This document shows, piece after piece, positions 1 to 52,950 of a stretch of 52,950 bases of DNA. Made by a program: the position numbers and the translations under genes. The notes under the pieces were generated by a model, which worked only from the letters and a program-made list of their open reading frames with translations, ran no database searches and was not told the DNA's origin. Origin of the DNA: an uncultured bacterium (GTDB lineage: Bacteria; Bacillota; Clostridia; Oscillospirales; Oscillospiraceae); assembly GCA_947383145.1 (NCBI GenBank), contig CANDCH010000014.1, positions 1 to 52,950 of the forward strand. The letters are read 5' to 3'. Within the stretch, counting starts at the first letter, position 1. Each line of letters begins with the position of its first letter.

Positions 1-2
1 AT

Positions 3-122
3 GAGCAGTACAAGCCCATCCAGGACGATTTACGGAGGCTACAACAGGTGAAGCGGAACGCCGATGTTGCCATACGCCAGCAAGAGCAGACCCGCCAGAA
101 ACGCCGGGAGGCGGAGCGGTGA
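3..122 (+). CDS. C-terminal end of an unidentified mobile-element protein (5' end outside window)
   Basis: An open frame enters from the left edge and ends at a TGA at 120-122, leaving 39 codons. The peptide is strongly charged and helical in character, rich in Arg, Gln and Glu (for example RQQEQTRQKRREAER at its end), which suits a helical or coiled-coil tail. It overlaps the next small frame by a GTGA junction and lies directly upstream of a TnpW-family gene, so it probably belongs to the same integrated element. It could be the tail of a relaxase or another conjugation protein, but too little is present to name it. Confidence 0.5.
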   Translation, partial: EQYKPIQDDLRRLQQVKRNADVAIRQQEQTRQKRREAER

Positions 123-199
123 AGCGCAGCCCCCACCGACCCAACGTGAACGACAAAATGGCGCTGACGTGGCGGCAGGGCGTACCGCCGCCGGATTAA
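119..199 (+). CDS. Small 26-residue ORF in the mobile element
   Basis: A GTG start at 119 overlaps the stop of the preceding gene (GTGA), followed by 26 codons and TAA at 197-199. The peptide is basic and Pro-rich (starts KRSPHRPNVND) with no domain that I recognise. Support comes only from the translational-coupling geometry and its place just ahead of the TnpW-family gene; there is no clear Shine-Dalgarno sequence beyond the purines of the upstream coding end. It may equally be a chance frame. Confidence 0.3.
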   Translation: MKRSPHRPNVNDKMALTWRQGVPPPD

Positions 200-226
200 C
201 TTTGATGAACGATGAAAGGAGAGCCT

Positions 227-493
227 ATGACCAATGACCCCAGCATGACGATCACCAGCACCGCCCCCGCCCCGGAGGGGAGCGACAGCACCAGCAGGGA
301 GGGCAAGACCATCCCCCTGCCCGTGACGGAGGGCGGCAACGCTCCACCCGCCCAGGACGCACCGCCGCCCGCCCTGGTGCAGAAAATCGGCAACACCATT
401 TACGAGGTGTCCTTCCATTTCAGCACCACCAGCAGGGAAACCATGAGCGACAAAATCAGCCGTCTTATCCGCCGGGAACTGGACGCATCCTGA
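227..493 (+). CDS. tnpW: TnpW-family transposon-encoded protein
   Basis: An 88-residue protein. The N-terminal half is a low-complexity Pro/Ala/Thr/Ser linker. The C-terminal ~40 residues carry the part I associate with TnpW proteins of clostridial Tn4451-like and conjugative elements: KIGNTIYEVSFHFSTTSRET followed by DKISRLIRRE. The biochemical role of the family is not established, but members recur beside element recombinases. The start at 227 is chosen because AAAGGAG lies at 215-221; an earlier in-frame ATG at 212 lacks a ribosome-binding site. It sits between an element fragment and a recombinase remnant, which marks the left part of the window as one end of an integrated element. Confidence 0.75.
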   Translation: MTNDPSMTITSTAPAPEGSDSTSREGKTIPLPVTEGGNAPPAQDAPPPALVQKIGNTIYEVSFHFSTTSRETMSDKISRLIRRELDAS

Positions 494-547
494 TTTTTCA
501 AAATTTCCGCACTCTGTCCTTGACAAACCGAGCGAAAAGGGGACATC

Positions 548-862
548 GTGATCGACACCGGGAAATTGCTCCAGCGCAATGGGTATACCATCCCGCAGTT
601 TCAAGAAAACGGGGTGAGCCTGTTTATTTGGGACGGCGTGGCGTGGTATGACGATCCGAGAAATATGACGGCCCATACCATTATTGCCACTCCCGCCGTA
701 GCCATTGCCAGCGGCGCGGATATCAAATCCGTGCAGGACCTGTTGGGCCACGCCACAGCCAGCTTTACTCTGAACGTCTATGCCCACACCTCCGAACAGA
801 TGATGAAAGACACGGCGGCGCGGGTGCAGAATTACTATGACGGGCTGGCCGCAAGGGGGTAA
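548..862 (+). pseudogene. Tyrosine recombinase (integrase) C-terminal remnant
   Basis: This 104-codon GTG-started frame has two unlike halves. Residues ~1-45 match nothing I recognise. From about residue 52 it reads as the C-terminus of a phage/ICE-type tyrosine recombinase: IASGADIKSVQDLLGHATAS, then LNVYAH, which holds the LGH histidine box and the nucleophilic tyrosine. The upstream R-H-x-x-R box expected just before this segment is missing; where LRHT-like residues should be, the sequence reads AHTIIATPAV. The catalytic domain is therefore truncated and the product is unlikely to recombine DNA. AAAAGG precedes the GTG, so the fragment might still be translated. It lies ~120 bp from a tRNA-Ser pair, a usual integration target for such enzymes. 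Confidence 0.7.
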
Positions 863-941
863 AAATTTCTGGTAGGGGTAAAACCATATCAGCCCACAAG
901 CAATAGTTACTCTTTATCTCAGAATCTTGCAAATTCAATGT

Positions 942-973
942 AAAATCCCTCGTATTCGCAACGAATACGAGGG
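942..973 (-). terminator. Rho-independent terminator of the tRNA-Ser operon
   Basis: A perfect 12-bp stem (947-958 with 962-973) closes a 3-nt loop. Read on the minus strand it is followed by ATTTTA. It lies just downstream of the tRNA-Ser(GCT) gene, so it most likely ends the two-tRNA transcript. The stem could also form part of an element attachment region. Confidence 0.7.
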
Positions 974-980
974 AAATCTT

Positions 981-1071
981 TGGCGCGGAAGGAGGGATTT
1001 GAACCCTCGCACGGTTTTACCCGCCTACTCCCTTAGCAGGGGAGCCCCTTCGGCCACTTGGGTACTTCCGC
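981..1071 (-). tRNA. tRNA-Ser (anticodon GCT)
   Basis: On the minus strand a full class II tRNA can be folded. The 7-bp acceptor stem GCGGAAG/CTTCCGC is 1065-1071 with 985-991. The anticodon loop CTGCTAA has GCT at 1035-1037. A long variable arm typical of serine tRNAs follows, then a GGTTCGAATCC T-loop, a G discriminator and an encoded CCA (981-983). It decodes AGC/AGU. It is the distal gene of a two-tRNA operon and the one next to the recombinase remnant, so it is the likely integration target. Confidence 0.95.
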
Positions 1072-1106
1072 GTGTCGAAAACATCAAACAAGATGAAATT
1101 GTAATT

Positions 1107-1193
1107 TGGCGGAGAGAGTGGGATTCGAACCCACGGCCCTTGCGGGTCACCGGTTTTCAAGACCGGCTCCTTAAACCACTCGGACATCTCTCC
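1107..1193 (-). tRNA. tRNA-Ser (anticodon TGA)
   Basis: The minus strand encodes a class II tRNA with acceptor stem GGAGAGA/TCTCTCC (1187-1193 with 1111-1117), anticodon loop CTTGAAA (anticodon TGA), a long variable arm, the conserved GGTTCGAATCC T-loop region and an encoded CCA at 1107-1109. It reads UCN serine codons. It is transcribed first from the promoter at 1222-1250, with tRNA-Ser(GCT) 35 bp downstream. Confidence 0.95.
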
Positions 1194-1221
1194 TTATGGA
1201 AACTGTCCAAACGCAAGGGTT

Positions 1222-1250
1222 ATTTTAGCATACTCCTGCTCATTTGTCAA
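1222..1250 (-). promoter_or_regulatory. Promoter of the tRNA-Ser operon
   Basis: On the minus strand there is a consensus -35 TTGACA (1245-1250), a 17-bp spacer and a -10 TAAAAT (1222-1227), placed ~29 bp before the first tRNA. This is close to the strongest housekeeping promoter pattern in the window. Confidence 0.85.
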
Positions 1251-1576
1251 CGCCTAAATTCCCCGTCGTGCGTAAATGCCGGGGAGGACGGTGCGCCGGT
1301 TTTGGACCGGAACCGGCAGCGGGCTTACAACCCTGTTGCCGCTCAGCAGAGGGTACAGGCAAATTTCAAAGCGGCGCGGCGGATCGACGGCGAACAGCCT
1401 GCAAGGAGGTTTCGACGGTAACAGCGCCATTTTTCTTTTCTCCTGTCTATTGTCCACATTTTACGGTTCGGTGCAAAGACCGGCGGGCACTCCTTTGCCG
1501 CGCCAAGGAAGTGCCCGCCATGCGTATATCCGCCGCCGCGGTCCGGCCTATCGGCCTGCTTTGACCTTGGCAGAAT
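1251..1576. other. Non-coding stretch with an imperfect inverted repeat
   Basis: I see no convincing gene here. The main structure is an imperfect inverted repeat: 1482-1491 pairs with 1510-1519, and the stem extends inward past a one-base bulge. It lies downstream of the minus-strand glycosyltransferase gene and could act as its terminator, but no strong T-run follows on either strand. Confidence 0.4.
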
Positions 1577-2665
1577 TCAGGGTGAAGAGGCCGCCCGCTC
1601 CAATGTCTGGAAATAAGCTCGGTTGTGGGCCGCCGCCGGGTCGTCCGGCTTGCAGGCGGCTGCCATCTCGTTGAACTCCTTCGCCCGCTCCTGATTGCCC
1701 ATGCGGCTGTGGCAAACGCACAGCTGGATGCAGGGCAGGTAGCCGTAACAGTCCGGAGAGACAAACCCGCCCCGGCGGTCGTCCCGGGGGCAGGTCAGGG
1801 CCAGGGCATACCAATAGGCCGCCTGGGAGTACCGCTCCCGCTCAAAAAACCATCGTCCCAGCTCACAGCACACCTCCGCCCGTGGCCGGTCATAGGCAAA
1901 GGTGCGAAACAGCGCCGACAGCGCCGCCTCGGGCCGTCCCAGCTTTTCCAGACAGTAGGCGCAGTGGCAGCAGGCGTCGATCTCGTTCTCCACCCAGCCC
2001 CGGCCATCCGCTAGGAAACGCTCAAAAACCGCCAAAGCCTCCTCCCAGAGCCGGTGATAGTACAGCTCCCGGCCATAGTAGAACTGTTGGCGGGGCTCCA
2101 GCGTTTTCCCCGCGTCCAGCTGGGTTCGGTAGATCCGCAGGTTGCGGTCCGGATCGGAGGGCCGCAGCTTGCGGTGGGTGACGGAAAAATCCGCGTAGTG
2201 AATCCTGCCCACCGGGGTAACAGCCTCGTGGACGGCCCCTTCCCAGGCCATCCCGGCCCGGTTCTTGATCAGCCGCTCCCGGAAGTAGGAGAAGGTAACC
2301 CGCCCATCCTCGTCAAATCCGGTGTGGTAGGGCGCCATCACCACTGAGACGGCGGGGTCCAGGGTCTCTTTCAGCGCCAGAAACGCGGCCTGGTCCGCCT
2401 CAAGCAGCACATCGTCCGCGTCCAGCCACATGCAGTAGTCCATGGACGCATGGGCAAAAGACTCGTTCCGGGCGGCGGCGAAATCGTCTCGCCAGGGAAA
2501 GTCGAAAATATGATGGGTATATCGGGCGGCAATCTCCCTCGTGCGGTCGGTGGAGCCGGTGTCTACGATGACGATCTCGTCCACCAGACCGGCGGCGCTG
2601 TCCAGGCACCGCCCCAGCACCTCCTCCTCGTTTTTCACAATCATGCACAGGCTGATGCTTACCAT
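1577..2665 (-). CDS. Family 2 glycosyltransferase with TPR-like C-terminus
   Basis: A 362-residue protein. Residues ~3-110 form a GT-A fold GT2 domain: the N-terminal SLCMIVKNEE motif, DTGSTDRT at 35-42 for nucleotide-sugar binding, and LDADD at 81-85 as the metal-binding DxD. From ~residue 180 onward the sequence turns into helical repeat-like segments with Tyr/Ala/Leu spacing typical of TPRs. This two-part build is common in clostridial glycosyltransferases that modify surface or glycan structures; donor and acceptor cannot be told. ATG 2665 is preceded by AAAGGAGG at 2673-2680, a strong start. The gene stands alone, with no glycan-cluster neighbours. The enzyme is probably cytoplasmic, since no signal peptide or membrane segment is present. 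Confidence 0.85.
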   Translation of the reverse strand: MVSISLCMIVKNEEEVLGRCLDSAAGLVDEIVIVDTGSTDRTREIAARYTHHIFDFPWRDDFAAARNESFAHASMDYCMWLDADDVLLEADQAAFLALKETLDPAVSVVMAPYHTGFDEDGRVTFSYFRERLIKNRAGMAWEGAVHEAVTPVGRIHYADFSVTHRKLRPSDPDRNLRIYRTQLDAGKTLEPRQQFYYGRELYYHRLWEEALAVFERFLADGRGWVENEIDACCHCAYCLEKLGRPEAALSALFRTFAYDRPRAEVCCELGRWFFERERYSQAAYWYALALTCPRDDRRGGFVSPDCYGYLPCIQLCVCHSRMGNQERAKEFNEMAAACKPDDPAAAHNRAYFQTLERAASSP

Positions 2666-3157
2666 GCGGGCGCCTCCTTTTGATTCACCAGGAATGGCCG
2701 CCCGCCGGCAGTATCGGCGTGCGGCCGCTGTGTGTTAAAGCAGCGGCTGCGCCGCCGCTCCTTCGGTCTGAATATCGTTGAACGGGCTGTTGAGGGCCCA
2801 CCTAATGGCCGGATTTATTCGTCCTCGAAATGGGAGGTGGACCTCAGCGAGACGATGGAGAAAAGGATTTGATTAACCGCATCTTCCCGCCGGATGGGCG
2901 GTTCACATTGGGGAAACTTGGCATGGACATATAAAATCCGTCTCCTCTCAAGCCTGGGACGCAGGCCGGGGCGCGCAAAAGCGGCTGCATGAAGCGGCAA
3001 ATCCGCCCCAGTGGAGCGCCTACTGCATTCTATGCTCCCAGGGGACGACGGGTGCGTGCGGAACGGGACGGTTTTCGGGACATAGGATGGAACGGCGGCA
3101 GAGAGACCCTGCCGCACATCCCGCCCCGGGACGGGGCGGCGCTATGGAGTATTTCAT
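2666..3157. other. Divergent intergenic region with leader hairpins
   Basis: No credible gene is seen. Near the plus-strand gene there are two hairpins: GCGGCAG...CTGCCGC at ~3093-3114 and CCGCCCC...GGGGCGG at 3121-3139, just before its ribosome-binding site. A TATAAA-like box (~2930) and a CATAGGATG sequence (3081-3089) could be promoter parts. The latter faintly recalls sporulation-sigma -10 elements, but neither has a -35 I would defend. Confidence 0.35.
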
Positions 3158-4015
3158 ATGTCAATGCCTTCTTTTCCCCCCAACGGGGCTGATTTGACGC
3201 GGGAGGAAGCCCTGACCATGATTATTGCCTCCATTGCCATGGAGGAGCTGGCCTTGAGCCACATCATCAACGCCGAGGGCGAGAAACTGCAATACATCCT
3301 GGGCACCCTACCGGGGACAAAGCCCTGCGCCTGTCCCCAGGATGTACTGGCGGTAAACAAAAGCGTGGCCTCCCTGCTGGATGTGGTGGCCCAAAACCAG
3401 ATGCTGCTGAAGAACAAGCTGGAGAAGGTGCTGGAGGCCTGCCCGGCCCCGCTCCCTCCCTGCCCGCCGTCCTCCTGCCCGCCGGTCTGTCCGCCGCCTC
3501 CCTGCCCGCCGGTCTGTCCGCCGCCTCCCTGCCCGCCCTCCTTCCGGCAGGAATGCTGTCCGCCGCCCTGCGGGCCTGAATATGGAGCAAAATGCGCGCT
3601 CCACCTTGTGGAGCGGCAGACTGGCTTTCTGTGGACCCCTGGCCGCCGCCTGCCCTGGCGGAAGCAGGCCGCACGCGGGGAATGTATTTGCTGGAATGCG
3701 TGCAATCCCACCCAGATCCGGCTGGAGCGGCAAAACGCTTATGCAATTCGATGTACGCTGGCCGTCTGCGCCATGCCCCCGGCAAAGGGGGAGGGTGTGA
3801 TCCAAATCAGGCAGACCCCCTGTGGATCGTTTACGGAGGCGCAGCCTCTGCGGTTCTCTTTGGAGCGCATGGCGGGTGGTTGCCGGACGCTGCAATATGC
3901 CGCCGTGCTTTCCCCCTGCGTGGGCGGGATTGGAACGGCGGAGCTTTCCCTGGTGCTGGATACCCAGAACGCTTTGTGCGTGGAGCGGGCGGCCATGGAT
4001 GTGATGGAGCTTTGA
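3158..4015 (+). CDS. BclA-like spore-surface protein with Cys/Pro tandem repeats
   Basis: A 285-residue protein without a signal peptide. Residues ~10-60 (TREEALTMIIASIAMEELAL, then HIINAEGEKLQY) match the N-terminal domain I associate with clostridial exosporium or collagen-like spore-surface proteins. Residues ~95-140 are a Cys/Pro repeat with a 27-bp DNA unit encoding CPPVCPPPP about two and a half times, and further CCPPPCGP. The C-terminal ~140 residues are a Cys-containing, beta-rich-looking region with no family I can name. Many cysteines would suit disulfide cross-linking on the spore surface. ATG 3158 has GGAG eight bases upstream. A terminator follows at 4052-4073. Function is inferred from the N-terminal domain only. 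Confidence 0.55.
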   Translation: MSMPSFPPNGADLTREEALTMIIASIAMEELALSHIINAEGEKLQYILGTLPGTKPCACPQDVLAVNKSVASLLDVVAQNQMLLKNKLEKVLEACPAPLPPCPPSSCPPVCPPPPCPPVCPPPPCPPSFRQECCPPPCGPEYGAKCALHLVERQTGFLWTPGRRLPWRKQAARGECICWNACNPTQIRLERQNAYAIRCTLAVCAMPPAKGEGVIQIRQTPCGSFTEAQPLRFSLERMAGGCRTLQYAAVLSPCVGGIGTAELSLVLDTQNALCVERAAMDVMEL

Positions 4016-4051
4016 ACCAACAAGCAGCAAAGTGCAACAACGATCAGAAGT

Positions 4052-4073
4052 CGTTGCGTCGCAACGCTTTTTC
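4052..4073 (+). terminator. Terminator after the spore-surface-like gene
   Basis: A 6-bp stem CGTTGC/GCAACG (4052-4057 with 4061-4066) with a 3-nt loop is followed by CTTTTTTC-like sequence, 37 bp after the stop at 4015. The stem is short but the placement and T-run fit intrinsic termination. Confidence 0.6.
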
Positions 4074-4120
4074 GAAAAATAACGCGCAATTTACGATTGT
4101 GTTCGGATATGAGACCATGG

Positions 4121-4149
4121 AATTTGTGCAGACACCGTCTGCACAAATT
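4121..4149. repeat. Perfect 13-bp inverted repeat
   Basis: AATTTGTGCAGAC (4121-4133) and its exact reverse complement (4137-4149) are separated by three bases. No T-run follows on the plus strand, and no gene start is close. It may be a remnant operator or an inverted-repeat end in this decayed intergenic region. Confidence 0.6.
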
Positions 4150-4246
4150 GACAGTCAGGATAGCTCATCGCAAATTTTTCCATGTCTTTCAAGTTTCGGA
4201 CAGAATAGCCTCTGACATCGGGAAAAGCAGCCTTAATAACGGTTTT

Positions 4247-4456
4247 TTAACTTGGCCGCGATTCTCTTTCAATCCCACGCAGATATATCCCGGCGATCGC
4301 TAAAACAGCCGGTTTTATCGCGCATATCAATATCTCCTTATCGTATCTTCTGATAGGAAGCGCGCCGTTTTTCACAGGACCTCCGACCCGTTTGGGCCAG
4401 GTCGCTTCGTATTCATTGTCCTGCTCGTCGACTACACGGACGTTTTTTGTGGTGGG
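4247..4456 (-). pseudogene. Decayed small-protein gene (VVDEQDNEYEATWPKR-type N-terminus)
   Basis: A stop-free minus-strand frame ends at TAA (4247-4249) and has no start codon at its 5' end, where it runs into the niaR promoter region. It begins VRVVDEQDNEYEATWPKR and continues with VKNG. I recall this as the start of a short clostridial protein family whose members go on with a conserved RARF...CLACPP segment. Here the sequence after VKNG departs from that pattern (ALPIRRYDKEI onward), so the gene appears both 5'-truncated and mutated. Local base composition is more AT-rich than in the flanking genes. The family assignment is from memory and its function is unknown. Confidence 0.45.
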
Positions 4457-4497
4457 CGCCCGCCCGGTCCAAAATCAGATACCACCCCGGGCGCGGC

Positions 4498-4526
4498 TTG
4501 TCAAGGGCGGCGGCGCGTGCTATACT
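4498..4526 (+). promoter_or_regulatory. Promoter of the niaR-like gene
   Basis: -35 TTGTCA (4498-4503), a 17-bp spacer and -10 TATACT (4521-4526), about 44 bp before the ATG at 4570. Confidence 0.75.
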
Positions 4527-4538
4527 GTCGTCAAGACA
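4526..4538 (+). promoter_or_regulatory. Candidate operator TGTC-N5-GACA at the niaR start site
   Basis: The inverted repeat TGTC(4526-4529)-N5-GACA(4535-4538) overlaps the end of the -10 and the expected transcription start. Self-regulation by a NiaR-type repressor binding a TGTC/GACA palindrome is plausible; this is inference from position and symmetry only. Confidence 0.35.
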
Positions 4539-4569
4539 TTCTCACGCCGCCGCGGAAAGGAGCCCCGCC

Positions 4570-5079
4570 ATGAACGCAAGCCAGCGCCGCGCACGCATTT
4601 TAGACTACCTGAGAGCCGCCGAAGCCCCCCTGTCCGCCACCGCCCTGGCGCAGAGGCTGTCGGTGAGCCGCCAGATCATCGTGGGGGACGTGGCCCTGCT
4701 CCGGGCGGCGGGGGAGGCGGTCACCGCCACCCCCCGTGGCTACGTGCTGGACCGCCCCCGGACGGGGCTGAGGCGCACTGTGGCCTGCCTCCACAGCGGG
4801 GCGGACATGGAGCGGGAGCTGACTCTGATGGTGGACCAGGGCTGCACGGTGGAAAACGTCATTGTGGAGCACCCGGTGTACGGCCAGCTCACCGGGCCGC
4901 TGGACCTGTCCTCCCGGTACGATATCTCGGAGTTTCTCCGCAGGGTGGAGGAAAACGCCGCCCGCCCCCTGTCCCTGCTCACCGACGGCATCCACCTCCA
5001 CACCCTGCGCTGTCCCGGCGAGGAGGCCTTCCAGCGGGCGGCCGCGGCGCTGGAGGAGGCGGGGTTTCTGGTGAAATGA
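4570..5079 (+). CDS. niaR: NiaR/YrxA-type transcriptional repressor of NAD biosynthesis (HTH_11 + 3H domain)
   Basis: A 169-residue protein. Residues ~1-60 form a winged helix (RRARILDYLRAAEAPLSATA, then VSRQIIVGDVALLRAAG), as in HTH_11 proteins. Residues ~75-169 form a 3H domain with the characteristic histidines seen in LHSGAD, VEHPVYG and DGIHLHTL, which bind metal and the nicotinate ligand in NiaR. The family represses nicotinate-uptake and NAD de novo genes when niacin is present. No such target gene lies in the window, so it acts in trans. ATG 4570 follows AAAGGAG. It has its own promoter and is followed at once by an unrelated XRE gene. Confidence 0.88.
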   Translation: MNASQRRARILDYLRAAEAPLSATALAQRLSVSRQIIVGDVALLRAAGEAVTATPRGYVLDRPRTGLRRTVACLHSGADMERELTLMVDQGCTVENVIVEHPVYGQLTGPLDLSSRYDISEFLRRVEENAARPLSLLTDGIHLHTLRCPGEEAFQRAAAALEEAGFLVK

Positions 5080-5119
5080 GGCCGCGCAACCTGTAGTTGT
5101 CAAATTGTATCCGCTTTTT

Positions 5120-5150
5120 GGTTGCGCAACCGCCCCTTTTTTGCTAAGAT
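5120..5150 (+). promoter_or_regulatory. Promoter with palindrome over the -35, upstream of XRE gene
   Basis: TTGCGC (5122-5127), a 17-bp spacer and TAAGAT (5145-5150) form a plausible promoter for the XRE gene at 5198. The -35 lies inside the perfect 12-bp palindrome GGTTGCGCAACC (5120-5131), a natural operator candidate for autoregulation by the downstream protein. Confidence 0.55.
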
Positions 5151-5197
5151 GAGACCGTCCAAAAGGCGCCGGACAGTTTTCCTTTGGAGGTATCATC

Positions 5198-6013
5198 ATG
5201 GATTTTCGCGAGCGTTTATTTGAGCTGCGCCGTCAGGCGGGGCTGTCCCAAGAGGAGCTTGCCAACCTGCTGGGCCTTACCCGGCAGGCGGTGCAGAAGT
5301 GGGAGGCCGGCGCTTCCCGCCCGGATATGGATAACCTGACCGCCCTGGCCGACTATTTTCACGTCTCCCTGGACTACCTGACGGGCCGGGAGGCGGCCTC
5401 TCCCCCATCCCCGGAGCACACCCCCGCCGCGGCCCCTGCTCCCACCGTGATCCACCACTACTACCACGAGGGCTGGCACTACGAGTATAAAAGCAAGCGC
5501 ACCCTGTTCGGCCTGCCCCTGGTCCATATCAATCTGGGCCGCCGGGACAATTGGGCCCGTGGGATTCTCGCCATCGGCAATATCGCCACCGGCTTTGTGG
5601 CGTTAGGCGGCGTGGCGGCGGGCCTGTTCACCCTGGGGGGCGTGAGCTTCGGGCTGCTGCTGGCGCTGGGGGCGGTGGCCCTGGGCGGGGTGTCTGTGGG
5701 CGGCGCGGCCATCGGCCTGTTGGCCTGGGGCGGCGTCGCCATGGGCTGGCTGGCGGTGGGCGGCTGCGCCGTGGGGACATACGCCGCCGGGGGCGTCGCG
5801 GCGGCCTCCCGGGTGGCGGTGGGTCACGTGGTCTCCGCGCCCCTTGCCATCGGACAGATTGCGGACGGCGTGAAAACCATTCTCGTTCCCATGGAGGGGC
5901 TGTCCGACGCGGCGCTGATGGAGGCCCACGCCGCCATCGCCGAGGCCTGCCCGGACGCCCCCTTCTTTGTCACCCGGATCTTGAAGTTCTTCGCCTGGGC
6001 GGAGCTGCGCTGA
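5198..6013 (+). CDS. XRE-family regulator with glycine-patterned hydrophobic C-terminus
   Basis: A 271-residue protein. Residues ~1-65 form a clear XRE/Cro HTH (LRRQAGLSQEELANLLGL, then RQAVQKWEAGASRPD). A Pro/Ala linker and a Tyr/His-rich patch (HHYYHEGWHYEY) follow at ~80-100. Residues ~125-225 are an unusual run of G/A/V/L with a near-periodic G-x-x-A-x-G-G pattern. It is too glycine-rich and regular for ordinary membrane helices, but hydrophobic enough for membrane contact or a beta-solenoid. The final ~40 residues are soluble in character. Regulators with a DNA-binding head and this kind of tail occur in gut Clostridia, but their signal is unknown to me. The gene has its own promoter/palindrome and terminator (6020-6054), so it is monocistronic. 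Confidence 0.8.
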   Translation: MDFRERLFELRRQAGLSQEELANLLGLTRQAVQKWEAGASRPDMDNLTALADYFHVSLDYLTGREAASPPSPEHTPAAAPAPTVIHHYYHEGWHYEYKSKRTLFGLPLVHINLGRRDNWARGILAIGNIATGFVALGGVAAGLFTLGGVSFGLLLALGAVALGGVSVGGAAIGLLAWGGVAMGWLAVGGCAVGTYAAGGVAAASRVAVGHVVSAPLAIGQIADGVKTILVPMEGLSDAALMEAHAAIAEACPDAPFFVTRILKFFAWAELR

Positions 6014-6019
6014 CCCTCC

Positions 6020-6054
6020 CCGGCAGGCCGGAATCCCGGCCTGCCGGTTTTTTT
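6020..6054 (+). terminator. Strong terminator after the XRE gene
   Basis: A perfect 12-bp GC-rich stem (6020-6031 with 6036-6047) with a 4-nt loop is followed by seven T (6048-6054), 7 bp after the stop codon. Confidence 0.93.
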
Positions 6055-6073
6055 CGCCTGCGCCCAAATCATA

Positions 6074-6136
6074 GTTGAACTTCAGCAAAATTGCCGCCAT
6101 TGTATTCAACCATTGTTTTTGCTATAATTCAACCAT
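6074..6136 (+). promoter_or_regulatory. Promoter with repeated TTCAAC operator sites, upstream of regulator/ABC operon
   Basis: The promoter is -35 TTGTAT (6100-6105), a 17-bp spacer and -10 TATAAT (6123-6128). The 10-mer ATTCAACCAT occurs twice (6104-6113 and 6127-6136), offset by 23 bp or about two helical turns, and covers both promoter boxes. An inverted GTTGAA lies at 6074-6079. This looks like a binding array for the downstream XRE-type regulator (autorepression), by position only. Confidence 0.6.
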
Positions 6137-6157
6137 CAAGCGAAACGGGGAATTGCC

Positions 6158-7051
6158 ATGTCAAATGTGTTGAGCGAACGCATCGTGGAATTGAGGAAGG
6201 ACCGGGGCCTCACCCAGGAGCAGCTGGGCCAGCTGGTGGGCGTCTCCGCCCAGGCGGTGAGCAAATGGGAAAAGGGGGGCGCGCCGGACGTGGAGCTGCT
6301 CCCCGCCCTGGCTGACCGCCTGGGGGTGACCATCGACAGCCTGTTTGGCCGCGAGGACGGCGAGTCTGCGGACTTTTCCCAAACCGCCGCCCGCTGGCTC
6401 CACACCATCCCCAAGGAACAGCGGTACGATCAGATCTGCCGCCTGTTCTGGATCTTTACTCAAAATATGGTGGACGAGGTGACCATGCCGGATATCGGCT
6501 ATCTGGAACAGGCCGCCGCTTTGTGGGAGGATGAGACCAGCGGGATCAAGCAGTGGGCCATCAGCCGGGTCTGGCTGGACGGCGGCTATATGTTGAGCCT
6601 CCACGCGGAGGACCTCTCCTTCGCCACCGTCTGGCCCGAGCCGAAGGACGGCTATGACGCCCACTTTGCCGCCATGGACGACTACCGCCGCCTGTTTTCC
6701 GTCCTGGCCCGCCCCGGATGCCTGGAGGTGCTGGAATACCTGTACAGCCGTCCGTACCGCCATTATATGGCGGACACCGTTGCCAAGGCCCTGGCGCTCC
6801 CCATCGAGGAGGCCCTGGCGGTCATGGAGGTTCTGTGGGAGACGCGGCTCGTGGAACGGACGGAGCTGGAGCTGGTGGACGGCTTGAGCTACGCCTACTC
6901 CCGGCATGACGGGGACGTCACCCTGGTTCCGTTCCTCTATATGGCCCGCTGCATGATCCAGAAGGGAGCCTACCTGTTCAATGTGGGTGGCGCTGGAAAG
7001 CCCCTGCTCCGGGGAGGCGTGTGGAAAAGGACGGAGGAGGAGAGACAATGA
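6158..7051 (+). CDS. XRE-family transcriptional regulator of the adjacent ABC exporter
   Basis: A 297-residue protein. Residues ~1-65 form an XRE HTH (ELRKDRGLTQEQLGQLVG, then AQAVSKWEKGGAPDVE). The C-terminal ~220 residues contain a segment around 180-235 with a winged-helix or ArsR-like look (RPGCLEVLEYLYSRPYRHYM, then VAKALALPIEEALAVMEVLW), suggesting a second nucleic-acid- or effector-binding module. The gene ends in an ATGA overlap with the ABC exporter, so the two are translationally coupled and the regulator very likely controls the transporter. Repeated TTCAAC sites overlap its promoter. The inducer is unknown; a drug or peptide substrate is the usual case for such pairs. Confidence 0.82.
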   Translation: MSNVLSERIVELRKDRGLTQEQLGQLVGVSAQAVSKWEKGGAPDVELLPALADRLGVTIDSLFGREDGESADFSQTAARWLHTIPKEQRYDQICRLFWIFTQNMVDEVTMPDIGYLEQAAALWEDETSGIKQWAISRVWLDGGYMLSLHAEDLSFATVWPEPKDGYDAHFAAMDDYRRLFSVLARPGCLEVLEYLYSRPYRHYMADTVAKALALPIEEALAVMEVLWETRLVERTELELVDGLSYAYSRHDGDVTLVPFLYMARCMIQKGAYLFNVGGAGKPLLRGGVWKRTEEERQ

Positions 7052-8766
7052 AGCGCACCAAAAGGAATCCCGCCGCCCGGGCCTATTTCCGGGCCTTTTA
7101 TGATGGAAACCGCCTGAATTTCGGGCTCACCGCCCTGCTCACCCTGCTGGGCATTCCCGCCACGCTGTCGGTGTCCTGGTTGCTGGGCGAGCTGCTGGAC
7201 GCCGCCTCCGCCAGGAGCATGGAGCAGCTGGTGCGGGCCGTCAAAATCTTTGTGCCCATCGCCCTCTTTTATGTGGCGCTGGACCTGGGCACCCATTGGG
7301 TCAAATCCAGGTTCCTCTGCCGGGCCATGGTCCAGTACAAAGCCCTGGCCTTCCGCAGGCTGTCCGAGAAGAGCATCAGCGCCTTTTCCCGGGAAAATAC
7401 CGGCCGCTACCTGTCCATCCTCACCAACGACACCGGCACAATTGAGACAAACTATCTGGAAAGCAGCTTCAGAATCCTTGACAACGCGGTCCTGTTCCTT
7501 GGCTGCATCGGCATGATGCTGTGGTACAGCCCGATGCTGGCGGTCATTGTCGTCGCGTTCAGCGTTCTGCCCATCGCCGTGGCGATGCTCACCGGCGGCA
7601 TGCTCACCAGGCGGGAGCAGGAGGTCAGCGAGAAAAACGAGGGCTTCATGGCCCAGATCAAGGACCTGCTCAACGGCTTTTCCGTCATCAAGAGCTTTAA
7701 GGCGGAGGCCGCGGCCCAGCGGCAGTTCGACGCCGCCAGCCAGACCGTGGAGGGCGCCAAGCGCCGCCGCCGCTGGAGCACGGGCCAGGTCACCACCCTG
7801 TCCGGCCTGTGCGGCTTCATCATGCAGTTCGGCATCTTCTTCATCGGCACCTACCTCGCAATCCGGGGACATGTCACCGGCGGAACGGTGGTGGTGTTTG
7901 TCAACCTGTCCGGCACCATGCTGAACGCCATCCAGGTCGTCCCTCAGTGCTGGGCCAGCCGCAGGGCCGCCGCAGGGCTGGTGGAGAAGCTGGCGGCCGT
8001 CACCGAGGAGAACGCGGGGCGTTCCGGCGACCCAATCCCGCCGGTCCTCCGCGACGGCATCACCCTGGACCACGTCACCTTCGGCTATGAGCCGGACAAG
8101 CCGGTGCTGAGCGACATCTCCCTCACCCTGGAGCCGGGGAAGAAATACGCCCTGGTGGGGGGCTCCGGGTCGGGCAAGTCCACCCTGTTGAACCTGCTCA
8201 TGGGGGCCTATGACGGCTACGGCGGCTCCATCGCCATCGACGGCAAGGAGCTGCGGAAGGTGGACCCGGACAGCCTCTACGACCTGATGAGCCTCATCGG
8301 ACAAAGCGTGTTCCTGTTCGACGACACCATCCGCGGCAATGTCACCATGTTCCGGGACTTCCCAGACCAGCTTGTGGAAAAAGCTATAAAGCAGTCCGGC
8401 CTGTCAGAGCTTTTGGCCCAGCGGGGGGAGGACTACCGCTGCGGCGAGAACGGCGGGGGGCTGTCCGGCGGGGAGCGCCAGCGGGTGTCCATCGCCCGGT
8501 GCCTGCTCCGGGGCACGCCGGTGCTGCTGCTGGACGAGGCCACCGCCGCCCTGGACAACCAGACCGCCTTCGCCGTCACCGACGCCATCCTCCGCCTGGA
8601 CGGCCTCACCCGGCTGGTGGTCACCCACCGGCTGGAGGCGGCGCTGATGGCGCAGTACGACGAGATCATCGTGCTTCGGAACGGGAAAATTCAGGAGCGG
8701 GGGAATTACGAAGCCCTCATGGCGGAAAAGGGATACTTTTACTCTCTATACACCCTGGCGGCGTGA
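7048..8766 (+). CDS. ABC transporter, fused permease/ATP-binding protein (exporter type)
   Basis: A 572-residue half-transporter. The N-terminal ~310 residues are a type-1 exporter membrane domain with about six hydrophobic segments. The ATPase follows, with Walker A GGSGSGKST at ~371-379, signature LSGGERQR at ~472 and Walker B VLLLDEAT at ~492-499, plus an H-loop histidine in VVTHRLEA. Only one half-transporter gene is present, so it probably works as a homodimer; the substrate is unknown. The start at 7048 is preferred over an in-frame ATG at 7021 because GGAGGAGAG directly precedes it and it overlaps the regulator's stop by ATGA. A strong terminator follows at 8771-8805. Confidence 0.93.
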   Translation: MKRTKRNPAARAYFRAFYDGNRLNFGLTALLTLLGIPATLSVSWLLGELLDAASARSMEQLVRAVKIFVPIALFYVALDLGTHWVKSRFLCRAMVQYKALAFRRLSEKSISAFSRENTGRYLSILTNDTGTIETNYLESSFRILDNAVLFLGCIGMMLWYSPMLAVIVVAFSVLPIAVAMLTGGMLTRREQEVSEKNEGFMAQIKDLLNGFSVIKSFKAEAAAQRQFDAASQTVEGAKRRRRWSTGQVTTLSGLCGFIMQFGIFFIGTYLAIRGHVTGGTVVVFVNLSGTMLNAIQVVPQCWASRRAAAGLVEKLAAVTEENAGRSGDPIPPVLRDGITLDHVTFGYEPDKPVLSDISLTLEPGKKYALVGGSGSGKSTLLNLLMGAYDGYGGSIAIDGKELRKVDPDSLYDLMSLIGQSVFLFDDTIRGNVTMFRDFPDQLVEKAIKQSGLSELLAQRGEDYRCGENGGGLSGGERQRVSIARCLLRGTPVLLLDEATAALDNQTAFAVTDAILRLDGLTRLVVTHRLEAALMAQYDEIIVLRNGKIQERGNYEALMAEKGYFYSLYTLAA

Positions 8767-8770
8767 CAAA

Positions 8771-8805
8771 GGGCCGGACAGCAGCTCAGCTGTCCGGCCC
8801 TTTTT
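8771..8805 (+). terminator. Terminator of the ABC exporter operon
   Basis: A 12-bp stem GGGCCGGACAGC/GCTGTCCGGCCC (8771-8782 with 8789-8800), a 6-nt loop and TTTTT. It abuts the convergent GNAT gene, whose stop codon lies inside the T-run, so it may also help end that transcript, though only three A precede the stem. Confidence 0.9.
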
Positions 8806-9277
8806 ACAGAACTTTTTCCATTAAAATATATTCGGCGTTCCGCAGGCGCTCCCGGAAGCCGCACCGGCGGAAGAGCTCCGCCGACGGGTTGTCTATGGCG
8901 ATGTTGTCCGCCAGACGGTCCACACCGTTCTCCTTGGCGGCGGCGCACAAGAGCTCCAGCCCCTGCCGCCCGAAGCCCCGGCCCCGGTACCGGGCCAGCA
9001 CCACCACATCGCATATATATCCGTTCAGCTCACCGTCAAAATAATAGGCCGCCTCCCCCACCGGCTCCCCGGTGTCCTCCCGGCACAGATAGCGGTAAAA
9101 CCGCTCCCCCGTCCCGTTCTCCACCCAGCGGGCGAACCAGTCCGCCCAGCGCGCCCGGGGAAAGCCGATGGTCCCGCCGTAGGCGTGGTTATAGGCCATG
9201 GTGTCCGGATCGGCCAGCAGCGCCTGCCGGAACGCCAGCTCCTCCAGCCGGGGACGGCGCAGCACAAGCTTGTCCAC
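8804..9277 (-). CDS. GNAT-family N-acetyltransferase
   Basis: A 157-residue protein. The acetyl-CoA binding core is visible as VVLARYRGRGFGRQGLELL (the V-x-x-x-x-R-G-x-G-x-G motif) at ~95-113, followed by FRRCGFRERL near the end. The N-terminal part has DTMAYNHAYGGTIGFPRARW, which recurs in a clostridial GNAT subgroup of unknown substrate. The GTG at 9277 is chosen because it falls 5 bp after the DUF362 gene's stop and gives a normal-length protein; the open frame continues upstream but overlaps that gene. No good Shine-Dalgarno is visible, so translation may be coupled. Substrate unknown. Confidence 0.8.
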   Translation of the reverse strand: MDKLVLRRPRLEELAFRQALLADPDTMAYNHAYGGTIGFPRARWADWFARWVENGTGERFYRYLCREDTGEPVGEAAYYFDGELNGYICDVVVLARYRGRGFGRQGLELLCAAAKENGVDRLADNIAIDNPSAELFRRCGFRERLRNAEYILMEKVL

Positions 9278-9282
9278 GGCCG

Positions 9283-10434
9283 CTAATGGTCCAGCAGCCG
9301 CGCGATGGCGGTGCGGCGCACCTTCAGGGCGCTCTTGGGGCAGAACTCCTGGCAGCAGAAACAGCGGATGCACTTTTTGCGGTCAATGCGGGGCTTTTTG
9401 TCCACCATGGTGATGGCCTTGGCGGGGCACACGTCCCGGCACTCGCCGCACCCCACGCACTGCTCCGGCTTCAGCTGGGGCCGCTGGGCCAGCGCCCAGT
9501 TCATCACGGCCCCCTTCACCCGGCCCGGCAGGCTGGTCCCGTTTCCCTGGAACAGGTGGCTGTTGCCGGTGACAATGCGCCGGAAGTCCGGCAGGGCGAA
9601 GGCGGCGGGGTCCCCCTCCACCGTCAGCTCCGACGCCGAGGCGGGAATCAGCCCCCGCTCCAGCGCCGCCTCCAGGGTGGGCACCTCCTCCCGCCTCAGG
9701 CCGATGAGCCCGGCGCACAGCAGGTCCACCTTGTGGGCGCTCTCCCCCGCCAGCAGCGCGCCCATATGCCGGGGGGTGCCGCCGCTGGGGCCGTTGCCCT
9801 CCATGCACTCCACCGCGTCCACAATGGTGAGCCTGGGCTTGAAATACTCGTTCAGGTCCACGATCATCCGGGCGAAGTCCCGGGGGTCCGGGTAGCGGAA
9901 ATGGTACTCCGGCTTCACGGTGCCTGGGATGGCCCCAAACATGTTTTTCGCCCCGCAGGTCATGGCCATCATGCCGTGGGTTTTCAGCTTGCAGAAGTCG
10001 ATGACGGCGTCCGCCCCGTCCAGCCAGGCAGTGTAGCGGAACTGGCGGCACACCCTTCCCTGGGGGAATTGGGCGGTGCGCTCTGTGAAGTCCTGGTTCA
10101 GCCGTCCGCCCGCCGCCTCCACCGCCCGCATCCCGGTGGCGGCGTACACCCGCCCCACAAAGGCGGCGTTGAACAGCCCGCCGGGGCTGTCCCCCACCAC
10201 AACGTCCGCCCCCCGGGCGGACAGCAGCTCCACCAGGGAGCACAGCAGGGCAGGGTGGGTGGTGGCCGCTTTTTCCGGCTTGGCAAAGGTGAGCAGATTG
10301 GCCTTCACCGCGATTTTCATCCCCGGACGCACCCAGTCCAGCCCGCCCAGAGGGGCCAGCACCCGCTCCAGCGCGGCCCGGGTCTCCTCCCTGCCATAAT
10401 CCGCGCAGGGTACGATCACAACATCAGGTCTCAT
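9283..10434 (-). CDS. DUF362 domain protein with C-terminal 2x[4Fe-4S] ferredoxin
   Basis: A 383-residue protein. Residues 1-~300 match the DUF362 layout (VKANLLTF, VVVGDSPGG, KLKTHGMMAMTCGAKNMFG). Residues ~315-375 hold two [4Fe-4S] binding sets: CVGCGECRDVCP and CIRCFCCQEFCP. Such proteins are common in anaerobes and are presumed redox proteins, but no reaction is firmly assigned. ATG 10434 is preferred over the in-frame GTG at 10443 because a GAGG box precedes it at proper distance. It is the first gene of a two-gene unit with the GNAT gene, and a terminator of the upstream ispH-rpsA gene separates it from that operon. Confidence 0.87.
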   Translation of the reverse strand: MRPDVVIVPCADYGREETRAALERVLAPLGGLDWVRPGMKIAVKANLLTFAKPEKAATTHPALLCSLVELLSARGADVVVGDSPGGLFNAAFVGRVYAATGMRAVEAAGGRLNQDFTERTAQFPQGRVCRQFRYTAWLDGADAVIDFCKLKTHGMMAMTCGAKNMFGAIPGTVKPEYHFRYPDPRDFARMIVDLNEYFKPRLTIVDAVECMEGNGPSGGTPRHMGALLAGESAHKVDLLCAGLIGLRREEVPTLEAALERGLIPASASELTVEGDPAAFALPDFRRIVTGNSHLFQGNGTSLPGRVKGAVMNWALAQRPQLKPEQCVGCGECRDVCPAKAITMVDKKPRIDRKKCIRCFCCQEFCPKSALKVRRTAIARLLDH

Positions 10435-10451
10435 AGGATTCACCTCGATTG

Positions 10452-10478
10452 AAAAAGGCTGCCGCTGGTGCGGCAGCC
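10452..10478 (-). terminator. Terminator of the cmk-plsC-ispH/rpsA operon
   Basis: A 9-bp stem (10457-10465 with 10470-10478) with a TGGT loop. On the minus strand it is followed by five T (10452-10456). It lies 26 bp after the ispH-rpsA stop. Confidence 0.88.
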
Positions 10479-10503
10479 TTTTCTGGAATGGAATTGGGGA
10501 GCC

Positions 10504-12450
10504 TTACTCCACGGGCTCCTCGTCCTCCCCGTCCATGGGCTCGGACTCCAGCAGGGCCCGGATGGACAGGGACACCTTCTTGTTCTCCTCGTCGATGGCG
10601 GTGATCTTGGCGTCCACGGTATCGCCCTCGCTCACCACGTCGCCGGGCTTATCCACCCGGTGGTCGGACAGCTGGGAGATATGGATCAGGCCGTCCACGC
10701 CGGGGACGATCTCGGCAAACGCGCCGAAGGTCATCAGCTTGACCACCCGCACAGGGGCCACGTCGCCCACGGAATACTTCTCGGTGAACACGGTCCAGGG
10801 CTCCTGGCTGTGGTCCTTCACGCCCAGGGAGATCTTCTTCTTCTCCGGGTCGAAGGAGATGACATACACCTCAATGGGGTCGCCCACGCTGACCACCTCG
10901 GAGGGGGTCTTGATACGGGACCAGGACAGCTCGGAGATGTGAACCATGCCGTCCACGCCGCCGATGTCCACAAAGGCGCCGTAGGAGGTGAGGCTCTTCA
11001 CGGTGCCGCTGTACCGCTTGCCCACCTCGATGTTGTCCCAGATCGCGGCGGCGGCGGCGGCACGGGCCTCGGCGGCCACGGCGCGGATGGAGCCCACCAC
11101 CCGGCGGCGGGCGCGGTTCACCTCGGTGATGCGCAGCTGCACACGGGTCTTGACCATCTCAGACAGGTCGGCCCCCCGGGGCTTGCCGGACTGGGAGGCG
11201 GGGATGAACACCCGGATGCCCTTGACGCTGGCCACCAGACCGCCCTTGTTCTCCTCGGTGATGACGCCCTCCAGGACCTCTCTGCTCTCCACGGCGTTTT
11301 CCACGGTCTCCCAGTTTTTGTCCGCGTCAAGGCGCTTCTTGGACAGCTTCACCACGCAGTCCCGGTCGCTGACCAGCATGACGATGGCCTCAATCTCCTC
11401 GCCCACCTTGGCGACGTCCTCCGCCTTCACGTCGGGGTCGTCGCTCAGCTCCGACAGAGGAATGGTGCCCGGATACTTGACGCCCAGCTCAACCTGGATT
11501 TCCGTCGGCGTAATCGCCGCAACGGTTCCAGTGACTCGATCCCCCGTATTCAAAATTTTGAACGACTCCTCCAGCATCTCCGCGAAGGACTGTTCAATCT
11601 CCATGATTTCATCGCTCATTTTGTTGCTGACCTCCTTTATTATCCACTCCGGCGTGGATGCGCCGGCAGTGATCCCAAGCGTACCGGCCCCGCGAAACTG
11701 CTTCCGGCTCAAGCCCCCGGCCCCCTCCGCCTGCACCACGACGGGGCAGCGGCTGGCGCACAGCTGGGTGAGCTTCCTGGTGTTGGAGCTCTTCTGATCG
11801 CCGATGACGATCATCGCGCCGCACTGACCGGCCAGCTCCAGCGCTTCCGATTGACGCTTGGACGTAGCATTACATATTGTATCAAAAAATTCCGCGTTTG
11901 TACACACTTTTTTTGCGTTTTCCACGATTTTTTCCCAGTTTGCCCGGATCGCCGTAGTTTGGGACACAAATGTTAGGGGCTGGCCGGAAAAACCCGGCGT
12001 TTCCTGAACAATTTGTTCCAGCTCCTCCCACCCGGAAACCACGATTCCCCGGCGCGCGCAGCCAAGAATGCCCAAAATCTCCGGGTGGCCGGCCTCGCCC
12101 GCCACCACCGGAATCCGCCCCCGGGCTTCCGCCGTCCGGACGATTTCGTGGATACGGGCCACGTTGGGGCAGGTGGCGTCCAGTATCCGGCAGCCCCGGG
12201 CCTCCAGCGCCCGGTATACGCTGTCCGGCTCCCCATGGGCCCGGATGACCACCGCGCAGCCCGGTTCGGCCTCCTCCGGCGCGGCGACGACCACCGCCCC
12301 CAAGTCCTCCAGCCGCCGGATCACATGGTCGTTGTGGGTGATGTGCCCCAGCAGGTACACCGGCCCCTGGGCGGCGGCCTTCTCCGCCAGCTCCACCGCC
12401 CGCCGGACCCCGTAGCAGAACCCGGCGGTCCGGGCCACTCTGACCGTCAC
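10504..12450 (-). CDS. ispH-rpsA: Bifunctional HMBPP reductase (IspH) / 30S ribosomal protein S1 fusion
   Basis: A 648-residue fusion. Residues 1-~280 are IspH, the last MEP-pathway enzyme, which reduces HMBDP to IPP and DMAPP with a [4Fe-4S] cluster. The three cluster cysteines are visible in GFCYGV (C12), DATCPN (~C95) and TICNAT (~C190), and the catalytic ATCP and HGEP regions are intact. From ~300 onward come four S1 OB-fold repeats (for example TSYGAFVDIGGVDGMVHISE and GAFAEIVPGVDGLIHISQ), as in ribosomal protein S1. This fusion and its order after cmk and plsC are well known in Clostridia. The GTG start overlaps the plsC stop by GTGA. The C-terminus is acidic. Confidence 0.95.
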   Translation of the reverse strand: MTVRVARTAGFCYGVRRAVELAEKAAAQGPVYLLGHITHNDHVIRRLEDLGAVVVAAPEEAEPGCAVVIRAHGEPDSVYRALEARGCRILDATCPNVARIHEIVRTAEARGRIPVVAGEAGHPEILGILGCARRGIVVSGWEELEQIVQETPGFSGQPLTFVSQTTAIRANWEKIVENAKKVCTNAEFFDTICNATSKRQSEALELAGQCGAMIVIGDQKSSNTRKLTQLCASRCPVVVQAEGAGGLSRKQFRGAGTLGITAGASTPEWIIKEVSNKMSDEIMEIEQSFAEMLEESFKILNTGDRVTGTVAAITPTEIQVELGVKYPGTIPLSELSDDPDVKAEDVAKVGEEIEAIVMLVSDRDCVVKLSKKRLDADKNWETVENAVESREVLEGVITEENKGGLVASVKGIRVFIPASQSGKPRGADLSEMVKTRVQLRITEVNRARRRVVGSIRAVAAEARAAAAAAIWDNIEVGKRYSGTVKSLTSYGAFVDIGGVDGMVHISELSWSRIKTPSEVVSVGDPIEVYVISFDPEKKKISLGVKDHSQEPWTVFTEKYSVGDVAPVRVVKLMTFGAFAEIVPGVDGLIHISQLSDHRVDKPGDVVSEGDTVDAKITAIDEENKKVSLSIRALLESEPMDGEDEEPVE

Positions 12451-13043
12451 GCCGCCTGCTCCCCCAGCGCCTTGACCCTGGCCAGCAGGTCGTCGGCGAT
12501 GCGCTGGTAGTCCCCGGCAGAGGGCTTGCGCCCCTCAAACTCCGGGTGGTAGGGCTGGCCGAACACCACGGTTGTCCTGTGGAAGCGGCGCTTTTTCTGG
12601 GAGATGTAAACCGGCACCAGCGGCGTGCCCGTGCGGGTGGCGAACATGGCCGCGCCGGTCTGGACCTCGGACGCCTCGCCCTCCTTCACCCGGGTGCCCT
12701 CGGGAAACATCAGCAGCTTCTCCCCTTTTTTCAGCACCCGGAGGCACTCCTTTGCCGCCGCCATGTCGGACTTCCCCCGGTTGACGCCGATGATCCCCGC
12801 CTTCTTCAGCAGAAAACCGATCACCGGCCACTTCATAATCTCCGCCTTGGCCATCACGTGGGTCTGCCGCCTGCTTCCCATGCAGCACACCACATACAGC
12901 GGGTCCCCCAGGGTGGTGTGGTTGCCGCAGATCAAAGCCGGTCCCTCCGGGATGTTCTCCACCCCCACCGCCTTCCAGGGGTGAAAGATTTTCATATAGA
13001 TCCAGATGATGGGGTACAGGACCGCGTACATCTTGTTTTTCAT
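12447..13043 (-). CDS. plsC: 1-acyl-sn-glycerol-3-phosphate acyltransferase
   Basis: A 198-residue protein. The acyltransferase motifs are NHTTLGD (the H-x4-D catalytic block, ~residues 42-48) and FPEGTR (~113-118). It makes phosphatidic acid from lysophosphatidic acid at the membrane. An N-terminal hydrophobic stretch (YAVLYPIIWIYMKIF) is the likely membrane contact. ATG 13043 is chosen over the in-frame TTG at 13049 because AGGAGG lies seven bases before it. It sits between cmk (13 bp gap) and ispH-rpsA (overlap) and complements plsX and acpP at 22-24 kb. Confidence 0.93.
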   Translation of the reverse strand: MKNKMYAVLYPIIWIYMKIFHPWKAVGVENIPEGPALICGNHTTLGDPLYVVCCMGSRRQTHVMAKAEIMKWPVIGFLLKKAGIIGVNRGKSDMAAAKECLRVLKKGEKLLMFPEGTRVKEGEASEVQTGAAMFATRTGTPLVPVYISQKKRRFHRTTVVFGQPYHPEFEGRKPSAGDYQRIADDLLARVKALGEQAA

Positions 13044-13055
13044 GTACAAGCCTCC

Positions 13056-13733
13056 TCAGACGTCCAGGCGCTCCCGGATGATGCCCAACAGCAGCCGGAA
13101 GCTCCCCTCCAGGTCCAGCCCGGTGGTGTCGGCCAGCGCCGCGTCCTCCGCCCGGCGCAGGGGCGCGGTCTCCCGGGACTCGTCCCGGCGGTCCCGCTCC
13201 ACCACCTCCCGGAGCACCTGCTCCAAATCCGCCCGCTGGCCCCGCTCCAGCAGCTCCTTATAACGGCGCTCCGCCCGGGCCTCCGCCTTGGCGGTGAGGT
13301 AGATCTTCACGTCCGCATGGGGGAGCACCACGGTGCCGATGTCCCGGCCGTCCATGATCACGTCGTGCTCCCGGGCGGCGGAGCGCTGCATCTCCAGGAG
13401 GAAGTCCCGCACCGCCGGCAGGGCCGCCGCCTTGGAGGCGCAGGCGGAGATCTCATTCTCCCGGATGGCCTGGGTCACGTCCTCTCCATCCAGGTACATA
13501 TGCTGAAGGCCGTCCTCCCCGTAGCCCATGTCCACGGACAACCGGGGCAGCATCGCCGCCACCGCCTCCCCGTCGGCGGGGTCCACGCCCCGGCGGCGGG
13601 CCGCCAGGCCCACCGTGCGGTAAATGGCCCCCGTGTCCACATAGACAAAGCCCAGCTCCTGGGCCAGCCGCTTCGCCAGCGTGGACTTTCCCGCCCCGGA
13701 GGGCCCGTCGATGGCAATGCTGCGCTTTTTCAT
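13056..13733 (-). CDS. cmk: Cytidylate kinase
   Basis: A 225-residue protein, normal length for Cmk. It begins with a P-loop GPSGAGKST at residues 10-18 and has VDTGAIYR near 31-38, the acceptor-site signature of CMP kinases, and MDGRDIGTVVLP near 126-137. It phosphorylates (d)CMP to (d)CDP with ATP in the cytoplasm. It heads the cmk-plsC-ispH/rpsA operon, a conserved clostridial order. The HI0933-family gene ends 18 bp upstream, so transcription may start further up. Confidence 0.95.
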   Translation of the reverse strand: MKKRSIAIDGPSGAGKSTLAKRLAQELGFVYVDTGAIYRTVGLAARRRGVDPADGEAVAAMLPRLSVDMGYGEDGLQHMYLDGEDVTQAIRENEISACASKAAALPAVRDFLLEMQRSAAREHDVIMDGRDIGTVVLPHADVKIYLTAKAEARAERRYKELLERGQRADLEQVLREVVERDRRDESRETAPLRRAEDAALADTTGLDLEGSFRLLLGIIRERLDV

Positions 13734-13751
13734 GGCAAAACGCCCTTTCCC

Positions 13752-15008
13752 TTAAAATCGCGCCAAAACGCGCTCCGCCGCGGCCAGTCCGGCGGCATAG
13801 CCGGTAGACCAGGCGATTTGCAGATTGAAGCCGCCGGTGTAGCCGTCCACATCCAGCACCTCCCCGGCAAAGTACAGCCCCCGCGCCCGTTTGGAGGCCA
13901 TGGTTTTGGGGTCCACCTCCCCCACCGCCACGCCGCCGCGGGTGACCACCGCCTCCTCCACCGGGCGGGCGCCCCTGAGGGGAACGGCGAAGTCCTTCAG
14001 CGCCGCCAGCAGCGCCCGCCGCTGGCCCTTTCGGATTTCGTGAACCTTGGCGTCCAGCGGGATGCCCGCCCGCTCCGCCATCACCGGCACCGCCGACCGG
14101 GGGACCAGCCCACCCAGGGCGTTGGCGCAGTCCTGGTTGGCCCGGGCCGCGAAGTCCCGCAGCAGGCGGGCGTCCAGGGTCTGAACGTCCAGGGCGGGCT
14201 TCCAGTCGATGGCGGCGGCGTAGCTGGCCCCGCCGGAATCCAGGTGGGCGGAGGCGGACAGCACCAGCGGCCCGGACAGCCCGAAATGGGTAAACAGCAG
14301 CTCTCCCCGCTCCCGGAACACGGTTCTGCCCCCAACCTCCCGGACGGCCAGCTCCACGTTGCGCAGGGACAGGCCCTGCATTTGGGCGCAGCAGGGGTCG
14401 TCCGACTCCAGCGGCACCAGGGAGCCCCGGATGGGGGTGACGGTGTGCCCCGCCGCCCGGGCCAGGGCGTAGCCGTCCCCGGTGGACCCGGTGCGGGGGT
14501 AGGAGGCCCCGCCGGTGGCCAGGATCAGCGCCCCGAACCCGGAAACCGCCCCGCTCCGCTCCGTGGTCAGGCCGGTCAGCCGCCCGTCCTCCACAGACAG
14601 GCCCGTGAGCCGGTCCCGCCGGAGCTCCACCCCCCGGCGGCGCAGCTCAAAGAACAGCGCGTCCACAATGTCGGCAGCCCTGCCGGAGGCGGGGAATACC
14701 CGGTTCCCCCGCTCCGTCCTCAGGGGCGTCCCCAGCTCCTCAAAAAAAGCCGTCACGTCCGCCGGGCCAAACCGGCTGAACGCGCTGTAAAGAAACTTTC
14801 CGTTGCGGGGAATGGAGGCCAGCAGCGCCTCCCTGCCGCAGTTGTTGGTGACATTGCACCGGCCCTTGCCGGTGATGTAGAGCTTCCGGCCCACCTTTTC
14901 GTTGGGCTCCAGCAGCAAAACCTCCGCCCCCGCCCGGGCCGCGGCGATGGCGGCCATCATGCCCGCCGCGCCGCCTCCGGCCACCACAACCCTATTTTCC
15001 GTCCCCAT
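13752..15008 (-). CDS. HI0933/YhiN-family FAD-dependent flavoprotein
   Basis: A 418-residue protein. The N-terminal dinucleotide-binding motif is VVVAGGGAAGMMAA (~7-20), followed by KLYITGKGRCNVTN (~42-55), a hallmark of the HI0933 (BaiN-like) family. Toward the end GLYFAGEVLDVDGYTGGFNL is the second FAD contact. The family reduces unsaturated substrates in a few studied cases, but the physiological reaction here is unknown. ATG 15008 is preferred over an upstream in-frame start because AAAAGGTGGAG precedes it; the gene then overlaps the RpiR regulator's end by 17 bp, implying co-transcription. It is followed closely by cmk. Confidence 0.9.
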   Translation of the reverse strand: MGTENRVVVAGGGAAGMMAAIAAARAGAEVLLLEPNEKVGRKLYITGKGRCNVTNNCGREALLASIPRNGKFLYSAFSRFGPADVTAFFEELGTPLRTERGNRVFPASGRAADIVDALFFELRRRGVELRRDRLTGLSVEDGRLTGLTTERSGAVSGFGALILATGGASYPRTGSTGDGYALARAAGHTVTPIRGSLVPLESDDPCCAQMQGLSLRNVELAVREVGGRTVFRERGELLFTHFGLSGPLVLSASAHLDSGGASYAAAIDWKPALDVQTLDARLLRDFAARANQDCANALGGLVPRSAVPVMAERAGIPLDAKVHEIRKGQRRALLAALKDFAVPLRGARPVEEAVVTRGGVAVGEVDPKTMASKRARGLYFAGEVLDVDGYTGGFNLQIAWSTGYAAGLAAAERVLARF

Positions 15009-15867
15009 ACTCCACCTTTTCATAGACCTGATACTCGTCCCAGATGCTCTCCAGCCGCTGGAAGGTAGCGGTGACCTCGGCGGTCTTTTTCCGCCCCACC
15101 GCCACAATCAACGCGTTGATGATGGACAGCGGGGCCACCAGGGAGTCGGCAAAGGAGGCCATGTCGCTCTTGGCAAGCAGGCGGAAGCTGGACGTATCAT
15201 ACAGCGGGGACATCTCGCTGTCGGTGACGGCCACCACCGTGGCCCCCTGGTCCCGGGCGAACTCCATGGCCCGGACCGACCGGGTGGAGTACCGGGGGAA
15301 GCTGATGCCGATGACCACGTCCCCCGCGCCCACCCGGAGCATCTGCTCGAACATCTCGCTGGCCAGGCTGGTCTGCACCTGGCACACGTTGTCAAAAATC
15401 AGCTTGAAATAGAAGGTCAGGAAGTCGGACAGCGCCGCCGAGGAGCGGACTCCCAAAATATAGATGCGCCGGGCGGACACAATGGCGTCCACCGCCCCCT
15501 CGAAGTCCTGCCGGTTCAGCTCGCTGAGGGTCATGCGCAGCTTCTCGATGTCCGACTGCACCACCTTGTCCAGCACATCCTGGGAGCCCAGCCTGTCATA
15601 GGACACCTCGATGCGCTGCACGGTGGTGAGCTTGCCCCGGATCATCTCCTGCATGGCCTTCTGCATGGCGGGGTAGCCGTCATAGCCCAGCTCCGCCGCA
15701 AACCGGACCACGGTGGACTCGCTGATTTTCACCGCCTGCCCCAGCCGGGCGGCGGTCATGAAGGCGGCCTTGTCGTAGTTGTCCAGAATATACCGGCCAA
15801 TCAGCTTCTGTCCCTTGGAAAAGGTGTCCATTCTGCTCTGGATCACGTTTAAAATGTCACGGCTCAT
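14992..15867 (-). CDS. RpiR/MurR-family transcriptional regulator (HTH + SIS)
   Basis: A 291-residue protein. Residues ~1-80 are the RpiR N-terminal HTH (KISESTVVRFAAELGYDGY is the typical recognition segment). Residues ~120-260 are a SIS sugar-isomerase-type ligand domain (RRIYILGVRSSA, and VIGISFPRYSTRSV for phosphosugar binding). The family senses phosphosugars and controls amino-sugar or pentose genes. No sugar operon is adjacent; the overlap with the HI0933-family gene is the only hint of a target. Cytoplasmic DNA-binding protein. Confidence 0.9.
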   Translation of the reverse strand: MSRDILNVIQSRMDTFSKGQKLIGRYILDNYDKAAFMTAARLGQAVKISESTVVRFAAELGYDGYPAMQKAMQEMIRGKLTTVQRIEVSYDRLGSQDVLDKVVQSDIEKLRMTLSELNRQDFEGAVDAIVSARRIYILGVRSSAALSDFLTFYFKLIFDNVCQVQTSLASEMFEQMLRVGAGDVVIGISFPRYSTRSVRAMEFARDQGATVVAVTDSEMSPLYDTSSFRLLAKSDMASFADSLVAPLSIINALIVAVGRKKTAEVTATFQRLESIWDEYQVYEKVEYGDGK

Positions 15868-15980
15868 GGCAAAACAACCCTACTCTCTTTCTATCCTCCC
15901 GGCGCGGACACTCCGGCGCCAATAGACGTATCATACCGTTTCGCGCCCAAAAAAGCAAGGGGTTTTGAAAGAAATTCCCC

Positions 15981-16673
15981 TCAATCCTGCAAAGAGGCCA
16001 GCTCCGCCGCCGTGAGGGGCCGCCACTGTCCCGGCCTCAGCCCCTCCAGCCGGAGGGACCCCTCCCGCACCCGCCGGAGGCGCTCCACCGTCAGACCGGC
16101 GGCGGCGCACATGCGGCGCACCTGCCGGTTCTTCCCCTGGTGGATCACCACGGTGAGGACGCCCTCCCCCGCCCGCTCCACCCGGTCGGCGCAGAGCAGC
16201 TCCCCGCCGTCCTCCACCGGGGCGGACAGGACGGGCAGGGCCCGGTCCACGTCCCCCCTCACCCATACCCGGTATTCCTTCTCCACCCGGTGGGAGGGAT
16301 GGGTCAGCCGCTGGGTCAGCGCCCCGTCGTCGGTGAGCAGCAGCAGCCCCTCCGAGTCCATGTCCAGCCGCCCCACCGGCCACACCCGGGCGGGACAGCC
16401 CGACACCAGCTCCGCCACCGTCCTGCGCCCCCTCTCGTCGGAGCGGGTGGTGACGTACCCCCTGGGCTTGTTCAGCATCAGGTAGGTGCGCCCCGCCGGG
16501 GCGCACAGCGGCGCGCCGTCCACCTCCACCCGGTCCCGGTCCGGGTCGGCCCTGTCCCCCAGGCCGGCCGTCCGGCCGTTCACCGCCACCCGGCCCTCCC
16601 GTATGTATTCCTCCGCCCGGCGGCGGGAGCACACCCCCGCCGCCGACAGCAGCTTTTGCAGCCGTTCCTCCAC
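15981..16673 (-). CDS. rluB: RsuA/RluB-family pseudouridine synthase
   Basis: A 230-residue protein. The N-terminal S4 RNA-binding domain is visible (LQKLLSAAGVCSRRRAEEYI). The catalytic domain follows, with VGRLDMDSEGLLLLT (~100-115) carrying the catalytic aspartate, and KNRQVRRMCAA later. It isomerises a uridine in 23S (RluB-like) or 16S (RsuA-like) rRNA; which one cannot be settled by eye, so the symbol is tentative. GTG 16673 is chosen: GAGGTGG lies five bases before it and it gives the usual start, M-E-E-R-L-Q-K. It follows the carboxypeptidase by 22 bp, a pairing near scpAB also seen in Bacilli. Confidence 0.88.
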   Translation of the reverse strand: MEERLQKLLSAAGVCSRRRAEEYIREGRVAVNGRTAGLGDRADPDRDRVEVDGAPLCAPAGRTYLMLNKPRGYVTTRSDERGRRTVAELVSGCPARVWPVGRLDMDSEGLLLLTDDGALTQRLTHPSHRVEKEYRVWVRGDVDRALPVLSAPVEDGGELLCADRVERAGEGVLTVVIHQGKNRQVRRMCAAAGLTVERLRRVREGSLRLEGLRPGQWRPLTAAELASLQD

Positions 16674-16695
16674 CGCCGCCACCTCTTTTCCGCGT

Positions 16696-17802
16696 TCATT
16701 GCGCCCCGCCGCCCAACCCGGCCCACAGCCTCTGCCAAAACCCAAGGGGCGTCCGCACGTCCAGCCCCGCGCCGCCCCGGCTCATCAGCGGAACCCGGGC
16801 GATCACCCTGCCGTCCAGCAGCCACCGCGCCTCCCCAAGCTGCACCAGGGGATCAATGGGGGCGGAGGGGCCATGCGGCAATTCGATTTCCATCACCGGC
16901 TTCTCCCCCTCGGCCAGGGGATATCCCAGCTCCTCCCGCGTCTCCGCCTCCATCGTGGGGATCAGGCTTCCCGCCACCGCCACCGAGCCAAACACCTCCC
17001 CCTCCCGGCACAGCACCTGCCGGGGATAGGCCTGAAAGCCGTAGTCCAGCAGCTTTTCGTGGTCGTTCCAGTCGTCCCCGTCGTTGAGGGTGACGCAGAT
17101 GAGAGTCTGGCCGTCCCGCCGGGCGGCGGACACCAGGGTGCGGCCCGCCTTCTCCGTGAATCCGGTCTTCATCCCCACGCAGCCCGGACAGCGCCAGAGC
17201 AGCTTGTTGTGGTTGACGAAGGTGCGGGTCCCCACGGTGACGGACCGGGTGGCGCATATGTCCGCCACCGTCTCGTTCTCCAGGCACGCCCGGGCCAGCA
17301 GAGCCATGTCGTAGGCGGTGGAGTAGTGGTTGTCGTCGTTGAGGCCGCTGGGATTGGCGAAGGCGCTGTTTTTCATTCCCAGCTGGGCGGCCCGCCGGTT
17401 CATCAGCTCCACAAACCGCTCCTCGCTCCCCGCCGTGTGGCAGGCGACGGCCATGGCCGCGTCGTTGCCCGACTGGAGCAGCAGGCCGTACAGCAGACCC
17501 CGCAGGGTGATCTCCTCCCCCGCCTTCAGGTAGATGGACGAGCCCTCGCTGCCCAGCCACTCCCCCTGAATAACCACCGGCGCGTCCAGGTCGTCCGCCT
17601 CCTCCACCGCCACCAGGGCCGTCATCAGCTTGGTGATGCTGGCGATGAGCCGGGGCTGGTGGATGTTGTGCTCATAGAGCACCCGGCCGCTCTCCGCGTC
17701 CATGAGGATGGCGCAGGCGGCGTTGTCGCCCGCCGCGCGGGCGGTCGGGCACAGGGCGGCCAGCAGAAGCGCTGCCGCCAGTGCGGCGGTCCATTTTCTC
17801 AC
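16696..17802 (-). CDS. D-alanyl-D-alanine carboxypeptidase (PBP5/DacF type, peptidase S11)
   Basis: A 368-residue secreted enzyme. A signal peptide occupies residues ~1-24 (WTAALAAALLLAALCPTARA). All three penicillin-binding motifs are present: SITK (S55-K58), SGN (~111) and KTG (~212). It trims the terminal D-Ala from peptidoglycan stem peptides; in spore-formers relatives act in cortex formation. The start is the GTG at 17802, with a GGGAG Shine-Dalgarno lying in the 3' arm of a 12-bp hairpin (17812-17839). The C-terminal tail lacks a strong amphipathic anchor. It lies after ytfJ and before rluB; unlike the Bacillus order no spmAB genes intervene. Confidence 0.93.
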   Translation of the reverse strand: MRKWTAALAAALLLAALCPTARAAGDNAACAILMDAESGRVLYEHNIHQPRLIASITKLMTALVAVEEADDLDAPVVIQGEWLGSEGSSIYLKAGEEITLRGLLYGLLLQSGNDAAMAVACHTAGSEERFVELMNRRAAQLGMKNSAFANPSGLNDDNHYSTAYDMALLARACLENETVADICATRSVTVGTRTFVNHNKLLWRCPGCVGMKTGFTEKAGRTLVSAARRDGQTLICVTLNDGDDWNDHEKLLDYGFQAYPRQVLCREGEVFGSVAVAGSLIPTMEAETREELGYPLAEGEKPVMEIELPHGPSAPIDPLVQLGEARWLLDGRVIARVPLMSRGGAGLDVRTPLGFWQRLWAGLGGGAQ

Positions 17803-17811
17803 AAAAAGGTC

Positions 17812-17839
17812 ACTCCCATCTGAATGGTCAGATGGGAGT
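17812..17839 (-). terminator. Hairpin between ytfJ and the carboxypeptidase gene (terminator or RBS-sequestering)
   Basis: A perfect 12-bp stem (17812-17823 with 17828-17839) with a 4-nt loop. On the minus strand the 3' arm ends GGGAGT and is followed by GACCTTTTT and then the GTG start of the carboxypeptidase. It can serve as the terminator of the scpA-to-ytfJ operon, or its 3' arm can hide the Shine-Dalgarno of the next gene, or both. Confidence 0.7.
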
Positions 17840-17878
17840 AGTATGGCCTTCGCCGCCCGGTCTTATCCCGCCCCGGGG

Positions 17879-18286
17879 CTACAGGAGCTCTTCTCCGCCC
17901 TCCCCGGCGCTCTTTTTGTCGATATAGCCGGTGACCCGCTCAAACATCTCGGGCACCAGGTCCACCACCCGGCTGACGGTGTCCCCCGGAGGGGGCGCCA
18001 CAGGCAGCAGCCGCACATTTCCGTCCTTTACGATCAGGAAGGCCACGGGAATCACGCTGACCCCCGCCCCCGCGCCGCCGCCGAAGTTTTTGGGCACGTT
18101 CTGGGTTTTGCCGAAGTCGGAGCCGCCGGTGGCAAAGCCGAAGGACAGCCGGGACACCGGAATCAGCGTCACACCGTCCTGGGTGGAGATGGGCTGGCCC
18201 ACCACCGTGTTGGCGTCCACCATCTCCCGAATCTTGTTCATGGTGGTCTGGAGCACCTCGTTGATGGGATGGTTGTTTTCACTCAT
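17879..18286 (-). CDS. ytfJ: GerW/YtfJ-family sporulation protein
   Basis: A 135-residue protein of normal family length. The N-terminal INEVLQTTMNKIREMVDANT and the central VSRLSFGFATGGSDFG, then GGGAGAGVSVIPVAFLIV, are the family signature. YtfJ/GerW is made in the forespore in Bacillus and is needed for normal spore germination; here that role is inferred from the family. ATG 18286 has AGGAGG upstream and lies inside the end of the DUF2953 gene (8-bp overlap), so the two are co-translated. The presence of this gene supports a spore-forming host. Confidence 0.92.
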   Translation of the reverse strand: MSENNHPINEVLQTTMNKIREMVDANTVVGQPISTQDGVTLIPVSRLSFGFATGGSDFGKTQNVPKNFGGGAGAGVSVIPVAFLIVKDGNVRLLPVAPPPGDTVSRVVDLVPEMFERVTGYIDKKSAGEGGEELL

Positions 18287-18911
18287 GACTCAATGCCTCC
18301 TGTTTTTTTCTCGGGGTCCTTCCGCTTTTGATCCAAACGGCCAGCGCCTTTGCGCCGTAGCGCGTCCCCAGCGCCATGATCTGCCCCACCGTCAGCGTCG
18401 CCGCCGCCCTGGCCTCCACGGCGGGCTCCGTTCGGTTGTAATCCAGGTCAATTCGGAAGGAACGGCGCTTCACCTTGAAATTATGGTCAAAAATAGGCCA
18501 AAGCATACCCAGCGCCGCGTTGGCCTGCCCATAGCCCAGCGCCGCGGCGGCGGGGTCCCCGCCGCCCCAGATGAGCTCCAGCTCCAGATCGTCGATGCGG
18601 ATTTTCCGTTTCAGCGCCCCGCAGGCCTGTCCCACCACCGGCAGCAGCTGCATCAGCCGGGACAGCGTGCCGGGGCGGCCCTCCCGGGGCTCCTTTTTAC
18701 GGGCCCGCGCCGGGGGCGGGGTTTCCTTTTTTTCCCTCTTCGGTTTTTCCCTCTTTTTGGGCTTCATGGGCAGGACCTGAATCTGAAACGGCCCCGCCAG
18801 CACGGCGGCATACAGCCCCGCCTGCCCATAGGCCGCCCTGACGCCCACGCGGATGAGGGAGATAAGCCAGAGGACGGCCAGGACGGCCAGCAGAATTTTT
18901 ACCGCCGTCAT
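18279..18911 (-). CDS. DUF2953 domain protein (YtfI-like)
   Basis: A 210-residue protein. It begins with one membrane segment (ILLAVLAVLWLISLIRVGVR, ~5-24), then a Lys/Arg/Pro-rich linker (KPKKREKPKREKK) at ~50-80. The C-terminal ~130 residues match the DUF2953 layout (IRIDDLELELIWGGGDPAAA; late GTRYGAKALAVWI). The function of the family is not known, but it accompanies ytfJ in spore-formers, as here. ATG 18911 follows GGAGGAGCC and overlaps the scpB stop by ATGA. The frame is open for another ~420 bp upstream inside scpB, which I take as antiframe coding, not an extension. Confidence 0.85.
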   Translation of the reverse strand: MTAVKILLAVLAVLWLISLIRVGVRAAYGQAGLYAAVLAGPFQIQVLPMKPKKREKPKREKKETPPPARARKKEPREGRPGTLSRLMQLLPVVGQACGALKRKIRIDDLELELIWGGGDPAAAALGYGQANAALGMLWPIFDHNFKVKRRSFRIDLDYNRTEPAVEARAAATLTVGQIMALGTRYGAKALAVWIKSGRTPRKKQEALSHE

Positions 18912-19531
18912 GGCTCCTCCCCTCCGCCGGGCTCCTCCCCGGCGTCCTGCGCCGTCTCCGCCTCCCGCAGGCGGCGCAGGGCGGTCTCCATCTCCATGGT
19001 GAGCTGGGCGTCCTCCTGGCTGGCGGAGGCCAGCTCCGGCAGGTCGTCCAGACTGGCAAGGCCGAAGGAGCGCAGGAAGCTTTTGGTGGTTTTGAACTGC
19101 ATGGGCCGCCCCGGCACCGCCAGACGGCCCGCCTCCCGGATCAGCCCGCGCTCCAGCAGAAGCCCCACGGTATACGAGCTGTCCACCCCCCGGACCTGCT
19201 CGATATAGGCCCGGGTCACCGGCTGAAAATAGGCGATGATGGCCAGCACCTCCAGAGCGGTCTGGGACAGCTTGGCGGGCCTGCGGTTCTCCAGCGCCCT
19301 GCGGATATACCCCGCCTGCTCCGGCGCGGAGCACATCTGCCAGCTGTTCTCCAGCCTCACCAGCCGGATGCCCCGGCGGTCATAGCTGTAGGCGTCCGCC
19401 ATTTTCTGGCACACGCTGTCCACCGTGTCCCGGTCCTGCTCCAGGGTGAGGCACAACCGCTCCACGGGCACCGGGTCCCCGGCGGCGAAGAGGATGCCCT
19501 CAATGGCGCTCTCCAGCTCTTTCAATTCCAT
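18908..19531 (-). CDS. scpB: Segregation and condensation protein B
   Basis: A 207-residue protein with two winged-helix domains. The typical ELESAIEGILFAAGDPV lies at the start and KLSQTALEVLAIIAYFQPVT in the second domain, followed by RGVDSSYTVGLLLERGLI. ScpB binds ScpA and the SMC heads and acts in chromosome compaction and segregation. ATG 19531 is chosen (AGAGGA upstream); two further in-frame ATGs at 19552 and 19567 reach into a 139-bp repeat array. The acidic tail (EEPGGGEEP) overlaps the DUF2953 start by ATGA. It is separated from scpA by ~380 bp of repeats, whereas these genes normally touch. Confidence 0.94.
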   Translation of the reverse strand: MELKELESAIEGILFAAGDPVPVERLCLTLEQDRDTVDSVCQKMADAYSYDRRGIRLVRLENSWQMCSAPEQAGYIRRALENRRPAKLSQTALEVLAIIAYFQPVTRAYIEQVRGVDSSYTVGLLLERGLIREAGRLAVPGRPMQFKTTKSFLRSFGLASLDDLPELASASQEDAQLTMEMETALRRLREAETAQDAGEEPGGGEEP

Positions 19532-19553
19532 TGAGGCGTCCTCTCCCTCCATT

Positions 19554-19907
19554 GATTTGCTCCGCAAATCTGTATGTTCCCCTCGCTTCAGTCCAAGCTC
19601 ACTCGCTGTCCGCTTCTCCGCGCTTCTCCGTTGTCACGCTGCGAAGCGGCCAGACCGCTCGCTCCCTTTCCCTCCGCCTCGGGCAAAATACAGATTTGCT
19701 CCGCAAATCTGTATGTTCCCCTCGCTTCAGTCCAAGCTCACTCGCTGTCCGCTTCTCCGCGCTTCTCCGTTGTCACGCTGCGAAGCGGCCAGACCGCTCG
19801 CTCCCTTTCCCTCCGCCTCGGGCAAAATACAGATTTGCTCCGCAAATCTGTATGTTCCCCTCGCTTCAGTCCAAGCTCACTCGCTGTCCGCTTCTCCGCG
19901 CTTCTCC
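19554..19907. repeat. 139-bp tandem repeat array (~2.5 copies) between scpB and scpA
   Basis: A 139-bp unit is repeated nearly exactly: the landmark CGCAAATCTGTATGTTCCCC starts at ~19563, ~19702 and ~19841. The third copy is cut off where scpA begins. Each unit starts with a hairpin CAGATTTG-CTCCG-CAAATCTG. The unit length is not a multiple of three, yet long plus-strand frames cross the array in all three phases, so the unit has no plus-strand stop. It looks like a dispersed intergenic element inserted into the scpA-scpB operon. Confidence 0.93.
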
Positions 19908-20708
19908 TCAATAGCTCTCCACCGTCACGTCCACCTCTTCCGGCAGGCCGTCCACCGTGCTGGTCACGGTGCAGTCCTCCGCCGTCCCCGCCAAATGGAT
20001 GCGGCTGGCCTTGCACAGCTCCAAAATCGCCAGAAACGTGGCCACCACCTCGGACCGGCTGCGGCTGGTTTTGAACAGCGCCTGAAACCGGGCCACGCCG
20101 AACTGAATCAGCCGGTCCAGAATGGACCGGGCCTTGTCCGCCACTGGATAAGGCTCCCGTCCCACGATGCCCTCGAAGGCGGACTCCAGCGGCGGCAGCT
20201 TGCTGTCCGTCCGGGCCAGCACCGATCGGATGGCGCTCAGAAGGTCCGCCCGGTCGTGGACATAGCGGTAGGCGTTGTCCGCCTTCACCGGCTCCGGCCG
20301 CTTGGGCAGGTAGTCCCGGCCAAACTCGTACCGCCCGCTCAGCTCCCCCGTCACGTCCTTGATCTTCACATAGGTCTCCTGGGACTTGTGCTCCTCCAGG
20401 GCGGCCATCAGCTCTTCCATCTCGCTCATGGCCACCTCGTCGTCGATGGACAGCAGCATCCGGGTTTTGATGAACACCAGGTGGGCGGCCATGGTGACGA
20501 ACTCGCTGGCCACCTCTAAATTCAATTCCTCCCGCTGGGCCATCCAGGCCAGGTACTGGTCCAGCAGCTCGGAGATGTTGATGTCCCGGATCTCAATTTT
20601 GTTCTTGCTCAGCAGGCTGAGGATCAGGTCCAGGGGGCCGTCGAAGTCCTCCATATCCTCCTGGCGTGCCTTCACCACCTTGTCCAGGTGGTAGATGGGG
20701 GCTTCCAT
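19908..20708 (-). CDS. scpA: Segregation and condensation protein A
   Basis: A 266-residue kleisin. It begins FDGPLDLILSLLSKNKIEI (~22-40), the conserved N-terminal SMC-neck-binding helix, with ISELLDQYLAWM next and a central EVASEFVTMAAHLVFIKTRM. The C-terminal part ends in a winged-helix segment (RSRSEVVATFLAILELCKAS). ScpA bridges the SMC heads and recruits ScpB. The stop lies exactly at the end of the 139-bp repeat array. A short AT-rich gap precedes the start. Confidence 0.94.
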   Translation of the reverse strand: MEAPIYHLDKVVKARQEDMEDFDGPLDLILSLLSKNKIEIRDINISELLDQYLAWMAQREELNLEVASEFVTMAAHLVFIKTRMLLSIDDEVAMSEMEELMAALEEHKSQETYVKIKDVTGELSGRYEFGRDYLPKRPEPVKADNAYRYVHDRADLLSAIRSVLARTDSKLPPLESAFEGIVGREPYPVADKARSILDRLIQFGVARFQALFKTSRSRSEVVATFLAILELCKASRIHLAGTAEDCTVTSTVDGLPEEVDVTVESY

Positions 20709-20785
20709 GGCTCCCCTCCCTTCCAGAATAGGAATATTATAGCAAATTCTTTCCGGGAATACAAGGGCGGGCTATCCGTGCCTCC

Positions 20786-21178
20786 TCATAAATCCTTCCA
20801 GAAAAAGTATTGGCTGTGTTCGCCGAACGCTTTCTCCAGTTTGAACAGTTGCTGATAGCCCTCTTTCTCATAAAAACCCGGCGCCTGAAAGCTGTATGTG
20901 TTGAGGAAAACATGCTTCAAGCCATCGGCTTTTGCCCTCTTTTCAACGTGGCGCAGAAGCATGCGGCCATAGCCTTTCCCGCGGTACGTTTCCTCGACAA
21001 ACAGAAATTCTATTTCCAATGTTCCAAAGGAGCTTCCCGCAACAATTCCGGCAATGAGTTCGCCATTCTCCTCAATATGAAAATCGTAATCCCGCAGATT
21101 ACGCCAGAACTGCCGGTTATACGCTCTAAGCCGTTGATGAACGCGTTCACTGTCTGCTTCCGCGCTGCGCTTGATCAT
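20786..21178 (-). CDS. GNAT-family N-acetyltransferase (AT-richer than neighbours)
   Basis: A 130-residue single-domain GNAT. The acetyl-CoA site is in VEETYRGKGYGRMLLRHVEK (~70-89), followed by LNTYSFQAPGFYEKEGYQ, the common C-terminal strand-turn of small GNATs; it ends YFFWKDL. Substrate unknown. Codon use is clearly less GC-biased than in the surrounding core genes, which suggests recent acquisition together with the neighbouring DUF3795 gene. It sits between scpA and rnc, a place where no fixed gene is expected. Confidence 0.85.
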   Translation of the reverse strand: MIKRSAEADSERVHQRLRAYNRQFWRNLRDYDFHIEENGELIAGIVAGSSFGTLEIEFLFVEETYRGKGYGRMLLRHVEKRAKADGLKHVFLNTYSFQAPGFYEKEGYQQLFKLEKAFGEHSQYFFWKDL

Positions 21179-21219
21179 GCCCTCTCCCTCATCATTCGGA
21201 TCGCTGCCCCGCCGGTGTT

Positions 21220-21591
21220 TTATTCCCCGGCTTTGATAAACTCAATCAGCTTCTCCACATCGTCGAAGCCGTCATAGTCCCCGGTGATGCCGTCCCGGTG
21301 GTAGACGACCCCCCGCTTTTCATTTTCCTCCAGGCAGTCCAGCAGCTTGTCCACCCCATACCGTTTGGCGAACAGGGTGAAGCCGTAGGGCTTCATCTTA
21401 CCCAGCAGCCCCTTTTTGCAATCCTGTTCGCAGGCATAGCAGTGGGACAGTTCCATTTCTATGGAGCATTTCCTGTTTTCGCACCAGCCGCTGTCAGGGC
21501 AGCCCTCCGAGTCGCAGCCGGAGCACTCCTTATGCTCCGCGCACAGACAGCACGCCAGCCCGCACCGGGCGATTCCCAATTCCCGCCTCAT
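21220..21591 (-). CDS. DUF3795 cysteine-rich protein
   Basis: A 123-residue protein with ten or more cysteines packed in the first ~60 residues (GIARCGLACCLCAEHKECSG, then GCDSEGCPDSGWCENRKC), the layout of DUF3795 proteins, which probably bind zinc. The C-terminal half is a plain alpha/beta segment (FAKRYGVDKLLDCLEENEKR). No activity is known to me. It lies between the GNAT gene and rnc, 10 bp from rnc's stop, and looks like part of a small accessory insertion. A role in RNA or metal handling would be guesswork. Confidence 0.75.
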   Translation of the reverse strand: MRRELGIARCGLACCLCAEHKECSGCDSEGCPDSGWCENRKCSIEMELSHCYACEQDCKKGLLGKMKPYGFTLFAKRYGVDKLLDCLEENEKRGVVYHRDGITGDYDGFDDVEKLIEFIKAGE

Positions 21592-21601
21592 CCTGTCCTC
21601 C

Positions 21602-22279
21602 TCACCCGTTCAGCCGCTCCAGCGCCGCCTTTGCCGCCATCTGCTCGGCCTCCTTCTTGGTGCGCCCCGCGCCCTCGCCGATCACCTTCCCATCCACCGA
21701 CGCCTCCATCTCAAAGCTGCGGCAGTGGTCCGGGCCGCTCTCCCGCACCAGCGCATAGCTCACCGCCGCCCCCGGCGTGCGCTGCACCAGCTCTTGAAGG
21801 GCGGTCTTGTAGTCCCGGTCAGCGGCCTTCTCCTGCTCCTTGTCCAGAATCAGCGCCCGGATGATGGGACGCACCGCCTCCATCCCCCCGTCCAGGTAGA
21901 CGGCGGCCAGCATGGCCTCGGTGGCGTCCGCCAGAATGGAGGGCCGCCTCCGGCCGCCCCCCGCGTCCTCCCCCTTGCCCAGCCGCAGCCAGCGGCCCAG
22001 GCCCAGGCTTTTCGCCGCCTCGTGGAGGCTCCCCTCGCACACCAGCGCCGCCCGGGTGCGGGTCAGCTCCCCCTCGGGCATATTGGGGTGCTCGTGGAAC
22101 AGGTAATCAGCCACCGCCATCCCCAGCACCGAGTCGCCCAAAAACTCCAGCCGCTCGTTGCTGGTCAGCCCCGCGCCCCGGTGCTCGTTGGCGTAGGAGC
22201 TGTGGGTCATGGCGTGTTCCAGCAGCCCCCGGTTCTTGAACCGGTAGCCCAGCTTTTCTTCCAGCTCGTTCATATCCAT
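21602..22279 (-). CDS. rnc: Ribonuclease III
   Basis: A 225-residue protein of standard length. The signature NERLEFLGD (41-49) carries the acidic metal ligands; a second acidic cluster is ADATEAMLAAVYLDGG. The C-terminal ~70 residues are a double-stranded RNA-binding domain (DYKTALQELVQ at its start, then GRTKKEAEQMAAKAALERL). It cuts dsRNA in rRNA processing and mRNA decay. Gene order plsX-acpP-rnc is conserved in Firmicutes. A terminator between acpP and rnc (22291-22320) means rnc depends on read-through or its own promoter. Confidence 0.95.
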   Translation of the reverse strand: MDMNELEEKLGYRFKNRGLLEHAMTHSSYANEHRGAGLTSNERLEFLGDSVLGMAVADYLFHEHPNMPEGELTRTRAALVCEGSLHEAAKSLGLGRWLRLGKGEDAGGGRRRPSILADATEAMLAAVYLDGGMEAVRPIIRALILDKEQEKAADRDYKTALQELVQRTPGAAVSYALVRESGPDHCRSFEMEASVDGKVIGEGAGRTKKEAEQMAAKAALERLNG

Positions 22280-22290
22280 CCTCCACTACG

Positions 22291-22320
22291 GAAAAAGCCC
22301 CGCCAAGGCGGGGCTTTTTC
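22291..22320 (-). terminator. Terminator after acpP
   Basis: A perfect 14-bp stem (22291-22304 with 22307-22320), closing on two bases, with A/T tracts in both arms, so it can work in both directions. It lies 17 bp after the acpP stop and 12 bp before the rnc start. Confidence 0.92.
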
Positions 22321-22336
22321 ATCGAAAATTGAACGC

Positions 22337-22570
22337 TCAGAGGTCCAGGTGCTCCTGCATATACTTGTACAGGTCCCCCACCGTGACAATGGATTCGATG
22401 TCCTCGCTGTCCATCTCCTCCATGCCAAACTCCTCCTCCAGGGCCATGGACAGGTCCATCAGGTCCACGGAATCCGCGCCCAGGTCGTCCACAAAAGCGG
22501 AGTCGGCGGTAATGGAATCGGGCTCCACGCCGAACTGCTCGGCGATCAGCTTGCACAGTTTCTCAAACAT
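22337..22570 (-). CDS. acpP: Acyl carrier protein
   Basis: A 77-residue acidic protein. The phosphopantetheine attachment serine is S34 in GADSVDLMDL, the standard ACP motif. It carries acyl chains for fatty-acid synthesis and donates them to PlsX, encoded just upstream. It has its own consensus promoter at 22610-22638 and an AAAGGAG box before the ATG, as fits a very highly expressed protein, and its own terminator. Confidence 0.96.
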   Translation of the reverse strand: MFEKLCKLIAEQFGVEPDSITADSAFVDDLGADSVDLMDLSMALEEEFGMEEMDSEDIESIVTVGDLYKYMQEHLDL

Positions 22571-22609
22571 CTTTGAAGCAGCTCCTTTTATGTTGCTTTG
22601 ATCACCTTC

Positions 22610-22652
22610 ATAATAGGGGCTTTGGCCCTGACTGTCAATAGTATTTTTGACA
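22610..22652 (-). promoter_or_regulatory. acpP promoter with TGTCAA/TTGACA inverted repeat
   Basis: On the minus strand: -35 TTGACA (22633-22638), a 17-bp spacer, -10 TATTAT (22610-22615). The -35 is one arm of an inverted repeat TGTCAA-N8-TTGACA (22633-22638 and 22647-22652), a possible operator for a fatty-acid regulator. The regulator is not identified. Confidence 0.75.
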
Positions 22653-22666
22653 ATTTTTTTGCGGTA

Positions 22667-23716
22667 TCAATCCCCATTCCCGTCGCCCGCGGCAGAACGG
22701 GCGGGGAGGCGCATGTGGTCCACGTTTTCCGTGATATCCTCGATGATGGCGGAGCGCCTGAACTCCACCGCCTGACGGATGGCGTTCTGGATGGCCCGGC
22801 CGTTGGAGGAGCCGTGGGCCTTGATCACCGGCTTGGAGATGCCAAGCAGCGCCGTCCCCCCCACCTCGTTGGAGTCCAGCAGCTTCTTGAAGTCCCGGAT
22901 GCCGTCCTTCACCAGCAGGGCCGCCAGCTTGCTGACCAGGTTCCGGGTGAACATATTTTTCATCTGGCGGCTCATGAACAGCCCCGTGCCCTCCACCGCC
23001 TTGAGGAAGATGTTGCCGGAATAGCCGTCGGCCACAATCACGTCCACGGCCCCCTCCACCGCCTCCCGGGCCTCCACGTTGCCCACGAAGTTGATGCGGC
23101 CCTCCTCCTTGGCCCTTTGCAGCAGCTGGTACGCCTCCCGCTGGAGGTCCGTCCCCTTGGACGGCTCCGTGCCGATGTTCAGCAGTCCCACCTTGGGCTC
23201 CGGGCGGCCCAGCACCCGCTCCGCGTAATAGCTGCCCATGAAGGCGAACTGGAGCAGAAACTCCGGCGTGCCCTCGGCGGTGGCCCCGCAGTCGATGAGC
23301 ACCGAGCCGCCCCCCCCGGTGGGCACCACCGGGGCCATGGCCGCCCGGCGGATGCCGCGGATGCGCTTCACCAGCAGGGTGGCCCCGGACAGCAGCGCCC
23401 CGGTGGACCCGGCGGACACAAAGGCGTCCCCCTCCCCGTTCTTCAGCAGGTTCAGCCCCACCGTCAGCGAGGAGTCCTTTTTCTCCTTGAACGCCGTGGC
23501 GGGGTTGTCGCACATCTCCACCACCTGGTCGGCGTGGGTGATGGACAGGCCCCGGGGCAGCTCCGCCACCCCCTCCTGGTGGAGGGCCTCCAGGACGGCC
23601 TCCCCCCGGCCCACCAGGACCACCTCCACGCCGTACTCCCTGATCGCCTGTAAAGCGCCCTGCACAGGCGCCTGGGGGGCGTTGTCCCCTCCCATGGCGT
23701 CCACAATGATGCGCAT
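22667..23716 (-). CDS. plsX: Phosphate acyltransferase PlsX
   Basis: A 349-residue protein. It begins MRIIVDAMGGDNAP, the PlsX signature, and has SAGSTGALLSGA (~95-106) and VADGYSGNIFLKAVEG. PlsX converts acyl-ACP and phosphate to acyl-phosphate, the donor for glycerol-phosphate acylation in Gram-positives; PlsC at 12.4 kb performs the next acylation. ATG 23716 is chosen, as AAGGAGG precedes it by 8 bases; an in-frame start at 23734 would overlap trmFO. It follows trmFO by 14 bp and precedes acpP. Confidence 0.95.
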   Translation of the reverse strand: MRIIVDAMGGDNAPQAPVQGALQAIREYGVEVVLVGRGEAVLEALHQEGVAELPRGLSITHADQVVEMCDNPATAFKEKKDSSLTVGLNLLKNGEGDAFVSAGSTGALLSGATLLVKRIRGIRRAAMAPVVPTGGGGSVLIDCGATAEGTPEFLLQFAFMGSYYAERVLGRPEPKVGLLNIGTEPSKGTDLQREAYQLLQRAKEEGRINFVGNVEAREAVEGAVDVIVADGYSGNIFLKAVEGTGLFMSRQMKNMFTRNLVSKLAALLVKDGIRDFKKLLDSNEVGGTALLGISKPVIKAHGSSNGRAIQNAIRQAVEFRRSAIIEDITENVDHMRLPARSAAGDGNGD

Positions 23717-23730
23717 TTTGCCGGCCTCCT

Positions 23731-25032
23731 TCATAATCTCTCTTTCAGCGCCTCCACAAGGTCCAGCGACCGCGTGGACAGCTGCGCGTTTTTGTTCCGC
23801 TTCCCCTTCACCCGGTGGTCCAGGGGCGGCATGATGCCGAAGTTGATGTTCATGGGCTGAAAATCGGCCACGCTCTCATTGCTGACGTAGGCCGCCAGCG
23901 CCCCGACGGCGGTCTCCCGGGGGAAGTCCAGCGGCGGCTGTCCAAGCAGCCGCCGGGCCAGCTCCACCCCCGCCAGAAAGCCGGAGGCGGTGGACTCCAC
24001 ATAGCCCTCCACCCCGGTGATCTGCCCGGCGAAGACAATCCGCCCGTTCCCCCGCACCCGGTAATAGCGGTCCAGCAGCCGGGGCGAGTTCAGATAGGTA
24101 TTGCGGTGCATCACCCCATAGCGCACATACTCCGCGTTTTTCAGCGCCGGGATCATGGAAAACACCCGCTTCTGCTCCCCCCACTTCAAATGGGTCTGGA
24201 AGCCCACCAGATTGTACAGCGTGCCCTGGGCGTTGTCCCGGCGCAGCTGCGCCACGGCGTAGGGCTCCCGCCCCGTTTTCGGGTCGGGCAGGCCCTTTGG
24301 CTTCAGCGGGCCGAAGGCCAGGGTCTGCACCCCCCGCCGGGCCATCACCTCCACCGGCATACAGCCCTCGAACACGTTTTTGTCCTCAAAGCCGTGGACC
24401 TCCGCCTCCTGGGCGGCGCACAGCTCCCGCCAGAAGGCCAGATACTCCTCCTCGGACAGGGCGCAGTTGATATAGTCCGCCGTTCCCCGGCCGTAGCGGG
24501 AGGCGAACCAGGCGCGGTCCATGTCGATGCTCTCAAAGGTGACGATGGGGGCCGCCGCGTCGAAGAAGTTCAGATAGCTGTGTTCGGGAAACAGCCCCGC
24601 GATGGCCTGGAACAGGGCGTCCGAGGTCAGGGGGCCGGAGGCGATCACCACCTCCCCGTCCGGGATGGCGGTCACCTCCCCCTCCTTCACCGTGATCTTG
24701 GGGTGGCTCCGAATCGCGTCCGTGACCGCCTGGGAAAAGCCCTCCCGGTCCACGGCCAGGGCGCCCCCCGCCTCCACCCGGGTTTCATCCGCGCAGCGCA
24801 GGATCAGCGAGCCGCACCGGCGCAGCTCCTCCTTGAGCAGGCCCACGGCGTTCTCCAGCTGGTCGGAGCGCAGGGAGTTGGAGCACACCAGCTCGGCGAA
24901 GCCGGGGCTGTGGTGGGCGGGGGTCATTTTATGGGGCTTCATCTCCCGCAGCGTGACGGAAATCCCCCGCCGGACCAGCTGCCAGGCGCACTCGCACCCG
25001 GCCAGACCCGCGCCGATGACGGTTACATCCAT
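23731..25032 (-). CDS. trmFO: Methylenetetrahydrofolate-tRNA-(uracil-5-)-methyltransferase TrmFO
   Basis: A 433-residue flavoprotein. The N-terminal FAD motif is VTVIGAGLAGCECAW, followed by the family's HHSPGFAELVCSNSLRSD (~44-61). The C-terminal half has FAGQITGVEGYVESTASG and AAYVSNESVADFQPMNINFG, both strongly conserved in TrmFO. It methylates U54 of tRNA using CH2-THF and FADH2. The start at 25032 gives M-D-V-T-V-I-G; another ATG lies two codons upstream with the same AAAGGAC box. It follows topA after a gap that holds a parS-like palindrome and an XRE fragment. Confidence 0.95.
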   Translation of the reverse strand: MDVTVIGAGLAGCECAWQLVRRGISVTLREMKPHKMTPAHHSPGFAELVCSNSLRSDQLENAVGLLKEELRRCGSLILRCADETRVEAGGALAVDREGFSQAVTDAIRSHPKITVKEGEVTAIPDGEVVIASGPLTSDALFQAIAGLFPEHSYLNFFDAAAPIVTFESIDMDRAWFASRYGRGTADYINCALSEEEYLAFWRELCAAQEAEVHGFEDKNVFEGCMPVEVMARRGVQTLAFGPLKPKGLPDPKTGREPYAVAQLRRDNAQGTLYNLVGFQTHLKWGEQKRVFSMIPALKNAEYVRYGVMHRNTYLNSPRLLDRYYRVRGNGRIVFAGQITGVEGYVESTASGFLAGVELARRLLGQPPLDFPRETAVGALAAYVSNESVADFQPMNINFGIMPPLDHRVKGKRNKNAQLSTRSLDLVEALKERL

Positions 25033-25050
25033 GGGCATCGTCCTTTTTTC

Positions 25051-25066
25051 TGTTTCACATGAAACA
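25051..25066. other. parS-like 16-bp palindrome
   Basis: TGTTTCACATGAAACA differs at one position (A for G at base 9) from the TGTTTCACGTGAAACA parS site bound by ParB/Spo0J in Firmicutes. It is intergenic, 18 bp upstream of the trmFO start. It could nucleate ParB, or be a chance or repressor-type palindrome. Confidence 0.5.
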
Positions 25067-25072
25067 TTCGTT

Positions 25073-25189
25073 CTATTTTTGGGAGCCGTCAGACCGGCCA
25101 ACCAGGTAGTCTGGCGAAACATCAAAGAAGTCGGCCAAAGCAATCAAATTATCCAACGTTGGTTTCCGCCCGCCACTTTCATGGAGCTG
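25073..25189 (-). pseudogene. C-terminal fragment of an XRE-family HTH regulator
   Basis: On the minus strand, just after the topA stop, a frame reads ESGGRKPTLDNLIALADFFD then VSPDYLVGRSD and stops at TAG (25073-25075). This is the last part of an XRE HTH (third helix onward), matching the pattern W-E-x-G-x-x-x-P-x-x-x-x-L-x-x-L-A-D-x-F seen in the intact XRE genes at 5.2 and 6.2 kb. The first ~30 residues and any start codon are missing, since the frame upstream is the Lys/Ala-coding tail of topA read out of phase. It is less GC-rich than topA. It is therefore a relic of a gene lost from this spot, or captured by topA's 3' end. Confidence 0.7.
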
Positions 25190-25199
25190 TCCCGCTGAA

Positions 25200-27533
25200 C
25201 TACTCCGCCGCCTTTTTGGTAGTTTTTTTGGCCGTTGTGGTCTTTTTCCCCGTGGTTTTTTTTGCGGCGGGCTTTTTCGCCGCCGTGGTCTTAGCGGAGG
25301 AGGCGGTTTTTTTCGCAGCAGTCTTTTTCCCGGCGGTTTTCTTGGCGGCGGGCTTCTGCTCGGCGCTCTCCCCCTCCACACCTTCCTCCGTCTTTTTCTT
25401 GTACCCGCCCCGTTTGTCCTCGGGCAGGAAGTTGGAGCACTCCGGATTGATGCAGAAGGGCCGCTTGAACCCCCGGCCGGACAGCTTGAACATGGTCTGG
25501 CCGCACACCGGGCAGTTGTCCTTCACCGGCACGTCCCAGGTCATGAACTCGCAGCGCTTCTCCTCCACCTTGCTGTTCAGGTATTCGCAGCAGTAGTAGG
25601 TGTACTGCTTGTTGGTCTTTTTGCTCACGCCGGTGCGCTTCACCAGCCTGCCCCCGCACCTGGGGCACTTCCCGGGCATCTCCACCACCAGCGGCTTGGT
25701 AAACGTGCACTCCGGCCAGCCGGGGCAGGCCAAAAACCGTCCGAACCGGCCAAGCTTCACCACCATCTTCCGGCCGCACAGGTCGCATACCTCCTCCGAC
25801 TCCTCGTCGGGCACCTTGATGCGCTCGCCGTCCAGCTCGGACTCCGCCTTCTTCAGTTCCGCGTCAAAGCCGCTGTAGAACTCGCCCAGCACCTGCTTCC
25901 ACGCCACCTCGCCGGCCTCCACCTTGTCCAGGCGGCTCTCCATCTGGGCGGTGAAGTCCGCGTCCACGATGTCGGGGAATTTTTCCTTCATCAGCCCGGT
26001 GACCACCTCGCCCAGGGGGGTGGGGCGCAGGTACTTGCCCTCCTTCACCACGTACTGCCGGTCGGTGATGGTGGAGATGGTGGGGGCGTAGGTGGACGGA
26101 CGGCCCACCCCCCGCTCCTCCAGCGCCTTGATGAGGGTGGCCTCGGTGAACCGGGCGGGGGGCTGGGTGAAGTGCTGGCCGGGGGTGAGGCCGTTCAGCT
26201 TCAGCGGCTCCCCCTCCTTCAAATCGGGCAGGGGGGACTGGGGGGCCTCCTCGTCCTCGTCCCGGCTCTCCTCGTACACCGCCGTAAAGCCGCTGAACTT
26301 CACTGCGGAGTGGCTGGCCCGGAAGCGGTAGCCCGCCGACTCCGCCTCGATGGTGACGCTGTCGTACACCGCCCCCGCCATCTGGCAGGCCAGGAAGCGG
26401 CTCCAGATCAGCTTGTACAGCCGGTACTGGTCGGCGGTGAGGCTCTTCTTCAAATCCTCCGGGGTGAGGTTCACGTCGGAGGGGCGGATGGCCTCGTGGG
26501 CGTCCTGGGCGCTGCCCTTGGACTTGAACCGCCGGGTCTTTTCCGGGTAATACTGCCTGCCGTACCGGCTCTCAATGAAGGTTTTGGCCGCCGCCAGCGC
26601 CTCCTCCGACAGGCGCAGGGAGTCGGTGCGCATATAGGTGATGAGGCCCACGGTGCCCACGCCCTCGATGTCCACCCCCTCGTACAGCTGCTGGGCGATG
26701 GACATGGTGCGCTTGGGGATCATGTTCAGCTTCCGGGAGGCCTCCTGCTGGAGGGTGGAGGTGGTAAAGGGAGGGGCGGGGCTGCGGTGCTTATCCTGCC
26801 GCTTCACCCCGGTCACGGCGAAGGGGGCACCCTTCACCGCCTCCGTCACCGCCCGGACCTGCTCCTCGCTTTCCAGCTCCATCCGCTTCTCCCGGCCATA
26901 GAACTCCGCTTTAAAGCCGCCCAGATTGGGGGCCACACGGGCCAGGTCGGCGGTAATGGACCAGTACTCCTGGGGGGTGAAGGCGCGGATCTCCTCCTCC
27001 CGCTCCACCGCGATCCGGGTGGCCACCGACTGCACCCGCCCCGCGGACAGGCCCCGCCGGATCTTTTTCCAAAGCAGGGGGGAGAGCTGGTAGCCCACAA
27101 TGCGGTCCAGCACCCGCCGGGCCTGCTGGGCGTCCACCAGGTCCTGGTCGATGGCGCGGGGGTTGGCGATGGACTCCTTGACCACCTTCTGGGTGATCTC
27201 GTTGAAGGTGACCCGGCAGGTCTTTTCCTTGGGCACCCCCAGCACGCTCTGGAGGTGCCAGGAGATGGCCTCCCCCTCCCGGTCAGGGTCGGTGGCCAGA
27301 TAGACCCTGTCGCTGGCCTTGGCGGACTTGCGCAGATCGCGGATCACGTCCGCCTTGTCCTTGATGTTCAGGTACTCCGGCTCAAAGGTGGCCACGTCCA
27401 CCCCCAGGGTGCTCTTGGGCAGGTCCCGGATGTGCCCCATGGACGCCTTCACCTCAAACTCAGGGCCCAGATACTTTCCAATGGTTTTCGCCTTTGCCGG
27501 CGACTCCACGATGACCAAATTCATCTTTGCCAT
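25200..27533 (-). CDS. topA: DNA topoisomerase I
   Basis: A 777-residue type IA topoisomerase. It opens with a Toprim domain (LVIVESPAKAKTIGKYL, later TDPDREGEAI with the acidic metal ligands). The catalytic tyrosine is in LITYMRTDS (~residue 300). Three C-terminal zinc-finger-like Cys sets follow: CDLCGRK...CPGWPEC, CPRCGGR...C and CPVCGQT...C. The last ~50 residues are a repetitive Lys/Ala/Thr tail (AAKKTAGKKTAAKKTA), likely a nonspecific DNA contact. It relaxes negative supercoils. ATG 27533 is chosen over the in-frame TTG at 27542. It follows dprA by 9 bp. Confidence 0.96.
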   Translation of the reverse strand: MAKMNLVIVESPAKAKTIGKYLGPEFEVKASMGHIRDLPKSTLGVDVATFEPEYLNIKDKADVIRDLRKSAKASDRVYLATDPDREGEAISWHLQSVLGVPKEKTCRVTFNEITQKVVKESIANPRAIDQDLVDAQQARRVLDRIVGYQLSPLLWKKIRRGLSAGRVQSVATRIAVEREEEIRAFTPQEYWSITADLARVAPNLGGFKAEFYGREKRMELESEEQVRAVTEAVKGAPFAVTGVKRQDKHRSPAPPFTTSTLQQEASRKLNMIPKRTMSIAQQLYEGVDIEGVGTVGLITYMRTDSLRLSEEALAAAKTFIESRYGRQYYPEKTRRFKSKGSAQDAHEAIRPSDVNLTPEDLKKSLTADQYRLYKLIWSRFLACQMAGAVYDSVTIEAESAGYRFRASHSAVKFSGFTAVYEESRDEDEEAPQSPLPDLKEGEPLKLNGLTPGQHFTQPPARFTEATLIKALEERGVGRPSTYAPTISTITDRQYVVKEGKYLRPTPLGEVVTGLMKEKFPDIVDADFTAQMESRLDKVEAGEVAWKQVLGEFYSGFDAELKKAESELDGERIKVPDEESEEVCDLCGRKMVVKLGRFGRFLACPGWPECTFTKPLVVEMPGKCPRCGGRLVKRTGVSKKTNKQYTYYCCEYLNSKVEEKRCEFMTWDVPVKDNCPVCGQTMFKLSGRGFKRPFCINPECSNFLPEDKRGGYKKKTEEGVEGESAEQKPAAKKTAGKKTAAKKTASSAKTTAAKKPAAKKTTGKKTTTAKKTTKKAAE

Positions 27534-27542
27534 GCTATTCAA

Positions 27543-28787
27543 CTACTCCATTTTCAATTTGACGGCGGCCTGAAACCGCTTGCCGCTTTCCTCCGACACA
27601 TAGCCCTGGATTTGCAGCAGGGTCATGGCGGACAGCACCCGCCGGGCGGGAATCTGGGTCTGCTCCACCAGGTCGTCCGCTCTGGCCGCGCCCCCGTCCA
27701 GCGCCAGCAGCAGCTCCCGCTGGTCGTCGGTCAGCTTATCCTTGCAGTCCCGCCAGCGCAGCGACGGCAGGCCGTCCCGCTCCGTCCTTTGGGGCGGCTC
27801 CTTTGTCCTGCGGGGCTCCCGCGGCGGCGGAACCACGGCGGTCCCCTCCAGGCGCTGGGCCTCCGCCTCCGGGGAGCCGAAGGACCCGCCGCCCAGCCGC
27901 AGGCGCCCCGGAAAGCGGTCGATGAGCTCCACCAGCACGTCGTCCGCCTCCATCACCAGCTTGGCCTCTCCTCTTTGGATCAGCCGGTTGGTGCCCTCGC
28001 TCTGGGGCGCGTCCACCGGCCCCGGTACGGCGAACACCTCCCGGTCCTGCTCCAGGGCGTGGCCCACCGTGGACAGCGTGCCGCCATAGCGGCCGCTCTC
28101 CACCGCCACCACCCCCACCGACAGGCCGCTGATGACGCGGTTTCGAACGGGAAAGTTGGCTCCCCGGGGCTCGGTCCCCGGCGGATATTCCGAAATGAGG
28201 GCGCCCGCCGCGGCCACGTCCTCATACAGCTCCCGGTGAATTTTGGGATAGACCACGTCGATGCCGCCGCCCAGCACGGACACCACCGGCCCGCCCGCCT
28301 TCAGCGCGCCCCGCACCGCCGCCCCGTCGATCCCCTGGGCGATGCCGCTGACAATGACCGCCCCGCTCCGGCTCAGCCCCGCCGACAGCCTGGACGCCGC
28401 CCGGACGCCGTAGGGCGTGGCCGTCCTGGTGCCCACGACAGCCACCGCCGCCTCCTCGTCAAAGGCGATGTCCCTGCCCTTCCAGTACAGCACCATGGGC
28501 GGCTGGGCGATGGCCCGCAGCCGCTCCGGGTAAGCCGCATCCTGGAGGGTGAGCAGGCGGATGCCCAGCCGTTCGCAGTCCCCCAGCACCCGGTCCGCCC
28601 GGTCCAGCGATTTGTCCATCAGCGAACGCACCGTATCCGCCGCAAGCCCGCCCAGAAGAGCATATGCCTCCTCCCCGGCAAAAAACACCTGCTCCGGCGT
28701 GCCGAAATGGTTCAGCACCCGCACGGCCTCCTGGCCCGCCAGCCCCCTGCGCTGGGTCAGCCAGATCCAGTGCTTCAAATTGGACAT
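27543..28787 (-). CDS. dprA: DNA-processing protein DprA
   Basis: A 414-residue protein. An N-terminal SAM-like helical part (~1-80) precedes the Rossmann core: AVAVVGTRTATPYGVRAA (~115-132), VSGIAQGIDGAAVRGAL, SVLGGGIDVVYP, then FPVRNRVISGLSVGVVAVES. A C-terminal winged-helix (~350-410) completes the full-length architecture. DprA loads RecA on incoming single-stranded DNA during transformation and is present in many Clostridia with no known competence. ATG 28787 follows GGGGGAGG and overlaps the methyltransferase gene by 13 bp. Confidence 0.94.
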   Translation of the reverse strand: MSNLKHWIWLTQRRGLAGQEAVRVLNHFGTPEQVFFAGEEAYALLGGLAADTVRSLMDKSLDRADRVLGDCERLGIRLLTLQDAAYPERLRAIAQPPMVLYWKGRDIAFDEEAAVAVVGTRTATPYGVRAASRLSAGLSRSGAVIVSGIAQGIDGAAVRGALKAGGPVVSVLGGGIDVVYPKIHRELYEDVAAAGALISEYPPGTEPRGANFPVRNRVISGLSVGVVAVESGRYGGTLSTVGHALEQDREVFAVPGPVDAPQSEGTNRLIQRGEAKLVMEADDVLVELIDRFPGRLRLGGGSFGSPEAEAQRLEGTAVVPPPREPRRTKEPPQRTERDGLPSLRWRDCKDKLTDDQRELLLALDGGAARADDLVEQTQIPARRVLSAMTLLQIQGYVSEESGKRFQAAVKLKME

Positions 28788-29575
28788 GTCCAGCCTCCCC
28801 CCAGCCTTTCGTCGTTCCGGGCCATCTCCCACAGCACCACCGCCGCCGCTGCCGCCGCGTTCAGCGATTCGCACCGCGCCCGCATGGGAATTTTGACGGT
28901 CTCCCGGCACAGCTCCAGCGCCCGCCGGGACACTCCCCGGCCCTCGCTGCCCACCACCACCGCCGCCCGGTCCAGCCGGAGGTCCCGCACGTCGGCGGTG
29001 TCCTCCCGCAGGGCGGCGGCGTACAGCGGCACCCCGGCCCGGGCCAGCCGCTCCGCCGCCTGATCTATCGTGCCCTCGTACGCGGGCAGGCGGAACGCCG
29101 CCCCCATGGTGGCCCGCACCGTCTTCGGGCCCCAGGGGTCCGCGCAGCCGCCGCATAAAATCAGCCCGTCCGCCCCAAAGGCGTCCGCCGTGCGCCACAC
29201 CGTCCCCACGTTGCCGGGGTCCTGCACCCCGTCCAGCACCAGCCAGCGCCCGCCCTCCAGCCGCTCCGGCAGGGCCAGCCCCCGCCCCCGGCACAGAAAA
29301 ATCACGCCCTGAGGGCTCTCCGTGTCCGCCATGAACGCCAGCAGGCCGTCCGGCACCTCCACCGTCCGCACCCCGGGCGGCAGCTCCGGCAGGGCGAACC
29401 CCTCGGCGCAGACCACCGTCTCCAGCTCCGCGCCCCAGCGCAGGGCCTCCGCCAGCAGCTTGGGCCCCTCGGCGGCGAAAACTCCCTCCTCACGGCGGCA
29501 GGACCGGCGGCTGTTCAGCCTCCGCACCCGGACCGAAAGAGGGTTGGTCCGGCTGGTGATGCGCTCCCGTTCCAT
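28775..29575 (-). CDS. SpoU/TrmH-family RNA 2'-O-ribose methyltransferase
   Basis: A 266-residue protein. Residues ~10-100 are a SpoU substrate-binding-like N-terminal part (VFAAEGPKLLAEAL). The SPOUT knot motifs follow: LDGVQDPGNVGTVWRTADAF (motif 1 with the catalytic Arg), VGSEGRGVSRRALELC (motif 2) and IPMRARCESLNAAAAAAVVL (motif 3). It methylates a ribose in rRNA or tRNA using SAM; the target is not clear, and RlmB or TsnR-type are both possible. ATG 29575 follows GGGGAGG. It is first in a spoU-dprA-topA operon. Confidence 0.92.
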   Translation of the reverse strand: MERERITSRTNPLSVRVRRLNSRRSCRREEGVFAAEGPKLLAEALRWGAELETVVCAEGFALPELPPGVRTVEVPDGLLAFMADTESPQGVIFLCRGRGLALPERLEGGRWLVLDGVQDPGNVGTVWRTADAFGADGLILCGGCADPWGPKTVRATMGAAFRLPAYEGTIDQAAERLARAGVPLYAAALREDTADVRDLRLDRAAVVVGSEGRGVSRRALELCRETVKIPMRARCESLNAAAAAAVVLWEMARNDERLGGGWTCPI

Positions 29576-29662
29576 GCCGCCGCCTCCCCGCGTCCAGATG
29601 ATATGTCTTTTTATTATAGCCGCTCCGCCGCCGTTTTTCAAGGGATTTATTCCCAATTTCGG

Positions 29663-29692
29663 AAAAAACCCCGGACGCCGCAGCGTCCGGGG
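29663..29692 (-). terminator. Terminator of the surface-protein gene
   Basis: A 10-bp stem CCCCGGACGC/GCGTCCGGGG (29669-29678 with 29683-29692) with a CGCA loop. On the minus strand six T follow (29663-29668). It lies 38 bp after the stop at 29731. Confidence 0.92.
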
Positions 29693-29730
29693 CCTTTTTG
29701 CAGGGAATTCGGCGGTCTCCGCGCGGCGGC

Positions 29731-31959
29731 TTACTCGTCGTCGGTTCCGAAGAACTCGCCCAGGATCTCGTCGCAGTTCATGGCGGGGTCCTGATCGTCC
29801 AGGCCCACCAGAGCGGCCAGCTCGGGCATCTCAATGCCCTTGAACTTGGCGTAGCGGGCCAGGAACAGCTTGACCTGCTCCACGGTCACCAGCTCGTCGG
29901 GGAGGAACTCGGTCTCGGACACGCCCCAGGCGATGTCGTTGGCCTGACCCCAGCCCACGGCGGGGGCGAACTCGTGGTCGGCGGGCACGTCCGTGAAGGT
30001 GGGCATGCCGGCCTCAGGGGAGCCCGCGTCGCGGTACAGGAAGTCCACGAACTCGGCGCGGGTCACGGGGCCGGCCAGAGGCACGGCCGCGTCGTCCAGC
30101 TCCACCTCGTCGCCGCCGTCCTCAGCGCCGCCGCCCAGGGGGATGTCGGGGTCGTCGATCTCGGTATCGCCGCCGGTGCCGGGCAGGGCGGGGATGGCCT
30201 CGGAATCCATATAGCCGCAGCTCTCGCAGGTGTGGACCCGCTCGCCAGCCACGCCCACCTGGGCAGGCCGGATGACAGCCCACTCACCAAAGTCGTGATT
30301 CACGGTCACGTCCATGTTGCCACAGCCGGGGAAGGTGCACATATGGGCGTGGCCATTGTTGCTGGGATAGTAGTCCTCGCTCCAATAGTCATCGCAATCA
30401 TGGATGGCATCGGCGTCAGTGGTGGTCTGCGTGTAGCCGCAGTCCCCGCAGACGCGGCTCCAGTTCTGCTCAGACTCATTGTAGCTCCAAGCGCCAAACG
30501 TGTGGTTGCCGGTGGCGTACTGCTGCTTGCAGTCGGTGCAGAACATGCCGTGAATGGCGTCGTTAACCTCCTGCCACTCATCAGTTTTGCCAGTGTGGTT
30601 GCTCGCGTCGACAGGAATTACCAGGTCGTCAGCGGTGACTTCCTTGGTGCCCTTAAACAGCTTGCTGCACACGGTGCAAGTCCAGTGGGCCGCAGTACCA
30701 GTCTTAGTGCAGGTGGCGGGCACTTCAGCGATCACGCTCGCAGTGTGGGGCTTCATGGGCACCTCACGGACCTCAAACGCCTTGCACTCATCATAGCGGG
30801 AGCACCGATAGACAGCCGCGCCTTTTTCAGTGCAGGTGGCGGGCTTATTGTCGGCATGAGTACCCCAGGATACACTGTAGTCATGGCCCAGGGCGAGGCT
30901 TTTCACTTCGCTCCTCACAAAGTCACAATCCGCACAGTTCCACACGATAACCTCCGGCAGGGTGCAGGTAGCGGCATGAGACTTTTCCTCGTCCTTCACC
31001 ATATTTTTGTGCTCACAATCGGTCTTGATGCTGGGGTCAGAGTCGCCGCAGCGGGTGCAAGTGCCGTTCACATAGTTGTGGCCCAGAGCGTCGATGGTCT
31101 GGCTCTGCCTGAGGCCGCACACCGTGCAGGAACGGGTCTCCTTACCCTCAGTAAGGCACTTAGCCTCAATCTCAACCTTCCAATCGCTCATCTTGTGAGC
31201 CTCAGGCTCACTAGTGGCAGTACAGTTGGCGCACTGGCGGGCATGGCTGCTGGTGCCAGCCTGGACATAATTGCCAGTGAAGCTGTGGCCGGTTTGCGGG
31301 AGGATCGTAGTGCTGACCGTCTTGCCGCAGTCATTGCACTTGACGGTCTCGGAACCATCCGTGGTGCAGGTGGCGGGAACGGTCACGGTCTCAGTGTTGA
31401 CGTGGTTGTTGGGCGCAAGCGTACCCTTCGGGTCTACCTTATTGCACACACACTTACCGGGAGTTTTGCAGGTCGCGCCATTGTAATGGTGATCGCGGAG
31501 CGGCTCCTCATACCCACACTTAGTACATGTCGCAGTATGATACAGCCCAAACCTATTTTCAGTATACGTCATCTGATGGCTATGCGTCTGGGCAAGCACT
31601 TCTTTCTCAGCACCGCACTTCGTACACCTGTGGATATCAGTATGCGAAACTTGGCAGTTTATCTCTTCCCATTTACAATGGTCGTACACCCAATTGTGAT
31701 TGCAAGACTTCGCCGCCGCAGGAGCCGCCGCCAGCGGGGTTTGAGCGGTCTCCACCAGCTCGACTTCCTCAGGCTCATCGGCCTCGTCCCCGGTCTCGGT
31801 CTCGGTGGCCTCGGTCTTGTCCTCGGTCTCAACAACCTCGGGCTCGGTAGTCTCGGGCGCGTCCTCCGCGAACGCGGCGGTGGACAGCATGCCAACGCAC
31901 ATCATCAGGGCCAGAACCAGCGCCAGGGCGCGCTTGCCAACGTTTTTCAAATACATCAT
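29731..31959 (-). CDS. Secreted Cys/His-repeat surface protein with S-layer-homology-like C-terminus
   Basis: A 742-residue exported protein. A signal peptide lies at residues ~5-32 (RALALVLALMMCVGMLSTAA ending near AFA). Residues ~33-75 are a Glu/Thr-rich acidic linker. Residues ~85-590 hold about ten or more divergent Cys-x2-Cys repeats, often with flanking His (for example VPATCTTDGSETVKCNDCGK, HTCESCGYMDSEAI), a pattern found in large gut Firmicute surface proteins and likely to bind zinc or form disulfides. The last ~100 residues (VTRAEFVDFLYRDAGSP, then TFTDVPADHEFAPAVGWGQA) resemble S-layer-homology modules that bind the wall. Function unknown; adhesion is a guess. Its leader carries three c-di-GMP-I aptamers, so expression is probably set by c-di-GMP. 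Confidence 0.85.
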   Translation of the reverse strand: MMYLKNVGKRALALVLALMMCVGMLSTAAFAEDAPETTEPEVVETEDKTEATETETGDEADEPEEVELVETAQTPLAAAPAAAKSCNHNWVYDHCKWEEINCQVSHTDIHRCTKCGAEKEVLAQTHSHQMTYTENRFGLYHTATCTKCGYEEPLRDHHYNGATCKTPGKCVCNKVDPKGTLAPNNHVNTETVTVPATCTTDGSETVKCNDCGKTVSTTILPQTGHSFTGNYVQAGTSSHARQCANCTATSEPEAHKMSDWKVEIEAKCLTEGKETRSCTVCGLRQSQTIDALGHNYVNGTCTRCGDSDPSIKTDCEHKNMVKDEEKSHAATCTLPEVIVWNCADCDFVRSEVKSLALGHDYSVSWGTHADNKPATCTEKGAAVYRCSRYDECKAFEVREVPMKPHTASVIAEVPATCTKTGTAAHWTCTVCSKLFKGTKEVTADDLVIPVDASNHTGKTDEWQEVNDAIHGMFCTDCKQQYATGNHTFGAWSYNESEQNWSRVCGDCGYTQTTTDADAIHDCDDYWSEDYYPSNNGHAHMCTFPGCGNMDVTVNHDFGEWAVIRPAQVGVAGERVHTCESCGYMDSEAIPALPGTGGDTEIDDPDIPLGGGAEDGGDEVELDDAAVPLAGPVTRAEFVDFLYRDAGSPEAGMPTFTDVPADHEFAPAVGWGQANDIAWGVSETEFLPDELVTVEQVKLFLARYAKFKGIEMPELAALVGLDDQDPAMNCDEILGEFFGTDDE

Positions 31960-32004
31960 TTTTTATTCGTCCCTTCTTTGCTGAAAATTACGGATGCAAA
32001 GTAA

Positions 32005-32158
32005 TCCGGCGGCTGGGCTGCCATAGGTCCGGCTGAGGCCGTTTCTCCGAAACGGCCTCAGGGGTATACCCCTGACCTTACTTTGTTTCCTCCGCTTGGG
32101 TCTCCGGGCCGTTAGGCCCCTGGCTTTGCGTCCCGCCGTTTCCGGCGGTTTGCCATGA
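32005..32158 (-). ncRNA. Cyclic di-GMP-I (GEMM-I) riboswitch, copy 3 (gene-proximal)
   Basis: Read on the minus strand: GGCAAACC (32147-32154), a P2 helix capped by GAAA, then GGGACGCAAAGCC and GGGGCCTAA, and at the 3' end ATGGCAGCCCAGCC before the closing helix. These are the conserved parts of the Vc2-type aptamer. The position I equate with Vc2 G20 is G, as for c-di-GMP binding. The P3 arm is enlarged by two extra hairpins (~32030-32085). It ends ~45 nt before the surface-protein start, so it could control the ribosome-binding site directly. Confidence 0.88.
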
Positions 32159-32160
32159 TC

Positions 32161-32283
32161 CAGCAGCCGGGCTGACTTAGCATCCTCACGGGGGTTGGGG
32201 TTTGCATCCCCATTGCCTCCTTTGTCATGAGAACGCCTTAGTTCCCATAGCTTTGCGTCCCGCGGTTTCCCGCGGTTTGCCTT
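32161..32283 (-). ncRNA. Cyclic di-GMP-I (GEMM-I) riboswitch, copy 2
   Basis: Minus strand: AAGGCAAACC, GCGG-GAAA-CCGC as P2 with the tetraloop, GGGACGCAAAGC, GGGAACTAAG, a P3 arm, and the 3' AGTCAGCCCGGCTGC segment. All aptamer landmarks occur in the same order and spacing as in copy 3. It lies immediately upstream of copy 3 with almost no spacer. Confidence 0.86.
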
Positions 32284-32288
32284 TTTTT

Positions 32289-32390
32289 CAGCAACCGGGC
32301 GAACTTATCGCCGCCGCGCCGGAGCGCGGCTTCGACTTAGTCCCCATGGCTTTGCGTCCCACGGTTTCCCGTGGTTTGCCAAAATGCGCC
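32289..32390 (-). ncRNA. Cyclic di-GMP-I (GEMM-I) riboswitch, copy 1 (promoter-proximal)
   Basis: Minus strand: TTGGCAAACC, ACGG-GAAA-CCGT as P2, GGGACGCAAAGCC, GGGGACTAAG, a compact GC-rich P3, and AGTTCGCCCGGTTGC at the 3' end. It is the shortest and closest to the standard size. A run of seven A separates it from copy 2. Confidence 0.86.
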
Positions 32391-32508
32391 CTGCGTGTCA
32401 CCCTGCCGCCCCCGGCGCGTGGTCCGGCGGCAGGATGCCCCCAGGGCGGGACCGCCTCTCTCATGCGGCTCCCTCCCCTCTCGCGGGCGTCTCCGCCCGC
32501 ACTGCTCC
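32391..32508 (-). other. 5' leader segment upstream of the riboswitch array
   Basis: This part of the leader, from the likely transcription start near 32508 to copy 1, is GC-rich with several possible hairpins (for example GCGGGCGG...CGCCCGC near 32485-32500). No gene or known RNA motif is recognised. Confidence 0.35.
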
Positions 32509-32514
32509 ACTCTC

Positions 32515-32543
32515 ACTATACCATATCTTGTGGGGCGGCGCAA
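32515..32543 (-). promoter_or_regulatory. Promoter of the riboswitch-surface protein transcript
   Basis: Minus strand: -35 TTGCGC (32538-32543), a 17-bp spacer, -10 TATAGT (32515-32520). It predicts a ~550-nt leader ahead of the start codon at 31959, containing all three aptamers. Confidence 0.65.
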
Positions 32544-32600
32544 GGGGCGGGCCGCACTTTTTTCACCGCAATCCCAGTTTTTTCCGGGACAACCCCGGCG

Positions 32601-32634
32601 AAAACCGCCCGGGGAGTCCTCCCCAGGCGGTTTT
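32601..32634 (-). terminator. Terminator after hypA
   Basis: A long hairpin: AAAACCGCC (32601-32609) pairs with GGCGGTTTT (32626-32634), with an inner GGGGA/TCCCC helix. On the minus strand it ends in only four T, so it is moderate in strength. Confidence 0.6.
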
Positions 32635-32669
32635 CCTCCTCTGGGGCCGTGCCGCCCGCCCCGTTTCGC

Positions 32670-33014
32670 TCAGTACGCCTCGATCTCCTTGATGTTCACC
32701 TCGTTCCCGGTGAGGAGCCAGGTGTTTTCGCTCCCGCACAGGGGGCAGACGCGGCCGTGGGCCACGGTGGGGTAGTCCCCCCCGCAGCCGCCGCAGCGGG
32801 TGACGGCGGGCAGGGCCTCGACCCGCAGCGCCGCGCCCCGGAACAGCTCCGACCTGGCCGCCGCCCAGTCCCAGCAGTGGGTGAGATAGTCCGGCACCAC
32901 GCCCGACACCTCCCCCAGCTCCAGCACCACCGCGGACACCCTCTCCAGGCTGTTGTCCGCCGCCACCTTCTCCACGCTGTCCATGATGTGGAACACAATG
33001 CCCAGCTCGTGCAT
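32670..33014 (-). CDS. hypA: Hydrogenase maturation nickel metallochaperone HypA
   Basis: A 114-residue protein. The nickel site is the N-terminal MHEL (His2). The zinc site is the pair of CxxC motifs C74-x2-C77 and C90-x2-C93 (RCGGCGG and VCPLCGS). HypA delivers nickel with HypB to NiFe hydrogenase large subunits. No hydrogenase structural gene or hypCDEF lies in the window. It follows the large oxidoreductase by 3 bp and is last in the hypB-oxidoreductase-hypA operon. Confidence 0.93.
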   Translation of the reverse strand: MHELGIVFHIMDSVEKVAADNSLERVSAVVLELGEVSGVVPDYLTHCWDWAAARSELFRGAALRVEALPAVTRCGGCGGDYPTVAHGRVCPLCGSENTWLLTGNEVNIKEIEAY

Positions 33015-33017
33015 GGC

Positions 33018-35813
33018 CTACGCCTTGTCCTTCCGGGCGGCCCGCCGGATTTTGATCTCCCGCTTCACCATGTTGGGCATGATGGCCTTCATCTTGTCCT
33101 CGCTTTTAATCATGGTGGAGCACTCCGGGCGGTCCCGGAACAGGCGGATGGCGCCGAACCCGCACCGGGTGGTGCACAGGCCGCAGCCAATGCACTTGTT
33201 GGGGTCCACGATGGACGCGCCGCACCCCAGGCAGCGGGCGGTCTCCGCGCGCACCTGCTCCTCGGTAAAGGCGCGCTTAGCCTCCCGGAAGGAGCGCTTC
33301 CAGTCGAAGGAACCGTCCATGCCGGGGATCTGCCGGGCGGCTGTGTCGTACTGCTCCACCTTGATATTATTTTTGTCCAGCTCCACGAAGTACCGGGGGT
33401 CCCGGCCGATGGTCATGCTGGTATCCGGCTGGACGAAGCGGTGGAGGGAGACGGCGGCCTCCTTGCCCGCGGCGATGGCGTCGATGGCGAACTTGGGGCC
33501 GGTGTACGCGTCCCCGCCCACGAACACGTCGGGCTGGGCGGTCTGATAGGTCTTGGCGTCCGCCTTGGCCCAGCCGCCCCTGGCCAGCTCCACGGCGCTG
33601 CCCTCCAGCAGCCCGCCCCACTCCACGCTCTGTCCGATGGACAGCACCACGTGCTCGCAGGGGACGGTGACGGTGTCCCGCTCGTCGTACTGGGGGGCGA
33701 AGCGGCCCTGGCTGTCCCACACGCTGGTGCAGCGCATGAACACCACGCCGGACGCCCTGCCGCCCTCGGTCAGGACCTCCTTGGGGCCCCAGCCGCACTG
33801 GATGGACACATCCTCGTCCTCCGCCTCGGCGGTCTCCTCCGGGGAGGCGGGCATTTTGTCCCTTGGCTCCAGGCAGAACATCTGAACGCTGTCCGCCCCG
33901 CAGCGGCGGGCGGTCCGGGCGGCGTCGATGGCCACGTTGCCGCCGCCCACCACGATGGTTTTGCCGGAAAGCTCCACGCGCTCCTCCGCCTGGACCCGGC
34001 GGAGAAACTCCACCGCGGACCACACGCCCTGGGCGGTCTCGCCGGGGATGCCGGGCAGACGGCCCCGCTGGCACCCGATGGCGATATAGAACGCCTCATA
34101 GCCCTGGGAGCGCAGGTCGTCCAGGGTCACGTCCCGGCCCACCTCCACGCCGCAGCGGAAGTCCACGCCCAGGGCGCGGATCACGCCGATCTCCGCGTCC
34201 AGCACGTCCTTCTCCAGCTTGAAGGAGGGAATGCCGTAGCGCAGCATCCCGCCCAGCTCCGAATTTTTCTCAAACACGGTGGGCTCGTAGCCCTTGAGGG
34301 CCAGGTAGAACGCGCAGGACAGCCCCGCCGGACCGCCGCCGACGACGGCGATCTTCTGGGAAAAGGCCCCCTCCACCTTGGGAATCACCTTTTCCGGCAC
34401 GAAGCGCCGCTGGGCGTTCAGGTCCTGCTGGGCGATGAACTTCTTCACCTCGTCGATGGCCACGGCCTGGTCGATGGTCCCCCGGGTGCAGGCGTCCTCG
34501 CACCGGCGGTTGCAGACCCGGCCGCACACCGCCGGGAAGGGGTTCTCCTTTTTGATGAGCTCCAGAGCCTCGGTATATTTCCCCTGGGCCGCCAGCTTCA
34601 GATAGCCCTGGACAGAGATGTGGGCGGGGCAGGCGGTCTTGCAGGGGGCGGTGCCCGTCTCGTGGGTGTTGACGCGGTTTTTGTCCCGGTAGTCCACGGA
34701 CCATTTCTCCGGTCCCCACTTCACCGCGTCGGGCAGCTCCTGCCGGGGGTACCGGATGGGAGCGCCGTCCCTGGCGCACAGCTTCTGGCCCAGCTTGGCC
34801 GCCCCGGCGGGACACACCTCCACGCAGCCGCCGCAGGCCACGCACTTGTCCGTCTCCACCTTGGCCACATAGGCGGACCGGCTCATATTGGGGGTGTTGA
34901 ACAGCTGGGAGGTGCGCAGGGCGTTGCACACGTTGACGTTGCAGTTGCAGATGGCGAAAATCTTCTCCTCGCCGTCGATGTTGGTGATCTGATGGACGTA
35001 GCCGTTGGCCTCCGCCTTGCGGAAAATCTCCAGGGCCTCCTCCTTGGTGATATAGCGCCCCCCCTTGTCCGTCTCCACCACATAATCCGCCATGTCCCCC
35101 ATGGCGATGCACCAGTCCTCCGGGTCGTCGCCGCAGCCCTCGCCCAGCTTTGCGCGGCTCATCCGGCAGGAGCAGGGAGAGGCGGCGTATTTGCCCTCGT
35201 ATTTGTCCAGCCAGTGGGAGATGCGCTCGATGGAGATGGACTTGCTCTCCATGCCGATGGCCTGCTCCACCGGGATGACGTGCATCCCAATGCCCGCCCC
35301 GCCGGGGGGCACCATGGGGGTGATCTTCTCCAGGGGAAGGAAGGTCATCCGCTCAAAGAAGGCGGCCACCTCTGGGTGCTCGTCAATCTGGATCCGGCGC
35401 ATATTGAAAAACTCCGCGCTGCCCGGAACGAACATGGGCAGGACGTACCGCTTCTCGTGGTTGGGATTCTTGCCGTCCAGATTCTCCCAGTGGTACTCCA
35501 CCAGGCCGATGCGGCTCATCTCGTCCAGCAGCCGTTGCAGCCTGTCCGGCTCCATGCCGGTGAGCCTCTGAATTTGCGCAAAGGTCTTGGGCCGGCGCAC
35601 CTTCATCTTGAGGGCCACGTCCGCCATCTCGTCGGTGACCAGCCCCGCCAGTCCCCAGTACTCCGGGTCCTCCCCGGTGACGCCGTGGAGCTTGGCGGGC
35701 ACCCGGTCGGTAATCATCCGCCCCAGCTTGACGATCTTCTCCCGGGGCTTGTCCGTCTTGGGAAGCTCAAAGGGCAGCCTGCTCTCGTCCAAGGGAAATT
35801 TGGTCTCGCTCAT
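33018..35813 (-). CDS. Multidomain Fe-S/FAD oxidoreductase (glutamate synthase small subunit-like)
   Basis: A 931-residue protein. Residues ~1-330 have a winged-helix-like patch (RPKTFAQIQRLTGMEPDRLQ) and a Cys cluster (SPCSCRMSRAKLGEGC). A ferredoxin motif CVACGGCVEVCPAG lies near 345. Residues ~390-830 resemble the NADPH-binding GltD family: the CPAHISVQGYL and CGRVCNRRCEDAC Fe-S segment, FAD motif AVVGGGPAGLSCAFYL, the second motif VVGGGNVAIDAART, and VFVGGDAYTGP. The end holds CLGCGASIVDPNKCIGCG plus CTTRCGFG, [4Fe-4S] sites. It likely moves electrons between NAD(P)H and a ferredoxin-type partner. Placed between hypB and hypA, it may serve a NiFe hydrogenase, but the partner is not here. 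ATG 35813 follows GAGGAGAG. Confidence 0.85.
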   Translation of the reverse strand: MSETKFPLDESRLPFELPKTDKPREKIVKLGRMITDRVPAKLHGVTGEDPEYWGLAGLVTDEMADVALKMKVRRPKTFAQIQRLTGMEPDRLQRLLDEMSRIGLVEYHWENLDGKNPNHEKRYVLPMFVPGSAEFFNMRRIQIDEHPEVAAFFERMTFLPLEKITPMVPPGGAGIGMHVIPVEQAIGMESKSISIERISHWLDKYEGKYAASPCSCRMSRAKLGEGCGDDPEDWCIAMGDMADYVVETDKGGRYITKEEALEIFRKAEANGYVHQITNIDGEEKIFAICNCNVNVCNALRTSQLFNTPNMSRSAYVAKVETDKCVACGGCVEVCPAGAAKLGQKLCARDGAPIRYPRQELPDAVKWGPEKWSVDYRDKNRVNTHETGTAPCKTACPAHISVQGYLKLAAQGKYTEALELIKKENPFPAVCGRVCNRRCEDACTRGTIDQAVAIDEVKKFIAQQDLNAQRRFVPEKVIPKVEGAFSQKIAVVGGGPAGLSCAFYLALKGYEPTVFEKNSELGGMLRYGIPSFKLEKDVLDAEIGVIRALGVDFRCGVEVGRDVTLDDLRSQGYEAFYIAIGCQRGRLPGIPGETAQGVWSAVEFLRRVQAEERVELSGKTIVVGGGNVAIDAARTARRCGADSVQMFCLEPRDKMPASPEETAEAEDEDVSIQCGWGPKEVLTEGGRASGVVFMRCTSVWDSQGRFAPQYDERDTVTVPCEHVVLSIGQSVEWGGLLEGSAVELARGGWAKADAKTYQTAQPDVFVGGDAYTGPKFAIDAIAAGKEAAVSLHRFVQPDTSMTIGRDPRYFVELDKNNIKVEQYDTAARQIPGMDGSFDWKRSFREAKRAFTEEQVRAETARCLGCGASIVDPNKCIGCGLCTTRCGFGAIRLFRDRPECSTMIKSEDKMKAIMPNMVKREIKIRRAARKDKA

Positions 35814-35827
35814 GTCGTCTCTCCTCT

Positions 35828-36514
35828 CTATTCTCCAGGGAGGCCGCTTCTCCAGCGCTCCACCTGCTCCCGCAGCCACCGGGCCCACGCCTCCACCCCC
35901 TGGCCGGTCTTGGCGCAGATGGGAAGGACCGCGGCGTTGGGATTGCGCAGCCTGATGTGCTCCCGGCACCTGTCCAGGTCGAAATCAAAGTACGGGGCCA
36001 CGTCGATTTTGTTGATGAGCACCACGTCGCACACCTGGAACATCAGCGGGTATTTCAGCGGCTTGTCGTCCCCCTCCGGCACCGACAGAATGGCGGCGTT
36101 TTTCACCGCCCCCGTGTCGAACTCCGCCGGACACACCAGATTGCCCACGTTTTCCAAAACGGCCAGCTCCACGCCGCCCTCCGCCAGCAGCTGGTCCAGC
36201 CCCTGCCGGGTCATGTCCGCGTCCAGGTGGCACATCCCCCCGGTGTGCAGCTGGATGGCCTTCACCCCCGCCGCCGCCATGGCCCGGGCGTCCACGTCCG
36301 AGTCGATGTCCGCCTCCATCACGCCGATGCTCAGCTCATCCTTCAGCAGCTCCACCGTCCGCCGGAGGGTGGTGGTTTTGCCCGCGCCGGGGGAGCTCAT
36401 CAGGTTGAGCAGAAAAACGCCCCGCTCCTTCAGCTCCCGCCGGAGCTGGGCCGCCCGCCTGTCGTTATCGGCAAAGACGCTTTGCTTCACCTCAATGATG
36501 CGGACCTGATCCAT
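35828..36514 (-). CDS. hypB: Hydrogenase maturation GTPase HypB
   Basis: A 228-residue SIMIBI GTPase. The P-loop is SSPGAGKTT (40-48); further motifs are EADIDSDVDARAM, the metal-binding HTGGMCHLDADM (Cys and His ligands) and ENVGNLVCPAEFD. NKID gives guanine specificity. HypB hydrolyses GTP to load nickel with HypA. There is no His-rich N-terminal nickel store. It is the first gene of its operon, with its own promoter (36556-36584). Confidence 0.94.
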   Translation of the reverse strand: MDQVRIIEVKQSVFADNDRRAAQLRRELKERGVFLLNLMSSPGAGKTTTLRRTVELLKDELSIGVMEADIDSDVDARAMAAAGVKAIQLHTGGMCHLDADMTRQGLDQLLAEGGVELAVLENVGNLVCPAEFDTGAVKNAAILSVPEGDDKPLKYPLMFQVCDVVLINKIDVAPYFDFDLDRCREHIRLRNPNAAVLPICAKTGQGVEAWARWLREQVERWRSGLPGE

Positions 36515-36555
36515 CGCTGTTCTCTCCTCTCTGGTCCAGCCGGAATAGTATCATA

Positions 36556-36584
36556 ATTTTACCATTTTCCCCTCTCCGCGTCAA
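36556..36584 (-). promoter_or_regulatory. Promoter of the hypB-oxidoreductase-hypA operon
   Basis: Minus strand: -35 TTGACG (36579-36584), a 17-bp spacer, -10 TAAAAT (36556-36561), about 42 bp before the hypB start. No obvious NikR- or Rex-type operator was recognised. Confidence 0.75.
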
Positions 36585-36660
36585 CTGTCCGCGAGTTTTT
36601 CCCAATTTTCGGCCTTATTCACAGTCGTTTCCCCCCTGTTTTGTCCAATGTGCATGGCAA

Positions 36661-36690
36661 GCGGGGGCGGGCCTGACGGCCCGCCCCCGC
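36661..36690 (-). terminator. GC-rich hairpin after the Sel1 gene
   Basis: A perfect 13-bp stem GCGGGGGCGGGCC/GGCCCGCCCCCGC (36661-36673 with 36678-36690). It lies 13 bp beyond the Sel1 gene stop. No proper T-run follows, so efficiency is unsure. Confidence 0.55.
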
Positions 36691-36703
36691 TATGTAGTCC
36701 GGC

Positions 36704-39700
36704 TCACCCGCGCCCAAAGGGCCACCAGGACGGCCTGCGCGGCTTCGGCTTTTTCTCCCGGGCGGGCGGCTCCGGGCGGCCCGGCCCGGTCAGGCCGTCC
36801 AGGGCCTCTTTGGCCCTCTGATGCCCCTTGTCCGCCGCCTGCCGGTAGAGCGCCCGGGCCCTTTCCGCGTCCCGCTCCACGCCCGCGCCCCGCTCAAAGC
36901 ACCGGCCAAGCAGGTACATTCCCCGGGCGCTGCCCCGGTCCGCCGCCTCCCGGAAGAGCTCCGCCGCCCGGACCTCGTCCCGGTCCACCCCCCGGCCCCC
37001 GGCATAGCACTCCCCCAGGGAGCACGCGCCGTCGCTGTGCCCGCCCTCGCGGGCCTTGGTGTAGAGCTCGACCGCTTTATCCAGGTTTTTTTCCACGCCG
37101 TAGCCGTTCTCATAGCACTCGCCCAGCAGGAATTCCGCCCGGTGGAGCCCCTGCTCCGCCGCCTTGGCGAACCATTTGGCCGCCTCGCCGTCGTCCTCCT
37201 CCACCGCGATGCCGTGGTAATAGAAGAACCCCAGATTGCACTGGGCCCGGGCGTTGCCCTGTCCGGCGGCCTGACGGTAGAGCTGGAGCGCCTTTTCCTT
37301 GTCCTCCTCCACGCCCTCGCCCAGCTCGTAGCACAGGCCCAGAGAACAGGTGCCGGGGGGATAGCCCCCCTCGTGGGCGGCGCGGTACAGCCGGACGGCC
37401 TCCGCCATGTCCCGCTCCACGCCGTAGGCGTACTCGTGGCACTCCCCCAGCAGGAATTTGGCCCGGGCGCTGCCCTGGGCCGCCGCCTTGCGGAACCACT
37501 TCACCGCCTCCCCGTCGTCCATCTCCACGCCGATGCCCTGGTACAGGCAGTAGCCGTAATTGCACATGGCCCAGACGCTGCCTCCCTGTGCGGCCTCCAG
37601 GTAGAGCTCCGCCGCCCGGGCCTTGTCCACCGCCACCCCCTTGCCGTACTCGTAGCAGGTGCCCAGGGCGCAGGTGGAGCCGGCGAAGTGCTGCTCGTGG
37701 GCGGCCTGATACAGCTTCACCGCCTGCTCCAGGTCCCGCTCCACGCCAAAGCCGCTCTCATAGCACTCGCCCAGCAATTGCTGGGCCCGGGGCATTCCCG
37801 CCTGGGCGGCCTGACGGAACCAGCGGACCGCTTCCCCGCCGTCCGCCTCCACGCCGATCCCCCGGTAGAAGCAGTAGCCCAGATTGCACTGGGCCTGGGT
37901 GCTGCCCCGCTCCGCCGCCTGCCGGTACAGCTCCACCGCCTTTTGGAGATCCCGCTCCACCCCGGTGCCCAGCTCGTAGCACAAGCCCAGGGAACAGGTG
38001 CCGCCGGGATAGCCCCCCTCGTGGGATTGGCGGTACAGCTCCGCCGCCCGCTTCTCGTCCTTCTCCACCCCGAAGCCGCCGTCGTAGCACTCGCCAAGCA
38101 GCTGTTGGGCCCGGGGGTAGTCCTGCTCCGCCGCCAGCCGGAACCAGTGGGCGGCCTTGCCGTCGTCCTGCTCCACGGCGATGCCCTGGTAGTAGCAGTA
38201 GCCCAGGTTGCACTGGGCACGGGCCTCCCCGGCCTCGGCGGCTTTTTTGTAAAGCTCCACCGCCCGCTCCCGGTCCGCCTCCACCCCGCGGCCCAGCTCG
38301 TAGCACAGGCCCAGGGCGCAGGTTCCGCCGGGATGGCCCTTCTCGTCGGCCTGGGCGTACAGCCGCGCCGCCCGCTCCAGGTCCCGCTCCACGCCGAAGC
38401 CGCCCTCATAGCACTGCCCCAGCAGGAACAGCGCCCGGCTGTGCTCCTGGGCGGCGGACTTCTCAAACCAGGCGGCGGCCTGGTCGTTGTCCTCCTCCAC
38501 GCCGATGCCGCGATAGTAGCAGTAGCCCAGATTGCACTGGGCCCGGGCGTCTCCCTCCTCCGCCGCCTGACGGTACAGCTCCACCGCCCGGTCCAGGTCC
38601 TGCTCCACCCCGGAGCCCCACTCGTAGCACAGCCCCAGGGAGCAGGTGCCGGGGGGGTATCCCCCCTCGTGGGCGGCCTGATACAGCTTTGCCGCCTTAA
38701 AGTGGTCCGCCTCCACGCCGTAGCCGAAGTCGTAGCAGTCCCCCAGCAGGCCCAGGGCCCTGGGATACCCCTCCTCCGCCGCCAGCTCAAACCAGCGCAC
38801 GGCCTGCTTGTCGTCCACCTCCACGCCGATGCCCCGGTAATAGCAGTAGCCCAGGTTGCACTGGGCGGGGACGTAGCCCTGCTCCGCCGCCTGCCGGTAC
38901 AGCTCCACCGCCCGGGCCTTGTCCATCTCCACCCCGGCCCCCAGCTCATAGCACAGGGCATAGGCGCAGGTGGCGGGAGGGTACTCGTCCTCGTGGGCCT
39001 GACGGTACAGACGGGCCGCCTTTTCCAGGTCCTTCTCCACCCCAAAGCCCTGCTCGTAGCACTGGGCCAGCAGATAGCGGGCCTTGTCAAAGCCCTGCTC
39101 CGCCGCCTGCCGGTACAGCTCCACCGCCCGGGCCTCGTTCTTCTCCACCCCCAGGCCGCGGTCGTAGCACGCCCCCAGGGCGCAGGTGCCCGCGTCATAC
39201 CCCTGGCTGTGGGCGGCGCGGTAGAGCTCCACCGCCCGGGCCATGTCCTCTTCCACCCCCAGGCCGTGCTCATAGCACTCGCCCAGCAGGGTCTGCGCCC
39301 TGGGATACTCCTGCCGCGCCGCCCTGGAGAACCAGCGCGCCGCCTCCTGATAGTCCCGCTCCACGCCGATGCCCCGGTAATAGAAGAACCCCAGATTGCA
39401 CTGGGCGGGGGCGTGGTCCAGCTCCGCCGCCTCCCGGTACAGCTCCGCCGCCCTGGCCTTGTCCTTCTCCACCCCGGAGCCCAGCTCATAGCACAGCCCC
39501 AGCTCGCATTGGGCGGGGGGATAGCCCTGCTCCGCCGCCTGGGCCAGCAGCCGGGCCCCCCGCTCCAGGTCCTTCTCCGTGCCGATGCCCCGCAGGAAGC
39601 ACAGCCCCAGGCTGCACTGGGCGGCGATGTAGTCCCCCTCCGCCGCCCGGCTGAACCACTGGAAGGCCAGCTTCTCGTCCCGCTGGGCGCCGCCGGTGCC

Positions 39701-39892
39701 GTTGCAGTAGTTCACCGCCGCCCGGTACTGGGCGTCCAGGTCGCCCTCCTCCGCCGCCTCCAGCAGCTCCCGGAAGCTCTGCTCCTTCTTTGCCGACACA
39801 TCCGCCATGCTCTGGATCAGGCCGGGATCAATATACACCATAAACGTGCCCTGCCCATCGGGCCGCAGGCCGTCATTCCGCTCTTCCGCCAT
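36704..39892 (-). CDS. Giant Sel1-like repeat protein (~27 repeats, three-repeat superperiod)
   Basis: A 1062-residue protein made almost wholly of 36-residue Sel1/TPR-like repeats from about residue 45 to 1025. Three repeat types alternate: A (AQCNLGYCYYRGIGVE... with WF), B (YPRAQxLLGECYExGFGVE... LYxxAHEGG) and C (YPPGTCSLGLCYELGxGVE... AVELYRQAAE). This gives a 108-residue superperiod, regular except for one missing A near residue 260. Nearly every repeat has two Cys, very rich for a cytoplasmic scaffold. No signal peptide or membrane span is seen; the tail is basic and ends PSWWPFGRG. Sel1 proteins are scaffolds for protein complexes; the partner is unknown. ATG 39892 follows AAGGAGC. 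The gene stands alone, divergent from the amylase-family gene. Confidence 0.93.
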   Translation of the reverse strand: MAEERNDGLRPDGQGTFMVYIDPGLIQSMADVSAKKEQSFRELLEAAEEGDLDAQYRAAVNYCNGTGGAQRDEKLAFQWFSRAAEGDYIAAQCSLGLCFLRGIGTEKDLERGARLLAQAAEQGYPPAQCELGLCYELGSGVEKDKARAAELYREAAELDHAPAQCNLGFFYYRGIGVERDYQEAARWFSRAARQEYPRAQTLLGECYEHGLGVEEDMARAVELYRAAHSQGYDAGTCALGACYDRGLGVEKNEARAVELYRQAAEQGFDKARYLLAQCYEQGFGVEKDLEKAARLYRQAHEDEYPPATCAYALCYELGAGVEMDKARAVELYRQAAEQGYVPAQCNLGYCYYRGIGVEVDDKQAVRWFELAAEEGYPRALGLLGDCYDFGYGVEADHFKAAKLYQAAHEGGYPPGTCSLGLCYEWGSGVEQDLDRAVELYRQAAEEGDARAQCNLGYCYYRGIGVEEDNDQAAAWFEKSAAQEHSRALFLLGQCYEGGFGVERDLERAARLYAQADEKGHPGGTCALGLCYELGRGVEADRERAVELYKKAAEAGEARAQCNLGYCYYQGIAVEQDDGKAAHWFRLAAEQDYPRAQQLLGECYDGGFGVEKDEKRAAELYRQSHEGGYPGGTCSLGLCYELGTGVERDLQKAVELYRQAAERGSTQAQCNLGYCFYRGIGVEADGGEAVRWFRQAAQAGMPRAQQLLGECYESGFGVERDLEQAVKLYQAAHEQHFAGSTCALGTCYEYGKGVAVDKARAAELYLEAAQGGSVWAMCNYGYCLYQGIGVEMDDGEAVKWFRKAAAQGSARAKFLLGECHEYAYGVERDMAEAVRLYRAAHEGGYPPGTCSLGLCYELGEGVEEDKEKALQLYRQAAGQGNARAQCNLGFFYYHGIAVEEDDGEAAKWFAKAAEQGLHRAEFLLGECYENGYGVEKNLDKAVELYTKAREGGHSDGACSLGECYAGGRGVDRDEVRAAELFREAADRGSARGMYLLGRCFERGAGVERDAERARALYRQAADKGHQRAKEALDGLTGPGRPEPPAREKKPKPRRPSWWPFGRG

Positions 39893-40015
39893 ACGCGCTC
39901 GCTCCTTTTTCCTCGTTTCACCCGGCGGCTGCGCGCCGCCCCGCCGCCTCTGCGCGGCGAACGCTGGTATTCTATCATATCCGAAGAAAAAAATCCATAT
40001 CCAGTGTGAACCCCT

Positions 40016-40044
40016 TTGCGCCCCGCCCCGGTTTATGGTATACT
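40016..40044 (+). promoter_or_regulatory. Promoter of the GH13 gene
   Basis: -35 TTGCGC (40016-40021), a 17-bp spacer, -10 TATACT (40039-40044), 53 bp before the ATG at 40098. The same TTGCGC -35 occurs in other promoters of this window. Confidence 0.7.
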
Positions 40045-40097
40045 TTGCCCACAGGCCCGCCCCGCCGGCGGGCCGCCCGCCAAAGGAGGATGCTGAA

Positions 40098-41396
40098 ATG
40101 TCCACAAATACCGACAAATCCTACCGAAACCAAATCATGTACTCCGTCTTTGTGCGCAATCACAGCCCGGAGGGCACCTTTGAGGGGGTGCGCCGGGATC
40201 TGGAGCGCATCCGCGCCCTGGGAACGGACATCGTCTGGCTGATGCCCATCCACCCCATCGGGGAGGTCAACCGAAAGGGCTCCTCAGGCAGCCCCTACGC
40301 CATCCGGGACTACCGGGCGGTGAACCCGGAATACGGCGCCCTGGACGACTTCAAGAGGCTGGTGGACGAAATCCACCGGCTGGGCATGAAGTGCGTCATC
40401 GACGTGGTGTACAACCACACCTCTCCCGACTCCGTGCTGGCCCAGGAGCACCCGGACTGGTTCTACCACAGGCCGGAGGGCGGCTTCGGCAACCGGGTGG
40501 GCGACTGGTGGGACGTGATCGACCTGGACTACGGCCAGCCCGGCCTGTGGGACTATCAGATCGACACGCTGAAATACTGGGCCGCCCTGGTGGACGGCTT
40601 CCGCTGCGACGTGGCCCCCCTGGTCCCCCTGGCGTTCTGGCTGAGGGCCCGGGCCGAGGTTGAAAAGGTCCGGCCCGGCTGCTTCTGGCTGGCCGAGTCG
40701 GTGGAGCCTTCCTTCGTCCGGGAGGGCAGGGCCAACGGCCTGTCCGTGCTGTCCGACTCCGAGTGCTATCAGGCCTTCGACGCGTGCTATGACTACGACA
40801 TCTTCGACGTGTTCCAGGATTATCTGGAGGGAAAGCGCTCCCTGTCCGAATATGCCCAGGCGGTGAACAATCAGGAGGTCATATACCCGGAAAACTATGT
40901 CAAGCTGCGCTGTCTGGAAAATCACGACCGGGCCCGGGCGGCCTTCCTCATCCCCAGCGCCCAGGAGCGGCTCAGCTGGACGGCGTTCCTCTACTTCCAG
41001 AAGGGGCTCACCCTGCTCTACGCCGGACAGGAGGTACAGTGCGCCCACCGGCCAAGCCTGTTCGACAAGGACGCCGTGGACTGGTCCGCCGGCGAGGACC
41101 TCTCGGACACGCTGAAAGCCCTGGCCGCGCTGAAAAAGAATCCCATCCTCACCGGCAGCCGGTATGAGGTGAGAGCCCTGCCCCGGGACATCCTGCTGGC
41201 CGTCCACCGAAAGGGCGGCCGCCAGCTGGTGGGCGTCTTCCCTGTGAAGGCCGCCGGAACCGGCTGCCCGGTGCGGGTGGACGCGCCAGACGGCTTCTAC
41301 CCCAATCTGGCCGCTCCGGCCCAGACGGTGGAGGTATACGGCGGCATGGTGAGCGTCAAATCCGGCCCCATCATTTTTGAGGCCCCGGCGGGCTGA
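40098..41396 (+). CDS. GH13 alpha-amylase-family glycoside hydrolase
   Basis: A 432-residue protein. The (beta/alpha)8 barrel motifs are all present: region I DVVYNHTSPDS, region II GFRCDVAP with nucleophile D171, region III WLAESVEP with acid/base E200, and region IV LENHDRAR with D277. It is short for GH13, with a small C-terminal beta domain. No signal peptide is seen, so it acts in the cytoplasm, perhaps on imported maltodextrin, trehalose-type or sucrose-type sugars; the specificity cannot be read. ATG 40098 follows AAAGGAGG and fits the promoter at 40016; earlier in-frame ATGs lie upstream of that promoter. Confidence 0.92.
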   Translation: MSTNTDKSYRNQIMYSVFVRNHSPEGTFEGVRRDLERIRALGTDIVWLMPIHPIGEVNRKGSSGSPYAIRDYRAVNPEYGALDDFKRLVDEIHRLGMKCVIDVVYNHTSPDSVLAQEHPDWFYHRPEGGFGNRVGDWWDVIDLDYGQPGLWDYQIDTLKYWAALVDGFRCDVAPLVPLAFWLRARAEVEKVRPGCFWLAESVEPSFVREGRANGLSVLSDSECYQAFDACYDYDIFDVFQDYLEGKRSLSEYAQAVNNQEVIYPENYVKLRCLENHDRARAAFLIPSAQERLSWTAFLYFQKGLTLLYAGQEVQCAHRPSLFDKDAVDWSAGEDLSDTLKALAALKKNPILTGSRYEVRALPRDILLAVHRKGGRQLVGVFPVKAAGTGCPVRVDAPDGFYPNLAAPAQTVEVYGGMVSVKSGPIIFEAPAG

Positions 41397-41465
41397 CGCC
41401 GCCCGCAATTTCCCTGATGCTTCCACCCGAAACTGCGCATAATACCCCAAAAGGGGGCTGCGCGG

Positions 41466-43187
41466 ATGGACATCTTTCAAATACTGGCCATGACGGGCGG
41501 GCTGAGCTTATTTCTGTTCGGCATGGACCTGATGGGCGAGGCGCTGGAGCGCAGGGCGGGAGCGGGCCTGCGCTCCCTGCTGGGCCGCCTCACCAGCGGC
41601 AGGGCCGCCGGCCTGCTCACCGGGCTGGGGGTCACGGCGGTGATTCAGAGCTCCTCCGCCACCACCGTCATGGTGGTGGGCTTTGTGAACTCCGGGCTGA
41701 TGAGCCTGAGGCAGGCCGTGAACGTGATTATGGGGGCCAACATCGGCACCACCGTCACGCCCTGGCTGCTCAGCCTGACGGGGCTGGAGAGCGGCAGCAT
41801 GTTCCTCCGGCTGCTGAAGCCCTCCTCCTTCACCCCCGTGCTGGCCCTGGCGGGCATCCTGCTCTACTCGGCGGGAAAGGGCTCCCCCCGGCGGGACACC
41901 GGCGCGGTGCTGCTGGGCTTCGCCACTCTCATGACCGGCATGGAGTCCATGTCCGGCGCCGTCTCCGGCCTGGGGGAATCCCCCGCCTTCCGGCGGCTGT
42001 TCCTCCTGTTCCAAAACCCTCTCCTGGGCCTGCTGGCCGGGGCGCTGCTCACCGCCGTCATCCAGTCCAGCTCCGCGTCGGTGGGCGTGCTCCAGGCCCT
42101 GGCGGTCACCGGCCAGGTGTCCTACGCCGCCGCCGTCCCCATCATCATGGGGCAGAACATCGGCACCTGCGCCACCACCCTCCTCGCCTCCATCGGCGCG
42201 GGCAAAAACGCCAAGCGGGCCGCCCTGGTCCACCTGTCCTTCAACGTCATCGGCTCCGCCGTGTGGCTGACCGCCTTCTGCGCCGCGAGGCGGCTCCTCC
42301 CCCCCGCCCTGCTGGACCGGCCCGCCACCCTGGCGGGCATCGCCGCCGCCCACACCGCCTTCAACCTGCTGTGCACCCTGCTGCTGTTCCCCCTGTCCGG
42401 GCTGCTGGAGGCGCTGGTGGTCCGGCTGCTCCCCGACGGGCGCAGGCCCGATCTTCCCCCGCGGCTGGACCCCCGCCTGCTGGCCGCGCCCCCCATCGCC
42501 CTGGAGCGGTGCTGCGCCGAGGCGGCGGACATGGCCCGCAACGCCGCCCAGGCCCTGAAGGAGGGGCTGGCCCTGGTTGCGGACTACTCCGCCGCAGGGG
42601 CGGACTCCATCCGGCGGCGGGAGGCGGACAGCGACCGCTGGGCGGACGAGCTCAGCGCCTATCTGGTGGAGCTCAGCGCCCAGCCCATCAGCGCCCGGGA
42701 CAGCGCCCAGGCCGCCCGCCTGCTCAAGCTCATCGGCGACTGGGAGCGCATCTCCGACCACGCGGAAAACCTGGCGGAGGCCGCCGGGGAGCTCCACGGA
42801 AAGAGCCTTGGCTTCACGGACCAGGCGGGACGGGAGCTGGCGGTGCTGTCCGCCGCGGTGAGCGAGATTCTGGACCTGGCCCTGGCGGCCCAGCTGGAGC
42901 GCGACCTCAGGGCGGCCGCCCAGGTGGAGCCCCTGGAGCAGGTGATCGACAGCCTGAAGGACCGCCTGCGCACCAACCACATCCTCCGTCTCCAGCGGGG
43001 CGGCTGCGCCGTGGACGCCGGGTTCATCTGGTCCGACCTGCTCACCGACCTGGAGCGCGCCGCCGACCACTGCTCCAACATCGCGGAAACCGTGCTGGAC
43101 CTGGACCGCCCCCACCAGCTCCGGGAGCCCGGCCCGGACTTCCTGCGGGACCACCGGCGGTTCGCGGACAAATACGCCCTGGACTGA
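41466..43187 (+). CDS. Na/Pi cotransporter family protein with PhoU-like C-terminal domain
   Basis: A 573-residue protein. Residues ~1-320 carry two inverted Na/Pi-cotransporter II repeats, each with the QSSSA motif (TAVIQSSSATTVM ~55-67 and TAVIQSSSASVGV ~195-207), and eight or so hydrophobic segments. From ~345 to the end is a soluble helical PhoU-like domain (LKLIGDWERISDHAENLAEA; DLLTDLERAADHCSNIAETV) with D/E-rich metal-binding positions. It probably carries sodium-coupled phosphate, with PhoU as regulator, and fits with polyphosphate kinase 5.8 kb away. It starts 69 bp after the GH13 gene; an AAAAGGGGG box precedes the ATG. Confidence 0.92.
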   Translation: MDIFQILAMTGGLSLFLFGMDLMGEALERRAGAGLRSLLGRLTSGRAAGLLTGLGVTAVIQSSSATTVMVVGFVNSGLMSLRQAVNVIMGANIGTTVTPWLLSLTGLESGSMFLRLLKPSSFTPVLALAGILLYSAGKGSPRRDTGAVLLGFATLMTGMESMSGAVSGLGESPAFRRLFLLFQNPLLGLLAGALLTAVIQSSSASVGVLQALAVTGQVSYAAAVPIIMGQNIGTCATTLLASIGAGKNAKRAALVHLSFNVIGSAVWLTAFCAARRLLPPALLDRPATLAGIAAAHTAFNLLCTLLLFPLSGLLEALVVRLLPDGRRPDLPPRLDPRLLAAPPIALERCCAEAADMARNAAQALKEGLALVADYSAAGADSIRRREADSDRWADELSAYLVELSAQPISARDSAQAARLLKLIGDWERISDHAENLAEAAGELHGKSLGFTDQAGRELAVLSAAVSEILDLALAAQLERDLRAAAQVEPLEQVIDSLKDRLRTNHILRLQRGGCAVDAGFIWSDLLTDLERAADHCSNIAETVLDLDRPHQLREPGPDFLRDHRRFADKYALD

Positions 43188-43193
43188 GCGCAA

Positions 43194-43229
43194 ACACAGC
43201 GGGAGGGGCACGGCCCCCTCCCGCTGTGT
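43194..43229. terminator. Hairpin between convergent Na/Pi and GGDEF genes
   Basis: ACACAGCGGGAGGGGC (43194-43209) pairs with GCCCCCTCCCGCTGTGT (43213-43229) with one bulged C. It lies between two gene ends on opposite strands and may serve both, though only short T tracts follow. Confidence 0.6.
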
Positions 43230-43248
43230 CGTTCCATCCAGGCGGAGG

Positions 43249-44172
43249 TCAATCCTCCCGCCACTGCTCTGTGTTGTGGTCGGACCACACCACCCGGTTG
43301 CGGCCCAGCCGTTTGGCGTCGTACAGCATGGCGTCCGCCGACTTCAGATAGGTCTCCAGCTGCTCCCCCAGCTTGGGCACCACGGTGACGCCGCCGATGC
43401 TCACCGTCACCCACTGGCTCACCGGCGAGCTGTGGGGGATATGCAGATCCTCCACCGCCTGCCGGATGGTCTTCATGAACTCGTAGGACGGGCGGGCCTC
43501 GCTCCCCACAAACACCGCCACGAACTCCTCCCCGCCGTACCGGGCGAAGAGGTCGGTGGCCCGCCAGAAGAAGGAGGAGACCTTCTGGGCCACGGTGGAA
43601 ATCACCTTGTCCCCCGCCGGGTGGCCAAAGGTGTCGTTGTACAGCTTGAATTTGTCGATGTCAAACATGCAGATGGTAAAGGGCAGGCCGAACCGCACCG
43701 CCTCCTGCCAGCGGGCCGCGCTCTCGCTCTCATACCGCCGCCGGTTGGCCACGCCGGTCAGCTCGTCCACCATGGCCTGCTCCCGGTACTGCATCTGATA
43801 GCGGAACAGCTGAATGTGGGTGTTCACCCGGGCCCGGATAATCACCGGGCTGAAGGGCTTGGTCACATAGTCCACCGCCCCAAGCAGCAGTCCCCGTTCC
43901 TCGTACTGAATGTCCGCCAGGCTGGTGAGCAGGATCACCGGGATATGCTTGGTCAGCACCGTGGCCTTCAGCTCCCGGAGCAGCATAAAGCCGTCCATCC
44001 CCGGCATGACCACATCCAGAAGGATCAGGGAGAAGCCCCCCTCCTTGGCGGCGCTCAGCCCCTCCTCCGCCGTGTGGCACACAGCCAATTCATAGTCGTC
44101 CTTTAAAATCGAGCACAGGAACTCGGTCTGAACCGCACTGTCGTCGATCACCAATATTTTGTCCTTATCCAT
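43249..44172 (-). CDS. Response regulator diguanylate cyclase (REC-GGDEF)
   Basis: A 307-residue protein. Residues 1-~120 are a receiver domain with phospho-acceptor D53 (LLDVVMPG), acidic D10/D11, T83 and K105. Residues ~132-300 are a GGDEF domain with the active motif GGEEF (213-217) and an RxxD inhibitory I-site (RATD, 204-207) five residues before it, so the enzyme should be active and product-inhibited. It makes c-di-GMP from two GTP. No adjacent histidine kinase exists; the PAS protein upstream has no kinase domain. The start codon at 44172 is preceded only by weak purine stretches. It likely feeds the riboswitches at ~32 kb, but this is inference. Confidence 0.92.
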   Translation of the reverse strand: MDKDKILVIDDSAVQTEFLCSILKDDYELAVCHTAEEGLSAAKEGGFSLILLDVVMPGMDGFMLLRELKATVLTKHIPVILLTSLADIQYEERGLLLGAVDYVTKPFSPVIIRARVNTHIQLFRYQMQYREQAMVDELTGVANRRRYESESAARWQEAVRFGLPFTICMFDIDKFKLYNDTFGHPAGDKVISTVAQKVSSFFWRATDLFARYGGEEFVAVFVGSEARPSYEFMKTIRQAVEDLHIPHSSPVSQWVTVSIGGVTVVPKLGEQLETYLKSADAMLYDAKRLGRNRVVWSDHNTEQWRED

Positions 44173-44230
44173 CGGGTCCCGCCCCCATCCTTTCCTCTGT
44201 CTCCGTCCGGCCCCGGCCGGACGGGCCAAC

Positions 44231-45127
44231 TCACGCGCCCGCCTTTTCCGAAACCGCGCACAGCTCCCGCCTGCCCTCGGAGATGTCCTGGGCCACATAG
44301 ACCGCCGTGCGGGGCATATCGTCCTCCCCCGCCCGGGCCAGCACCGCCGTGGCCCGGACCCAGCCCCAGGCGCCGCTGCCCGCGCCGGGCTCCTCCGGCA
44401 GCCTGCGGTACTCCACCGCCGCGCAGGGCTTCCACCAGCGCAGGCACTGCCGCAGGTTTTCCACGTTCATCACCCGCAGGTACTCCTCCCGGTCGTCCGG
44501 GTGGATGAAGTGGTTGGCGTAGATGCGCATGGCGGAGGTGCAGTTCACCTCGCTGCCCAGCACGTTCTCCACCCGGTGCAGCTGGGTGACCGCCCGGAAG
44601 GAGTCCTGCTCCAGGTCCAGATAATAGGTGGAAAAAAACAGGCTGCTCAGGCTGCTGACGATGTAGGCGTGGTCCTCCAGGGCGTGGAGGCGGGCCACAA
44701 TGCCCTCCCGCTCCTGCCCCTCCCGGAGCACGTCGTGGATGTCCTTGACGCACAGGGTGGCCGTGCTCCCCCCGCCGGCCCGGTCCATCACCGCCTCCAT
44801 CAGGTTCCAGCGGTATCCGCCCCCCTCCCGGCGGCGGTAGATCAGCGTGGACACCTCCCGCCCGGTCCCGGCGGCGCGGCGCAGCTGCTCCGGCCGGGTA
44901 AAGGCCGTGAAGCGCTCCACGTCGTCCGGGTGGACGGCGCCCCCCCGGGCGAACTGCTCCAGCTGCGCGGACAGGGGGCCCTCTCCCGGCTGCCAGCCGG
45001 ACGGGTCCGACTTCAGCACGTCGCAGCGGTCCTTGTCCAGGTCCACATGAAGGATTTTGCGATAGGTGTACCCGCCGGGCTCCGGCATACACTCCATAAT
45101 TTTCTCGTAATCTCCGCGCTTATCCAA
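44231..45127 (-). CDS. PAS-type sensory protein paired with the diguanylate cyclase
   Basis: A 298-residue protein made of two PAS-like modules: residues ~15-130 (ILHVDLDKDRCDVLKSDPSG, ending RWNLMEAV...LCVKDI) and ~150-285 (YYLDLEQDSFRAVTQLHRVE, ending VYVAQDISEGRREL). No kinase, GGDEF, EAL or membrane segment is seen. It is probably a soluble ligand sensor, or a truncated sensor whose output is the next gene, 58 bp downstream. TTG 45127 is preferred as start: AGGGGAG lies 7 bases upstream. A more distal ATG at 45208 overlaps the -10 hexamer, so it cannot be in the transcript. Confidence 0.75.
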   Translation of the reverse strand: MDKRGDYEKIMECMPEPGGYTYRKILHVDLDKDRCDVLKSDPSGWQPGEGPLSAQLEQFARGGAVHPDDVERFTAFTRPEQLRRAAGTGREVSTLIYRRREGGGYRWNLMEAVMDRAGGGSTATLCVKDIHDVLREGQEREGIVARLHALEDHAYIVSSLSSLFFSTYYLDLEQDSFRAVTQLHRVENVLGSEVNCTSAMRIYANHFIHPDDREEYLRVMNVENLRQCLRWWKPCAAVEYRRLPEEPGAGSGAWGWVRATAVLARAGEDDMPRTAVYVAQDISEGRRELCAVSEKAGA

Positions 45128-45206
45128 AGCTCTGCTCCCCTCAGGCGCGGCCGGGAAGACGGTTTCCCTCCGATCCGCGCCAGCTTGATTATGGTGATTG
45201 GGTGTC

Positions 45207-45235
45207 ATTATACCATAAAAACATCCTCAAATCAA
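45207..45235 (-). promoter_or_regulatory. Promoter of the PAS/GGDEF operon
   Basis: Minus strand: -35 TTGATT (45230-45235), a 17-bp spacer, -10 TATAAT (45207-45212). It lies ~80 bp before the TTG start of the PAS gene. Confidence 0.8.
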
Positions 45236-45351
45236 TCGGTGCTTCCACGTCCCCTTAAAAATTTTTTATGGCCCAAATTCTGGAAAGCCGTCCCTTTTCC
45301 CGGCATATTCCGACGCCAGCTGCGTCTAGATAGATGAAAGGAGGCGAGAAT

Positions 45352-45906
45352 ATGGAGGACGCGGCCATCGTGGCCCTGTTCTGGAATCGGGACGAGTCCG
45401 CCATCCAGGAGGCCCAGCGGAAGTACGGCCCCTACTGCCGGAGCATCGCCCAGGGCATTCTGGGAAGCCCTGAGGACGCCGAGGAGTGCGTCAGCGACAC
45501 CTGGCACCGCGCCTGGAACGCCATGCCGCCCCAGCGGCCGGACAGCCTGCCGGCGTTTCTGGGCCGGATCGTGCGCAACCTGTCCATCAGCCGCTGGAGG
45601 CGGGAGCGGGCCCGGAAGCGGTACGCCGGGCTGGACGTGCTGCTGTCCGAGCTGGAGGACTGCCTGCCCGACCCCAAGGGCGTGGAGGAGGCGGTGGAGG
45701 GCCGCGAGCTCACCCGCCGGGTGGAGGGCTGGCTGGAGGGGCTGGACCGGGAAGACCGGGCCGTTTTCCTCCTGCGGTACTGGTACGGCCGGGAGGTGCG
45801 GGCGCTGGCAAAGGCTTGGGGAATCGGTCCCAACCAGATGGCCAAGCGGCTCCAGCGGCTGCGGAGGGATTTGAAGCGGGACTTGGAACAGGAGGGATAC
45901 CTATGA
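45352..45906 (+). CDS. ECF-type RNA polymerase sigma factor
   Basis: A 184-residue sigma-70 family protein. Region 2 lies at ~10-80 (ILGSPEDAEECVSDTWHRAW, then AFLGRIVRNLSISRWRRERA). Region 4 lies at ~125-180 (LDREDRAVFLLRYWYGREVR, then QMAKRLQRLRRDLKRDL). This is the minimal two-region ECF build. ATG 45352 is chosen, since AAAGGAGG precedes it; an in-frame ATG at 45334 is inside that box. CGTCTA at 45323-45328 looks like an ECF -10 and hints at self-regulation, but I see no clear -35 for it. It overlaps the next gene by ATGA, the usual sigma/anti-sigma arrangement. Confidence 0.9.
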   Translation: MEDAAIVALFWNRDESAIQEAQRKYGPYCRSIAQGILGSPEDAEECVSDTWHRAWNAMPPQRPDSLPAFLGRIVRNLSISRWRRERARKRYAGLDVLLSELEDCLPDPKGVEEAVEGRELTRRVEGWLEGLDREDRAVFLLRYWYGREVRALAKAWGIGPNQMAKRLQRLRRDLKRDLEQEGYL

Positions 45907-47558
45907 ATTCGGAAGAACTGTTTGACGCCATCACACAGGTGCGGGACGGACTGGTGGACGAGGCCGCCCAGGCCAAGCCCGCCAAACAGAGCATACATTG
46001 GCTGAAAACCGGCGCCATCGCCGCCGCCTTCACCGCCGTGATCGGCCTGGGGGCGGGGGCGCTCACCGGGGCCATTCCCCTGCTGCCCGTGGGCCTCGGC
46101 CCCGGCGGAAACGCGGCGGGCTCGGGCCACGACGGGGGAAGCAGCTTCATGCGTTACACCGGGCCGGTTCTGCCCATGACCGCCCTGGAGGGCGGCGCGG
46201 GCCTGACGGCGGAGCGGGCGCTGACCTACGACTTCTCCCCCTGGACGCCGGCGTGGCGCTCCAACCAGGAGCTGGCGGAGGAGGAGGTCCGGCTGGGCGC
46301 GGCGGACTACCAGGAGGCGCTGGAGTCGTATAACGAGTGCTACGAGGAGGGGGGCCGCTACCAATACTCCCTGGACCTGCTGGTGACCGACTCCTACACC
46401 CTGACCAACCCCACCGATGGGGACAAAACCGCCGTCCTGCTCTATCCCTTCGTGAGCAGCTTTGGAAACCTGCCCGATTACCGGCCCGCCCTCACGGCGG
46501 ACGGGGCGGCGCTGGACACGGCCCTCCACGCCGGGACGTACTCCGGCGGATTTCAGGGGGCCATCGGCGCGGATAACCAGGAGACGGGCTCCCTCAACCT
46601 GAAGGACTTCGACAGCTGGGAGGGCTACCGGGACCTGCTGGACGGCGGGGCCTATCAGGCCCAGGCCCTGGACGGCTTCCCCGATCTGTCCGGCATACCG
46701 GCGACGGTGTACAAGTTCACCAGCGCCTGGGGGCCGGAGCGGGAGAGCGGCGTAACCAACCCCTCCATCCACGCCGCCTTCTCTCTAGACTATGACAAAA
46801 CCACCGTGCTGGTTTATGGCTTCAACGGCGGCTGCTTCGATTCGGAGACGGGGACCATGGACCGCAGCTACTCCATCCTTGAGCCCGGCTGGGCGGACTG
46901 TGACGAGCCCCGCTATCTGATCGCGCTGGGCGAGCCGGTGCAAGACTGGCGGGTTTTCGCCACCACCAGCGGCGCGCCCGAGGCGAAGGAGGACCTGGAA
47001 TTCGGCACGCAGGCCGGGGTGACGGTGGAGCGGTACGACACCGACCTGGACAGCGCCCTGCGCGCGGCGGCGGAGCTGATGTACGGCGCGCAGGAATCCC
47101 AAGGGAACCCGCAGGATTTCGAGCTGTATTTCGGCCTGATGAAGCTGGATATGACGGCTTGCGGCCCGCTGTCCGGCTCCCCCGCGGAGCGCTACAGCGG
47201 CGGGGATCTGGAATCGGCGGACTTCGACTACGCAGACCGGGTGTTCTACCTGGAGGTCCAGGTCACCATCCCCGCCGGGGGCAGCGTCGCCGTGGAGGCC
47301 CGCTTCCGCAAGGCCCCCAGCTACGACTACTACTGCGCCCACACGGACAACCAGGGGATATACGGTTACGACATGGCGGTAAAGGCGGGCACGCAGCTGG
47401 ACTTCACCGCCATGTCCGCCCGGGCGGTGAACACGGAGCGGGCGGCGATTGTCCGGCAGAACTACGGCTTCGACTGGGAGAACGGGGTGGATTCCGTGGT
47501 TCTGGACCCGGCGGAGGAGCACTACTATCTGGAGGTCCGCCGGATCGAGGCGGATTGA
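45903..47558 (+). CDS. Likely anti-sigma factor with large extracellular domain
   Basis: A 551-residue protein, translationally coupled to the ECF sigma gene. A short cytoplasmic part (residues 1-~32, MNSEELFDAITQVRDGLVDE at its start) is followed by one membrane helix (~34-56, IAAAFTAVIGLGAGALTGAI). The remaining ~490 residues are outside and include Tyr/Asp-rich beta-like stretches and several Cys; no enzyme motif was found. By position and topology it should hold the sigma factor until an outside signal releases it. The cytoplasmic part lacks a visible HxxxCxxC zinc motif. No domain name is given with confidence. Confidence 0.7.
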   Translation: MNSEELFDAITQVRDGLVDEAAQAKPAKQSIHWLKTGAIAAAFTAVIGLGAGALTGAIPLLPVGLGPGGNAAGSGHDGGSSFMRYTGPVLPMTALEGGAGLTAERALTYDFSPWTPAWRSNQELAEEEVRLGAADYQEALESYNECYEEGGRYQYSLDLLVTDSYTLTNPTDGDKTAVLLYPFVSSFGNLPDYRPALTADGAALDTALHAGTYSGGFQGAIGADNQETGSLNLKDFDSWEGYRDLLDGGAYQAQALDGFPDLSGIPATVYKFTSAWGPERESGVTNPSIHAAFSLDYDKTTVLVYGFNGGCFDSETGTMDRSYSILEPGWADCDEPRYLIALGEPVQDWRVFATTSGAPEAKEDLEFGTQAGVTVERYDTDLDSALRAAAELMYGAQESQGNPQDFELYFGLMKLDMTACGPLSGSPAERYSGGDLESADFDYADRVFYLEVQVTIPAGGSVAVEARFRKAPSYDYYCAHTDNQGIYGYDMAVKAGTQLDFTAMSARAVNTERAAIVRQNYGFDWENGVDSVVLDPAEEHYYLEVRRIEAD

Positions 47559-47570
47559 CCCGCAAAAGCG

Positions 47571-47605
47571 CCCGGCCCGCGGAACGCGGGCCGGGTTCCT
47601 TTTTC
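47571..47605 (+). terminator. Terminator of the sigma/anti-sigma operon
   Basis: A 10-bp stem CCCGGCCCGC/GCGGGCCGGG (47571-47580 with 47586-47595) with a GGAAC loop is followed by TTCCTTTTTC. Confidence 0.9.
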
Positions 47606-47621
47606 TTCCACAAATCCACCC

Positions 47622-47650
47622 TTGATATCCGCCTCCGCTTCCCATATAAT
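47622..47650 (+). promoter_or_regulatory. Promoter of the aldo/keto reductase gene
   Basis: -35 TTGATA (47622-47627), a 17-bp spacer, -10 TATAAT (47645-47650), 33 bp before the ATG at 47683. Confidence 0.85.
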
Positions 47651-47682
47651 GTGGAAAAGGGCCAAAAAAGGAGGATACCGCC

Positions 47683-48873
47683 ATGCTCACCAACATGTTC
47701 CAGGACAAGGAGCTCTCCCGGCTGGGGTTCGGAGCCATGCGCCTGCCCCTGCTCCCAGGACAGACCGACCCCGCCGCCATCGACCAGGACCAGGTGGACC
47801 AGATGACCGACTACGCCCTGGCCCACGGCGTCAACTATTTCGACACCGCCTATCCCTACCACGGCGGGCAGTCGGAGCGGGCGGTGGGCCGGTCCCTGGC
47901 CCGCTATCCCAGGGAGCGCTGGTATCTGGCGGACAAGTACCCCGGCCACCAGCTGGCCGAGCGGTACGACCCCGCCGCCATTTTTGAGCGGCAGCTGGAC
48001 AAGTGCGGCGTGGATTATTTCGACTTCTACCTGCTGCACAATGTGTACGAAAATTCAATTCAGGTATACATGGACCCCCGTTGGGGCATCCTGGACTATT
48101 TCATGGAGCAGAAGCGGCTGGGCCGCATCAGGCACTTGGGCTTTTCCTGCCACGGCGGGCTGGACACGCTGACCGCCTTTTTGGACTACTGCGGGGACAG
48201 GATGGAGTTCTGCCAGCTCCAGCTGAACTATCTGGACTGGACCCTCCAACAGGGGCGGGAGAAGTACGAGCTGCTCACCGGCCGGGGCATCCCCGTCTGG
48301 GTGATGGAGCCCATCCGGGGCGGAAAGCTGGCCGATCTGCCCCAGGCGCAGGGGGACATCCTGGACCGGCTCCGGCCCGGGGACAGCGCCGCGTCCTGGG
48401 CCCTGCGGTTCCTCCAGGGCCTGCCCAACGTGAAGATGATCCTCAGCGGGATGTCCAATCTGGAGCAAATGGCGGACAACGTGAACACCTTCACCCAGGA
48501 CCGGCCGCTGTCGGAGGAGGAGCGCGCCGCCCTGCTGTCGCTGGCGGAGGGCATGAAGTCCGCCGTCCCCTGCACCGGCTGCCGCTACTGCTGCGACGGC
48601 TGCCCCCTGGGGCTGGACATACCCGCCATGATGGCCGCGTGCAGCGAGGCCCGGTACGCCCTGAGCTCCAACCTCCGGATGCGCTTCGACGCCCTGCCCG
48701 AGGACAAGCGCCCCGCCGCCTGCGTGGCCTGCGGCCAGTGCGCCCGGGCCTGCCCCCAGGGCATCGACGTTCCGGGGGCCATCCGGGAGCTGGCGCAGGC
48801 CTTGGAAAAGATCCCGGACTGGGCCCAGGTGTGCCGGGAGCGGGAGGAGGCCGCCCGGCGGGACCTGGGCTGA
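47683..48873 (+). CDS. Aldo/keto reductase with C-terminal [4Fe-4S] ferredoxin domain
   Basis: A 396-residue protein. Residues ~10-290 are an aldo/keto reductase barrel: LGFGAMRLPL at the start, FDTAYPYHGGQSE (catalytic Asp and Tyr) and DKYPGHQL, which places the active-site Lys, then HLGFSCHGG. The C-terminal ~90 residues hold CTGCRYCCDGCP and CVACGQCARACP, Fe-S clusters as in the clostridial 'putative oxidoreductase' group. The substrate is not known. ATG 47683 follows AAAGGAGG. A promoter is directly upstream and the gene is monocistronic, ahead of ppk. Confidence 0.92.
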   Translation: MLTNMFQDKELSRLGFGAMRLPLLPGQTDPAAIDQDQVDQMTDYALAHGVNYFDTAYPYHGGQSERAVGRSLARYPRERWYLADKYPGHQLAERYDPAAIFERQLDKCGVDYFDFYLLHNVYENSIQVYMDPRWGILDYFMEQKRLGRIRHLGFSCHGGLDTLTAFLDYCGDRMEFCQLQLNYLDWTLQQGREKYELLTGRGIPVWVMEPIRGGKLADLPQAQGDILDRLRPGDSAASWALRFLQGLPNVKMILSGMSNLEQMADNVNTFTQDRPLSEEERAALLSLAEGMKSAVPCTGCRYCCDGCPLGLDIPAMMAACSEARYALSSNLRMRFDALPEDKRPAACVACGQCARACPQGIDVPGAIRELAQALEKIPDWAQVCREREEAARRDLG

Positions 48874-48903
48874 CGGCCCGCCGGAAAAAGTCCCCAAAAG
48901 GGC

Positions 48904-48932
48904 TTGCGCCCGGCGGAAAAGGATGATACATT
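48904..48932 (+). promoter_or_regulatory. Promoter of ppk
   Basis: -35 TTGCGC (48904-48909), a 17-bp spacer, -10 TACATT (48927-48932), 28 bp before the ATG at 48961. The -10 is weak. Confidence 0.55.
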
Positions 48933-48960
48933 TATGGGGTGGAAGGAGACGTGATCGACC

Positions 48961-51216
48961 ATGAAAGACCAGTCCGGCAACCCTCCCGCGCCCAGCGCCA
49001 ATCCCTGCTATGTCAACCGGGAGCTGTCCTGGCTCCAGTTCAACCAGCGGGTGCTGGAGGAGGCGGAGGACCCCGCCAACCCCCTGTGCGAGCGAATGAA
49101 CTTCGCCGCCATTTTCCAGAGCAACCTGGACGAATTCTATATGGTCCGGGTGGGAATGCTGCTGGACACCGCCCATCTCAGCGTCACGGACGACAAGACC
49201 GGCATGACCTCCGGCCAGCAAACCGCCGCCGTGCTGGACAAAACCAGGGCGCTGCTGGCGGACCGGGACCGCGTCTGCAGAGACCTGCTGCGGGAGCTGG
49301 CCGGCCAGGGAGTGGAGCTGTGCCGCTTCAGCGGCCTTCAGGACAAAACCCAGTCCTTCCTGGATAAATATTTTACCTCCAACGTGCTGCCCCTGCTGTC
49401 CCCCCAGATCATCGGGCGCAAGCAGCCCTTCCCCTTCCTGCGCAACAAATCCATTTACGCCGTGGCCATGCTGAAAACCAAGAGCGGCGGCGAGCGCATG
49501 GGCATCGTCCCCTGCGGGGAGGGCGTGCTCAGCCGCCTGGTCCCCCTGCCCGGGGAGGGCCAGCGCTTTATCCTGGTGGAGGAGCTCATCGCCAGCTTCC
49601 TGCCCAAGATCTTCGCCCACTACAGGGTGGAGGGCACGGTGCTCATCCGCCTGGTGCGCAGCGCCGACATTCATATGGACGACGCGCCCTCCGAGATGGG
49701 CGACATGCTGGCGGAGGAGTACCGCAAGAGCATGGAGAAGATGATCCGGCAGCGCAAGCGCCTGCGCCCGGTGAAGCTGGAATACCACGGCAAGCTCACC
49801 GACACCGTGCGGGACGGCCTTTGCTCCTGCCTGGGGCTGTCCAAAAAGCACCTCTTCGCCAGCGGGGCCCCCCTGGACCTGACCTTCATGGGCTACCTGC
49901 GGGACCTGCTCCGGGACCGGGCCGAGCTGTTCTATCCCCGCCGGGTGCCCCAGAACTCCCCCAATGTGGACCCGCTGGCCCCCATGACGGACCAGATCCG
50001 GCGGCGGGACCTGATGCTCACCTACCCCTACGAGAGCGTGCGGCCCCTGCTGCGGCTGCTCCAGGAGGCGGGCCAGGACCCGGATGTGGTGTCCATCAAA
50101 ATGACCCTCTACCGGGTGGCCCACAACAGCAAAATTGTGGAGGCCCTGGTGGACGCCGCCGAAAACGGCAAAGAGGTGGTGGCCCTGGTGGAGCTCCGCG
50201 CCCGGTTCGACGAGGAGAACAACATCGGCTGGTCCCGGGTGCTGGAGCGGGCGGGATGCCGGGTGATCTACGGACTGGACGGGCTGAAGGTCCACTCCAA
50301 GCTGCTGCTCATCACCCGGAGGCGCCAGGGCCAGGTGGAGTATATCACCCAGGTGGGCACCGGCAACTATAACGAGGACACCGTGCGGCTGTACACCGAC
50401 TACGCCCTCATGACCGCCGACCCGGCCATCGGCGCGGACGCCGCCCAGGTGTTCAACTGCCTGGCCATGGGCGAGGCGGTGGAGGAGAGCCAAAGCCTGA
50501 TGGTGGCCCCGGTGTGCCTGAGGAACAAGGTGCTGGCCCTCATCTGCCGGGAGATCGAGCAGGCCAGGGCGGGCCGGCCCGCCTACCTGGGCTTCAAGCT
50601 CAACGGGCTCACCGACAAGGTGCTCATCGACAAGCTCATCGAGGCGTCCCAGGCAGGGGTAAGCGTCGATCTGCTGGTGCGGGGCATCTGCTGCCTCACC
50701 GGCGGCGTCCCCGGCTTCACGGACAACATCCGCGTGTCCAGCATCGTGGGCCGCTATCTGGAGCACGCCCGGGTCTATCTCTTCGGCGACGGAGAGCGGC
50801 GGGAGGTCTATATCTCCTCCGCCGACTTCATGACCCGCAACACCACCCGCCGGGTGGAGGTGGCCGTTCCCGTCCGCGACCCGGACCTGCGCGCCCACCT
50901 GGAGCAGATGTTCCAGGACCAGCTGCGGGACACCGCCAAGCGCCGGGTCCAACAGCCGGACGGCCGGTACGCCCGCCTGTCCGGCGGGTCCCCCTTCAAC
51001 TCCCAGGAGCATTTCTGTGAACAGGCGTATTCCGGCGCCTGGGCCCTGCCGGGGGCCTCCAAGACGGCGAAGGCGCCCGCCCCGGCGGGCCCGAAAAAGC
51101 GCCCCGCGCCCCAGCCCGCCAGGTCCGGCCCGCCCCCCCGGAAGCAGCCCGCCATCAGGGTTCAGGCCCGCCGCGCCGGATTGCTGGACCGGCTGCTGGG
51201 ACGGGATAAGCCCTAG
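48961..51216 (+). CDS. ppk1: Polyphosphate kinase 1
   Basis: A 751-residue protein. It opens with YVNRELSWLQFNQRVLEEA (the N domain). The catalytic domains have VSIKMTLYRVAHNSKIVEAL, the phospho-histidine motif LKVHSKLLLI (~residue 440), GTGNYNEDTVRLYTDY and later SSADFMTRNTTRRVEVAVPV. PPK1 makes polyphosphate from ATP at the membrane-cytoplasm face. The last ~65 residues are a Pro/Ala/Arg-rich tail (PAPAGPKKRPAPQPARSG) not found in typical PPK1. A GGAAGGAG box precedes the ATG. The Na/Pi cotransporter upstream may supply the phosphate. Confidence 0.95.
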   Translation: MKDQSGNPPAPSANPCYVNRELSWLQFNQRVLEEAEDPANPLCERMNFAAIFQSNLDEFYMVRVGMLLDTAHLSVTDDKTGMTSGQQTAAVLDKTRALLADRDRVCRDLLRELAGQGVELCRFSGLQDKTQSFLDKYFTSNVLPLLSPQIIGRKQPFPFLRNKSIYAVAMLKTKSGGERMGIVPCGEGVLSRLVPLPGEGQRFILVEELIASFLPKIFAHYRVEGTVLIRLVRSADIHMDDAPSEMGDMLAEEYRKSMEKMIRQRKRLRPVKLEYHGKLTDTVRDGLCSCLGLSKKHLFASGAPLDLTFMGYLRDLLRDRAELFYPRRVPQNSPNVDPLAPMTDQIRRRDLMLTYPYESVRPLLRLLQEAGQDPDVVSIKMTLYRVAHNSKIVEALVDAAENGKEVVALVELRARFDEENNIGWSRVLERAGCRVIYGLDGLKVHSKLLLITRRRQGQVEYITQVGTGNYNEDTVRLYTDYALMTADPAIGADAAQVFNCLAMGEAVEESQSLMVAPVCLRNKVLALICREIEQARAGRPAYLGFKLNGLTDKVLIDKLIEASQAGVSVDLLVRGICCLTGGVPGFTDNIRVSSIVGRYLEHARVYLFGDGERREVYISSADFMTRNTTRRVEVAVPVRDPDLRAHLEQMFQDQLRDTAKRRVQQPDGRYARLSGGSPFNSQEHFCEQAYSGAWALPGASKTAKAPAPAGPKKRPAPQPARSGPPPRKQPAIRVQARRAGLLDRLLGRDKP

Positions 51217-51267
51217 TTTTTTCAGCCGGAACGGCTTAAATTATATGGTTGGAAAGGAAGCGTCATC

Positions 51268-52353
51268 ATGAAACGAATCGGTATGCTCACCAGCGGCGGA
51301 GACTGTCAGGCCCTCAACGCCACCATGCGCGGCGTGGCCAAGGGCCTCTACAACATCTACGGCAATCAGGTGGAGATTTTCGGCTTCATCGACGGCTACA
51401 AGGGCCTGATGTACGAGGACTACAAAAAGCTCACCCCCATCGACTTCACCGGCCTGCTCACCCGGGGCGGAACCTTCCTGGGCTCCAGCCGCCAACCCTT
51501 CAAGCTGATGCGGGAGCCGGACGAAAACGGCCTGGACAAGGTGGAGGCCATGAAGTACACCTACCGCCGCCTGCGGCTGGACTGCCTGGTGGTGCTGGGA
51601 GGCAACGGCAGCCAGAAGACCGCCAACCTGCTCAGCGAGGAGGGGCTGAACGTCATCGGCCTGCCCAAGACCATCGACAACGACCTGTGGGGCACCGACA
51701 CCACCTTCGGCTTCCAGTCCGCCATCGGCCTGGCCACCGACGTGATCGACTGCATCCACACCACCGCCGCCTCCCACAACCGGGTGTTCATGGTGGAGAT
51801 CATGGGCCACAAGGCGGGCTGGCTGACGCTGAACGCGGGCATGGCCGGCGGCGCGGACATCATCCTCATCCCCGAAATCCCCTACAACATCGACTCCGTG
51901 GTGGCCAAGATCAACCAGCGGGCCAACGCCGGCCACGGCTTCACCATCCTGGCGGTGGCCGAGGGGGCCATGTCCAGGAAGGAGGCCGAAATGCCCAAGA
52001 AGGAGTACAAAAAGCACATGGCGGAGCTGCTGGAGCAGTATCCCTCCGTGTCCTACGCCATCGCCGACAAGATTCTGAAAAAGACCGGCAAGGAGGTGCG
52101 GGTCACCGTACCCGGCCACATGCAGCGGGGCGGCACGCCCTGCGCCTATGACCGGGTGCTGTCCTCCCGGCTGGGGGCCACGGCGGCGCTGATGATCTCC
52201 CGGGACGAGTACGGAAGCATGGTGGCCATCCACGACCACGTCATCACCTCCGTCCCCCTGAAGGAGGTGGCGGGCAAGCTCAAGACCATCGACCCCAAGT
52301 CGGACATCATCACCGAGGCCCGCCTGCTGGGCATCAGCTTCGGCGACGACTGA
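51268..52353 (+). CDS. pfkA: 6-phosphofructokinase family protein (atypical GGNGS/PKTIDND active site)
   Basis: A 361-residue protein of the PFK-A superfamily. It begins KRIGMLTSGGDCQALNATMR (nucleotide-binding loop). The active-site motifs are GGNGSQKT (111-118) and LPKTIDNDLWGTD (132-144). Bacterial ATP-PFKs have GGDGS and PGTIDND; pyrophosphate-dependent ones have GGDD and PKTIDND. Here Gly114 favours ATP, while Lys134 points toward the PPi or mixed clade, and Asn113 is unusual. It phosphorylates fructose 6-phosphate in glycolysis; the phosphoryl donor is open. It is followed by a strong terminator (52385-52416) and preceded by GGAAAGGAAGC. Confidence 0.9.
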   Translation: MKRIGMLTSGGDCQALNATMRGVAKGLYNIYGNQVEIFGFIDGYKGLMYEDYKKLTPIDFTGLLTRGGTFLGSSRQPFKLMREPDENGLDKVEAMKYTYRRLRLDCLVVLGGNGSQKTANLLSEEGLNVIGLPKTIDNDLWGTDTTFGFQSAIGLATDVIDCIHTTAASHNRVFMVEIMGHKAGWLTLNAGMAGGADIILIPEIPYNIDSVVAKINQRANAGHGFTILAVAEGAMSRKEAEMPKKEYKKHMAELLEQYPSVSYAIADKILKKTGKEVRVTVPGHMQRGGTPCAYDRVLSSRLGATAALMISRDEYGSMVAIHDHVITSVPLKEVAGKLKTIDPKSDIITEARLLGISFGDD

Positions 52354-52384
52354 GCCGCTTCCGCCGCGCAAAAATGCAAGGAGA

Positions 52385-52416
52385 GGCCCCGGAGCACAGC
52401 GCTCCGGGGCCCTTTT
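52385..52416 (+). terminator. Terminator of pfkA
   Basis: An 11-bp stem GGCCCCGGAGC/GCTCCGGGGCC (52385-52395 with 52401-52411), a 5-nt loop, then CTTTTG. It may also act on the convergent wall-protein gene. Confidence 0.85.
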
Positions 52417-52444
52417 GCTATGTTTTTGGGCTTGTCTGTCCGGC

Positions 52445-52950
52445 TCAGTCCTCATCGTCCCGCTTCTTGCCGCCGTTCAACACGGTCAGGCCGCCGGCGG
52501 ACAGGATGGCCGCGCCATACCACAGCACAGAGATGTCGCCGGTCTGGGGAACCTCGGCCAGGGGCACCTCGGGGTCCTCCAGTTCCATTTCCTCCCCGGG
52601 CTCCTCGGTCAGAGGCACCTCGGCATCAGGAAGCTCAATTTCACCCTCGGCCTCTCTGGGCTGGTTGTCCAGGGGGATTTCGGGTTCGTCCAGGGGAACT
52701 TCGGGTTCGTCGATGATCTGCTGGCTCTCAGACTCCTCGGGGGACTCGGTGGGCTCATCAGTAGGCTCATCGGTAGGCTCATCAGTGGGCTCATCGGTAG
52801 GCTCATCAGTAGGCTCATCAGTGGGCTCATCAGTGGGCTCATCGGTAGGCTCATCAGTGGGCTCATCGGTAGGCTCATCAGTGGGCTCATCAGTGGGCTC
52901 ATCAGTGGGCTCATCGGTAGGCTCATCAGTGGGCTCATCGGTAGGCTCAT
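52445..52950 (-). CDS. C-terminal part of a wall-anchored (TDEP)n repeat protein (5' end outside window)
   Basis: A minus-strand frame enters from the right edge and ends at TGA (52445-52447). It reads as a run of TDEP repeats (about 16 in view), then a TESPEESESQQIIDEP-type acidic linker with two VPLDEPEIPL-like units, and finally a sorting signal: VPQTGD, a hydrophobic stretch (ISVLWYGAAILSAGGLTVL) and a charged tail GGKKRDDED. This is a sortase substrate of the VPxTG kind found in gut Firmicutes. The repeats would make a rigid acidic stalk through the wall. The functional domain lies beyond the window. Confidence 0.85.
   Translation of the reverse strand, partial: EPTDEPTDEPTDEPTDEPTDEPTDEPTDEPTDEPTDEPTDEPTDEPTDEPTDEPTDEPTDEPTDEPTESPEESESQQIIDEPEVPLDEPEIPLDNQPREAEGEIELPDAEVPLTEEPGEEMELEDPEVPLAEVPQTGDISVLWYGAAILSAGGLTVLNGGKKRDDED
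52749..52950 (-). repeat. 12-bp tandem repeat encoding TDEP
   Basis: At least 16 tandem 12-bp units in view, GATGAGCC(T/C)AC(T/C) on the minus strand, varying only at synonymous third bases. It continues past the window edge and is prone to length change. Confidence 0.9.

Follow-up and report, generated by a model that had tools for sequence, protein, structure and literature searches.

How three c-di-GMP-I riboswitch aptamers, set one behind the other in a single leader, can act upon one gene is the question raised by this locus. They lie on the minus strand of the window, as we call the whole 52,950-nucleotide stretch that was analysed, within the genome (G000; 2.48 Mb in 58 contigs, 85% complete) of an uncultured member of the Oscillospiraceae. 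An earlier note, made from the letters of the window, had recognised the three aptamers and the secreted protein gene behind them, and had raised the option of a separate step under each aptamer. The leader holds three features absent from that note: a conserved leader ORF, a pseudoknotted hairpin (P0) and a predicted pseudoknot that would serve as expression platform. We consider it probable that the locus is a riboswitch by which c-di-GMP controls translation, with several abutting aptamers working on one shared platform and a leader ribosome pausing at P0.

Table 1. Features of the riboswitch leader and its gene, in the order in which the transcript is read.
Feature	Coordinates	Strand	Basis
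Shine-Dalgarno GGAGG of leader ORF	32472–32476	−	pattern match 32441–32476
Leader ORF, 58 aa, MREAVPPW...	32288–32464	−	open frame; codons 1–8 identical in ortholog L037
Pro-Pro-Trp codons CCG CCC TGG	32441–32449	−	sequence and pattern match
P0 hairpin: stem 32434–32426 with 32410–32402, loop 32425–32411	32402–32434	−	sequence; helix covariation
P0 loop pseudoknot: GCGCC 32418–32414 with GGCGC 32390–32386	32386–32418	−	sequence; swap test
c-di-GMP-I aptamer 1	32287–32390	−	RF01051, 62.2 bits, gathering scan of whole window
c-di-GMP-I aptamer 2, enlarged P3 arm	32159–32291	−	RF01051, 65.5 bits, focused and own-genome search
c-di-GMP-I aptamer 3, enlarged P3 arm with extra hairpins	32005–32164	−	RF01051, 57.9 bits
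Platform stem S1: CGGAT 32008–32004 with ATCCG 31995–31991	31991–32008	−	platform count; terminator-like flag
Platform stem S2, predicted pseudoknot with S1 loop: CTTTGC 32001–31996 with GCAAAG 31981–31976	31976–32001	−	
Shine-Dalgarno-like AAGGG of regulated gene	31971–31975	−	sequence
Regulated gene, 742-aa protein, signal-peptide-like N-terminus, C-terminal SLH-like stretch	29731–31959	−	

The three aptamers are beyond doubt as matches to RF01051. All are full length (model positions 1–87) and stand above the gathering score of 35, with E-values of 7.6e-10 and 8.3e-9 over the whole window and of 3.6e-13 over the 161 bases searched, and adjacent matches share 5 and 6 nt. The gathering scan of the whole window returned the outer two copies only, and the middle copy came from the focused scan and the search of its own genome. 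Its absence from the first scan is likely due to the retention of the best among overlapping matches of the same clan, together with faster filters; under the stricter filters of the genus search it scores 56.6 bits. Every copy carries GGCAAACC, a GAAA-capped P2 and GACGCAAAG, just as the earlier note had read them. The ligand-contacting G, A and C are present in all three, by sequence and by the Rfam alignments, and each copy would be expected to bind the ligand. We take these residues to be G20, A47 and C92 of Vc2, mapped through the Rfam alignment. From the ligand-site C of one copy to the ligand-site G of the next there are 10 and 9 nt. The P3 arm of copy 3 is enlarged and folds with extra hairpins (z −3.1), also as first described, and that of copy 2 proves to be enlarged too. 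The ortholog of the array (L037, 90.5% identity over 693 nt) retains the P3 arm of copy 3; one of its hairpins shows a paired change from T-A to C-G, and one pair is broken. Within the enlarged P3 of aptamer 2 (32228–32112, minus strand) we also noted AAAGGAGG followed by ATGs, inside a 38-aa open frame. In the one ortholog with which this second leader-like Shine-Dalgarno/ATG was compared, L037, a 1-nt deletion takes away the first ATG of the frame. A sigma-70 promoter scan gave no match.

The platform follows the last aptamer at once, with S1 beginning one nucleotide after its ligand-site C. It is predicted to be an H-type pseudoknot of four to five pairs in S1 and six in S2, whose geometry fits, and the 3' strand of S2 is directly 5' of the Shine-Dalgarno-like sequence of the regulated gene. 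All three arrays of the genome end alike, as CCGGAT(T)ACTTTGC(A/G)TCCG...GCAAAG and then a Shine-Dalgarno-like sequence. Among genus clusters of at least two aptamers, a set chosen independently of the platform, 40 of 46 carry it. The six exceptions include L033, which meets a contig end, the mis-anchored window ortholog L037, in which the platform is present, and L049, in which S2 is the paired variant TGCTG/CAGCA; the others are three widely spaced pairs (L035, L041 and L068). The platform is also found in four of the 16 single-hit clusters, and among the remaining 12, L016 and L029 are followed closely by another aptamer. Platform rows of the genus begin with CCGGA in 42 of 44 cases; L063 has CCGGG, and L028 has CCAGA with a matching TCTG (paired variant CAGA/TCTG). 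S2 is nearly invariant, and its covariation rests on few variants, that of L049 and the G-U changes in L032 and L034. As controls we took 40 other RF01051 hits of the family, of which 37 were usable; three were dropped for want of a core match, and one of these, L238, is part of an array (L194, L247) that has both leader and platform. The platform occurs in none of the 37. One of them has a close neighbour, one shows Pro-Pro in frame behind a Shine-Dalgarno sequence and start, and in 25 five T's occur within 130 nt. Among 134 arrays with platform, two show a run of six T's in the 70 nt past the last ligand-site C. Folded alone, the platform region is unstable (z +1.1), by a single-strand fold without pseudoknots that is uninformative for the pseudoknot. 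The terminator scan flagged the window's S1 with its TAATTTT tail as terminator-like, so a transcriptional role is possible as well; control at translation is the reading that we infer.

That the leader precedes a secreted protein gene, as the earlier note held, agrees with the N-terminus of the 742-aa protein. Its C-terminal match to the S-layer-homology domain reaches 17.7 bits, below the Pfam cut-off of 20.8. The genome holds eight RF01051 matches, all within arrays: the window triple, a second triple (C20) and a pair (C25). All three arrays precede proteins with a signal-peptide-like start, those 3' of the other two matching SLH (30.6 bits) and FctA (32.8 bits). By a simple rule, such an N-terminus is seen in 113 of the 128 downstream proteins, and the best reading is that the regulated proteins are exported and partly of SLH type. 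Four GGDEF domains are encoded in the genome, one of them inside the window. The latter belongs to a protein at 43249–44172 (minus strand) with a GGEEF motif (GGDEF match 43294–43776, 141.3 bits), whose N-terminus resembles, by eye, a response-regulator receiver; lying about 11 kb from the array, it is a candidate c-di-GMP synthase.

If the platform acts as its position suggests, ligand occupancy of the array would set the pseudoknot beside the Shine-Dalgarno sequence, and ribosome loading on the surface-protein gene would be allowed or not. As to direction, we lean slightly, and with low confidence, toward a switch that is OFF when c-di-GMP is high, for S1 follows the last aptamer without a gap and no evident P1 competes with it. 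Ligand binding could then stack on the platform pseudoknot and stabilise it. The opposite direction, in which binding of c-di-GMP would open the platform pseudoknot and expose the ribosome-binding site, has in our estimate not quite an even chance. Surface adhesins are commonly raised by c-di-GMP, a point in favour of such an ON switch. The triple tested in Bacillus thuringiensis is also an ON switch (PMC4759541). In the last aptamer, a P1 that could compete with S1 is not clear: the flanks pair at positions 1–4 in 56, 74, 66 and 28 of 104 cases, a count that lacks a proper control as the 3' bases were fixed by the search pattern. P1 pairing was not above shuffles either in the arrays or in the 37 single family aptamers. 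Its absence from arrays says little for this reason, and P1 loss as a trait specific to arrays was rejected.

Arrays of this kind are frequent among relatives. RF01051 matches occur in 17 of 42 genus genomes, our own included, and number 137, three of them under the gathering score. Joined at less than 400 nt, they form 62 clusters: 16 single, 23 double, 17 triple and 6 quadruple. Of the 46 clusters with at least two aptamers, 41 have all their gaps at 18 nt or less, and these close doubles to quadruples amount to 41 of the 62 clusters. The view that three in a row are rare did not survive these counts, nor the triples already in print (PMC4759541, PMC9481103, PMC12452182, as far as their accessible parts report them). 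Across the family, RF01051 was found in 71 of 250 genomes. One of these, G110, has on contig C12 five abutting aptamers (65.2, 66.3, 64.6, 66.8 and 63.3 bits) with the same platform downstream; its five-aptamer arrays are without a clear Pro-Pro ORF. L188 is an array similar to this one (L187), and an unusual core with GGTAAACC and GGCACAAAG marks the second copy. Searching with the platform pattern on its own gave at least 117 stretches, and the 80 listed come from Oscillospiraceae, Oscillibacter, other Clostridia, Lachnospiraceae and others. No recognisable core lies within 260 nt of six of the platform matches in those 80 loci, where a contig ends, a P3 arm is very long or the core is degenerate. 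Chosen by platform, these stretches were left out of the platform covariation. Once identical arrays were removed, 134 arrays with platform were retained. Among 158 junctions between aptamers, 138 measure 2–12 nt, 10 measure 20–32 nt and 10 were not placed within the 40 nt examined. Aptamer counts made by regular expression miss degenerate copies (four for five in L187, one for two in L194) and added a false aptamer in L009. Very long P3 insertions recur, by eye, in array aptamers of L116, L134, L148 and L188.

Do all copies matter? The last aptamer might alone be coupled to the platform, the upstream copies being redundant, titrating c-di-GMP or buffering the fold. Its direct junction with S1 would suit this reading, as would the single RF01051 hits with the same platform (L026 and L061) and the first aptamers of L020 and L027, which have lost the conserved A, and of L028, which has lost the C. 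We nevertheless hold it unlikely. Over the 110 aptamers of the 41 close genus arrays, the ligand-site residues are kept in 110 (G), 106 (A) and 108 (C), and first, middle and last copies keep them about equally well; of the six rows flagged, three are apparently mis-anchored. Arrays of two to five aptamers, moreover, recur across several genera. The first aptamers of the quadruples L020 and L034 resemble the c-di-GMP-I-GGC variant RF03167, at 35.6 and 36.3 bits against a cut-off of 59, and an altered ligand or decay is possible for the first aptamers of L020, L034 and L027.

A pseudo-cooperative tandem of three independent riboswitches, each with a checkpoint of its own, is a further reading, as proposed for the triple-tandem c-di-GMP-I riboswitch Bc3-5 of B. 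thuringiensis, for which a digital response was demonstrated (PMC4759541). The window array resembles Bc3-5 in having three class-I aptamers, each complete, in one leader, and the c-di-GMP-I tandems in print are assigned to this pseudo-cooperative class (PMC9481103, PMC12452182). The layouts differ. In the accessible part of PMC4759541 each unit of Bc3-5 has its own predicted terminator, and the mutations G11, G171 and G331 put the copies 160 nt apart; in the window the copies abut, share one common platform and follow a leader ORF. The digital response of Bc3-5 is for this reason, the separate predicted terminators, not directly transferable. Linkers of 9–10 nt fall short of the 20 nt commonly needed for a terminator (PMC12452182, in the part available). 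On the minus strand the terminator scan gave no terminator-like site between the aptamers, and among 110 arrays of at least two aptamers five have six T's in a row between the first aptamer and the platform. With all aptamers less than 20 nt apart and a platform only 3' of the last copy, rather than after each, separate checkpoints are improbable, and the same observations tell against the earlier suggestion of separate steps. Such a layout speaks for a single sensor and a single decision, taken at the platform, with copies that may bind cooperatively.

The leader ORF adds a second layer to this arrangement. Its stop codon TGA (32290–32288) follows immediately on the ligand-site C (32291) of aptamer 1, and P0 starts 15 nt from the start of the first Pro codon, 9 nt past the end of the second. 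Relatives keep the order of Shine-Dalgarno sequence, start codon, a few codons and CCN CCN, mostly with TGG or GGN next; Glu-Pro, Lys-Pro or Thr-Pro replaces Pro-Pro in some leaders. In a frame-blind count, 71 of 95 arrays fell in frame 0, 17 in frame 1 and 7 in frame 2, and 39 of the 134 lacked such a pattern. A structure-anchored test, which seeks a hairpin with a loop pseudoknot ending no more than 8 nt from an aptamer-like start, found the hairpin in 93 of the 134 arrays (76 once similar ones were removed), some of the 93 evidently by chance, as in L009, where it falls in a coding region. CC.CC stands 10–23 nt 5' of the hairpin in 49 of those 76, and at 15 nt in 31, the choice of the occurrence nearest offset 15 favouring that offset. 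A Shine-Dalgarno sequence and start precede Pro-Pro in 47 of 48 non-redundant elements, against a mean of 10.7 and a maximum of 19 in 300 letter shuffles. Start and Pro-Pro are in frame in 42 of these 47 (mean 3.5, maximum 8 in letter shuffles), and the binomial figure for frame overstates significance since the leaders are kin by descent. These statistics of frame and start indicate that the leader ORF is probably translated. That the Shine-Dalgarno/start/Pro-Pro stretch is instead an untranslated RNA structure element is very improbable: the GC-rich context and the nearly fixed distance of the Pro codons from P0 (9 nt in 40 of 55) would fit it, whereas the spacing from start to Pro-Pro steps by whole codons between lineages (9, 12, 15, 18 and 30 nt), the third bases of the two Pro codons differ between leaders (31 compared), and the frame and Shine-Dalgarno counts speak for a coding role.

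Leader stops are widely scattered, from before P0 to past aptamer 1, with two frames open to the 900-nt limit; the conserved part would thus be the start and Pro-Pro-X. As a stand-alone signature, Shine-Dalgarno/ATG/Pro-Pro-Trp proved too weak (three of its ten genome matches are arrays), and as a known Rfam family the leader gave no relevant match, a single chance match reaching 14.3 bits. In L011, L012 and L009 two successive hairpins precede the leader Shine-Dalgarno sequence, the first a nearly perfect palindrome around CCATGG. The stems of both vary between these genus loci and remain paired, as judged by eye.

P0 and its loop pseudoknot join the leader ORF to the array, the pseudoknot ending 6 nt 5' of the ligand-site G (32379) of aptamer 1. 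In a MAFFT alignment (A1) of 30 of 32 leaders, L108 and L141 being left out, the nine-pair helix scores 0.299 for covariation, higher than any of 500 shuffles and any of the six slides (at most 0.188). Six pairs show double-sided changes, a number equalled by one slide (−3), and one pair is invariant; the 92.9% of pairs formed is an inflated figure, as the hairpins were chosen for best pairing. The 3' strand of the pseudoknot is misaligned by up to two columns in A1, and a swap test was used in its place. Loop and aptamer-side strand pair with a score of 7.22, against 6.03 with swapped tails (maximum of 60: 6.62; 55 non-redundant elements), and the pairs include GCGCC/GGCGC, GCGTC/GACGC, GCGTTC/GAACGC and GTACC/GGTAC. 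P0 with its loop pseudoknot lies directly 5' of the first core in 91 of 131 arrays, against 11–22 in ten letter shuffles.

A covariance model of the leader links the modules further. In the genus it matches 23 times, in 9 of 42 genomes; by coordinates every match abuts one to RF01051, and at least 10 of the 23 are training sequences of the model. Genus genomes without RF01051 gave no match, an absence that is weak evidence as 122 candidates per genome were scored there and 20 in the family. Four of the 250 family genomes (our own included), compared with 71 for RF01051, gave 11 matches, several again training sequences; all 11 have an aptamer core and the platform downstream. At E≤1 the own genome has two weak matches, one in C10 (28.9 bits), away from arrays, and one in C20 (27.5 bits), at the second triple. 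The model missed arrays, among them all those of G007, which visibly carry the leader.

The translational riboswitch that we favour would then work as follows. The leader ORF would be translated, and the ribosome would pause at Pro-Pro-Trp while its P site holds the second Pro codon. Counted from that codon, P0 starts at about the thirteenth base. This base lies near the point where mRNA enters the ribosome. The paused ribosome would accordingly stand with its entry near the foot of P0, whose pseudoknot 3' strand ends just before aptamer 1, and for this reason we expect it to gate or time the folding of the array. Among three motifs, Pro-Pro-Trp depended most on EF-P in an efp mutant of B. subtilis (PMC5885033), and without EF-P, Pro-Pro-Gly pauses with Pro in the P site (PMC4140641), in the parts of these papers available. 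EF-P is encoded in the genome, so the pause may be short. A bolder form of the proposal joins the modules into one machine, in which a ribosome parked by Pro-Pro-X at a pseudoknot, one to five abutting aptamers and one pseudoknot platform act together. Ligand-bound aptamers and both pseudoknots would stack into one rod, and c-di-GMP and the paused ribosome, by way of EF-P activity or translation rate, would jointly set surface-protein output as by a coincidence detector. This we put forward tentatively, as conceivable and rather doubtful.

Parts of this design have precedents. Triplets as such are published: 347 c-di-GMP-I doublets and 12 triplets were counted in PMC9481103, which places c-di-GMP-I under multiple expression platforms, and PMC12452182 describes doubles and triples before yebA. 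These tandems share with the window the repetition of one aptamer class, and some of the doublets may be of the abutting kind; no quadruple or quintuple c-di-GMP-I was noticed in the accessible parts of either survey. The tandem glycine riboswitch likewise sets adjacent like aptamers on one platform (PMC9481103, PMC12452182). It differs in ligand class and in having typically two aptamers, and no Pro-Pro leader module is described for it in the text available. The mgtL/mgtA leader of Salmonella shares a proline-rich leader ORF in a riboswitch leader (PMC5021804); it is linked to Mg2+/proline and Rho, with no mention of c-di-GMP aptamers in the accessible part of that paper. Among open-licence papers we recognised none in which a c-di-GMP riboswitch is combined with a leader peptide or Pro-Pro leader, and no larger arrays, and did not find the machine of Pro-Pro leader, aptamer array and pseudoknot platform in print. 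What differs is the architecture, abutting aptamers with one shared 3' platform and a conserved leader.

If our reading is true, these bacteria possess a natural c-di-GMP sensor in which the number of aptamers varies from one to five on a similar chassis, and the effect of copy number on steepness could be tested in relatives. Sensing of c-di-GMP would be tied to translation of the leader ORF. Riboswitches with adjacent c-di-GMP-I aptamers would be added for the Bacillota, whereas the 2025 survey (PMC12452182, in the part available) found c-di-GMP enriched among terminator-separated tandems and adjacent aptamers enriched in the Pseudomonadota only. A number of genus genomes carry many such arrays ahead of exported proteins.
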